From Crambe crambe (lineage: Eukaryota; Porifera; Demospongiae; Poecilosclerida; Crambeidae), in the NCBI GenBank assembly GCA_963924555.1, contig OZ004596.1:2108001-2172000 (forward strand): DNA of 64,000 nt, in the 5' to 3' direction. This document shows, piece by piece, positions 1 to 64,000 of the stretch; positions within the stretch are counted from its first letter, which is position 1, and each line of letters opens with the position of its first letter. The notes under the pieces were generated by a model. The model saw nothing but the letters and a program-made list of their open reading frames with translations, was not told the DNA's origin and ran no database searches. Both the position numbers and the translations under genes were made by a program.

Positions 1-35
1 CTGGAGGAATATTGAATGATTGGAAGGTTACTTAG

Positions 36-828
36 TCATCTTCTGAGTACTTTCGTTGTTGTGATTGGGTTGCATTTTACACTGATGCTCATCATGAAGT
101 GCTTGAGGTGAAGGAAGGATATTGTGTTATTTTAAACTATTCTTTACGCTTTGAAGGGTCTATGTCTCCCTCTCGGTTCTTACCATGGTTTAGTCATGCT
201 ACTGTAGAAGTAATCAGTGATTATTTTGCAACTGAAGATAAGAAAATGTTGGCTATACCATTGCATTATGAATATACACAGGCTACTCTTTTCCCAGACT
301 TTCTCAAAGGTATTGATGCTTGTCTCTTTAATGCTATCAGAGAAGTTGTTTTTCCAGAATTGCATTTTGTGTTACGTTTTGATAAAACAAAGGTTATCCC
401 ACCAACCCTACCAACACACTATTATGATGATGATGAGGATTATTTGGATTATTTTGAGGAAGCTGATCATGAGCAGATATTCCAAGGAGTCTTCTTAATA
501 AAACATGAAATAGCAAAAAAATATTTTGAAATCCAGAGAAAGAGTGAGGAATAATTGGAAGAAGTGGAAGAAGTTAAAGGCCAATCTGTTTTGATAAAAC
601 AAATGTGATGACAAGTATTTGGATCTTTTGAAGATTATGAAGACTTCCCAACAAGACTTCAATCTTGAGTGGGTCGTGGAAAGAAAGTCTGGCAATCCTA
701 ATGAAAGGGATAATACCACTCACCTTCGATTTGAATCTGGTAGATTGGGATGGCTAGGAAACATGACCCCAGCTGAGGAATACTATTATCTCCGTGCACT
801 ATTGTTGTTCAAGCTAACAGATAGCTAA
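36..828 (+). pseudogene. Decayed 2OG-Fe(II) oxygenase-like fragment
   Basis: An open frame runs from about 36 to 551 without a convincing ATG; the first in-frame start-like codon is a GTG at 99. Its translation has 'WVAFYTDAHHEVLEVKEGY', then 'LNYSL', then 'HYEYTQA' and 'LKGID'. This order resembles the C-terminal half of a prolyl-hydroxylase-like 2OG-Fe(II) oxygenase family that I remember as 'FYADCEHEV..V..GYR', 'YNL' and 'EYTEA..LKG.D'. The frame meets a TAA at 552-554, yet coding-like sequence continues past it. A second frame (619-828) then gives 'GWLGNMTPAEEYYYLRALLL', which resembles the family's closing segment. The stop, the frame change and the missing N-terminal half favour a pseudogene or relic. 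An unspliced exon pair is possible, because a GTGAGG sits at 543, but I found no convincing acceptor. Confidence 0.5.
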
Positions 829-830
829 TA

Positions 831-1284
831 ATTATCTCTTATCACACACGTACTGTATAATTATGATAATTTGTGGTTTGAATGTTTGGTATTGTAATTT
901 AGATTTTTTTGATCAATTTATTGAATGTCAAAGTCCTTGTGTAGAGAAGTAGTTGTAGTAGAGCCTGTTATGACACTTTCTGAGGAAGGGAATGATAATT
1001 TTGATACCCACTTCTGCAATCTGAAGTTCAGACTTGATGCACATTTAGCATAGTTAGAAACGAGTTTTCTATTTGTTATGCAAGTCCAAGTCCACAGAAT
1101 TCTCAAAGTGCTGAATAAATCCTGGGAGGATGGCCACACTGCATGTGGTGTTTATGGTTATTTGTGTGTTTGTGTATAATATCTTGTAAATAACATTTTG
1201 TTATGTATGCGCTTAAAAGAGATTATCTGTCAGTCCAAAAGAATGATAAACCAGGTCCTTTGACTTGGTAAGTATTTTAAACTA
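831..1284. other. Spacer without recognisable gene
   Basis: This is AT-rich sequence between the two oxygenase-like relics. The short ORFs on either strand show no coding character that I recognise. No repeats longer than dinucleotide runs are evident. Confidence 0.5.
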
Positions 1285-1590
1285 TTGCTACTCTGCTGCA
1301 AAATAAGGGGTGTGTTGGCTCCTGGTGCAAAAAAGGTGAATGCCAAGTTGTACAAATTTCTACTGTACCATAAAGGTGACTTCTTCCATCGTCATCAAGC
1401 TAGATGCCCAGCACAGCGCTCACATGTTTGTCATTATTCTTTTTACCAAATTATTATGGAAGGGTCTATTATTGGCTATACCATCATTATGAAGCTATGT
1501 AAGCTGCTCTTTCCCATTTGTCTCTATTGGATAAATCTGGTCAGTCCTGGTATTACCACCACAGAAAACATGACCCCATCTCTTTCCTAA
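1285..1590 (+). pseudogene. Second 2OG-Fe(II) oxygenase-like relic (N-terminal half)
   Basis: The frame contains 'AKLYKFLLYHKGDFFHRHQ', which resembles the N-terminal core of the same oxygenase family ('YKLLLYEKG.FF..H.D'). The expected Asp after the His is not retained. Similarity continues only after a frame change near 1405-1430 (a 'HMFVIILF'-like stretch), so the copy appears frameshifted. It lies downstream of a fragment that corresponds to the C-terminal half of the domain, so the two are more likely remnants of a tandem array than one gene. The frame ends at a TAA just before the MITE at 1605. The assignment rests on one conserved block and is tentative. Confidence 0.33.
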
Positions 1591-1593
1591 CCA

Positions 1594-1604
1594 AGATAAG
1601 AATT
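1594..1604. repeat. Target-site duplication, left
   Basis: AGATAAGAATT directly precedes the left TIR and is repeated exactly at 2165-2175 after the right TIR. Confidence 0.85.
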
Positions 1605-2164
1605 AGTCTGGCGGCGCCAACCCTTTACCTTGAGAGAAAGGGTCCGGTAACTCTAGCATAAACGAGTTGTGTCATTACATCACAGATTACATCACCACAA
1701 ATATTTTCACGCACGTATTTGCAATTGATGGGTGAGACTTACTGCTAATCATGGCTCAGTGTGTTTGGCTGATAAATGACTGAAGAACAAGTTTGTAGAA
1801 GAGCATAGCAGCCAAGGAGAGGGCTAGAGAAGAGGGGAGAGAGCCTGGATCTTGAGGCTGTTCTCAGAATAATTACCCCTGCTACATCCTGTAACTATTC
1901 AGGCTTTTTATTCAGTTGAATCTAAATGCTTCTTGAAGCGCTCATCATGCACAAGGGAACTGTGGTCACTAGGTAGATCGCTACACTATACTACAGTCTA
2001 CAGCGGGAAGCACGCGGGTAATTAAGAAGAGCGCGCGCACCAATTTCTAGCAATCTGATTGGGCCGCCGTCCTGGCAGCATTGACACTTATGCTAGAGTT
2101 ACCAGACCCTTTCCCTCCCCCTGCCCCCAAGAAAAAGGAGGTAAAGGGTCAGCGCCGCCAGACT
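1605..2164. mobile_element. Mutator-like MITE with 11-bp target duplication
   Basis: A 560-bp non-coding element is bounded by long imperfect terminal inverted repeats. The left end begins AGTCTGGCGGCG and the right end finishes CGCCGCCAGACT. The similarity runs inward about 55-75 bp, through an AAAGGGTC block to GGTAACTCTAGCATAA on the left and its complement on the right. An identical 11-bp direct repeat, AGATAAGAATT, flanks it at 1594-1604 and 2165-2175. Long TIRs with 9-11 bp target duplications are characteristic of Mutator-like (MULE) elements. No transposase ORF is present, so this is a non-autonomous copy. The perfect duplication suggests a fairly recent insertion. Confidence 0.85.
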
Positions 2165-2175
2165 AGATAAGAATT
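2165..2175. repeat. Target-site duplication, right
   Basis: AGATAAGAATT directly follows the right TIR and matches 1594-1604 exactly. Confidence 0.85.
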
Positions 2176-3421
2176 AGATTCCCACCCTGTACACCAAACT
2201 CTTTGATATCCTTATTCACCTGCAGAACTGCATGCCTATGTGCTAATACAATCACACTTTTAAAAAATGATTTGAGGTCAGGTCATAATTGTGTCACCGA
2301 CTCGCGTGCTGACTCTTTAACAACCGCAAAGGAAGGAAAGGGTCTGATACATCCGACAAGCTTTTCAAGAATAGATGCACAGCGAGAATGCTTGGAATGT
2401 AATTAACCTGATGTTTGATACCAGCTTTAAGCGTTTGTATAATTTTACCCGGGCACAAGAAAGATAGTTGCTAGAAAGCAAACCAGTTTTAGCTGGGCTT
2501 TGCAATTAACCTTTTTCTGAAACAGGATAGGGACAGATTGGGTTCAGTCGCTTTTCAGAAATCTACCAGTTGGATCTATCCAAGTTGAGCGTACATACCT
2601 CGAGGAATAGCACCTTCAATTGAAATTCTATGTGAATAAAAAGTGCCTACTCAGCAATAATTGACCTTGCCCGACCCCCACCCCTGGGGGAATAGGAGTA
2701 AGCACAGTTTGAATTTCTGTTTATGTTGATAAAACTGTGTGCCCATTAATTGCACTCTGTGAGATTCCTTTCTCTTTTTCTTTATTAGTTTTTCCATACC
2801 ATTTGCTACTGTAATAACTGTCTTTAGGCTGGCAGATTATTTTTTCCATGAATAAACATCCATTTACAGAGAGTATACGAGGAATATATGGAAGCCTCAG
2901 AATTCCGAGGCTAATGCAAACAGCTGATACCAGGCTTTCTTTTAGACAGGTCACTAAAAAGTACCAGGGGCCAAGGCTACTAACCTATGCCCTTGAGCCG
3001 ATAGCTATAGCTAAAATTGCCGCTAGAACGCCGTGCTGGGCTTGGCTCAACTCTAATTTGGGAATACTGTTAGTGAATTACGGATGATATCATGTGAGCA
3101 TCACGTTATTAAAATGTGGGGTGTTGTCTTTCATTGCAATCGAAGAGATCAGTTATTGCATACTTTGACACATTTGTCACACGTGAGAATAAGCACTAGT
3201 CACGTTACTTTCCAAACGGTTTTTGTACAGCTGTATGGACAGTTTGACACTCTCCCTCCCTTATTTACTCTTGATAGCATGGATATAGCTTTAATCTATC
3301 CCTTTGTTAAACAATACACGTAGAGTACATAGTACATTGTGCCAACCTTAAATGGTATACACAAATACACAAATACTCACTGCTATGATGCACAGTCTCT
3401 GCTAGCTGTGGTTTTGTTTTC
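2176..3421. other. Gene-free stretch
   Basis: I see no gene supported by conserved motifs or splice-consistent exons here. Short ORFs at 2203-2406, 2848-3087 and 3084-3323 have no recognisable content. It may hold remote relics of the neighbouring pseudogenes. Confidence 0.45.
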
Positions 3422-4160
3422 ATGTTAACTGAGCAGCAAGCCTGTCATGTCAAGTCTGACTCAGAGATATATCCTCCTAGAGATATCTCACTCCCATGCA
3501 GTGAACCAGATTGGAAGAAAGTAGCTTTCATCAACATGACGGATCCCAACCAACACTGTCCTCATGGACTACATCAACTAACAAGCCCTATCAGAATGTG
3601 TGGACGAAATGCAAGCAGTGATTACGTATGCAATTCTACTATTTTCAGTGTTGGGGGTCATCCTACAGCAAAGTGTGTGGAAGGATCAGAGGCTATCAAT
3701 ATGGATCAACATTTACTTTCTTACTGTACTTTAATTATAGCTAGAGAAAGCATACCTGGATGGAGTTAGCCTGACTCATGGCCCTGATGGAAAACGACAG
3801 CACATATGGTCATTTGCTAGTGGATATAATCAAGTTGAAACTGCAGACGTTAATTGTCCTAGTAACAAATTGACTGTTCCACCATTTGTAGGAGATGACT
3901 ATTTCTGTGATAGTGGATTTGCTGGTTCAGGATTCGGAGGTCCACACAAAGGACCCTCTTTGGGATGGACAGGGATGTGATGCTGATCCTTTAGCTCGCT
4001 GTAAAGTCAACAACCCTCCATGGTTCACAAAGACATTGCCTAAATCCACCAAGGATGACATAGAACTGCAGGCAATGGAATATCTGATAGTGATACACCC
4101 ATTGATCTTATTGAGCTGTATATCCAGTGAAATGCTTGTGTGGAAAAAGGTTCAGTGTGA
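3422..4160 (+). pseudogene. Frameshifted copy of a secreted Cys-rich 'DPLWDGQGC' family
   Basis: Conserved blocks follow in order but in different frames. First come 'WKKVAFINMTDPNQHCPHG' and 'SPIRMCGRN' (3422 frame). After a shift near 3655 comes 'SYSKVCGRIRGYQYGS', and after an in-frame TAG near 3740 comes 'AYLDGVSLTHG..RQHIWSFASG' with 'GDDYFCDSGF'. After another shift near 3940 come 'DPLWDGQGCDAD' and 'NNPPWFTKTLPKSTKDDIE', and finally 'DTPIDLIELYIQ'. I recall this motif order from a large family of secreted proteins expanded in sponges and cnidarians. At least three frameshifts or stops within about 700 bp, without intron-like signals at the breaks, make this a pseudogene. The protein's biochemical role is not known to me. 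Confidence 0.7.
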
Positions 4161-4252
4161 AAAATGCGAAGTTAGTTCTTGATGAAGCTGCGCGCATGCT
4201 CATTCGCAGTGGTGAGCATTAATTAAAGTCTAAGCTAATAAAGAAAACAATA

Positions 4253-5218
4253 ATGTCTTTCGGTTGTATTACTCTCATCATAGAGACCGGTGAGTCTTAA
4301 GGCGTACAACTATGCTGGTGCAACAAAAGTTGCTCCCTTTTTTGTACAGGAATAAAGCTCAGCTTTAACGAGGAGGCTGTGGCTACAGCTTGTGTCTTCT
4401 ACCACACCTTCTGTTCTTCCATGACAGAATCAGACTATGACAAGCACGTAAATGCACCCTCCAAGAAACTAACACAGTCACTTAAACATGCTGTTACTGT
4501 AACCAGCTCTTGGTGATGGCAGCTCTGTCCCTCGCTTCTAAGGTCCAAGAACACCCAACCAAACTTAGTGATGTTATCAATACTTGTTATCGGTGAGTGA
4601 AACAGTAATATGTAAAGATTGCTATAGTCTATAAACCTTGCACTAGACCAATTATAATTATTGGTTATTAGATGCCTCCACAAAGAAAGACCACCACTAG
4701 AAGTGGGGGATTTGTATTGGCATCTGAAGGAGAGCGTGGGGAAATATGAACTGCTTTTGCTACGTGCCCTAAAGTTCAATGTCAGTCCTCAGCTGCCACA
4801 CCCAGTAAGTTAATGTGTCTTGTGTCTACAAACTATGTAATATGGCAGCTGTGTCATATCGCAATCCATGGAGACGTTCCCTCTATTTTTGTAGTATTTG
4901 GTGCACTATTTGCTGGCATTCTCAAGATGGGTCGATAGAGAGGCATGGCACAAAAGTCACATGACTAACATATCCTGGGCTTTGCTGCAAGACAGCTTCT
5001 ACACTACTTTGTGTCTAGAAGAACCTCCGCAAGTGCTGGCCACTGCTGTGCTGTACCTGGCCACCCAGTGCTGCAAACTCACCCTCCCAGGGTCAGAGCT
5101 GGCCAAGAGGCAGTGGTGGGAAGTGTTCAGTCCTGGGGCCTCAGAAAAGAAACTTCAAGAGATATCCAGGAAGATTATGCAGTGTATAACCAATGCTAAC
5201 ATAAAAGAAAAAACTTGA
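4253..5218 (+). CDS. CCNQ: Cyclin Q (FAM58A-like cyclin, CDK10 partner)
   Basis: Five exons: 4253-4289, 4350-4447, 4507-4592, 4672-4804 and 4895-5218, all with GT-AG borders and a continuous frame, encoding 225 aa. Cyclin Q is the activating cyclin of CDK10. Family similarity spans the whole length: 'ETGIKLSFNEEAVATACVFY' resembles the first cyclin-fold helices, 'MAALSLASKVQEH' the cyclin-box core, then 'KYELLLLRALKFNVSPQLPHPY' and 'SWALLQDSFYTTLC'. The C-terminal part has 'LATAVLYLATQ' and 'WWEVFSPG', the latter matching the human 'WWQVF'. Human CCNQ is 248 aa; the difference is at the N-terminus, so an unseen upstream exon is possible. The gene is convergent with PSMC3, with 180 bp between stop codons. 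Confidence 0.93.
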
Positions 5219-5398
5219 AAAACTTTCAAATTACATGCATACCAACCTTCAGAGTATCACTTATTTTATAAAAGTGGGTGAGAGACCCAGCCCTTGGAAT
5301 TTAATGATAATACCCCATTTTTACATAAAGATGATTATCATTGAGTGAATAATAATGTGTGCATACGGTGAAGTTGTATGCACACACACACACAGTCA

Positions 5399-7803
<2,405 letters not shown>

Positions 7804-7990
7804 ATTACGGTAAAGAAGGGCTTTCTATCAAAAGGCTACTCGCCACACAACATGTGTGTCGAGTTCAAAGTGTAAATTTATTTATGCTGACGTCATATTT
7901 AACCACGCCCACCAGCAGCTGCTTCTTGTTTGGCACGTCTTGTTTCACCTGCAGCTTCGGACATTTCCTTTGAAATCATGAGTACCTGTC
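7804..7990. promoter_or_regulatory. Divergent promoter, PSMC3 / Ser-rich gene
   Basis: This is the 187-bp interval between two opposing start codons. It contains a perfect palindromic CRE, TGACGTCA, at 7888-7895, roughly central. Promoter function is inferred from position and from the CRE; no TATA box is obvious at a fitting distance for either gene. Confidence 0.6.
7888..7895. promoter_or_regulatory. Consensus CRE (TGACGTCA)
   Basis: An exact 8-bp cAMP-response element lies about 85 bp upstream of the PSMC3 ATG and about 95 bp upstream of the opposing ATG. CREB/ATF binding is inferred from the motif alone. Confidence 0.6.
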
Positions 7991-8331
7991 ATGGCTAGTC
8001 TGGCAAGTTCCTCCTCAACTTCTACCAGTTCCATCTCAAGCTCCGAAGATGACCCCTCTGGCTCATTTACCTCCAGCTCCACCAGTGTATCCAGCATAAT
8101 AGAAACAGTTCATACACCACATAGTTTGAGTTATATTAACAGTGACGACCCACTGAACACAGGTGCAATATCTCTTGAAGAACTTTGCTGTTGTGTATCT
8201 GAAGAAGATTTCATTGCAGAGCAGCCAGCATCCATAATTAGTGGTTGGAAATCAAGAATCATTTCTCAATCTTCCAGTACTTCCTCCCACTGTCATAACC
8301 TTGATAAGTCGCTCTATTTTGCATTGATGAA

Positions 8332-8376
<45 letters not shown>

Positions 8377-9458
8377 CACTAAATTACCAGCTGCAAGAAA
8401 TTATTCATTATCCAGAGATTCGAACAGTCCTAGATGTGGCTCCAGATTATCCACACGAAGCTGTATTCTTTCAACTTCTTCAATCCCAATCCCATACAGT
8501 TTCCGCCATTGTGTAGATGGAGATTTATCGCAGTACATAAAAGAATACAGAAAGTCCTATACTTATCCTAATCTCAAGGAGAAGAATCAAAGGTGTACAT
8601 CAAGGACTTTAAGTGGTGCAAGTATTAGGACTCAGGTGAAGCCCAGGCTTGTTACATTATTGAATCATAATGTCCACCCGCATGTATCTTCACCATCTGC
8701 ATTAAGGCGAAAGAAACAGGTTAGCACTAATAATTATATAGAAGACTCCCACCCACCTAGTGGGTGGCAGCTTCATAGACAGTAGCTTATTTTCTGTCTG
8801 GCATCACTGAAAAAATGCATCTAGATAGGTTTTCAAACTTAACTGCATTCCCTCCTTTTCTTTTGCATAGAACTACCATCATACTTTATCTCCTAAGCCC
8901 AACCGGCAGAAGGAACTGAGAACTAAAAAAGGAAATAAGCAAGATGATATTTGTGCTGTGTTTGAGGCTAATCCAAGGGAAGAATTCGAATTTAAGGATT
9001 CAGTAACTGTCAAAAAGAGGACAGCTCCAATATTTGTGGTAGATTTTCAATATTCTAATAAGGACCACCATTCATCACCCAGTAGACATAGGGCTACTGC
9101 AACTTCACAACTCTCCATAGAAAATGCTTACAAGAGCCATCTAAAAGATAAAACTGCAAAGAAGCCATGTGGAACCAAATCATACAGTATGTTTCCTACC
9201 AGCACTACAGCTATTGATGAAAAATCACCACCAGTAAAGCGAACTTCTTCACCTCATTTGGTGTATAGAGCAGCCACAAGACCAAGTAATAAATCACTTT
9301 CTGGTGTATTGTCAGTATCAAGTATGAACACCTCAACAAGTGATGATCCATCTGCTGATCGATTCTTTGTACTCAGTAATAAGAGCAATAAAGCAGTCCG
9401 AGAGTTTCATTTACAGAACCTCGGATCCAAAAGCATTGTATACCAACCAAAATTTTAA
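7991..9458 (+). CDS. Unrecognised Ser-rich protein
   Basis: Two exons, 7991-8719 and 8871-9458, with a GTTAGC donor and a TTGCATAG acceptor, encode 438 aa. I do not recognise the family. The N-terminal third is Ser/Thr-rich, and residues about 115-129 are a pure Ser run encoded by an (AGT)n tract at 8332-8376. The rest is basic and low in hydrophobic content, with no signal peptide or membrane segment. The most conserved-looking segments are 'LEELCCCVSEEDFIAEQPAS', a basic patch 'ALRRKKQ' at the splice junction, and 'RTAPIFVVDFQYSN'. A stretch 'KPRLVTLLNH' faintly resembles the start of a doublecortin domain, but the rest of that fold is not visible. The gene is divergent from PSMC3 and convergent with TBC1D7. 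Confidence 0.75.
8332..8376 (+). repeat. (AGT)n microsatellite encoding poly-Ser
   Basis: A trinucleotide run lies inside the first exon of the Ser-rich gene. It stays in frame as Ser codons, so length changes would not break the protein. Confidence 0.9.
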
Positions 9459-9500
9459 TCATGGGGATTATTAAAATATAAAAATTAATGAGGAGGATGA

Positions 9501-9506
9501 TTTATT
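9501..9506 (-). terminator. Poly(A) signal of TBC1D7 (AATAAA on minus)
   Basis: TTTATT on the plus strand, about 95 bp past the TBC1D7 stop codon. It lies upstream of the opposing gene's own signal at 9516, so the two 3' ends probably overlap. Confidence 0.5.
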
Positions 9507-9515
9507 ATGACACAA

Positions 9516-9521
9516 AATAAA
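9516..9521 (+). terminator. Poly(A) signal of Ser-rich gene (AATAAA)
   Basis: A canonical AATAAA lies 58 bp after the stop codon at 9458. Confidence 0.55.
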
Positions 9522-9601
9522 TAATATAAACATCATAAAAAGGGGCATTTGTATACAAAAAGATTACCAAACCTGTAATAATAGGTATTCTGTGTACATA
9601 A

Positions 9602-12080
9602 TCATGAGTAATCTTCTATTTCATAGTGTAGTTCATGAGTTGGGGACTCCTCAACTTTTAAGTTAGGTCGCAAAGGACTGCCATGAGCTTCCCACTGCTC
9701 TATAGCTTTACTTACAATGAGACCAAAGTTTTCCTCTGGTATCTAAATGGGGACAGAGAGTAAAAACAAGTCCCATACATGCTCCAACATTGGAATAGGT
9801 TCGTGCTCGTTCCATTGGACTGATTAAACCCCAAAAAACTCACAGTATCGAGGAGGTGTTTTAGTTTTTCAGCAGAAGTTACGCCAAGTATCTTCCTCTT
9901 TAGTGAAAGGACAATGGCCACTGCTACATAGACCAGGACCATGGTAGAGCCTCCAATAACTCTGTCCCATATGCTGTAATAAGTTGAAACGTCAGTTCAA
10001 ATCTATTCCCTGGAAGATACTGGATACTTACCTTTCAAGGCTTGATTGTGGGAGAACGCTCGCATAACACTGATAAAACCATCTGTAATGTAAGGGATAA
10101 AAGTGTGATGATCAATTGAAAAGCAGGTTATTGCAGCTCAGGAAATGAAAATATCATGCATTACACACTAATATTACAGTCATCACATGACCAGAAGAAC
10201 ATACAATCAGTGAGTTGTACCCTATGGGACTTGTATGGAATCCTACATGTAGCAGGTGCAAATGCATAGGCTCCATACTACATTAATGATGCTTACTGTT
10301 GTATGGGAATTCCATTCTCCAGTGCATCCAAGTCCTTGATATGCTCTAGAAGAACACAATCAATATCTTCCAAAAGCTGACTAAAGCAAAGAAGCTATAA
10401 CAAAAAACAGTCATAATTTTTTTTGATACGTAGCTACTTGCTCGTACCAGTTCTTCCTTGAGAATGATTTGTGATTCAAGCTTCTTGATGAAATTGGAAA
10501 ATAACCAGTAGATGTCATCCTCAGACTCCTCCTCAAAGAGTGTGAGGAATGCTTCTGCTATTGCCAACATATTAATCTACATACACACCATAAAAATAAT
10601 AGCGTGGGGGAGGTTATACAAATTTAGATGGCATACACTGGAAGCTCTCAACTCTCAATATAGAAGACACTTGGGGGGGGGGGGAAGTGTGAGGTATAGC
10701 ATATTAAGTACCTCACCTGCTCTTCCTTTTTCATTTGATTTGCTGAGCTAGAGAGCAGCTGATTCTTTTCCAATAGAAAGATTATAACAAAGTCCTGAGA
10801 CGAACAGAGGGAGTTCTGAGAGAGTGATCTATGCTCATGGAATGTCTGAAAAGAGGTGGATAAGGGCTCGTCCACTGATGTGGAGGCTATATTAGGCAGG
10901 CCAGTAGAGCTGGGGTCATCTGTAGCCCTGACCTCTTGGATTTTCTGAGGGAGTGAATGGTAAGGTGGGAGAAGTGAAGTAAGTGGAGGTGAATTCGATG
11001 AGGATTGCTGAGAAGGATTCATGGGGTGCTCAGAGTTAGACAGAGGTGATGGATAAGATGGAGACGATGTATTGGATTTAGATGATAGTTCATTGGCCAC
11101 TCCTCCAGATGTCATTCCTGCTCCGAGAGAATGTTCTATTCTTCCCATGACCTGCAATGCGTGCTTCAGTTCAGAGAACTCAATCCTCTTCTGTTCTTTA
11201 ACAAATGAACAAGTCTCTTTGTCCGAAAAGACTGGAATTACACCTGCAGCAGCACAATAATTACATGCATTATTTTATGGTATGTAATTACAAATATTCA
11301 TAACTGTTTGTGAAGATTCACAGGGAGTTATAAAATACCACCTGCGTGTGGCTAGTTGATAGTACTACAATAATGGTTCTCTTTGTAACTTCACTAGGTA
11401 AGGAAGTTACTAGGAAAGTGAATACATGAGGTTGGTAGAGCTTGTTGTTATGAGATTGTAGTCCTAGAACAATCCAAATTTTACACCTTAATACTGGGAC
11501 ATTACAACCAAATTTTATACAATAAGATTATTGCTTTTGACTAAATCTGAATTTGGATGAAATTTTGGATAAGTACTCATAGATGAAAGGTGATAAGAAG
11601 TGCTTTTTTTTTTTTTTTTTCATAGATGGAAGGTTGGAGATTCTGACAAACTTACTCAGGATAATCTTCCACACTAGTGGTCGGTAGAATACTGTAAGAG
11701 TGTGCTTCAAACAAAATAATTTCAACTTCTTTACATCTGCATGTACACAATCATCCAGCATTATTGGTATAGGTGAACAAAGGAAAAAGGAACTACACTA
11801 GTTCAGATTGCAGTGCTAATTAGCTAACACAATGGGTTTAGTATGTAGCTAGCTCCAATATTGCCATGGAGAGACCAAGTTCATGTTCGTAGCTAGCTGC
11901 ATGCTATGCATCATCAATTCATAGCAAGCTCTAGCTAGCTAGACAGCTGTTTTTACCGAAAATTTCAGCTTTGAGGAGCATCTCGAGATGAGTGATGCTT
12001 TTCTCCCCCTCCTTGAATCCCAGACTTTTGTAGTAAGCCGATCTGAAGTTCCTGTCCGCTGTTTCTGGGTCTTCTGACAT
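9602..12080 (-). CDS. TBC1D7: TBC1 domain family member 7, TSC complex subunit
   Basis: Eight exons on the complement: 12080-11957, 11736-11656, 11243-10717, 10576-10448, 10376-10297, 10082-10032, 9973-9844 and 9742-9602, giving 420 aa. TBC1D7 is the third subunit of the TSC1-TSC2 complex, the RHEB GAP that restrains mTORC1. Matches to the human protein include 'RNFRSAYYKSLGF' at the N-terminus, 'FYRPLVWKIIL', 'QWFYQCYASVLPQSSLE', 'IWDRVIGGS' and the C-terminal 'VTSAEKLKHLL' and 'LIVSKAIEQW'. Human TBC1D7 is 293 aa. The excess is mainly a Ser/Pro-rich insertion of about 110 residues within the third exon (residues about 105-220). The catalytic IxxDxxR and YxQ fingers of active TBC GAPs are not evident, as in the human protein. 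It is divergent from CHURC1. Confidence 0.92.
11607..11630. repeat. Poly-T tract in TBC1D7 intron
   Basis: A homopolymer of T on the plus strand (A on the sense strand), just inside the intron after the second TBC1D7 exon. Confidence 0.8.
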
Positions 12081-12272
12081 ACTGTGAAGTTCTGAACTAA
12101 GCTAAGCTTTATCTCTAGCTAGACCTTCTTGCCTTACATTGTTGGAGACTCAATGTACAGTCACGCCATGCCAGGTCGAGGTCAGGACTGATAGCATTCA
12201 TAGCATGCATAATTATTATTCCAAAACTACCGTGGTGATTCTAAATAAGGACCCCCAGTTCCCAGTGCTGAA
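12081..12272. promoter_or_regulatory. Divergent promoter, TBC1D7 / CHURC1
   Basis: 192 bp separate two opposing start codons, so both promoters must lie here or overlap the first exons. No consensus CRE or TATA box stands out. Confidence 0.55.
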
Positions 12273-12782
12273 ATGTGTGTTGATTGTGTGAAGGAGAGAT
12301 TGCCAGACAGGGTGAGGACAATGCCATGCTATACTCTTAATCAGGATGTTTCATTATTGATTCTTCCACTAGGGCAGCACATGCCTGGAGGGAGGGAGTT
12401 ACCTATTGAACTTCAATGGCTGTGTGCAATGCCGGAAGAAAACTTCACTGGAAGAGACAGACTTCAAGAAAGAGGAAAGTGAAGATGGAGAAGAGATGAT
12501 AACTTTCAGACGTATGTGTGTACATGCTTAGTAAATTTTTTAAAAGGTCTCTTTTCCCCTTTGTAGATGCATGCAAGGAATGTGGACACATTATTGCATC
12601 GCACATATACACATTTTCATTTGATGAAGAATACCAGGTACTGGTTCTAACAACTCTACCAGTCAGTTTCTAACTCTTATCTACTTTATCAGGAATATAC
12701 CATGGACTGTGCTTTGTGTGGTCATGGAGAAGCAACTGTTAGTATCTTACCAGATGACCCAAGACAGCAGGAACTGTTTTAG
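12273..12782 (+). CDS. CHURC1: Churchill zinc-finger protein
   Basis: Four exons, 12273-12311, 12373-12511, 12567-12637 and 12693-12782, encode 112 aa, the same length as human CHURC1. Churchill is a small zinc-binding protein first described as a transcriptional regulator in vertebrate neural induction. All expected blocks are present: N-terminal '[14 protein letters not shown]', '[18 protein letters not shown]', '[20 protein letters not shown]', '[20 protein letters not shown]' and the C-terminal '[13 protein letters not shown]'. The Cys pairs MCxxC, CxxC, CxxC and CxxC that form the zinc sites are all retained. Confidence 0.96.
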
Positions 12783-13431
12783 TGTGTACAGTGCATATAA
12801 CCTATACATAATACCCATCAAAAGTTTATGTAGGCATAACTTAGAGGTTTTCCTCGACCATGTCATGTTTTATCTACATACAGTTGATTTAGTAAGACTT
12901 GCAACAGTGCTCTCCGAAATGTCTAAAACCATAGTTATTATAAGAGAGCACAACTGAGGAATAAGTGACTAGAATGGTCACTAGTGCTTTACTGCAGGTT
13001 TGCAAGTCTTACTAAATCAACTGTACCACAAACCAACCAGCATACAGACAGCAGGAACTCATGACCTTATTGTACACATTACATCTCCCTTATGTAGGCA
13101 AGTGTGCAGTGCAGTTTTAGTTTTACTGCAGTTTTAGGGAATCTTGAACACCAGTTGCCAATCGTCAAGCGACAACCGTGTACTGGGCATGCGCAAATGT
13201 CATTGCGCATGTGCAATAGGCCAAAATCTGACACAGTTTATGGTTGTCAACCAGTGTTTCAAAAACCGCAGTATACAAACCAATACACGTACTTCATGCA
13301 AAATGCTCACATGTTACTCTCAAGAATACTGAACCCAGTCTCTGAATGCAAAGTTACTCTGATGACTAAATCACTGCATAAATTCTTTGTAGGATGTATA
13401 ATTATAGCTATGGTGCTATTGGTGCTATGCA
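12783..13431. other. Convergent spacer with a MITE
   Basis: 3' flank between CHURC1 and NDUFS4. Apart from the hairpin element at 12881-13022 and a short GC-richer palindrome near 13190-13220 (TGGGCATGCGCAAATG facing a GCGCATGTGC), I see no gene. Confidence 0.5.
12881..13022. mobile_element. Short hairpin MITE with TA target duplication
   Basis: The arms at 12881-12904 (CAGTTGATTTAGTAAGACTT then GCAA) and 13000-13022 are near-perfect inverted repeats. The outermost bases are CAGTTG and CAACTG, each bordered by TA. A second, inner inverted pair (AGTGCTCTC / GAGAGCAC) makes the 142-bp element almost fully palindromic. A TA duplication with terminal CAGT is typical of Tc1/mariner-derived MITEs. 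Confidence 0.65.
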
Positions 13432-14283
13432 TTACTTGGTTACAACACGGGTTTTTTTGTCCCATGAAAAATTAGATGCATAAGATTTGGGTCTCATTCT
13501 GGTTCTTTTGGGTTCCTCGACTTCATAGCCCCATCCTACAGAATACAATAATACAATAATCATCCATTATGATCAATGGTAAGGCTAGTTACCATTCTTG
13601 ACAGCAAATGCTATAGCTTCTTCCTTGGTGTCAAAGGTTAATGAAGTATTTGAGAGTGGATCAGCACTGCAAGAAAGGAATCCATCAAAATCCTTTTTGG
13701 GAAAAGTACGAATTACACGACTTGTAAGCAACACCCTTAATATGGACTCCTTTTTTTGTCCCATTGCAAAACATCTGATACAATACACATGAGTAAGCAT
13801 ATTTCATGGGGGAAGTAATGGATGTGAATTCTGGTCCTTATACACAGATACATACCAGTCTCGTACCTGGACGTCCAACCCATCAGAGGGTTTTCCCATC
13901 TTTCTTGAGTTTCGAACTCCAACTGCCAGTGGTTGATATTGTGGGTGCCTGACTGCATGGCATTGCGAGAGGGCATAAAGATCCGTGCCACTCTTTTCAA
14001 CTGTTCTTCTGGGATACCAGAGAGGCTACTCACTGGTACCTAAGAGAAAACCATCAGCCTGCTGGGAATATACGACAGCCACTATATCTGAACTAACCAG
14101 GTCCTCTGGGTTCACATACTCTGTCAAACCTTCCCCTTCTTTATGCTTTACTGCTACCTCCTTTGCTCCTGTGGAATCTTCCTCTGCTCCTAATGAAGAC
14201 GACCATAACCTCGCTCTCGCTGAGCACTGCAGACGCAAAGAGGAGAGAGGCAATCTCTTCCAAGACCTAAGGAAAGTCGCCAT
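13432..14283 (-). CDS. NDUFS4: NADH dehydrogenase Fe-S protein 4 (complex I)
   Basis: Four exons on the complement, 14283-14098, 14039-13867, 13666-13593 and 13535-13432, encode 178 aa (human 175). NDUFS4 is an accessory subunit of mitochondrial complex I near the NADH-oxidising module. The N-terminus '[18 protein letters not shown]' is Arg/Ser-rich with no acidic residue, consistent with a matrix-targeting presequence. An in-frame ATG eight codons upstream (14307) is an alternative start. Diagnostic blocks are '[20 protein letters not shown]', 'MQSGTHN', '[14 protein letters not shown]', '[17 protein letters not shown]' and '[17 protein letters not shown]'. The human C-terminal RVSTK site is RVVTK here. 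It is divergent from SPG21. Confidence 0.95.
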
Positions 14284-14409
14284 TTTTCTCCAAGAGTTTG
14301 CATCCAAGTGACGTAATAATCCGAAAAATTTTTCGATTCGGTGCCCGCCTTTTTTTTTTTAATTCTTAATTTGCAAAGTGCTGTGAGTGAATCTGCAACA
14401 ACAAAGATA
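14284..14409. promoter_or_regulatory. Divergent promoter, NDUFS4 / SPG21
   Basis: Only 126 bp lie between the opposing start codons. It contains a CRE-like TGACGTAA at 14309-14316 and an A/T homopolymer near 14350-14360. Confidence 0.6.
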
Positions 14410-16591
14410 ATGACCAGCACAGATCCAATCACGTCTTCTGAAGCCTACAAAAAGTTCAGGAGTTCTATTCCGCAAAGAAAGGTTGGTCACCAAAACACCA
14501 TCAAGCATGAAGCTTGAAGTACTGTACTAGTTGGGTCTCTATTAAAGTCCTGACAGCCAAAGTAGCTACTTCTTTCCCCTTTCAGATTATTGTGGACAAG
14601 TCCAATCAAACATGGACTGTGTATGATGCTGGCCCTCGTCATGTGCGTAGTCCACTGGTGTGTCTCCCTCCCATCTGTGGTACTGCCGATGTCTTCTTTA
14701 GACAGCTTCTTGACCTCTCTGCTACAGGCTACAGAGTCCTCTCTGTAAGAATTGGTCTTATAAACCATGCCCCCTGTTCCGCAGGCCTAGCCTTAGTTCC
14801 CCTTGTATCTTCTTAAGGGCTGCACTGAAGCCTTAACCCAAGCCCATACAGTTTGTTTATATTGCACGGAGTTTAATTGAGTAACAAACATAAATTTGGG
14901 GGAAAAAGAAGTGCACCAACACTGACACAGTTTGGACTTTACTGACAGTGCATCTTTAGTGAATGAACCACAGTAAGTGGTATTGTTGTGGCCAGGTACA
15001 TACTTCTCATAGAGTGCCTGCAAATTTATAAACCAGCTTCCTTTTAAATGTGGTCATGTGAATTTCAAATGATCTTTTTAAAAAAAATATAAGCCAGTTT
15101 ACGTTTAGATTTGGTCATGTGAATCTCAAAATTAATGTTATTTCCTGTACTCTAAACATTCTGTAGATTGAGTATCCAGTTGTGTGGAATATAGATGAAT
15201 TCTGTGATGGATTCTTCAAACTCATTGACCACCTGGAACTGGATAGAGTAAGCAACTAGCTATAATACAAGTACAACATTTTGATGTGTAGTCAGTTTTT
15301 CATTGCATTAGTAGCCTTGTTTTATAATGATGCACTTAATTGTTCAGGTACACATACTAGGAGCTTCACTGGGAGCCTTTCTTGGGCAGAAACTGGCAGA
15401 AAAGTCGTACAGAAGTCCAAGGGTACATTCTCTATTCTTATGCAATGGTTTCACTGATACTACCGCCTTCAGACAAACCAAGTCAGCCAAAGTGTGAGTC
15501 TCCCCCCCACTTCCAGCATAGCTAATGTCTTCAGGTTGAGAAAATTGCTACACAATAGACTCAGTTCAAATATGTGGTCAAATAATGTAGTGAAGACTCC
15601 ACATATGTACTCGGACACTAAACACTATACACACACCAACCAAACACCATATTCAACAAGAGCAAGTTACACTCTAGTCTCTGAGTCATTAGTTCCTTTC
15701 AACTATAGTTCAGCATCCTGCGTGTATTTTAATACTTGTCAATTGTGTATTTTCTATAGATTCTGGGCCATGCCTGGATTTTGGTTGAAAAGGCAAATCC
15801 TCCTGAATCTCCCCAGTGATAATTTAGAGTATAATGTGGCCAATTCTATTGACTTCATGGTGGAGAGGGTAAGCTGATCAAACCATAAATCAAGTTATTC
15901 CTACACCTGTGATTAATATCTTTATGCAGCTTGATACGTTAGAGAGAGGTCAGCTAGCTTCTCGACTGACACTGAACTGCTCTGACAACTATGTAGAACC
16001 ACAAAAACTCAAGGATGTTTATGTTACAATCATGGACGTAAGCAGGCAAAAAAAGAAGAAAGGCATAATAATAACAGTAATACTTGAACTGAAATGTAGG
16101 TATTTGATGAGTCAGCACTATCTCAGCGATGCAAGGAAGAGATGTACAAGTGTTACCCAGAGTCCAAAAGAGCTCATCTGAAATCTGGAGGCAACTTCCC
16201 ATACCTCTCACGCAGCAGTGAAGTCAACCTCATGCTACAGGTGAGAGTTCCTTGTAATAACCTCAAGTTTTCCTCTCACTCTTATAAAATCCAACCCAGT
16301 TCAAGCACTAGCTCTATTTCATATGTAATTTTGACTACAAGCTACTTTCAGTGTAGGAAAGCACAAAAGAGCCTTGGGATAAGGTTACCAAATGCCAACA
16401 TAGCATACTATAATGAGATTCCAAATATGCTGGAAAATGAGCAATTTTATTTCTTATTTTTAATTTAATAGATACACTTGATGACTTTCCAAGGGACAAG
16501 ATACTGTGCCAAAGATCCTACATTAGTGAATCCTGACGAGATAAAAGCTGCTCGTGGAGAGCTTGAACCACCTAGTTTCAAACATTCATAG
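14410..16591 (+). CDS. SPG21: Maspardin (SPG21), alpha/beta-hydrolase-fold protein
   Basis: Eight exons: 14410-14481, 14586-14744, 15167-15247, 15348-15493, 15760-15868, 15930-16037, 16100-16240 and 16472-16591, giving 311 aa (human 308). Maspardin is an endosome/trans-Golgi-associated protein with an alpha/beta-hydrolase fold; its loss in humans causes Mast syndrome. Clear matches are '[17 protein letters not shown]', '[11 protein letters not shown]', the nucleophile-elbow sequence '[14 protein letters not shown]' with Ser in GxSxG, '[11 protein letters not shown]', 'NSIDFMVER', 'LASRLTLNC', 'VTIMDV' and '[15 protein letters not shown]'. Several introns are 50-110 bp. NEDD4-type ligase follows in the same orientation 341 bp downstream. 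Confidence 0.96.
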
Positions 16592-16932
16592 TATGATATA
16601 ACACTATCAACAAATATAATGCACACAAACCATTAATATTCTTTTATTGTGTTCTACACTACTACTGTTGTCAAAAGTGATAGTGGTAAAGGTCGTGAAG
16701 TACTATCCAATTATTAGCACGATCGTGCAATATTGAAGTTCGTCTACGTCACTATCGATATCCAAAGCAAATTAATTGAGCGAGAAAAGTCGGACTGACA
16801 GTGTCGAAAAGTAGACCCAATTTGTAACTTTTAGATATATGAATTTGAAGGCACTATAAGCTGATACTGGGTTGCTAAGAAAGTTCGCTATTTGTGAAGT
16901 AGTGGTGTAGCTAGCCAGATCCTCAAAGAGAG
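16592..16932. promoter_or_regulatory. SPG21 3' flank and promoter region of HECT ligase
   Basis: 341 bp between two same-strand genes. It must hold the SPG21 poly(A) site and the next gene's promoter; no individual motif is convincing. Confidence 0.35.
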
Positions 16933-27150
<10,218 letters not shown>

Positions 27151-28156
27151 ATATAACCTTTCTGTCTGGTGTGCATTATTTATTGACTGTATATACCTGA
27201 ACACTTGTTAGCACTATCCTTCAGCAATTTTCACAGAACTACATTTTTTTTGTCATGTCATGTCATGATTTTTGTGTACACATATTTATATTCTCAGTTG
27301 AGCAAACTGCTGGTAATTATTAGTATTTTTATTTTATTTGTATATAATAATTTACTTTTCTTGATAGAAATGTTATTTTGCAGTAACAAATCACAATTTT
27401 GACATGTATACAAAAAATACAACAGATTTTAATAATTTTACATACGTACATAATACTTGTGAGAGTTCCTTGATAATAGCATAGTGTGATAGTGTAGGCA
27501 TTATTTTACATCAATAATGGTCTGAGTTATGGAGTATAGTTATGACTTGTGCTTTGCCAAAAATAAACAAGGAAAATTGCAATATACAAACAACAAAAAC
27601 GAAATAGATACAAAACGGTATTTTAAAAATTATTGATGCATAAAAAACAACACAAAAAAACACCTACAAATCCTGAGAAAGGGGACAGTGGAGTGGAGGG
27701 GGAACTGATTATAGCAAGCAGTGAATTCTTGTCATGATGTGTGGATTTCAAGGTAGTAGAATATTCTTGATCTTGTGTGAAGCGATGGGTGGTTTTCATG
27801 ATAAGTGTTAATGTGAATGATGATAATAACCTACTATATGTATAGCTGCTAAGTTGTGCACTTATGGACCATGAATGCAGGAAGCTGGACTCTGTTCTCC
27901 CTGTGAATGCAGGAGGCTGGACTCTGTTCTCCCTGTGACAACTACAGCAGTGGCAATGAATTTGTAGACCAGTATAAAAAGAAATAGCTTAGTTCATCTT
28001 TCTTGACAAGTATGAAAGTATGATTCTTGACTCTGTACGGTCCTGAAGGAAAGTGATACAGTACAGTAGATATTTGCTTGTATGTAGGCAAGAGATGAAG
28101 GAGTTAGAAGATTGTTGTATTGGAGGGATCTTCTGTAAGGTGGTGGAGGAGGGAGA
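27151..28156. other. Convergent 3' spacer
   Basis: About 1 kb between the HECT ligase and KSR-like stop codons. It is A/T-rich, has a plus-strand AATAAA at 27562-27567, and holds a 33-bp direct duplication around 27871-27937 (units start GAATGCAGGA and end TCTCCCTGT). No gene is seen. Confidence 0.5.
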
Positions 28157-29456
28157 TTAGGTGGAGGAAGAGGGGCTGAAAAGGCAAGGGAGAGAGTGGC
28201 TAGGCTGGAGAGAGGACGTCATCTTGGCACATGGCATAACCACCTGTAAAGTAATAATCACTCAATAATAATTATGAGGAGTCAATGCACAGCAAGACTA
28301 GGAAATATTACATCATGGCTAAAAATAGACTGTGGGAACCACAGTATTAGTTAGCAGTGACTGTGCATGCAGAAACTGGCTCTGTCAGACTGTCACACCT
28401 TCAAGCCACCAACTATGAATATTAGCTACTAGAGGTGATACTTTTATATACTTGGCCCAACAGTATTGGCAAATTATGCTCATACATTTTGTGCAAAGCA
28501 TTTTTGGAATAGTTTTAAGACAGCTACATGTGATGACAATGATAAAAATGTTGTGAGCAGCTCAACGGCTACCAACCAACCTCTGATGGCAAAAGAGAGC
28601 TAGTGCTGCATCCAATGTACTATGAACAAAAAAAAGAAGAAAAAAAAAAGAGGCAAAGTGAAACCCTTACATCTTGTTCAATGGAGGCCAGGAGATCTTT
28701 AAAGGTGGGACGCTGTTGTGGACTCTCCTTCCAGCACTGTCCAATGATGCCCCGAAGTCTCCCCTTCGGTATCAGCGTCAATGCTTGGAGGTCACCCTTT
28801 CCTATCCGCCAAATCTTGCTCTCTAGAGGCAGTGATTTGTAAGGATACTCCAGCATCACCAGTTCATAGACAATTGTGCTGCATGTGACATATCACGTGA
28901 TTTCTCCATCCATGTACCATCATCAAACATTTATCATGTGATACATACATACATACATACATACATACATACATACATACATACATACATACATACATAC
29001 ATACATACATACATACAGTAGGAAATGTTCTAGACCCCACCTATCTGCAGGTGATTTGTCCACCATAGCAACCATAGTACATGCCACTCACCCAAAAGCA
29101 AAGACATCAGCTGGCAGTGTGGGTCGTCCTTTCAGCTGTATCATACACGCCCTCTTCTCGCTGGATGCCCACAGAACACAGCTGCCCACCTTGTCTCCAC
29201 AGCTGTGGACACGCCTCCTGCTACTGTGGTCCCCCTCGTGCTGACAGGAGGCAGCTCCACGTGACCGCCGCCTACTGGGACATAATTCACGGACAGTTTC
29301 AGGGGGGAGGTAGGGGATATTGCAGGGGTCCAGTTGACGGGCATTAGAACGAGAGTACTGAGGAGCCAAGGAAATACAGACACGATAATGGAGAGAAATA
29401 GACTGGGAGGAGAGAAGACCATGAGGGATTCCTCTGCTGTGCAGATACTCCATACC

Positions 29457-29520
<64 letters not shown>

Positions 29521-32500
29521 TATGGATGACATATGTATAACACACACACAGTCATACATACAATCGATCACTATAACCCTCACAACCCTCAAACACTATC
29601 ATTGTAACTGAACAAATGAAGACAAGTCAAAGGATTTTGCACGCATGCAGTGCTACAAGTGTGATAAGTTCCAATCACTTGTTGAACAGGAATCACTTTG
29701 AGTACGTAGCAGCTGCTCTGATGGCTACAGTAGTGGGCTCTTGCAATGGGTGTGTGATGTACATGTGATCAGTTTATAACACTTGGTCTACATCACTTTC
29801 CCAGCATTCAAATGTTAGGACGTCCTTAGTTGGCACACTGTACTATAGTCACCATTGACTGATATGGAATAGAGCATTATAAAACCTGACAGCAGAACTA
29901 GCATGTGATTAGCCATCTGCTAATTTAGTCAGAGAATTGAGAAAGTTACTTGAAGTTCTAAGTAAACTCTAATAGACCATTAAGCCAAAGTCCTCTAAAA
30001 AAATTGCAGATTAATTGGACTCTTATACAGTTGGGTGTTAGAATGGGGGGAGCCAGGGTTTTCTTCTTATAGGTCTTAGTGCTCTGTTGAGCACACAAGA
30101 AAAGAATGAATAAACACATAAGCAAAATAAACTGATAATAATGAGCAGTTTGCATCAGTGCTCGGCCACAGCGCTATCTAATAATCTTAGCTAATGCTTC
30201 CTAAAGTGCATTGTTTAGAGAACAACTCTGATAGATAATTGCACTCAGTATCAAGAAGGTCACCTTGATTCTGATCAAGCCAAAAAAAAAAAATCGATCA
30301 TATTTAGCTACAAAGAATGCCATAAAAAAAAAAAAAAAAGGTCACCAATGCAAAGTTTTGATCATCTTTAGGGAATATTTTAATCTCTGTTTATAAGCTT
30401 CGACAGTCCCAAAGAAATCAATGCCATGATTATGTGCACAAGATTAGAGTTATAGAGTCCATTGCTCAGAGCAGGTATGCCAGTGGACATCTCCTCTTGC
30501 AAGTCCTTTGGGGTTTCTAAATGATGCCAAGCAGCATCTAAAGTCTATTAATCTCCATCCTACACACTGAGTGGTTTTGGTATGGTGGAGTGGTCATTAT
30601 CGGCGTACACAATCTGCAAACACATACCTCCACTTCCACTTAATCAACTAAAACAAACACTGGAGATCTGTTTTCCTGTGTACTTAAGCAGAAATGTTGG
30701 TGTACTGGTGAATAGATTGCTAGCTACTTTTTTGTGTACTAGCTGAAATGCTAATGATTTTCTTGTGTACTTGCAGCTGCTCTATCTGGCTCCATCAGCC
30801 ACTGTTGTTATTTCTGTTCTTATGTCATTTGGACAGGTGGTTTGCTAGATTTTTTTTTTTTTAGCTGGTTAGCCAAGTACTACCTATTGATATCATGTTA
30901 CCGAGAGATTTTTCTATTTCTCAATTTTCGTGATGACTTGTGGGTAAAAGGCCATGAGTAAAACTTACTGAGCATGTGCAGCCAAAAGCAAATGCCATTT
31001 CAGGAATCTTGCCAAAAAGTGAATGCTATTTCAGAGATCTCGAAACTGTTTCAGAGATCTTGCAACTTGGCACTGTTATCAGCACTGCACATGTGTAGTA
31101 GTTCAATTAATTCTGCACATGCCCAGTAGATCTATATACATACTGTGCTCAATAATAATCAATTAATGCATCATTAAAGATGTAGATGCGACATTTTACC
31201 ACAAATTTATACATTAGTGTCCCACCAATCTAACCTATAAAAACAAGCCAAGCCAAGCATGGGAGCTGTTATGACCTTTGGTTTATTCCTCAGTGCTTTA
31301 CTGCCCTCCCCCACAGAGGGAAGTGAATTCACCTCAATAATGACTTTCAAAACTAACTTCCATACTCACTCCATGACTCAAAGAGACTTGCAACAGCTGT
31401 GCAACAGACAGCCTTGACAAGTGGCTGAGGAATCCAAGCACTGTCTTCCATGAAATTTCCTGTAAATTTATCATTCAGGCTATTGCATCTAGCTAGTTCA
31501 TTTGTTCATTCTTTTTCTTTTGAATTTGGCTCAGTTTAATCCAGATTTGAGTAATAGAATTTCTTAATTTAATGCAGGGCTTTAGTGGGTCCTATGTAAG
31601 TAAGTGCTGATTAAAATCATTTCAGGAGTCAGAATTTCATTTTCAGAAGTTGGAATTTGATACCGAGATTAGTAAGAGTCTCTTCTTGACATTATATTTG
31701 GATCATACCAAAATAAATTAAAGGCAGTAGAATTGTTGTTGATAGAACTATCTTGAAGTGTGACTGGAATGAATCATGCCTACCTACCCCACCTACCCTA
31801 TTGTTTTAGCTGGCCACCCGAGAAACAAATTTGGGATGGGATATCATTTCAAATACCTTTATCATTAGGGAATATCAATCATTCTGATATTCTAGACCAA
31901 GAGTATTTCTATTTAGAAGATGTATGCCACTCTAATTAGAGACCAATAAGTTAATTATTATCCTTATATAGAGGATGCCACTTTAAGAGCCTTCAATCCC
32001 TACACTCTAATTTCCAATTACAGGATGGCATTCTAATATTACTCTAACCCCAATTATAGACAAATACATGCCAATAGTCAACATTTAGCTGGCCTATGCA
32101 GCTAGTTCAGAAATGCCACCTGCCTATTTAGCACTGACGTATCAAAATGTTCATCACCTGGCCTCAAATAGGCGCTGGGAAGCCACACCTTTTTTTTTTC
32201 AGCAACTTTGACAGCAAGAAAAAAAAACCTACTAAGATAACTAGCTAAGTAAATACCGTAAATAATGTTTCTGCTCTTACAGGTGCTCTAGAGGTTTATT
32301 CTTCCCATCTCATTACTTATTATAGTCGTACTAGAACCAAATTACATGCCATCTTCTAGTTCTCAGCCATTGCTAAGAAAACACAGATAGCTCAGTGAGG
32401 CTAGCAGGACACCATTTTCTTTCCTCTATGTAGGTAACTATGTAAATTGACATTGTTGAACCATACAAAATTTTAGAGCTTAGACTAAAGTAGAAAGGCT

Positions 32501-33484
32501 TCAAACATAGTGCTGCTAGCTAGTCAGCCATGAAAGCATCATGCACAGAGAATCCAACAGCAGAGAGTCATGTGGAAAATCACCAGAACTAAGGTAGGCT
32601 TTCCAGCTTTTCGAAAATAGCTATCTACGCTACTTTTGGTATCTTGCTGGGCTTTAGTTGGCACTTTATTGCACCAGGAAGCAAGAAACTTGACTCTAGT
32701 TTGAAACTCCACCCACTTATGGGTGTGACTTTCATATTGATTATTTTGCAGTATCTTAGTATGCGGTTGCCCAAACAAAACAAAAAACAACCGTTGCAAC
32801 TTTTGAACAGAAAGGTTACACTGAGACACTTAAGAAAAAAAAGCACCCTTTCAGTTATCGTTAATAGAGATAGTCAGGACTTGGGAAAAATCTTGCATCA
32901 TAGTTATCTGTTATGTATTATTATGCATTATCGTCCAATGATTGTGATTACAGTCGGGCCAGCTCTTATCATAAAACAATTTTCTCTTAAGTAGTAGAAA
33001 CTTTTTTTTTTTTTTGCTTCTTTTACATTGAGAACAATTATTATGCATGTTGTTCGAATATTAACTGCTCTGTTGAGTCAATGGCTGGTCAAAAATCTTA
33101 TAGTTTGGGTACAAATTTCTAGCCCTGGCCTAATATTATCCTCACCTCTGCTATTTGACGAAGAATCTTTATTTTTGAAGGATTGGTGAAGGCGTGTCCG
33201 TAACTGTGTAGTCTGGTGTGGAGACTCTCCCCTTTGATTTCACTGTGTGCATGCGTGCGTGCGTGCGTGTGTATCATGTGTATGTATGTGTGCATTTGTG
33301 GGCAATAAAATGGTAAAAAAAGTCTCCAAAAACATTTCAGTTTTGGCAAATCAAATATCTCTATCTATCTTGGCATACATAATTACTGAGATGAGACAGT
33401 TTCAATGAAGACCTCAATATACTGAAAAATACGCAAAACTGAACATAAAGTAAACATGGAAATTTGAGATGGTCAAGGGGATTA

Positions 33485-33515
<31 letters not shown>

Positions 33516-35991
33516 CATACATACATACATACATACATACAAGACTACATTATTATGGTCCATACAAATTTTTTTGGTGTTTATATTTTCTCTGTGTTGC
33601 TTATGCTTTCTATTAGTGTAACTTTCAGAATTGCACTTGTTATTATTGGAATTGATAAAAGTGGTCAATGTGACTTGAAACTAATGCTAGTCCAGTGGTC
33701 ATAAATTCAACAACTGATGTATGTATGTTGCGTACATTGAGAAGAAAAATTGAAACCAAAAAAAAGCACACTGCCATCTGTTCTGAAACAGTCTGTGATA
33801 TTATTGCTCATATTGCTACTATGCAAGACTGATGCAATAAATACTAGGAACTTATAATATATACCCCCTGGATGTGAACATGTTAGTCATCTCATTGCAT
33901 TTTTCCGGAAATGATAAGTGTTTTGTAAACTGATAAACTTTCATAAATACTATATCCCATTGACCTATTACATGCATGGATGTGATCATGCATGCTTATT
34001 GAATCGTCTGATTGCATTTTCCGGGAATGATAAGTTGTTTTTGTCAACTGAAAAGCAAAACAAACTTCCTCATGCATTTGTGTCCCATATGGTTATACTT
34101 ACTTTTGTTTCACTTCTAGTTTTGGATACGTAACTGGATTTGTATTGTAACCAAAAGAAATGTAATTCACCTCATGATGATGGCTAAGGTCCCTTCCTGC
34201 ATGTTCAAACATGCTCCCATGAATAACTGGATGTTCTCGTGCCTGATGCAACTCAGCGTTGTCACCTCATCTAAAAAGCAGGTCAAGTCTTCAACTTCTC
34301 TAATCCTCCGCGAGCGAACACAAATATTACCATGCCAGTATCCACTGCAAGATTAAGAGTTTAGTAATGAAAGTCAAGTGTCTTTTGCCACTGCAAGATT
34401 AAAAGGTTAATATAAACTGACCATTACTTGTATAAGCTAATTTATTCATATGAACTGTCTTATCACAGCTGAATATATCTCTTAGCTGTACATGCTTGAT
34501 TGTATGAGCCAATAGACGTGTATGCGAGGCACATTGTCACTCGCTCGCATACACAAAGCACAACCGCTCCATTCAAATGACTGAATCGCTAGTTTATGAT
34601 AATGGTATCTATCCCATGCAGCCTTCATAACAAGCATAAACACTGAATAGGATCCTTCACGTTTAGCACTCCATTAATACACACTCACAACGAAGTGCGA
34701 TTGGAACTTTTTCCAGCAAGTCAAGTGGCTTTCAAATTGGACTGCCACATGCCAGACAACCATTGAATTATGAATGGCTCTCTCATTCTTGTCAGCTTGT
34801 ACTTTCAAACTCAACACACAAAGAAAAGTCGTGCATATCAACGTCTCGCTCATGTGATTAGTACTTGTAGGAGTGGTTCATAAGGTATTCTAGTTTACAC
34901 ATGAAAGCGAGTTAACATGTGAGAATACTAGCACAACATATAAAGATCATGTGAACAACTTGTTGCTTTACATGCCATGTGATTGTTCAGTGACTTTCAA
35001 AAGTCATGACTACTTCATCTTCACTTAGCTAATTGAAGCACCTTTGTACATCAAAATCATAAATTCCCAAATTATTATCGTTGTAGCTAGATATGGACAT
35101 GACATCATTATAACATAAAAATTTTGATTCAAATACCTCCTGAATTTTTCTTACCTGTAAATTGTTTCCAGCTCAGTGGAAGAAACAATATTACCAAGAG
35201 TCACCTCATTCTCTGCAATCCTCCAATTGTCCCAACCAGATACACCCCCTTCTCGTTGTTCCAACTCTGCATAGCCTCCATCTCCTGCAGGTGGAGGGAG
35301 GTAGAGGGCAGGGCTGGGGAGATTATCATTGGAAATGGTGCTGTAACCCGAGGAAATCTCTGAGCTATTCGATTTCTCTACTCCTCCCAGAAGAAAATCG
35401 TCTTCAGTGTAGCCATAACCTAACATAAAGATGCTAAATAAAAAAATATATACACCGTTGACATAACTATATACCAGATTGTTCTTCCCAACTTTGTAAG
35501 AAAACATCATCATACTCTTCTTCATCACTGAGCTGCGCACAACCTTCTGTCACCAGAACCTGCACCGAATCGCTCAAACTTCCTCTTCTACTCGGACTTT
35601 TCTTTGCATATCGTTCAGGAATGGCCCCACAGGACAAGCTACGGCATTCAGTGACTGTGGTGTCTGTGCTCGATCGATTTATGCTCTCCTCCACTTTGCA
35701 GAGTCCATCTATGGCTTGCACTGGCTCAGAGTAAATGCGACGAGCTTCGTTCCAATGCAGCTGTAGTTGCTGCGTTTCAGGCTCCTGTGCTTGCAGCTTC
35801 CTTTTCAGAGCTCCACGATCCCTGCTTCTTGGTCCATCTGCTGTTGCTACTGCGGAGTCCACTGATACTAAACGGGTCAGTGTTGTAGAATTGCTTGCGG
35901 TACTGGTTTGAGATTGCCTACGGAGAACGCTGCGCTTGACGGCTCCTATGCCATTGATAAATCTTGCCCTAAGGTCTCGAAGTCTCCCCAT
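28157..35991 (-). CDS. KSR: KSR/RAF-like pseudokinase
   Basis: Seven exons on the complement, 35991-35475, 35419-35155, 34344-34171, 33242-33146, 29456-29092, 28878-28671 and 28243-28157, give 570 aa. The C-terminal half resembles the RAF/KSR kinase fold: 'WRIAENEVTLGNIV', 'CIRHENIQLFMGACLN', 'ILRQIAEGMEYLHSRGI', 'ADVFAFGTIVYELVMLEYPY' and 'QCWKESPQQRPTFKDLL'. Catalytic residues are lost. The glycine loop is absent, the VAIK lysine is Arg ('ICVR', as in KSR), HRD-KxxN is 'HGLLSSQSI', and DFG reads 'SLAP'. A roughly 50-residue basic Ser/Arg/Cys-rich insertion follows 'PETVREL'. The N-terminal 260 residues are Ser-rich with no visible C1 domain or SAM-like region, so it is much shorter than vertebrate KSR (about 900 aa). 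A scaffold role in RAF-MEK signalling is inferred. The third intron from the 3' end is 3.7 kb. Confidence 0.68.
28942..29017. repeat. (ATAC)n microsatellite
   Basis: A tetranucleotide run inside an intron of the KSR-like gene, the same motif as at 21383 and 33486. Confidence 0.9.
29459..29518. repeat. (GA)n microsatellite at a minus-strand acceptor
   Basis: On the coding (minus) strand this is a (CT)n run directly preceding the AG acceptor of the exon 29456-29092. Confidence 0.9.
29519..33145. other. Large intron of KSR-like gene
   Basis: A 3.6-kb stretch with no recognised exon. It contains several A/T homopolymers (near 30289, 30330, 32190-32230) and the MITE candidate at 30968-31127. Confidence 0.45.
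30968..31127. mobile_element. MITE candidate with TA-bounded inverted ends
   Basis: CTGAGCATGTGCAG at the left and CTGCACATGCCCAG at the right are imperfect inverted repeats. Each is bordered by TA, and they are 160 bp apart in the KSR-like intron. The interior contains tandem 'TTTCAGAGATCT' motifs. Tc1/mariner-type origin is inferred from the TA borders only. Confidence 0.4.
33486..33541. repeat. (ATAC)n microsatellite
   Basis: A tetranucleotide run in an intron of the KSR-like gene. Confidence 0.9.
33893..34060. repeat. Diverged direct repeat pair in KSR-like intron
   Basis: The block GCATTTTTCCGGAAATGATAAG near 33896 recurs as GCATTTTCCGGGAATGATAAG near 34013; both copies continue with TTGTTTTTGT/A-AACTGA-like sequence. 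A local duplication is the simplest reading. Confidence 0.5.
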
Positions 35992-36342
35992 GGTACTAAC
36001 ACTACTAGCTATGACTAAAGGTACTTGTGATTTTTCTGTGCGGAATGTTTGAGATCAATATTGATGAGGACTATAATTTTATACAACTTCCCACGCAATA
36101 TTTATTATTTCTATTACGTAATAATCGAGGAAGCGCAAAAGTAATTTTATACAAAATCATTACAAAGTAAGACAAAAAAGCAACACTCTTGAGAGATGCA
36201 TTAACTTGCATTCTTGCATTACTGATTTTGTTTGAAAATGAACCAGATAATAGGAGATCAAAGGATAGAGAATAGAGAATAAAGGGGAAAATGTTATCAT
36301 TATAATTACAGATATATATATTATTTTGCTTTATAAATCTAA
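35992..36342. promoter_or_regulatory. KSR-like promoter and CRTC 3' flank
   Basis: 351 bp between two minus-strand genes. A minus-strand AATAAA for CRTC lies at 36101-36106 and an ATTACGTAAT palindrome near 36113-36122, about 125 bp upstream of the KSR-like ATG. Confidence 0.45.
36101..36106 (-). terminator. Candidate poly(A) signal of CRTC
   Basis: TTTATT on the plus strand reads AATAAA on the minus strand, about 240 bp after the CRTC stop codon. Confidence 0.4.
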
Positions 36343-37474
36343 TTATCTAGAGGTATGAAGGTAAGAATCTGGGGAAGATGATATAGCACCTGCTGGAGGT
36401 ATAATTCCAGCATCTGTGTTCAATATATGACTCACATCAAAGGAGTGCAAATCCACTTGGTTATTGATCAATTCCATGACGGAATCGTCCATTTCAAAAT
36501 CGGCAACAGTGGGCATGAAGAACTCAGAAGGACTTTCAGGAGGTTGTTTTTCTATTATGTGATCATCGACAGTTAGATCTGTCATAGCCACTGAAGGCAA
36601 TGAGAGTTGGTGCTGGAAAGTTTTGTTCCGGTTGCTTGAAAAAGTCTCACTTAGATCAGGGATGGGAGGGTTCTGGATTAGATCGGTGAGCGAGCGGTGA
36701 TGGTGAGGAGGTGATCCATAGTGGAGACCGACAGATGCGCTAGAGTCCAAAGGCCATTCATGGAACATGAACTCGTTGAGGGAGTTTGGATGGTCCAGCC
36801 AAAAGGGACGGACTGATGGGGGAGAGGAGGCATAGCTGGCAGAAGTGGACGGGCTGTCCAGATTGGTGGGCGAATCAGTTCCATCCTGCTGTTGGTCTGA
36901 AGCTTGTGATTCCACATAGACACAAGGCACACTGTTAGCATTGGTGAGTGTCCCCATAAAGGGATTTTGCTGGATAAGTTCAGTGGATTTTTCCTTCTGT
37001 ATCTTCTGGAGATTCTCTTCAGAATGACTGCGGATCAAAGCCTCAGGTTTCCCAACATTGATGGAGGCAAACTTCTGTTGGAGAGCTTGCTGCTGCTTTG
37101 CTTCAACATAACTGGGGAGAACAGGTAGTCCAGGGCTGATGGTGATTGTCGGTGTGCTGGGGAGAGAGGCACCACTGTGGAAAAGATTAGGTAATGGCTT
37201 AGAAGAAGAGTTGGAGAGAGGAGAATCCATGTAAGAGGTACTGAGAGGGGGTTGAGGTGGGGAGTTAGTGTTGATCACAGATGGACCACTACCAGCAGTT
37301 TGTTTGAGATGTTGGTTCTCTGCTCCTGCAATGGTGGTAATACTTTGAGTGGAACTTGGCGGCTGAATAATGATTGTCATGGGAGCATTGGGGCTACCAT
37401 GGTTGGTATGGTTCAGGGGGTCTAAAACTTGAGGGATGAAAGTCAATGCTGACCCATATTGAGGTGGTGGCAGC

Positions 37475-37513
<39 letters not shown>

Positions 37514-40500
37514 GATTGAGAATTTCCAGCTTGCAGGTTGCTTGGCAGAATTGGTTTTAGTCTGGGATATTCGTGAGGAAGTGTAGGAAGATGGTGATGG
37601 ACAGAGTTCAATGTTCGAAAATCTGGCATGGTAGGACTTTTGGTTATCCCTCCTCCTCCTCCTCCAGGAGGAGGCACCACTTGGAAAGCTGCTAAAGGAG
37701 AAGCCTGTCTCATTCCCAATCCACTTTGTTTGGAACCAGAATTGACTGTTCCTTGAGGGAGAAATGGGAACTGAAATCCGGCATATCTGGGCTGCTGCAT
37801 GAAGTTTGGATGAATGTTGTTGAAAGTGGGAGGAGCACTAGGAGGAGGGAGAGAAGCATAGAGTAATTTAGACGGTCCTGGATGAACAGCTGGAGGAGAA
37901 AAGAAAGTCCCACTTTGTCCTAATGATTGTTGCTGTTGTTGCTGTTGTTGTTGTTGTTGTTGCTGTTGTTGTTGTTGAATTGTTAGCTGGTGATGAGTTG
38001 GGGGAGGCGGGTGAGGGTCATCTTTTTCCAAGGGTACCTCAAGTCCAGATGAGAACTCAATGTTTGTGAGGTCAGGGAGACTGGATGTGGCTCCCCCAGC
38101 ACCCGCCAAGCCAAGCGGAGAAGGAACTGGAAGATCAGGACTGCCTGCATATTGGTCAGGACTGCAGAGAGAGTGGGGAGGGAGGTGTTGCAATTAAGGC
38201 ATATCAGTAGGCTTATAATTAAAAATCTTCCCAACCATACCCACTTTAATTAGTAACAATGACCAAAAATGACTTCAGAATCTTGAGCACAACATAAAAA
38301 CCCAATAAGCATTAAACCAAACCAAGGTCCATTTACGCATTCTTATGAATGACTTGTGAATTAATGAGCGATGATGTATGCTTACCTGAGAAGGGCATGA
38401 GCTGTTGATGCCGAGTTTGTTCTTCTCTGTTGGTGTGTGTATCAAACATAAGCACATCACTATAGTCATATTATGTATACATACATACATGTGTTGGTTA
38501 TAATCAAAGGTTAACACTTGGAAGAATATTACAGTCAACAGTGACAAATGATGCTGTAACACCATTGATTAATATTATCACCTTTAAAGTGTACTACATA
38601 TTGGCCACTATTTTATAGAATCCTAGTTTCCTGTCCAAGAAGACATCTACAAGTGCTGCGGGCAGGCGGTTATTACAATTATTCTATTATTGCTTCATTG
38701 TTTGTCTCAAAGGTCCTGTCTTCATCATTCACCACGGGCTTTCCCAAAAAGAGCTGTATGTGAAGCCAAACGCACGCGCTCTACTGTGCACATGAGCAGT
38801 GGCAGTATATTTTTTGATGCGGTGAGATTTTTAATACACAGGGAGTGGACAGGAAACAATCATTCTATTCATAGTGGCCTTATGGAAAATAGAATCTCTC
38901 TTGAGATCAGTGTAGTGAGCAGCTGCAATTGTATGAAGACACACACTAGGAGGTAGTGGCCAACCAGCTGAGGAACTCAGCTTTTACTTGTTAGCTACCT
39001 CCCACAAACCCCTTCAACCTGTACATCTATCTAGTGTGGGTTTCCACAAAAGAAGAAGACATCAAAACTGAAATACCACACCCACTTCAATTCCTTTCTT
39101 AAATCAACTTGAGATTACAAACACACACATTGACACTATATATAAAATCACATCAAGTGATAATGAATGGAAAAGGATAAACTGACCACTATAAATATTT
39201 TAACCTCGTCCTATGAGCTCTTATATATAGGACTGATGCAGGCAAAGAGTACAAGACAAAGCATGGATACCTATGTATGGAAGGTATAGTAGGAGAGATG
39301 GCAAAGAGTGATGGATACCTACGTATGGAAGGTATAGTAGGAGAGATGGCAAAGAATGATGGATAAGCATGTGTGATCCTAGCTTCGTACCCAGTTATGC
39401 GGAGGCGGGAAATAGAGCCTGGTACCCACTGTTTGCGCATGCGCCAAAAATTTCACACGCAATTCCCGCCTATTACACTTTATGATGGTGTGTGATGTCA
39501 CAGCATGTAACTACGTGTATGAGCATGCACTATAAGATACCAAGAAAGCTATTGCAATGAAATTCTCTGGAAAAGAGAAGACAAAACTGGCACTTCTAAA
39601 ACTATTCATAGTGGCAAGAATTATCCATAAGCCGCTCTCCTTTAAATCCAGAGGGATCACAGCCTCAGCTCTGCACTATTTCCCAACGAACAGAGAGAAT
39701 TGCTTGCTGCTGCTCCTTGTTCAGTACTAGGTGGGGTTATCCCAGCTGAGATAGGCACACTGTCTGCTAAGAACTGGTGACTAGAGCTAGCCTGTTGCAG
39801 TGCTGATTCAGCAGTATTACATCACGCGTCACGGAAGATTACTGAGAGATTACAATTTCCCCCAATCAGGGAGGAAAATTGGCACATGTGCAAACAGTGG
39901 GTACCAGGCTCTTTTGTCTGCCTCCGCAAAATTTTAGAGCCTGGGGATGAGGCTAGTGTGATCTTAGATCCAGAAGCACACATGATCGATTTCACGCATG
40001 TGCAAACTGTCATCAAACTTCAATATTCTTGACTGACTAGAGAACGACTGCTCACCAGCTTGGTTAGCTAGCTATCCTGAGTTTTCAACTGTACGGGTGC
40101 ATCTTTTCAACTGTCAGTGTGGTAAAAGAGATGGCCACACCTCTTCTCCACCTCTCCTGGCTGCTATAATAAAGAAAGCACGCTTTTTCCCAGAATTACA
40201 CTTCTTTAATATCAATAATACATCAGCTGCTGTGTGCTCGTAGCTGTTTGAACTGTGGTAAGTGCGCTAGTTCCTAGATCAAGGCATGACTCGTAGCTGT
40301 TTGAACTGTGGTAAGTGCGCTAGCTCCTAGATCAAGGCATGCTCGTAGCTGTTTGAGCTGTGGTAAGTGCGCTAGCTCCTAGATCAAGGCATGATAGACA
40401 GACAGACAGACAGATAAAAAGATTACTATAACCCTTGCGCATGCACTGAGGGTTAATTATGAAAGTATGAACAGATGGAAGGCGTAGGGCAATGGATAAC

Positions 40501-41420
40501 TATGGAAGGTCACAGTACATACAACCACAAAAGTAGCCCTACCCATCCACTGTCTTCCCATAATATAAATTGCACTGCAGGAGTCCTATTGTGAGGGTTC
40601 TCATTTCAAAGGATGTCATCATTACTGTGATCATTTAAAGGAAAGGTGCCTGACTACCTTGGATAAGTACGGAGAATATGTATAAATGGTGTAAATAACT
40701 CCATATGTACCTATTTCCCTAATCTACATAGTCTAAAGAAAGGTCTAACTATTTTGCTTAGAAGATGAGAAAACTCCTGTTGTTATCATTATGCAATAAT
40801 GATGCAATGTTCTATTTTCATTGACTCACCCACAGGGCCAGATCACCAGGGGGGTTCACTGCAAAACAAATACAGAATACATCATAATTATGAAAAGCCT
40901 CAATAAAGAAATGAAGTCATATTATGTAATCCCCTACTATACTCGACTGCACAAACCGGTACATGTAGATCACATGTTCAATATTACCGGGTTCAGCTGA
41001 AAGTGCTTGCACACTTGCACTAATGGGTCTGGCAATGCCAGAGAGGTGGTCATTGGTCAAATTTTGCCATTCCAAACAGCTTCCACTGTTACGTATTAGA
41101 CTAATACTTACTTTTATAATTTCTTGGTGACTGTTGAGAAGAGTAACTTTGTGGAGAGCCTTGACCTTGTTGTTGAGTGCGGGGGGCTTGTTGGGGGGAG
41201 TTGAGGGTGAGGGGAGAAACGTGCTGTGGGGAACCTTGCTGCATCAATAAGCTCTGCTGAAGATCAGAGTCTGATTTATGTCTACAAGAAAAAACCCATT
41301 GTTAGCAAGTCTCTCTCTCTCTCTCTCTCTCTCCCTCTCTCTCTCTCACTCACTCACTCACTCACTCACTCACTCACTCACTCACTCACTCACTCACTCA
41401 CTCACTCACTCACTCACTCA

Positions 41421-41476
<56 letters not shown>

Positions 41477-42263
41477 ATGATCACATACCTGGACAGATCC
41501 CCTTCAATCCATTCTCCTGAATGAGACCTACAAAGTTGGTAAAGGGTCATTGACTCAATTAGCCCAGTGCACGTGTACATGTATTCAGATGCTGGACTTA
41601 CACATTCCAGTAGTGGTCAGAGTGATTGTGTCCAGGGGTGGGATAAGGGTCAGTGTCCATGTGCACAGCAGTTAAGACAAATTACAAATGATAATTTACG
41701 GTAAGGGACATCACCACTCCAGAAGAGTGGCCTGTCATAAACACTGATGATAAGTACTCTATTAATATCACCCCCCCCCCCCCCCCCCCCCAGATATTAT
41801 TAGTGTACAATCTGTACAGTAGATGTGATTAGAAAAATGTCCTCATATCAGGGGTGAAGCAATAATGCAATACGGAGTCTACAACAATAAGGGGTTCCAT
41901 TGACTTTCTAGCATGCAATAGAACAGGGGAGCCCACAATATTGTAAATATTGACTTTAGTTATCCCATGTCTAGCATACCACGAAAAGGTATTAAGCTAA
42001 ATATGGAATGAGAGGATATAGAGGTTGCCTTGGCGATGGTGGCCCTTCTACCACTGGGTCCACTACTATGAGGTCTGTCTTTAGAGCTGGAAGAAAAAGA
42101 GCCTGAAAAAGACTTGGATCCTTCCTGTGTCACTTCGTTGAAGTCATGGAGCACCACCTGCATATCTATGCTTGGACCAGGAGGGGTGGAGTCAATGGCT
42201 TGCAAAGAGGGCATGGAACCACCTCCACCATGCAGTCTAGCTCGCTGCATCTGGAGGGAGAAG

Positions 42264-42338
<75 letters not shown>

Positions 42339-43056
42339 GTCTACCTATCACTACTGATATTTGAAGCTAGGAATCTGTAGTAGTCACAGCAAGGACTCAT
42401 GGTTTATACTCCATTGCTATGGTACTGATACTATAAAGGTGTTCTCAGAGGCTGATGAGGAAGGGAGTAAGCCATATTATGTCAGGGAAAGTATGACAGT
42501 TATGTAGGCTACAAGGAGATCATTATGCCGATATTGATTACATTTGACCGAGGTATCGGGTTCACATTATTAACCACAGGTTTAGATAAGTGGCAGTGTG
42601 TTCTTGTACACTGTTATGTCCTGAAGGCTTTTAGGCCGAAGCTTACTAAGAATGCATCACACACACAGGCATCCAGAATGAAGCTGAAATGTGATTATTG
42701 AACAATACAGTTGATGAGTGAGGATTAAACTAGGTGTTATCTGCTACTTAACAATTCACTTGAGAGTTACTTGTGCATAAGTTAGTTCAATGGGCTAGGG
42801 TCTAACTTCTTCCCACCTCTTATCTGAAGGCAATCTAGCTCAAGTTTACATCACATTACTAACAGTGGATCACTTCAAAATGTATCTGCTGCTTATTGTA
42901 CTGCTTACTCACTTCATAAATGCTTTTCATGGCATGCTCGAAAGCTTCTGACTGCTCGTGCTCCCTCTTTTTCATGATGGCTATCTTTTCCATCAGCCTT
43001 CGAGGTTTCTTCCCATCTGTGGAATCTGTCGTCCTACTGCGCATTCGATGAGACAT
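36343..43056 (-). CDS. CRTC: CREB-regulated transcription coactivator
   Basis: Eight exons on the complement, 43056-42913, 42250-42020, 41660-41602, 41527-41489, 41281-41112, 40858-40830, 38426-38386 and 38161-36343, give 843 aa. CRTC proteins shuttle to the nucleus when dephosphorylated and co-activate CREB. The N-terminal CREB-binding helix is 'PRRLMEKIAIMKKREHEQSE'. The regulatory 14-3-3/SIK-site region reads 'LALWRRTNSASTAHALL' and is built across three exons. The central family signature is 'SSLPDLTNIEFSSGLEVPL' (about residue 264), and 'RSHSEENLQKIQKE' follows. The C-terminal third is acidic and Ser/Pro-rich, fitting the transactivation domain. Two polyglutamine runs lie in the last exon. 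Intron 2 appears to be a U12-type AT-AC intron. ATG 43056 is the first in frame; there is no evidence for an upstream coding exon. Confidence 0.9.
37474..37512 (-). repeat. CAA/CAG repeat encoding polyglutamine in CRTC
   Basis: A run of (GTT)n on the plus strand reads as CAA codons in the CRTC frame. Confidence 0.85.
37928..37978 (-). repeat. CAA/CAG repeat encoding polyglutamine in CRTC
   Basis: A mixed CAA/CAG run of about 17 Gln codons after 'HHQLTIQ' in the last CRTC exon. Confidence 0.85.
39250..39362. repeat. Tandem duplication of about 52 bp
   Basis: Two adjacent copies of a unit starting GATACCTATGTATGGAAGG and ending GATGGCAAAGA lie just outside the left end of the hAT-like element. 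Confidence 0.7.
39371..39378. repeat. Target-site duplication, left
   Basis: GTGTGATC precedes the element at 39379 and is repeated at 39956-39963. Confidence 0.7.
39379..39955. mobile_element. hAT-like MITE with 8-bp target duplication
   Basis: A 577-bp element in a CRTC intron. Inverted ends of about 70 bp share CTAGC at the tips, then TGCGGAGGC and a strongly conserved AGAGCCTGGTACCCACTGTT block (near 39415 on the left, its complement near 39895 on the right). The 8-bp direct repeats GTGTGATC flank it. No transposase ORF is present. The 8-bp duplication fits hAT-type elements, although the tip sequence is not diagnostic. Confidence 0.7.
39956..39963. repeat. Target-site duplication, right
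   Basis: GTGTGATC follows the element and matches 39371-39378. Confidence 0.7.
40237..40393. repeat. Minisatellite, three copies of about 52 bp
   Basis: Copies begin CTCGTAGCTGTTTGA at 40237, 40290 and 40342 and end AGATCAAGGCATG. A short (GACA)n run follows at about 40394-40413. Confidence 0.85.
41311..41475. repeat. Compound (TC)n (CTCA)n (CA)n microsatellite
   Basis: It lies within the short CRTC intron between exons 41489 and 41281 and makes up most of that intron. Confidence 0.9.
41771..41791. repeat. Poly-C/G homopolymer
   Basis: About 21 C residues on the plus strand (G on the sense strand) inside the probable AT-AC intron of CRTC. The length may be subject to sequencing error. Confidence 0.85.
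42264..42335. repeat. (GA)n microsatellite near a minus-strand acceptor
   Basis: It reads (CT)n on the coding strand, ending about 14 bases before the exon that begins at 42250. Confidence 0.9.
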
Positions 43057-43491
43057 TCTTTCCACTTCAGGACACAGGGATTATTCAGGACATCTACTTG
43101 AATGATGGACACTCTAATCTGTATCACTAAAAATAACAATAACACAAAGAAAGATAAGGTTTGTACAACCAAGCTCAGTTTCAGAATATACAGGTGCCAC
43201 TCACTGCATGGGTACATAGTTATAAAAATGCCATGATAAAAGGGACTCCACTGTATTATCAGCCATGGCCATACTAGCAAAGGATTCCGACAAGCTAACT
43301 ATCACTGGTGGTTATTATTCTGTCTTATGGGTGCTCACATGATGTCACATATATCCCCAGGCCTATACTCCTTCGTATGCTCTTTTGAAGTATCCAATAT
43401 CAGGAGCTAGACGACCAGGGCTGGATCAGACACTACCAGTAGCCATGAATGTTGGACACTTTTAGGCTGTGAAAGTCATTGAATGATTCTA

Positions 43492-43634
43492 TAAGCCCCG
43501 TTTACATAGGGGTTCTAACCTGGATTCGTTTCGTGTGTGAATGGATTCCAATCTGGGTAGCCCAGCCCACATCAATTAAGTGGGTTGGAATCCAGACTGA
43601 ATCTCAACCGGGCACGCATGTAAACATGGCTTAT
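43492..43634. mobile_element. Palindromic MITE candidate
   Basis: TAAGCCCCGTTTACAT at the left and ATGTAAACATGGCTTA at the right are imperfect inverted termini about 110 bp apart. Inner inverted similarity (GGATTCCAATCTGGGTAG... facing ...GGGTTGGAATCCAGACTG) is also present. TA borders are plausible. No coding content. Confidence 0.45.
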
Positions 43635-43728
43635 TAAGAAATCCTTTGAGGAACACCTAGTCATTAGACCTGTTCACCTTTATGATGCTTTCCAGTATTA
43701 TTGCATTCAGATTTGTGCAAGTAACAGA

Positions 43729-43953
43729 TATCATTTTCTTGGAACTACATGATATCACAGGTCACAATGCAAGTGGAAGCTTTGATGATGATTTTTCTAC
43801 ACTTCCATATGCATGGGCTCTACATCCCTGAAATGCAGAGACATCATTTTCTTGGAACTACATGATATTCAGGTCACAATGTAAGTGGAAGCATTCTTCT
43901 ACACTAGGGATACTTCCATATCCATGGGCTCTACACCCCTGAAATTCAGAAAT
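43729..43953. repeat. Tandem duplication of about 113 bp
   Basis: Two diverged copies, 43729-43841 and 43842-43953, both start ATCATTTTCTTGGAACTACA and end with GGGCTCTACA-CCCTGAAAT-CAGA. Confidence 0.75.
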
Positions 43954-46486
43954 ACTGCAATTACCTAATATTTCTCCATAGGAATTTGACTATCATGTCT
44001 GGACAATAATACTGCATGCCAACGTAATATAAAGGTGCTTCTCTAATCATGAGATAGTCCCAAGAGTTGTTTTAAGGTTGCAGCTCTCTAACTACTAGGA
44101 AAGCAGCCATCTTATTGAGAGCCCAATTACCGAAATTCCTGAAAGCAAAAAAGAAGAATGCTAATTTAGAACCCTAATTAGTCCCATTTTTCACCAGACA
44201 AAAGGTCTCACTTTATTTGCTTATGTATTCTCTCTAGGATAACATAGGAACATGCGTTTGCTTTTTGATATGACGTTAACAGGTGACACACAAGAAGACC
44301 ACCACCCCTATTATATCCCTTTACATATTTTTCTTGTAAAATGAAAATGTTATAGCTAAGCACATGAAGAGAAATTTGCTATTTTCCTACGCAGTGTTCA
44401 TATTTGTAGTGCAACATCAAAATAGTAGATTTGGGACCTTATTTGCAGAGATTTAGGAGTAAAAGGCTTACAAGAAACTACTGATTGTTCTAGAGGTCTT
44501 GGGACTGAATGAATAGCTTTGGAGTTGCCAGCTGGATAGAACTATGGAGTAAACCCTACCATTATACATCGGTGTACAGTTACAAATAAACCTGAATACT
44601 CTCTCAGTTGTCACTTCATTCCTGTGACATGCATCCATCTAGTGAATCGATACAACCTTCCTACAAATATTGCACTGTTCAGTAGATTAGCTCTGTTGGT
44701 ACATTCATTAAAGTTGATTCGAGGCTGAGTGAGAGTATAAACTCATTAATTACTCCATTCAAATTTACCCCAGCACGTCCCTCACAGCATCTAAACATCC
44801 TACACATATATTCAATCAAGTCTGAATACAACTTGTATCATTATCTTTACTGCACATATGGTACGTACATGCCATATCAAACAAACTCTCTCTCTACTGG
44901 CAAAACATCTCTACTGCTTTTTCCAGAGTGTGCTGGAGACATTCCACACTTGATACTTTGGCACTTACCCTAATTCTATTAGAAGAGTAGGAAGTGAGCA
45001 GAAAAAATATGCTGCTCACAATTATTATAGTCATTATCATGAATTCAGTCCCCCAGAATTATACAGCAAGTCCAAACCTTTGTCCTTTTCTTGAATGTTC
45101 ATTCTTAAAAGGGCTAGCCTGCTAGAATAATGCATATCCTCATGTGCCCACATCACACATGCCAAGGGCACTTTAAAGTTGTACACGCATGCTGTGTTCA
45201 ATACATGAACTCCATAATTACACACCAGAAAATCGAATCCACTTTCCATTAAAACTTGGCCATAAATCAATGGCTAGCATCATGCACTATGTTTATCATG
45301 TCAATAATGCGGTGTTCTTTGATTAGCTATGTACACATGACTCTACTGTAGTGGCAGACTACTGTATGTACTGCTTGTACATAATTATTATGACTACACA
45401 ATATGTAGCTGAGTCAGTCACATGATCCAAGTGGGTACTGCTCATTTGTAGACCCATAGAGGGAAAAGAGGGGAAAACTCATAAATTAGTTATTGACTTC
45501 CTGCACTCATTGTAAGAGAGACCCAAACCAGACCACACGACCCATTTCTGGGAACAAGCAGGATAAGGGGGTGGAAGGGGGGAGGAAGAAGGGGGAAAAC
45601 AATGATGGGGGGATGTATTGCCTAAACCACAAAGACTCAATGGTCTCTTTTTGCTCTTCCTATTTATGCCTTGCTCTGTGCTGGAACTTAATACTGCAGG
45701 TACGTATATCAAGACATTCCACCTCCTCCCTACCACCCAAGGAAGCACTTCAGTAAAGAGGTTCGTACCTACTTTTCTCTTCCTACCTGTTATAGGTACA
45801 AATAATCGATCAAGAACAAGATTTTGATGGGGGGAAAGCACTCCCTAATGCACCAGAAACATTTAAAACATTGACTCCATCTGTCTGGCTAAATGCATTT
45901 CTTTCTTTCGATCCTGCATTGGGTGTGCACTAGGACAAGCATACACAGTTCACTTGTATACAAAGACATGGTTAAAACGTCTGACACATGGAAATGGGAC
46001 ATGTTAAAACAAGCTAAAATCAGCTGCTGCTCCAGCACTAGTACAGTGTGTGGATATGGCCAGGGGTATTAGGCCTGGGAGAGAGCAACTAGTATGGTCC
46101 ATGCCACAGTACAACACTTAGCTGCCCTAACCAGCTCAAATAAGGGTGAGCATACACACATACAGTCACTGCTTTATCATGCATGAACAATTTAGAAGTA
46201 CCACTGGTAGCTAGCTATTGCTATAGTGATGGTCCTTGACCTTGCACTCGAGTCATTCTCCAACCACCAATTGACTAACCTTGTCACAATGTCGGCTTAT
46301 AGATGACAAGAAGCATTCAGTTCTCGAATCCACCAGCGTAAGCTACCCTGTTTAGGATAAGAATGCTTTCAATGCCCCTGTTGTTAGAGTGTGTCCTCGA
46401 TCCATGAACTTTTACATTCTCCTACCGTAAATCTACAGCCGGCTCTGGGATCTAAATATCCGAATAAAGCAATATTGAATCTCTAA

Positions 46487-47304
46487 ATGGCTACTCCAGA
46501 TCCAGCAGAAGTGCCTTTAATATCTCTAGAACGTACTCCAATTAGCAGGGTTAAGTGAGTGAGTAGTAATATAATATCAATAGATCTACTCTTTCATAGA
46601 TTATTTTCGTTTTAAAGAGTTTCTTCAGTCTTGAATAGAGCTGTCAAGCAGTTTGGAAAGAGTTTTATGTTTGATGGAAATGAAGAGACATGTTGGAACT
46701 CCGATCAAGGAACTCCTCAAAGCGTGACAGTGGAATTACCTGCTGTTGCTGTGGTAAATCGTTTGGAGATAAGGTTCCAGGGAGGCTTTGCAGCCAGGGA
46801 AGGGGTTTTAATGGCAGGAGAAAATGTGGCAAGTTTGAAAGAGATCACCAAATTCTATCCATCGGATGATAACACATTACAAGTATCCTTGAACCACTGG
46901 ATTTAGTTATAGTGAAGTAAGGCAGAGCTAGTGGGATGTAGGGTGAATCCAACTTTAACTTGGGGATACAAAGGTGACTAGTGTATCCTCCAAATTTGAG
47001 CTCAGAAGACACAGCAGTTGTGAAACTGACCCCGTATGCTGTGGGGATGGTCTAAAACTTGTGACTTGCCAACATACATACACAAGTATAATTATTATGT
47101 AAGCATAGTGTTAAGAGCTCAAGCCTTAAATAAACAGTTTTCCCCCCCTTGATTCTGTAAATGCAGTGTTTCTCCATCACGTCAGAAGAAATGAACAAAT
47201 ATTACAGAATAGTCTTCAATAACAGTACAGATTTCTATGGACGAACAATCATATACCACCTCCAGCTCTATGGAAGTTTTTCATTAGGAAATAGCTCTTT
47301 TTAG
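46487..47304 (+). CDS. NR2C2AP: Nuclear receptor 2C2-associated protein
   Basis: Three exons, 46487-46554, 46618-46882 and 47167-47304, give 156 aa (human 139). NR2C2AP is a small protein described as a repressor of the nuclear receptor TR4; its fold resembles a discoidin/F5-8-type beta-sandwich. Conserved blocks are 'VSSVLNRAVKQFGKSFMFD', 'NEETCWNSDQGTPQSVTVEL', 'RLEIRFQGGFAAREG', 'ITKFYPSDDNTLQ' and 'NNSTDFYGRTIIYHLQLYG'. The first intron uses GTGAGT with an AAAG acceptor. The second intron begins GTATCCTT, the U12-type consensus. The gene is convergent with TICRR, with 388 bp between stop codons. Confidence 0.93.
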
Positions 47305-47692
47305 AATGTATTTATATTATTATTATTATTATGAAGGTTTGGCCACTTCCTTCACAGGGCGATTTGCATAGACCATCTTCCACCTCAGGCCACCATACAT
47401 GCACATAACCAAGACAAACATGATCACTCAGAAATTTGAATATTAGTGCTACTTAGTATACAGCCTCAGATATTTAAATATTGATGCTATCAGATTATTA
47501 CTGTGTCCCAACACTCTGAAAAGTAATCTTAGGGCCACAAGAGGGATGCAACTTGCTCAGGATAAAGGCTCTGCCTGCATATTATTGAATTTCTAGTTGC
47601 CGCCTCATGGCTCAATGTACACCTTTGGTAATCTAGAGGCACATTTAAATTATAACTTTTTTTTTGAATCAAAAATGGCTTGAGAGTTGAAG
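47305..47692. other. Convergent 3' spacer NR2C2AP/TICRR
   Basis: 388 bp of AT-rich sequence with a short (ATT)n run near 47317-47332. No gene is seen; it holds the 3' ends of both neighbours. Confidence 0.5.
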
Positions 47693-50600
47693 TTACTGAA
47701 ATTGAAAGGCATGGTGGAAGTCAAGAGGGTCATCTTTAGTGGGTGTGCTCAAGGAAAAGGCTACCATGGAAGCACTGCCCTCCACAACGCTGGGGTCAAG
47801 GTCCATCAGCAGACCCACTTTAGCCTTTGGCGGTAAAGTCTCACTCTTATCGGCAGGGTCCTGGCTGTTTCCATGGTAATCACCACTGAAAGTATTGGGA
47901 GGTGAAACCAAAAGCACTTTATCTGGAGTGGATTTTATTGGTGTGATCACAGATGCTGTCCCAGTCTCAGCTTTACGCTCAAACATCATCTTTCTAGTGT
48001 TCCATGTTCGCTGGGTTTTAACTGGGGTCACTGGTGCCCCAGTTGACTTTGTTGATGTCCTGACTGACTTTACTGGCGTGGGCCCACTTGATCTTGTTGG
48101 TGACTTAATTGGTGTTCTGATAAACTTTTGACTCGACTTTGTTGGTGTCTTAACTGACTTGATTGGTGTCCTGAACATCGACCTTATAGGTGTCCTGTTT
48201 GAGTTGATCAGTGTCCTGACTGATTTCACCGGTGTCCTGCTAGCTGATCTAGTAGGTGTCCTGGCGATCTTGATGGGTCTTGATGATGACCTCGTGGAAG
48301 ATTTCTACAAGAATGAAATGGGTTAAATGTTCAGTCAGTTTTTTACTTGGGGACTGTCATAATTATGTACTAATTCACCCCTGAAAATGGTCCCTAGCCA
48401 GAACAATGTTTTCCTATGAGGTTCCCTCTAATTAATTTTCTCAATTCCAAACATCCATCATAGTAACTATAATGTTTAGACTACATTATAGTGCAAATAA
48501 TTTTCAATGGGGTTAAATCTTAAAATTGCATTAGGCCACGGTAATTTATTTAACTGTTTCTCAGGCTCTCCCTCCTCAAATTTTGATGCCTCCCCAAGAA
48601 AAAATATTAGGGTCAAAGTTCAAATTGAACTCTCCAATAGAATATTATTTTCAGCTACTAATATCTCAAATTCAAGCTTCAAAAATGGCAGATATGCCCT
48701 ATAACCACACCCTTTTAATTAAATGGATATTTATTTATACCTCCCTCCTTCCTCAATTTGCTGAGAAACAGAATTAAATCACCATGGCCTTATTTTGCAG
48801 TATAGATCTCCACACCAAATTTCAATTGAAGTGTGTACATGTCTACTAGAAATCACGTGAGCCATGATTTGATTTCAGCTGCAATGGAGTCTGCAATAAT
48901 TATGACCACAAACGGATTCTTTTGACTCCAGAAATTAAGGGGGCATGAAATTTTAGGAAAAGGGTTCTCCAACCAACTACTATATTATTGCATGTGCAAA
49001 ATGACTCACCAAAGGGTCCTCTCCTTCATATATTAACTGACGAGCTGATTTAAATGCAAGACGCCGGCTACTTCCAGTCACATGACTACTCGCACCTTGT
49101 TGGTCCAATCCAGGCTCAAACAGCTTGGTTGAAGATAATATATCAACAGGTGAAGCCTTTTTTCGCCCAACGTCACTTGCTGCAGTGTTGCCATCAAACA
49201 GATTGGGAGTGGAGCGTCTTTGGGCCCGGGCAGCAGTGATGAGAGAACTCTTTCCAGAGGGAGAAGTAAATTTATCATGGAGAAGGGATTGGATGGCAGC
49301 AGGAGATGGATCCTTATTGAGAGGAAAACTAGGGCTGATATACAGGGCCTTGGATTCCCTTTTTGAAGGAGGAGTCTTGAACTGGCTGATTGGGACAGGG
49401 TGACGCTTTGGAACTGAAAGGATAATTTTATATCATTTTACCATCAATTTAGTTATTTTTTTCAGCTCAGAAATATTTAATGACTTTGAACTGTCTTACC
49501 ACTGGAATAGAATGATCTACGTGGAGTTTCCTTAATGACATTCAGTCCAGGAGAACATTCTATCGAAGATTTTGATCTAGAGAGAGAGAGAGAGAGTAAT
49601 CTATATGTACTGTCTGTCCACTGGATTTGGATCTTGCTCCAAAATCAATAATATTATAATCCAGCTGCAATCAGGTAAGGGAAATCCACCTGCCCCCAAA
49701 TAAATTAGTATACTTTCTGTTTTGAGGCTTTATGTCCAAAGAAAGTATCCCATCCATAATGACCTTTAACCACAATTCTAACCTTAGTCTTTCCTGTTTG
49801 AATTTGTGGTAGTTCTCAACTTGCTTCTTTACTGGCGTCTCCTTCACAAGAATATCACTAACACTGCCATGATGACTTCCTTTGTATAAACAGAACATAA
49901 TAATTTATTATTTATTTGAGGAGAGAGGTTATCAAAAGATATCACTGGTCCTTTTTCCAAAAATGACTGACCAAATTTCAGAATGTCCTTTATATGTCCG
50001 AATATGAGACCACCTCTCTATTAAGGCCACACCTATTATAGCTCCCTATTAGGGCCTAAGGTGGTCACAGTAAGCAGTTTTCACTGGATACTTCATTTAT
50101 TCTCACCTTTCTTTGGTTTGTTGTCTTGCTTTCTCTTCTCCCTGCTGAGGTTGCTCACAGTCCGACTGCGACTGAATAGGTTCCGACATACAGGCTTCCC
50201 TGGGGGGTGGGTTCATGCACAGACATGTATGTATGATTGGATATAAGGGATTCATACATACTTTTGCTCTCAATTCCTATTGAGATTGTGGCTAGTCTCG
50301 GAGACCTGCATTATCAATGTACAATCAAGATTTTCTTCATAATATGACCTATATGTACCTAGGTACCGTACCTGGGGGGGGAGAGAACTCTATAATTACT
50401 ACTACAATAATTATACTACATACCTTCTCAGTTGCATCTTTTCATCAGCCCTCAAACTTGCATGCTGGAAAGAAACGAGTCATCGTGGGGGGAATAATGG
50501 AATAAGTTACCTTTATTCTCAGTTTTTTCTTCTTCTTGATGGGCAATATAATCTGTCTTTGAGTACTGACTTCTTGGAAACTTCGATGGCGCATGAGCCT

Positions 50601-53600
50601 GAAGGCAAAAAAGAAACAACAACAAAACAAACAAAAAACAAAAACAAAACAACATCAATATGAACATATCACATATGCTTACCAGAGCATGTAGGTATCA
50701 TAAACTTGCCTTTGTTTGGTGGAGTCTCTAAATCTAGGTGCTGGTGGTTCTTCAAGTGACTTCAGCCCCATCTCCATCTCATAACTATCTCCATCCTCAT
50801 CCATGGATGGAGGATCTGGGCTGGACCCCTGAATGTCACTAGGGAGTGGCAACATCAAACCTTCGTAGAGTTTAGCCACTAGCTCCCGACAGCTGGAAAT
50901 GTACCTATGTAGGTACATACAGTTTGGTATGCCATTATCCAGAGGAATGGTAACGAAAACTCACATGGGAAGGATAAGACTTTGCATGAATCTCCCTGAC
51001 TGTCTGGGGTCACTCAAAAGTGAGACTTTGCGTAAGAAAGCAATAAGCTGGGTACACAAAGGTTATTTGAGTGATATTTTAATAACATCAAAATTTTGTG
51101 TGGGAATGCATACATTTTTTTAACCCACAAAAATTTGATAGTCAATACCTTATCAGCTGTAGCAGTAATAGTGTCATTTTCAATGGCTTTGCCGCTCAGC
51201 TTCACAGTCTCAAAATACAAAAGGACTTGTATGAGATATCTTGTGGAAACAAACGTTACATTAGCAATAACTTGCACACAGAAACAGCTCTATCTTACTC
51301 GTTTATTTCCTTCAATGTGTCCTCTTCTTTGGTAGAAGTCTTAGCTTGGTACTTTTGAGCCAGCTGGGCAGGACTGGACAGAAATCTTGATTCCATGCAC
51401 TCCCAAAACTTGTGGAGTAATGGGACATCATCAGAAACCTCTTTCTTGACCACTTCCCGAAAGCCATCAAGGAATTCAGCAAGAGTCTTGACCACCCATC
51501 TGTACAAGGCATCCATCTATGCACAAGAAATAGATTTCTCAAAGCCGGCAGAAATGTGGGGTGGGGGGGGGGGGGGCAGGGGGGTTGGTTTTAAATATGA
51601 CCACATCATTAAAATTACTTCGATACCACCCACTTTATCTCCCTCTCTCATTACTGAACACACTTCTTACACTGGCACTGGTGGATGAGATTGATATCTG
51701 CTCTTCATAAGAAGAAGTGAACCAATCAAATAGTTCATCTTCAGAGGTCGCCATGGTCGTTTCACTCTCTACTTCTTTCTTGCTTTCCTCCTCCTCCCCT
51801 TCCTCTTCTTTTGCACCATTAAAGCTTTCTCCAGTGCTATTGCTGGCCATGACATCCATGTAATGGTTGGACTCTACAGTATACAGCTCTCTCAGGGCTG
51901 ATATCAAGTTGCTCTTCTTCTTCACTTTATCATACTGATCTTCTTTAGAATCCAGCAGTATTCTGCAACAATGAACAATGACAGAGGAAAATCCTCCTAT
52001 TAAAACCCTAAAGTGAGGTCCTCCTATTCAAACCCTAAAGTGAGGTCCTCCTATTCAAACTCCAAAGTGAGGTCACTCCATTATGTATTGCGATTATTAT
52101 GGAAAACTTTTTTCTCAAAAATCATAAAATCCATGAGACCTCCCACTCTACATATACATTAGACACCAAGACCAAGGGATCTACAGTCTATTTAGAAACC
52201 TGAGAGCCCTGGGCTGTAGCGTCCCGAGTGCAGCGAGGGTGTTACTAAGGGTCTGAAGGTTTCTAAACAGACCGTAGATCCCGTTGGTCGAGGTGTCTAA
52301 CTTATTTAGACTATAGCCAATCACTGGAGTTTATCTCACCTCAACACGGACTTAACCATGGTTTTTAACTGAATCAGAAAGCAGTTTTAGCTCAAGTTAC
52401 TGTGGCATCATGAAGACACAGTGAGTTGCTCTCAACAAAACAGTACAAAAGTCAATGTAGGAAATGTTTGCTGAGTCAGTAAATATTGAATTCGTATGTA
52501 CGGGATTTAAAGACACCCTAACTAACCAATCAGGTAACTAGTATGTGACTAGCTATAGTCTAAAATAGATATAGCTACATGGACCCGTGCACTCACTCTT
52601 GGAGCTGCTCAAGAGCAGAGGGCTTCATTCCAGCCATTTGTGTGTAAGGAAACCATGGGAGCAAGGGAGCGGAAGAGAACAATGACAGGTTCTTCACAGA
52701 TGGTGATTTGTCTTTCAGATGAACAGGTCCAGTGGGTTCTGGTAGGTCAGCCAGCAAGGTCTGTATATGAGTGTAGTAGCTGGGTTTGGTGAGGATGAGA
52801 GTGGAAACCAGAGAGTTGACAGGTTGAAGAACAGCAAAATGTTCTGAACCTTGCTTGTGTACCATCTTTACTAACTACAGTGTTGAAAAGAAGAAGAAAT
52901 AGTGTTAATATTAACATAACCAGTCTTGCATAGTTACCAATAGTGATTTGTTCTTTGCCAACCAGGAGTTTACATTTTGATACTGCTTTGAGTGGAGTCT
53001 TTCCAACTCCTTCAAATTAGCCTGGGGGTCCACACACACACAAGTCTGCATGAATCAATATAAAAATAAATTCACAATACTCAATAATATTATCATACCG
53101 GTAGTAATTGGTGAGAAATCAAATCCCTGGATTGTGCTGGAGGTGAAGACTGGTGTAATCCATCTTGTGTTGATGAGGTGGAAGAAGAACCACATGTATG
53201 TATTCTCCCTTGCTCGAGAATGGCAGAAAAGTCCTTGGTTCCACAGGATCGGCTTTCCTCTCCATCTTTGCTCACCTGGTAAGGCACACTGGTAGGTTTC
53301 TTCTGGACCATTGACTCAAGGATCTCGCTGCAAGTGTCAGTGGATAGAGAAGAGATTGGACTTTTAACAAGGTGTATCTGAGGGGACTTGTGGAAGTATG
53401 CCTTGGGGGACTTGTGGAGGTGTGCTTTGGGGGACTTGTGGAGGCTCCGATAAGCAGGGGAGGTAGGAAGCGAGCCTGCTGTGGGGAGACTAGAGGAAGG
53501 AGTTGGAGAGTTCTTCGATGGCAGTTTCTTCTGAGGTGCTGTGAGAATGTTGACAGAAGACCTGATCCTGTTAGGTACACACAAACTAGAACAAGAGTAA

Positions 53601-54727
53601 ACAGACATCAGAGACAGCCATTCAAGCACCACATTTGACTCTCTAATTAGGGCAAGAGAGACAATCACAGGACTACACTGATGACTTATTGTTCCAATGC
53701 ATTCAGGCCCATTACTACCAGCTGGTTCGGAGAACGATTGCTGTGGCTCAGATGATGCTTGTCCAGATATCTTTCCAACTTCTTGTGACTCATCTTCAGC
53801 TGGTAAATTGTACATCTTTCCTAACTCCAATGCACAAATGATCTTCCCACCTGATATAAAATATAAGTTTATATAACACACAGAAACCACCACTAACACA
53901 GACTCACTTGGTAAGCAAAACCAGAACTCATTGCATTCATGCAGCTTGGTATTCTTGGAACTATTCTCCAGAAGAGCTGAATTTTGAAGTATGTTTCCAT
54001 GTAATGGACTCAAGAATCTGCTGATCGGTACCACTGTACCCCCAAGTGATTCCAGTACCCTGGATGTGGCCAAGGAATTGGCCCAGAAATCATTTCCATC
54101 CCCCATGTCCACCCAAAACACACTTATCCTCTTTTCGTGAAGCTGATCCAGCAAGGGTTGAGGTAAAATCCTATTAGCCCAGCCCTCAACTCTACTCCAC
54201 TGCTGCTGCTTGCCACCACTGAAGATAAATATGATGTTCCTGTGAGAAGACGGATCTGCAGGAGTTTTAAGAGGCCTTTTGCTCTTTGCTACATTTCTAT
54301 GTTGAAGACGACGGAGCGGTGTCTTGATTTCTGGTGCATCCCAAATGAAGTCCTGTACTGTGGCTGCTAGTCCATTATACACATGACTAGTCCAGTCATG
54401 GCTGTACATCCCTTTGTCAGACTCTGAGACTGAAGTACCATTTTTTAAACCTTCTAAAAGCACACCAAAGAAATTCTCTAATACTTCTGAATGGAGCTCT
54501 TGAAACTGAGCTGTCGTTACTCCCACGGACTTGAGAGGCTTTGCAGAGGAGAATAACTTGTAATTCCACTGAAACTGATGAAGGTGCTCTCTATTTGGAA
54601 ATTTCGACATAAGCAGTAAAATCCTTGTACAAGCTAGACACAGTTTTTTATATTGCTGTTCAATAAGTTTTCCAGATGGAATGCTTGTGTCCAAGAGTAG
54701 CACCACCTGGATTTTTTCGGCTCTCAT
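47693..54727 (-). CDS. TICRR: Treslin (TopBP1-interacting replication initiator)
   Basis: Sixteen exons on the complement: 54727-53908, 53850-53099, 53045-52938, 52874-52597, 51962-51671, 51516-51299, 51239-51149, 51047-50965, 50904-50710, 50598-50511, 50464-50424, 50199-50107, 49875-49783, 49576-49500, 49413-49010 and 48304-47693; 1414 aa (human about 1910). Treslin (Sld3 counterpart) loads CDC45 at origins under CDK control. The N-terminal vWA-like region has 'IQVVLLLDTSIPSGKL', 'DFIWDAPEIKTPLRR', 'NIIFIFSGG', 'ISVFWVDMGD' and 'LGGTVVPISRF'. The middle has 'ISALRELYTVES' and 'NEYLIQVLLYFE', and a conserved 'KETPVKKQVENY' lies in exon 13. The last exon begins with about ten tandem [RK]TPxKS units, then acidic sequence. 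Intron 9 begins GCAAGT. The start is the first ATG in frame. Confidence is high for the N-terminus; some C-terminal short exons rest mainly on phase. Confidence 0.88.
51994..52074. repeat. Three tandem copies of a 27-bp unit
   Basis: The unit CTCCTATTCAAACCCTAAAG then TGAGGTC is repeated at 51994, 52021 and 52048 with few changes, in the TICRR intron after the exon 52874-52597. Confidence 0.85.
52159..52300. mobile_element. Inverted-repeat MITE in TICRR intron
   Basis: The left arm TTAGACACCAAGACCAAGGG (52159-52202) and right arm (52257-52300, complement TTAGACACCTCGACCAACGG) extend about 44 bp, both including GGATCTAC.GTCT.TTTAGAAACC. The loop is about 55 bp and GC-richer. Confidence 0.65.
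52304..52568. mobile_element. Second inverted-repeat element adjoining the first
   Basis: TTTAGACTATAGC near 52305 and GCTATAGTCTAAA near 52551 form inverted ends about 260 bp apart, directly next to the hairpin at 52159-52300. The pair may be one composite element. Confidence 0.4.
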
Positions 54728-54789
54728 GATTTCGGGCCATGCACGCGCGCGCTTATGAGTTTCGTATTTGCCGCGCAAATGCAAAAAAC

Positions 54790-54927
54790 GTTACAGCGGT
54801 TTTCCAAAATCTTGCAACTGCAGAAAGCGAGTCACATGATCAATATGAGCAATCTGACCAACCAGTTCGCTCCAATCACTTCCGCTTTCCACTTTCCTGT
54901 TGCAAGGTTTTGGAAAACCGCTGTAAC
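54790..54927. mobile_element. Hairpin MITE in divergent promoter
   Basis: 29-bp terminal inverted repeats with a single mismatch: GTTACAGCGGTTTTCCAAAA(T/C)CTTGCAAC at 54790-54818 and its complement at 54899-54927. An inner inverted pair (GAAAGCG / CGCTTTC) makes it largely palindromic. No target duplication is clear. Confidence 0.7.
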
Positions 54928-54932
54928 AGTGC

Positions 54933-55010
54933 ATGCAGCGCGCGCAGCGCGGATCTCCGGCGCGGCCCCGCCGGGCCCCCCCACGGCTTCGCCCCACCTT
55001 AGCCGCTCCC
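54933..55010. other. GC- and CpG-rich block
   Basis: About 75 bp made of GCGCGCAGCGCGG, GGCGCGGCCCCGCCGGG and GGCTTCGCCCCACC elements, far richer in CpG than the rest of the window. It could be a promoter CpG core or inserted foreign sequence. Confidence 0.6.
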
Positions 55011-55107
55011 ACTTCCTGGCCTTGTACATCAAGTAGTTCGCTCTAGATCTACTATTGCCCATGTTATGTTGTGTGTGCTGGAGAAGTGAAGTGCTAACTC
55101 ATTAACA

Positions 55108-58100
55108 ATGTCTAAGGTTAGTACTGTTGCATGCAGAATCTTCATAAGTGTTGGAAGCTTGCAACCTTAGCTAGCTATATAAATCGCCCTCCTGTTCGAT
55201 CTAGCGTATGTATTGGTCCAAAACCAAGTTTTCCATAGTTGTGACTTAGTGGCAGCTGGTTTCCTGGAGACCAGCATTGAACTAGCTAACTAGCCAACTG
55301 CAGCAACATTGCATAGCAGCAGACAGTCACTGGAGCATGCAGCAGGTAGCTACAGTATATTAATCATAATTAAGGTCCTTTTGTTTCCATATCGAAGGGC
55401 TCCTGGTTATTCATGCAGCTCTTAGTACATACACCCTTCAATGCAAGACATAGCCTGTTAACAAGGTGTTGTGCAATGGAGTTGTTGGGACCAGATCATG
55501 TGAACATGAACACAACACAAAGAACTTACCCTTTGGCATTCAGGAAAGGCTATACTTAGTTGAGGTGGGGTAATTTTGAAGACTTATTTTAGGAGATATA
55601 TCCTCAAACTTTGATCTTTGGGAGTCATTCCAAACAGAGCTCAAGGAGTTGCAGCAGTTGTTTGATACCTGTGATACTTGTCATGCATAGGCCAATTAGA
55701 CTGATGTCGTAGTTTGCTCAATGACATCTCCACTCACTCACACTATGTGATGTGACTTTTATCAACACAATTAATGTGTCATATCCATTTATGAAGAAAA
55801 AAATCTGGTCTAGGTACACTAAGATTGTTATGGTACTAACTATGAAGTCCATTATGCCATTAAGTTACTTTTAGTCACTTGCATACTAATAAGCTCCCAA
55901 TACTTGATATGTTTTATGTATCTCCCAATACTCAGACCCAAAGTATGTGTGCCCAGTGACTCTTACACAAGAAGCTTCATTATGTGCCCAGATAGTCCTA
56001 GAACTCCCAATACTTTACCTGTGTCATACTTTTGAAATGTACTTGGTAGCTAGTTTCAGTATGTAGGAACTGCATAACTGTTCTAACTGCATAGGGATTT
56101 CTTGCTTTCTTAACACTTGTGAATGATTCTGTGTGTTTTGGTGAGTCGATCAGTCTGGTACAAGCCAGCTGAATGCAGAAGATGTACCATTTCATGTAGC
56201 AGCAGGAGTGGTTGCTGTGCTAATAATACTATCAGTGTTCTTTCCCCTTATTCTGTTCCATGCCTATGTTGATCAAGGAGTAGTTTACCTTCATAAGTGT
56301 GTGTATGTATACTTAATTACCTGTAACTAATTACAAAACTGCTGAAGGCTGAAAAGGAATAATGAGAGAGATACCATGTTGCTGTTTTCAATCCAGATCC
56401 ACATTCCAGTGATCCAAGCGCCTGCTATAGTCTTGTCTGTATTATATATGCTAGGCTAACTATGCGATTTCACTTCTTGTGAGGATTCCCTGCTGTTATT
56501 ATGAACTGTCTGTGATCTGCAGAATAGTGATGGCCCTTCGGCCCTCTCCTTTGAGAAGCCACGCAAGATGGGATGGCTTCACAAGCACGGGGGTAGCGGG
56601 ATGAGTTCTCATTGGAAGAAAAGATGGTTCATCGTCGATCACCATTATATGTTCTACTACAAGGGACCTAATGTGAGGCTATTGTATGTGCATGTGCATG
56701 TATGTAGTATGTATGTATGTATGTATGTATGTATGTATGTATACATGTATGTTACATGTGTAGCTTATCAAAAAGCTAATGGATTGTTTTTCCTCCATTT
56801 TTGTTATCCATGTTCATGAGCATCTTGTTGTAGCATTTTGTGTTATGAAAGTGAATCAAGAAGACAGCTAAGTGTTCTATACTGTCCCTGCCTTTTGGCA
56901 AGTTGTTTTTAGTTCACATTTTGCAATACAAAGAGGAGAAAAGGATCATCAAGTGTATTTTCCTATATTGTGTGCCATATGTGGTGTGCTGTTCTGTGAT
57001 TTTTCCATAAAAACCAAACAGCCCTCATTTACGGGAAGACATGCTTATAAATAACAATTTTCTTTTCATAACTCTTTCTTGTCCAGGATAAAAAGCCAGT
57101 TGGAATTCTGTGTCTTCCGGAATATCAGTCTTGCCATAAAGCCGACTCTAAAGAAAGCAAGAAGCCAAACTCTTTTGTGCTGGATAAGGGAAATGTAAGT
57201 ATGCTAATAGTAAGGGAAGGGGAGCTATTATAGTAAGATGGCTGGTTGGGAAGGGGTGTGTTGTAAAGAAATTGGGAGAAACTACCTTAATGTGGATTCA
57301 CTTGTGTGAAGTACGTATAAAATTGGAATTAGTGGTTAAATGATTGGTAGTCTGTATGAAAATAAGTACATTAAAAATGTCCAGATTAATGGGGAAAAAT
57401 TGAGTAGAAATTTGTGACCTATTACCTATTATGTATGTATTCTTCATGTGTACACAATCATTAGTCATGTGATATCACTTCACTAAACTCTCTGTTTATC
57501 ATTTGTATACTTCCATTTTGAAACTTAGATTGATAAGTAAAATTTTGGAAAAAAATCTTTGATGATGGAATATGTGTGTAAGAGTAGAACCCCTCTATTC
57601 ATGTATGGTATAAGTATTTTATGCCTCAGAAAATTGACCAACAAGTCTATAGCTCAGAATATTGTGCATTTTGTTTTGTTTTTTTTTTGTTTTATTTTGT
57701 TTCTTTTCTTCTTCTTATATTTTTGGCATGCCTGCTAGTATGGTGTTACCCATGCAACAGAAACCATGCAATCAACATGCACACACACATGTAAATCAAG
57801 CTGGAGGGAAAAGTCCACGCACTGACTCAGTTTGTTTTACCCTCTCTTATCTTCCCCCTCCCAAATAATAGCTCCTCTCCCCCAGTTCAAATTCTTCCCC
57901 TTCCCTTCCCTCCCCTTCTACCCCTTCCTTTCCCTCCCCTTCTACCCCTACCCCTCCCCTTCCTTCCCCTTCCCTTTCCTCTCCTCCCCTTCCCCCCTTC
58001 CCTTCCCTTCCCTTCCCTCCCTTTCCCTTCCCTCCCCTCCCTTTCCCTTCCCTTCCCTCCCCTTCCCTCCCCTCCCCTTCCCTTCCCTCCCCCTCCCCTT

Positions 58101-61100
58101 CCCTTCCCTCCCTTTCCCTTCCCTCCCCTCCCTTTCCCTTCCCTCCCCTCCCTTTCCCTTCCCTCCCCTCCCCTCCCCTCCCCTCCCCTTCCCTTCCCTT
58201 CCCTTCCCTCCCTTTCCCTTCCCTTCCCTCCCCTCCCCTCCCTCCCCTCCCCTTCCCTTCCCTCCCCTCCATTTATATTGAGTTTTGATATGGGATCCTG
58301 CAGTCATCCAGTTGTATAATCTTCCATTGACTTTTAAGCTTCCTTTTGCACTCGCCCCACAATGCTAGCATTTCCCTAGTAGATGCTGATGGTGGAGGGG
58401 AGTATATTCATAGGCTTGTGTCTTCTTGTCCAAGTATAGCAGCTATGTATATTCTGAATACAAGTCCTTTCATGCCATGGACTGTCCCTGCAATGTGTAC
58501 ATATGAGATACTAATTGTATATGTTTGCATAAAGTCATCATCACTAGTGGGGGCCAATGGGGGGGTAGTCCCATGTGCAATAAAAACATCCAGTTCCTGA
58601 AAAGCCAATTAACAGAATGAGAGAGATATAGTGACAATTATTATTAATTTTTGTTTAATATTAGTAATTATTGGACACAGTATGTATGTGGGTGGCTAAA
58701 CAAACAAACACACACATACACTGTACCATAAATATGAGTCCAAAAATGGGTGATCTACTCCTTTCCATGCCTGGATTTATTACTCACAATCATGAGTGTA
58801 GCCTTGAATTTATTGGGCAGAAAGCCCAGCTTACACATCAACAACATCATAAACATCATAAACATGTGCAAAAAAAGTGTGCATGTGGTTGGCATACATG
58901 AAATCCTTAGAAAAGGAGGGACACTATGTTTGATAGTTCCTCTACATGTACTTTGTATGTCATATGACAATAGGTCACATGATGGTAATGGGTCACATAA
59001 CAATATAGGCACATGACAGTAATGGGTCACATAACAATAGCATATACATTTACTGGATCTCGAAATCATTTCCAGTTTTCTCAAGATGGGGAGTCCACGG
59101 ACTCGGGCCCCCTGAAGAACTACACCCTCTGTACGGACTCTGAGAGTGACATGAAAGCTTGGATCTCTGCCATTACCGAGGAAATTAAGCCGATGATAGG
59201 GGAAACCTATCAGAGCAGATCCGGAATCAAGGCCAATGCTGCCAATGTTGATCAAAAGGCCTTCGATGTGGTAGGTGTACCTTGCAGCTTTTGGCATGTT
59301 TATAACTTTACTTTGCTGCTACGTCATGACCATTTTGTTTTTAATGCAACTAATCCAGTAGTATATCGTATCCAGTCAGATCTCCTCATCTTATTGCCTT
59401 ATTGATTTATATCCTGGTAGCATCTCCATACTGTACACAGCATGATGTGTATGACTTCACAAGCATTATCTTATCACTGTTATCCATCTGTATTGAGCAA
59501 ATAATATACAAGAACTGCATAAGAGAAAGTACTGTTAACTTGAAGGTGGGAAGATAGGTGGGGGGTAGTTTAAAGGCTTCCCTCCCCTCCCCTTCCTCCA
59601 GTCCCTCTCTAAATGTGAGACCTTCCATGGAGGGGTTTCCACCCCACTTAATATCCACTTTTGTGAAACCCTATCATGTTTCCAAGGAATTGATCACAGC
59701 ACATTTCCTTCATGTAAGTACGACAGCCATGACAGATGATTCAAAGGTCAATTAACATAAGTGATGACAGATAGTCCAATGATCAATTTACATAAGTGCA
59801 TCATAAGCTGCCAGTAAGCCTAGGCTGGCAACAAGCAAGGTGCCAGAAGAGCATGGCAGAAACCAGTCAGTAGCATTATGCATACAGTTTCAAAATAGTT
59901 CGAGTGCTGGATTGCTGCAGATTATCTGTGGGTACAGCTAGTAATTATTACTATTATGTCGCTCAGAAGTGGTTATGTTTAAAGCAGTAAAAACAACTTT
60001 AGAAGGGTGTATAAAAACACCCAGTCCTCTTGATCCTAATAAGGTAAAGAACTTCTTGCTATTGCAGAGAGTATAAAATAACTAATATTGCATGCACACA
60101 TATCAGTTTATTTTGTGTTGTTTTCATGTTTGTTTGTTTGTGTTTGTTTCAGTTTTGAGGTGCGCTAAATATTGTACTCCTCCTCAGCATGCAATGCAGT
60201 GTCTTTAGCAGTATTTTTTCAAATCATACATAGCAATTTATATTCACAATTCCAGGTGACTGCTAGTGCGTCTGAAGGTCCCAAGCTTACCCACCTTACA
60301 GCGTCTCGTCCGAAGATGAAAGGACGACGCCCTCCAAAGAGATATGCTGTGTTCCACGAGGAGGAGGATGACTCAAAGGAAGATGGAACGGTAATAATCC
60401 AAGTATGCATTTAAGGGTTCCCTGGTGTATACAATATATCCCCCCTCGGGGGAGGGATGGGGTCATGATTACTATACTAGGGCTAAAAGATGGTCCCATC
60501 ATTTTAGAACACATGACAGAAATTAGGGGAAAAGGTTGTTGTTCCACATAGAGAGGTTATAATAATATGTAGACATTGACGATCATGTGCATATGTACAG
60601 GAGAGTCCACCTGGTTCACCAATGTCCCCTCGCAAGCCCCTCCCCCCATCTCCTTCCTCTTCTCCTAGCTCCACCCCTTCTAATACAAGGAAAGGAAGTC
60701 GTCCCTTGGCTCCAATGCTACCATCCAAGGCTCCCTTGACACCACCTTCAAAACCCAAGCCTGTCGATCAAGTAATTTTAAATGTGTATGGGGTAATGTT
60801 CTTTGTATGGGTGATCCTATAGGATAATGAGAGGGAGCTCTTTATACAGGTGGTCCTATGGCATAATGAAAGGGACAGCTTTTTGAATGGGGTGGCCCTA
60901 AAATATAATGAGAGGGGCAGCTCTTTGGTGCATGGGGTGGTCCTATGGCATAATGAAAGGGACTGCTCTTAAGTGAATGCATGGTCTTTACTGTACTGTT
61001 ACAGTGGGGAAAATCCCATAATTACCTAATGTGTTAGAATCACTTTCATTCCACTTTCATTTACCTTCTTCTCCCACTGCATAACAGTTTTGACCATGCA

Positions 61101-62658
61101 TGGGGTCCCAAAGATTACAAATTCTCTTTTATTTTAAAGATTCCCAAGAGTCATATTGTATCATCAACAACGCTCCTTATAAGGAATCCTTCATGTGTGG
61201 TAAGAAGAAGATAACTTTATCTATCTTTCTCTCCTTCTGCAGATTGGGGTTGGAGAAGTTATCACCAACGACGCTCCTAAAATTTCTCCCAAGTTATCGT
61301 TTAGCAAACCCCAACCACCAAGGAAGCCATCTTCAAGAGACAACAAACAAGAACCTGTTACAGCTGCTACTGTTGATGGTGGTGAAGCTGTCAGCAAGGA
61401 GGAGACTCCCAAACCAGTGTCCAAACCTGTTCCTCCGAAGAAACCCAAAACTTCGACGGAAAATCCTCCTTTAGTCTCTGCTGAAGTGCCACCACCCAGC
61501 AACGAGACCAAAGTCCCACCCACTCCACCATCAAAACCACACCCACCACGAGCTAAACCGCGCTCTGTGTCAACTATGGAGTCATTCGATGCACTGCCGC
61601 GGCAGACGTCACCTGATCCCCCCACACCTACAAAGAGACCCATCCCTGCTGCACGTCCAACCCCTATTCCACGTAAGAGGGACACAAGAATAGAAGCATC
61701 GGAGGAAGTGGCTGCTGAAGAAGTGAAGCCAATGCTAGAAGATCAGGAAGTGTTGTCAGAAGGTTCCATCAGCAAGACTGAGAATGAATCATCTCCCAAT
61801 CAAATCCAGGAAGTAGTTGAAGAAAAACCCAGTGATATTACCGAGAAGAATGAAGAGAAGCCCAGTGATGTAGAGAGGAAAGAAGAAGGTGCTTCTCTTG
61901 AGCTCCTTGAGGAGGATGAGAAGAGCACAAGTAGATCGCTCAGTGAGGAGAGACGGGAAGAAGCTGACGATATATACGAGGATATGGATGGAAGTAGTAA
62001 TGTAGCAGCTGATGGCAACAATGGTGAGTATGAATTAGTGGATTATGAGAAGGAGGAGCTAGAGAAGAAAGAAGACAACAAGAACACTGCCTATAAGATT
62101 CCTGAGAGTGGTGACTCAAGTTATGTACAGATGGCTCCTGCTGAATCTGTCAAGATTGTGAAAGAATCTTCTTTGGAGAACCGTATTTTAGTGAATAATG
62201 AACCTAAAGATGAATGCATGGAGGCTGACAGTTGGAAGGAACCAGCAGTCAGTGCTCGATCCAGTGCAGGATTCATTCCCATGGATATCAATCCCACAAG
62301 TACCCCAGAAGAGACCAATTACGACGTCCTGCCCCCGCCACGACCAGCATACATTGACAGTGACCTGCCACCTCCAACTCCCACCTCAAGTCCAAATCCA
62401 GCAGGAGAGACTGTGATAGCAGCTTCACATTTACAACAATCCCCCGAAGTTGGAAGGAGAAAAAGTAGCCTGGCTTCTAGTGGTAGTATGAGCTCAGAAC
62501 ATTCAGGGATTTGTACTCATGAGGCTAGGAAAGGCTCCAAGGGAAAAGCAAGTCTCTCTAGCAGCAGGAGTAACTCTACAAGTGGAACTGGTGGTTATGA
62601 TATCAATTCATATGACGAAGAAAGGAAGGTTCGTTCATACAGATCAGTATATATCTGA
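55108..62658 (+). CDS. PH-domain docking protein, GAB/DOS-like
   Basis: Seven exons, 55108-55116, 56523-56672, 57087-57194, 59076-59270, 60256-60390, 60601-60771 and 61243-62658, all phase 0, give 727 aa. The PH domain (about residues 14-135) starts 'KMGWLHKHGGSGMSSHWKKRW', continues with 'FYYKGPNDKKPVGILCLPEY' and ends in 'SDMKAWISAI'. Pro-rich SH3-type sites follow ('PPKKPK', 'PRKPLPPSP', 'TPPSKPKP'), then an acidic region. The C-terminal part holds Tyr motifs: 'YEDM' and 'YVQM' (YxxM, the PI3K p85 SH2 consensus), 'YELV', 'YDVL', 'YIDSDLP' and 'YDINSYDE'. PH plus Pro-rich plus multiple SH2 sites is the GAB/DOS/IRS docking plan. The PH sequence itself also resembles PLEKHA-type domains, so orthology is unsettled. 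The first coding exon carries only three codons. Confidence 0.8.
55117..56522. other. Long first intron of PH adaptor gene
   Basis: 1.4 kb without a recognisable exon. It begins right after the three-codon first exon, a common place for regulatory sequence, but no specific motif stands out. Confidence 0.45.
57880..58270. repeat. Long polypyrimidine satellite (CCCTT/CCTCC units)
   Basis: About 390 bp of almost pure C/T on the plus strand, built from CCCTTCCCTT and CCCTCC units, in an intron of the PH adaptor gene. The minus strand is GGGA-rich and could form G-quadruplex or triplex structures. Confidence 0.9.
58970..59041. repeat. Short direct repeats GGTCACAT-AACAATA
   Basis: Units such as ATGGTAATGGGTCACATAAC and CAGTAATGGGTCACATAACA recur just upstream of the exon at 59076. 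Confidence 0.6.
60805..60972. repeat. Degenerate tandem repeat of about 45 bp
   Basis: About four units of the type GGTGGTCCTATGGCATAATG then AAAGGGACAGCTCTTT, in the intron before the last exon of the PH adaptor gene. Confidence 0.7.
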
Positions 62659-63052
62659 ATACTGTATGGTGGATTATTTTCAAGGGGTAAAAATTTTTGG
62701 TTAAATTTTTGTGGATCGGTGTGTGTGCAATACTATTCAGAAGGTATACTAATAATTAGTTGCCAAATAAAACTCTGCTAGTCCTCAGAGGTTTTACAGT
62801 TGTTAATCTCCTTTAGGTCAATGTTTCCCCAAAAGAAATCAATTTAATACAGCACTCTGTAAACAATATGCAAATGTGTGGAGTAAAATTATTTATAACA
62901 CGGTCTTGGTCTTGTGATAGACATTCATAATTAGCCAGCTCAATACTCATGGCTACTGCCAGTAAAGAAAAGGCTCATGAGCCAAATCTAGTTAGTGTAG
63001 ATGAGAGTAATACTTATCATCAGTAGCTTTTATTACTTGCCACTTGTAGAAG
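62659..63052. other. 3' flank of PH adaptor gene
   Basis: 394 bp containing the adaptor gene's poly(A) signal at 62766-62771. No coding feature is seen before the ATG at 63053. Confidence 0.5.
62766..62771 (+). terminator. Poly(A) signal of PH adaptor gene (AATAAA)
   Basis: A canonical AATAAA 108 bp after the stop codon at 62658. Confidence 0.55.
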
Positions 63053-63298
63053 ATGTCGTCACTGGCAGATGGTACTGAAAAATCACATTATTCATCCAAT
63101 TCAGTGCCAGGAACACTCCAGCAAGCCAAGGAAATCCTGAGACTGGCACAAGCAGTGAGAGCTGAGGCAGAGCAAATGAAAGAAGAAGCTTTCAGGGAGT
63201 TGGAACTGGCCAGAAGAGAGAGACATGATGCTTCTCTTCTGAAGAAAAACGCAGCTGAAATATTGAAGATTGCCAAGACTAGACTAGCCACAACTTAA
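63053..63298 (+). CDS. Small coiled-coil protein or alternative last exon
   Basis: An 81-residue ORF starting ATG at 63053. After a Ser-rich start it is predicted to be one long amphipathic helix: 'LQQAKEILRLAQAVRAEAEQ', 'MKEEAFRELELARRERHD' and 'LLKKNAAEILKIAKTRL' show heptad-like spacing. I do not recognise a family. The ORF is preceded by CACTTGTAG, a good splice acceptor, with AAG before the ATG. A GTTCGT donor after 'YDEERK' in the last exon of the upstream PH gene would join it in frame. It could therefore be a separate gene or an alternative C-terminus. Confidence 0.5.
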   Translation: MSSLADGTEKSHYSSNSVPGTLQQAKEILRLAQAVRAEAEQMKEEAFRELELARRERHDASLLKKNAAEILKIAKTRLATT

Positions 63299-63501
63299 CA
63301 ATTGCAGAGCAGTAACTGTTGCATTTTTTCCTGTCAGTGTGTTGTGTGCATGTACGTAGCTATCTACAATCCTTCTTCCTGTAAAATTTGATTTCTCCAA
63401 ATTCATTTATAATCGGCATTTATGTATAACAATACTGTAGGTCTAGATCTGTGGTAAGAACTGTCTGCAAAAATCATTGAATAGCTAGCTGGGTATAAGA
63501 A

Positions 63502-63975
63502 TTACTTTCGACCTTTGATGTTCCTGTATTTGTCTTTAAGTTGGTTAGTGGTTCGAAATCTCAAGTCTGGGTAACTTGCTTTTATCTCTTTCCACTTGCC
63601 TTCTCCATAACAGTCGACTCCTTCCAGAAGGCACTGTGACTCGGCCTCAGACCATGCCCCCTTTTTGATGTAATTATTGGGCGAGTTCATTTGAGGGGAG
63701 TTTGATTTGGTGCGTTTGCTGGGTGGGTGGATCTTTTTGTGTTGAGGGGAATGAATAGGTGCCGATTCCTCACTGCTCCATTCTATATCACTATTAGATG
63801 CTCTTGCACGGTCAAATATCCCCTGTCTTTCTAATATACGTGTTTCTCTCCAGCCTTTCTCAGCGTTGTCCACAAGATATTCGTTAATGTCACTATTACC
63901 ACTTGGGGAGGCTAATACTGTATACGTTTCCTCAACATCCTGATGCTCTGCTACTATGAATCTCTGACACTCCAT
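63502..63975 (-). CDS. Telobox/Myb-like protein (TRF-like C-terminus)
   Basis: 157 codons on the complement, from ATG at 63975 to the stop at 63502; the window ends 25 bp upstream, so an earlier exon may be missing. The last 55 residues form a single Myb/SANT repeat: 'KKGAWSEAESQCLLEGVDCY', then 'GEGKWKEIKASYP', then 'TTNQLKDKYRNIKGRK'. The third helix 'LKDKYRN' resembles the telobox (VDxKDKWRN) of telomere-repeat-binding factors, and the C-terminal position also matches TRF1/TRF2. Upstream is acidic and Ser/Pro-rich with basic patches ('PPSKRTKS'). No TRF-homology dimerisation domain is visible. Telomere binding is a hypothesis. Confidence 0.55.
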   Translation of the reverse strand: MECQRFIVAEHQDVEETYTVLASPSGNSDINEYLVDNAEKGWRETRILERQGIFDRARASNSDIEWSSEESAPIHSPQHKKIHPPSKRTKSNSPQMNSPNNYIKKGAWSEAESQCLLEGVDCYGEGKWKEIKASYPDLRFRTTNQLKDKYRNIKGRK

Positions 63976-64000
63976 AGCTTCAGTTTTTTCTATTCTTGGT

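Follow-up and report, generated by a model that had tools for sequence, protein, structure and literature searches.

The question raised by the DNA of Crambe crambe analysed here, a stretch of 64,000 nucleotides (the window), is how the second and the third coding exons of a CRTC gene, a member of an animal gene family, are joined to each other. The organization of this gene and of the intron in question is the following (slashes mark splice borders):

42913..43056, minus strand: coding part of exon 1, from the ATG to GAA/GTGAGT; CREB-binding N-terminus (Pfam TORC_N)
42020..42250, minus strand: exon 2, ending with ..ACC TCT in phase 0
41661..42019, minus strand: very likely U12-type AT-AC intron, 359 nt, delimited on the basis of sites, phase and frames
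42011..42019, minus strand: putative U12-type 5' splice site, ATATCCTCT, from sequence reading
41671..41679, minus strand: putative branch site, TGTCTTAAC, whose branch A (41672) lies 11 nt from the 3' end of the intron
41661..41666, minus strand: 3' border GTGCAC (the PHB2 intron of this genome ends with GTGCAC, that of KCMF1 with TTGCAC)
41602..41660, minus strand: exon 3, 59 nt, from phase 0 to phase 2, donor GT/GTAAGT
41489..41527, minus strand: exon 4, whose phase matches that of the exon-3 donor (phase 2)
41112..41281, minus strand: exon 5, from codon score and frame reading
40830..40858, minus strand: exon 6, matching human CRTC1 together with exon 7
38386..38426, minus strand: exon 7, WRRTNSAS region
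36343..38161, minus strand: last exon, from the SSLPDLTNIEF region to the stop

The translation of exons 1-5 is recognized by the Pfam TORC_N model (E 2e-5, 25.6 bits, cut-off 25), and the hand-typed full CRTC protein scores 24.8 bits, slightly below the same cut-off. In all the alignments the human CRTC1 and CRTC2 sequences are approximate, and the significance was assessed with 300 shuffles per comparison. The score of exon 1 was equalled by 0/300 shuffles against each of the two human proteins, and the same holds for the last exon; exons 6+7 gave 0/300 against CRTC1 and 21/300 against CRTC2, and exon 2 matched them weakly (14/300 and 17/300, respectively). WRRTNS and SLPDLTN, which we take to be CRTC motifs, are both present, in exons 6+7 and in the last exon, respectively. 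When the CRTC protein was searched against the genome (143,139,886 bases in 119 contigs), all five matches with E up to 0.01 fell inside this single locus, i.e., the gene is found once in this genome. Long simple repeats, read here on the sense strand, are present in the introns: CT repeats directly before the exon-2 acceptor (about 42270-42335), a run of G within the AT-AC intron (41771-41791), and, separating exon 4 from exon 5, GT/GAGT/GA arrays (41311-41473). A 195-codon ORF (35467-36054, minus strand) lies some 290 nt past the stop codon of CRTC.

The minus strand reads ...GCC AAG GCA ACC TCT (end 42020)/ATATCCTCTCAT...TGTCTTAACTGCTGTGCAC (end 41661)/ATG GAC ACT GAC, or, with a longer stretch at the 3' end, TTTGTCTTAACTGCTGTGCAC/ATG GAC ACT GAC. 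Both flanks of the intron are in phase 0, and the exons are joined in frame at an exact TCT/ATG junction, as the preliminary description had stated. The match to the sites of the minor spliceosome, also claimed there, is borne out as far as the AC border and two good sites are concerned, and is nevertheless imperfect: the 5' site agrees with ATATCCTTT at 8/9 letters, the deviation being a C at +8 (in the eight-letter form, ATATCCTC versus the U12-type ATATCCTT, 7/8, with +1 to +7 exact), and the branch site agrees with TTCCTTAAC at 7/9 letters (GTCTTAAC versus TCCTTAAC, 6/8). An alternative AC located six bases further on (end 41655) is in frame as well; it was rejected as the border, being 17 nt from the branch A, versus 11-12 nt in the PHB2 and KCMF1 introns of this genome, and having no TGCAC end such as theirs. 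From these sites and phases, we infer that the interval is actually spliced out, most likely by the minor spliceosome as a U12-type AT-AC intron.

The number of 5' sites scoring at least as high as that of CRTC in the window (7 on both strands, that of CRTC included) is close to the one expected by chance (random rate 5.85e-5 per base), so that the 5' site alone means little. A full solution was defined as a 5' site, a branch site at the right distance, an AC or AG, a matching phase and an open frame up to the exon-3 donor. Full solutions scoring at least as well were found in 3/20,000 shuffles (two of them AT-AC) in which exon 2 was retained and all the downstream sequence was redrawn with a first-order Markov model; since the U12 weight matrices used here, as well as for the 5'-site rate, are approximations, this figure is to be read as an order of magnitude. 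Over the whole genome, short canonical U12 introns were sought with a strict pattern, which matched 30 times (several times within tandem repeats, and with some overlaps) versus 34 in the reversed control; this count, which shows no excess, is uninformative.

As for an ordinary acceptor in front of exon 3, none of the 12 AGs from 41995 to the exon-3 donor gives an open frame. Ahead of the 3' border, the final AG occupies 41718-41717, and a TAA in frame 0 follows at 41684-41682, in agreement with the earlier observation that no AG exists on the minus strand between 41717 and 41661 and that a TAA stands in the way of longer readings. The more general statement that no canonical acceptor is available holds for exon 3, but not for joins that bypass it. 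On paper, the major spliceosome might use the donor GTG/GTATGC (first intron base 41979, phase 1) and an exon whose first base is 41591, 41516 or 41513, with open frames and agreeing phases in all cases; moreover, the donor score (5.9) falls inside the range of the other CRTC donors (5.0 to 11.8, the lowest being that of exon 3 itself). However, the stretches that such a GT-AG intron would add to the coding sequence are not coding-like, in that 588/2560 intron stretches, and 1475/2538 in the frame used, score as high; the coding-like exon 3 and its GTAAGT donor would be left unused, and the U12-type signals, with the shuffle frequency reported above, would be coincidental. In addition, the protein containing exon 3 aligns somewhat better with the approximate human sequences than one of the proteins obtained by bypassing it (109 versus 93 for CRTC1; 116 versus 112 for CRTC2). 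The GT-AG join from donor 41979 is the best of the alternatives, and in our opinion it is improbable.

The codon score of exon 3 in its own frame is equalled by just 18/2541 intron stretches of the same length, versus 131/2542 and 1273/2543 in the remaining two frames; that of exon 4 is weaker (187/2562). Exons 3+4 did not show a clear similarity to human CRTC1 and CRTC2 (129/300 and 31/300 shuffles, respectively, equal the score), and thus the assignment of exon 3 is based on its reading frame, its codon usage and the splice sites flanking it. The idea that exon 3 might correspond to the D.SPY stretch conserved in vertebrate CRTC was discarded, as the alignment gave it no support. Exon 3 opens exactly with ATGG, and a second promoter might be imagined to drive a shorter CRTC whose coding sequence begins with this exon, the AT-AC signals being coincidental. 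Under this scheme, however, exons 1-2 would need another in-frame exit, and no phase-2 donor of exon 2 reaches a positive score for a join to the exon-4 acceptor; moreover, neither the complete set of signals nor the agreement in phase would be accounted for. Such an arrangement appears very improbable.

It is known that AT-AC termini alone do not establish the U12 route (PMC2831892), and the same AT-AC intron might in principle be excised by the major spliceosome, as happens with some sodium-channel introns. Nevertheless, these U2-type AT-AC introns have a G at +5 (according to the same source), whereas CRTC has CC at +5/+6 and a U12-type branch site, which argues against removal by the major spliceosome and makes this route scarcely credible.

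The U12-type AT-AC intron of CRTC would require a minor spliceosome. The preliminary description had suggested a search for the genes of the four minor snRNAs, and each of them gave a single genome match over the Rfam gathering score: U12 (107.1 bits), U11 (97.7), U6atac (107.6) and U4atac (69.3). The predicted U4atac/U6atac stem II is long (-22.0 kcal/mol) and carries changes on both sides with respect to the Rfam consensus, as might be expected of working partners. In the proposed mechanism, U11 would recognize ATATCCT at the 5' site, U12 would pair with the branch site, leaving the A at 41672 bulged out, and the addition of U4atac/U6atac would make the minor spliceosome complete; TCT and ATG would then be joined via the AC border, 11 nt past the branch A, and splicing would link the CREB-binding N-terminus (exons 1-2) to the regulatory remainder of the protein.

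Further minor introns were looked for in genes of a published set. According to Table 2 of PMC2831892, PHB2, KCMF1 and STX6 harbor U12-type AT-AC introns common to fly and human, and LSM12 a U12-type GT-AG intron common to the same two organisms. Two of these four control genes were positive in this genome. The PHB2 intron (locus L060) reads CGTATG/ATATCCTTCATG...TTTCCTTGACTCTCGGTGCAC/TTGGGA, is 96 nt long and has the anatomy ATATCCTTC..TTCCTTGAC..GTGCAC, with the branch A 12 nt from the end; the KCMF1 intron (locus L070) reads TTAGAA/ATATCCTTCTCA...GTCCTTGACTCTTTTGCAC/CAGGAA, is 116 nt long and has the anatomy ATATCCTTC..GTCCTTGAC..TTGCAC, with the branch A 11 nt from the end. In the part of the STX6 locus that was read, there are GT-AG joins only and no U12-type intron; the LSM12 query had no match in the genome. 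Both the PHB2 and the KCMF1 introns share with that of CRTC the AT-AC ends, the ATATCC start, a TTRAC branch site 11-12 nt from a TGCAC end, and phase 0; they differ from it in that their 5' and branch sites score nearer the consensus. The pairing predicted with the U12 of this genome is weaker at the CRTC branch site than at that of PHB2 (-4.4 versus -10.9 kcal/mol), and so is the U11 pairing predicted at the 5' site (-3.1 versus -4.0 kcal/mol); both were counted against the U12-type reading. Phase 0 was also counted against it, on the basis of PMC10639083, although the PHB2 and KCMF1 introns are in phase 0 too. The two control genes that yielded no minor intron (STX6 and LSM12) and the missing excess in the genome-wide count were placed on the same side. 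On the whole, the sites, the phase, the four snRNA genes and the two sister AT-AC introns support the original proposal of a U12-type AT-AC intron in CRTC.

A U12-type intron was also recognized in one of the eight MAPK-like loci that were read (L067, L068 and L072-L077). In the p38-like locus L067, it is a U12-type GT-AG intron, GTATCCTCC...ACCTTAAT...GCAG, in phase 1. As judged by eye, the p38-like loci L067 and L068 (minus strand; reverse-complement positions of about 1980 and 1780, respectively) are interrupted by an intron at a shared codon and with identical phase; its start is of the U12 type in L067 (GTATCCTCC) and major-like (GTGAGT) in L068, i.e., the paralogues differ in intron type.

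The U6atac gene (L003:1501-1628, corresponding to C14:6412117-6412244) deserves attention. Its first 29 nt follow the Rfam consensus except for A12G, A13C and G14C; in other words, nucleotides 12-14 are GCC in place of AAG, within the box pairing with the minor 5' splice site (nucleotides 11-16), which changes from AAAGGA to AGCCGA. TATCCT is kept in all four minor introns read (CRTC, PHB2, KCMF1 and p38). In reporter work, the pairing of U6atac GG14/15 with intron CC5/6 is an experimentally used rule (PMC4980772); here, position 14 is changed and position 15 is kept. In the usual register, AGCCGA forms 4/6 pairs with the CRTC UCCUCU (+4, +5, +8 and +9); its pairs with UCCUUU, the consensus, are at +4, +5 and +9, with a wobble at +8. 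The U6atac of this genome is thus incompletely complementary to the CRTC site in the usual register, and this was counted against the U12-type reading.

In ATATCCTCT, C8 and U9 face G12 and A11 of U6atac, suggesting that the CRTC site fits the altered U6atac better than the consensus site does, in the usual register. The best predicted duplexes speak against giving this much weight: that of CRTC, which lies in another register, gives -7.9 kcal/mol with this U6atac versus -7.8 with the consensus one, and that of PHB2 -6.8 versus -6.9; the consensus 5' site alone loses with this U6atac (-4.7 versus -6.4 kcal/mol). Positions +8,+9 are CT in CRTC, TC in PHB2 and in KCMF1, and CC in p38, none being TT, although four minor introns, of which that of p38 was recognized after looking, are too few for a claim on these positions. 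A second U6atac was searched for in the genome with a 20-mer allowing 3 mismatches, which was found in 20 places versus 20 in the control, and the known gene is the only one scored as U6atac by Rfam; the U6atac 5' box had no match in a collection of genome contigs. One match to the box in a collection of viral contigs, giving no Rfam hit at the gathering threshold, was taken as chance. A second U6atac may lie outside the assembly, or an assembly or sequence error may be behind the GCC. It is also conceivable, albeit doubtful, that the minor spliceosome works with a rewritten U6atac box (AAAGGA to AGCCGA) while the introns keep TATCCT; in such a case, activation of the 5' site might proceed through a split helix (+4,+5 and +8,+9) or in another register.

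The human CRTC family (CRTC1, CRTC2 and CRTC3) is listed among minor-intron genes, within 59 "younger" ones whose age estimates come from genes rather than introns (PMC6865273); the human introns and the one described here belong to the same gene family, which is the level at which they are compared. PMC4736632 mentions CRTC in a reference title only. Human CRTC minor introns being already on record, the AT-AC intron of this genome represents a newly found case of a known kind, and it is very probably an ordinary minor-spliceosome intron.

If the intron were retained, the reading frame would gain 19 extra codons and then meet a TAA at 41962-41960. This would yield the CREB-binding part alone, or an mRNA fated for decay; since the regulatory part would be cut off, minor splicing would gate the production of full-length CRTC. 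We infer such a gating role as a possible one. In human cells, the basal retention of AT-AN minor introns is comparatively high (PMC8280824). It has also been proposed that minor introns act as switches governed by the level of U6atac, which is raised by p38 (PMC3728624).

A small animal genome can now be credited, very likely, with an AT-AC minor intron in its CRTC gene. As far as gene models are concerned, a finder restricted to GT-AG introns would omit or misjoin CRTC exon 3. The change in U6atac is more surprising than the CRTC intron itself and, if true, would matter more, since it seems to break the GG14/15-CC5/6 rule at position 14 (PMC4980772). Finally, if the minor introns of human CRTC genes share the same codon, their gain, which is dated by gene age alone (PMC6865273), would have to be placed as early as the ancestor that both lineages share.
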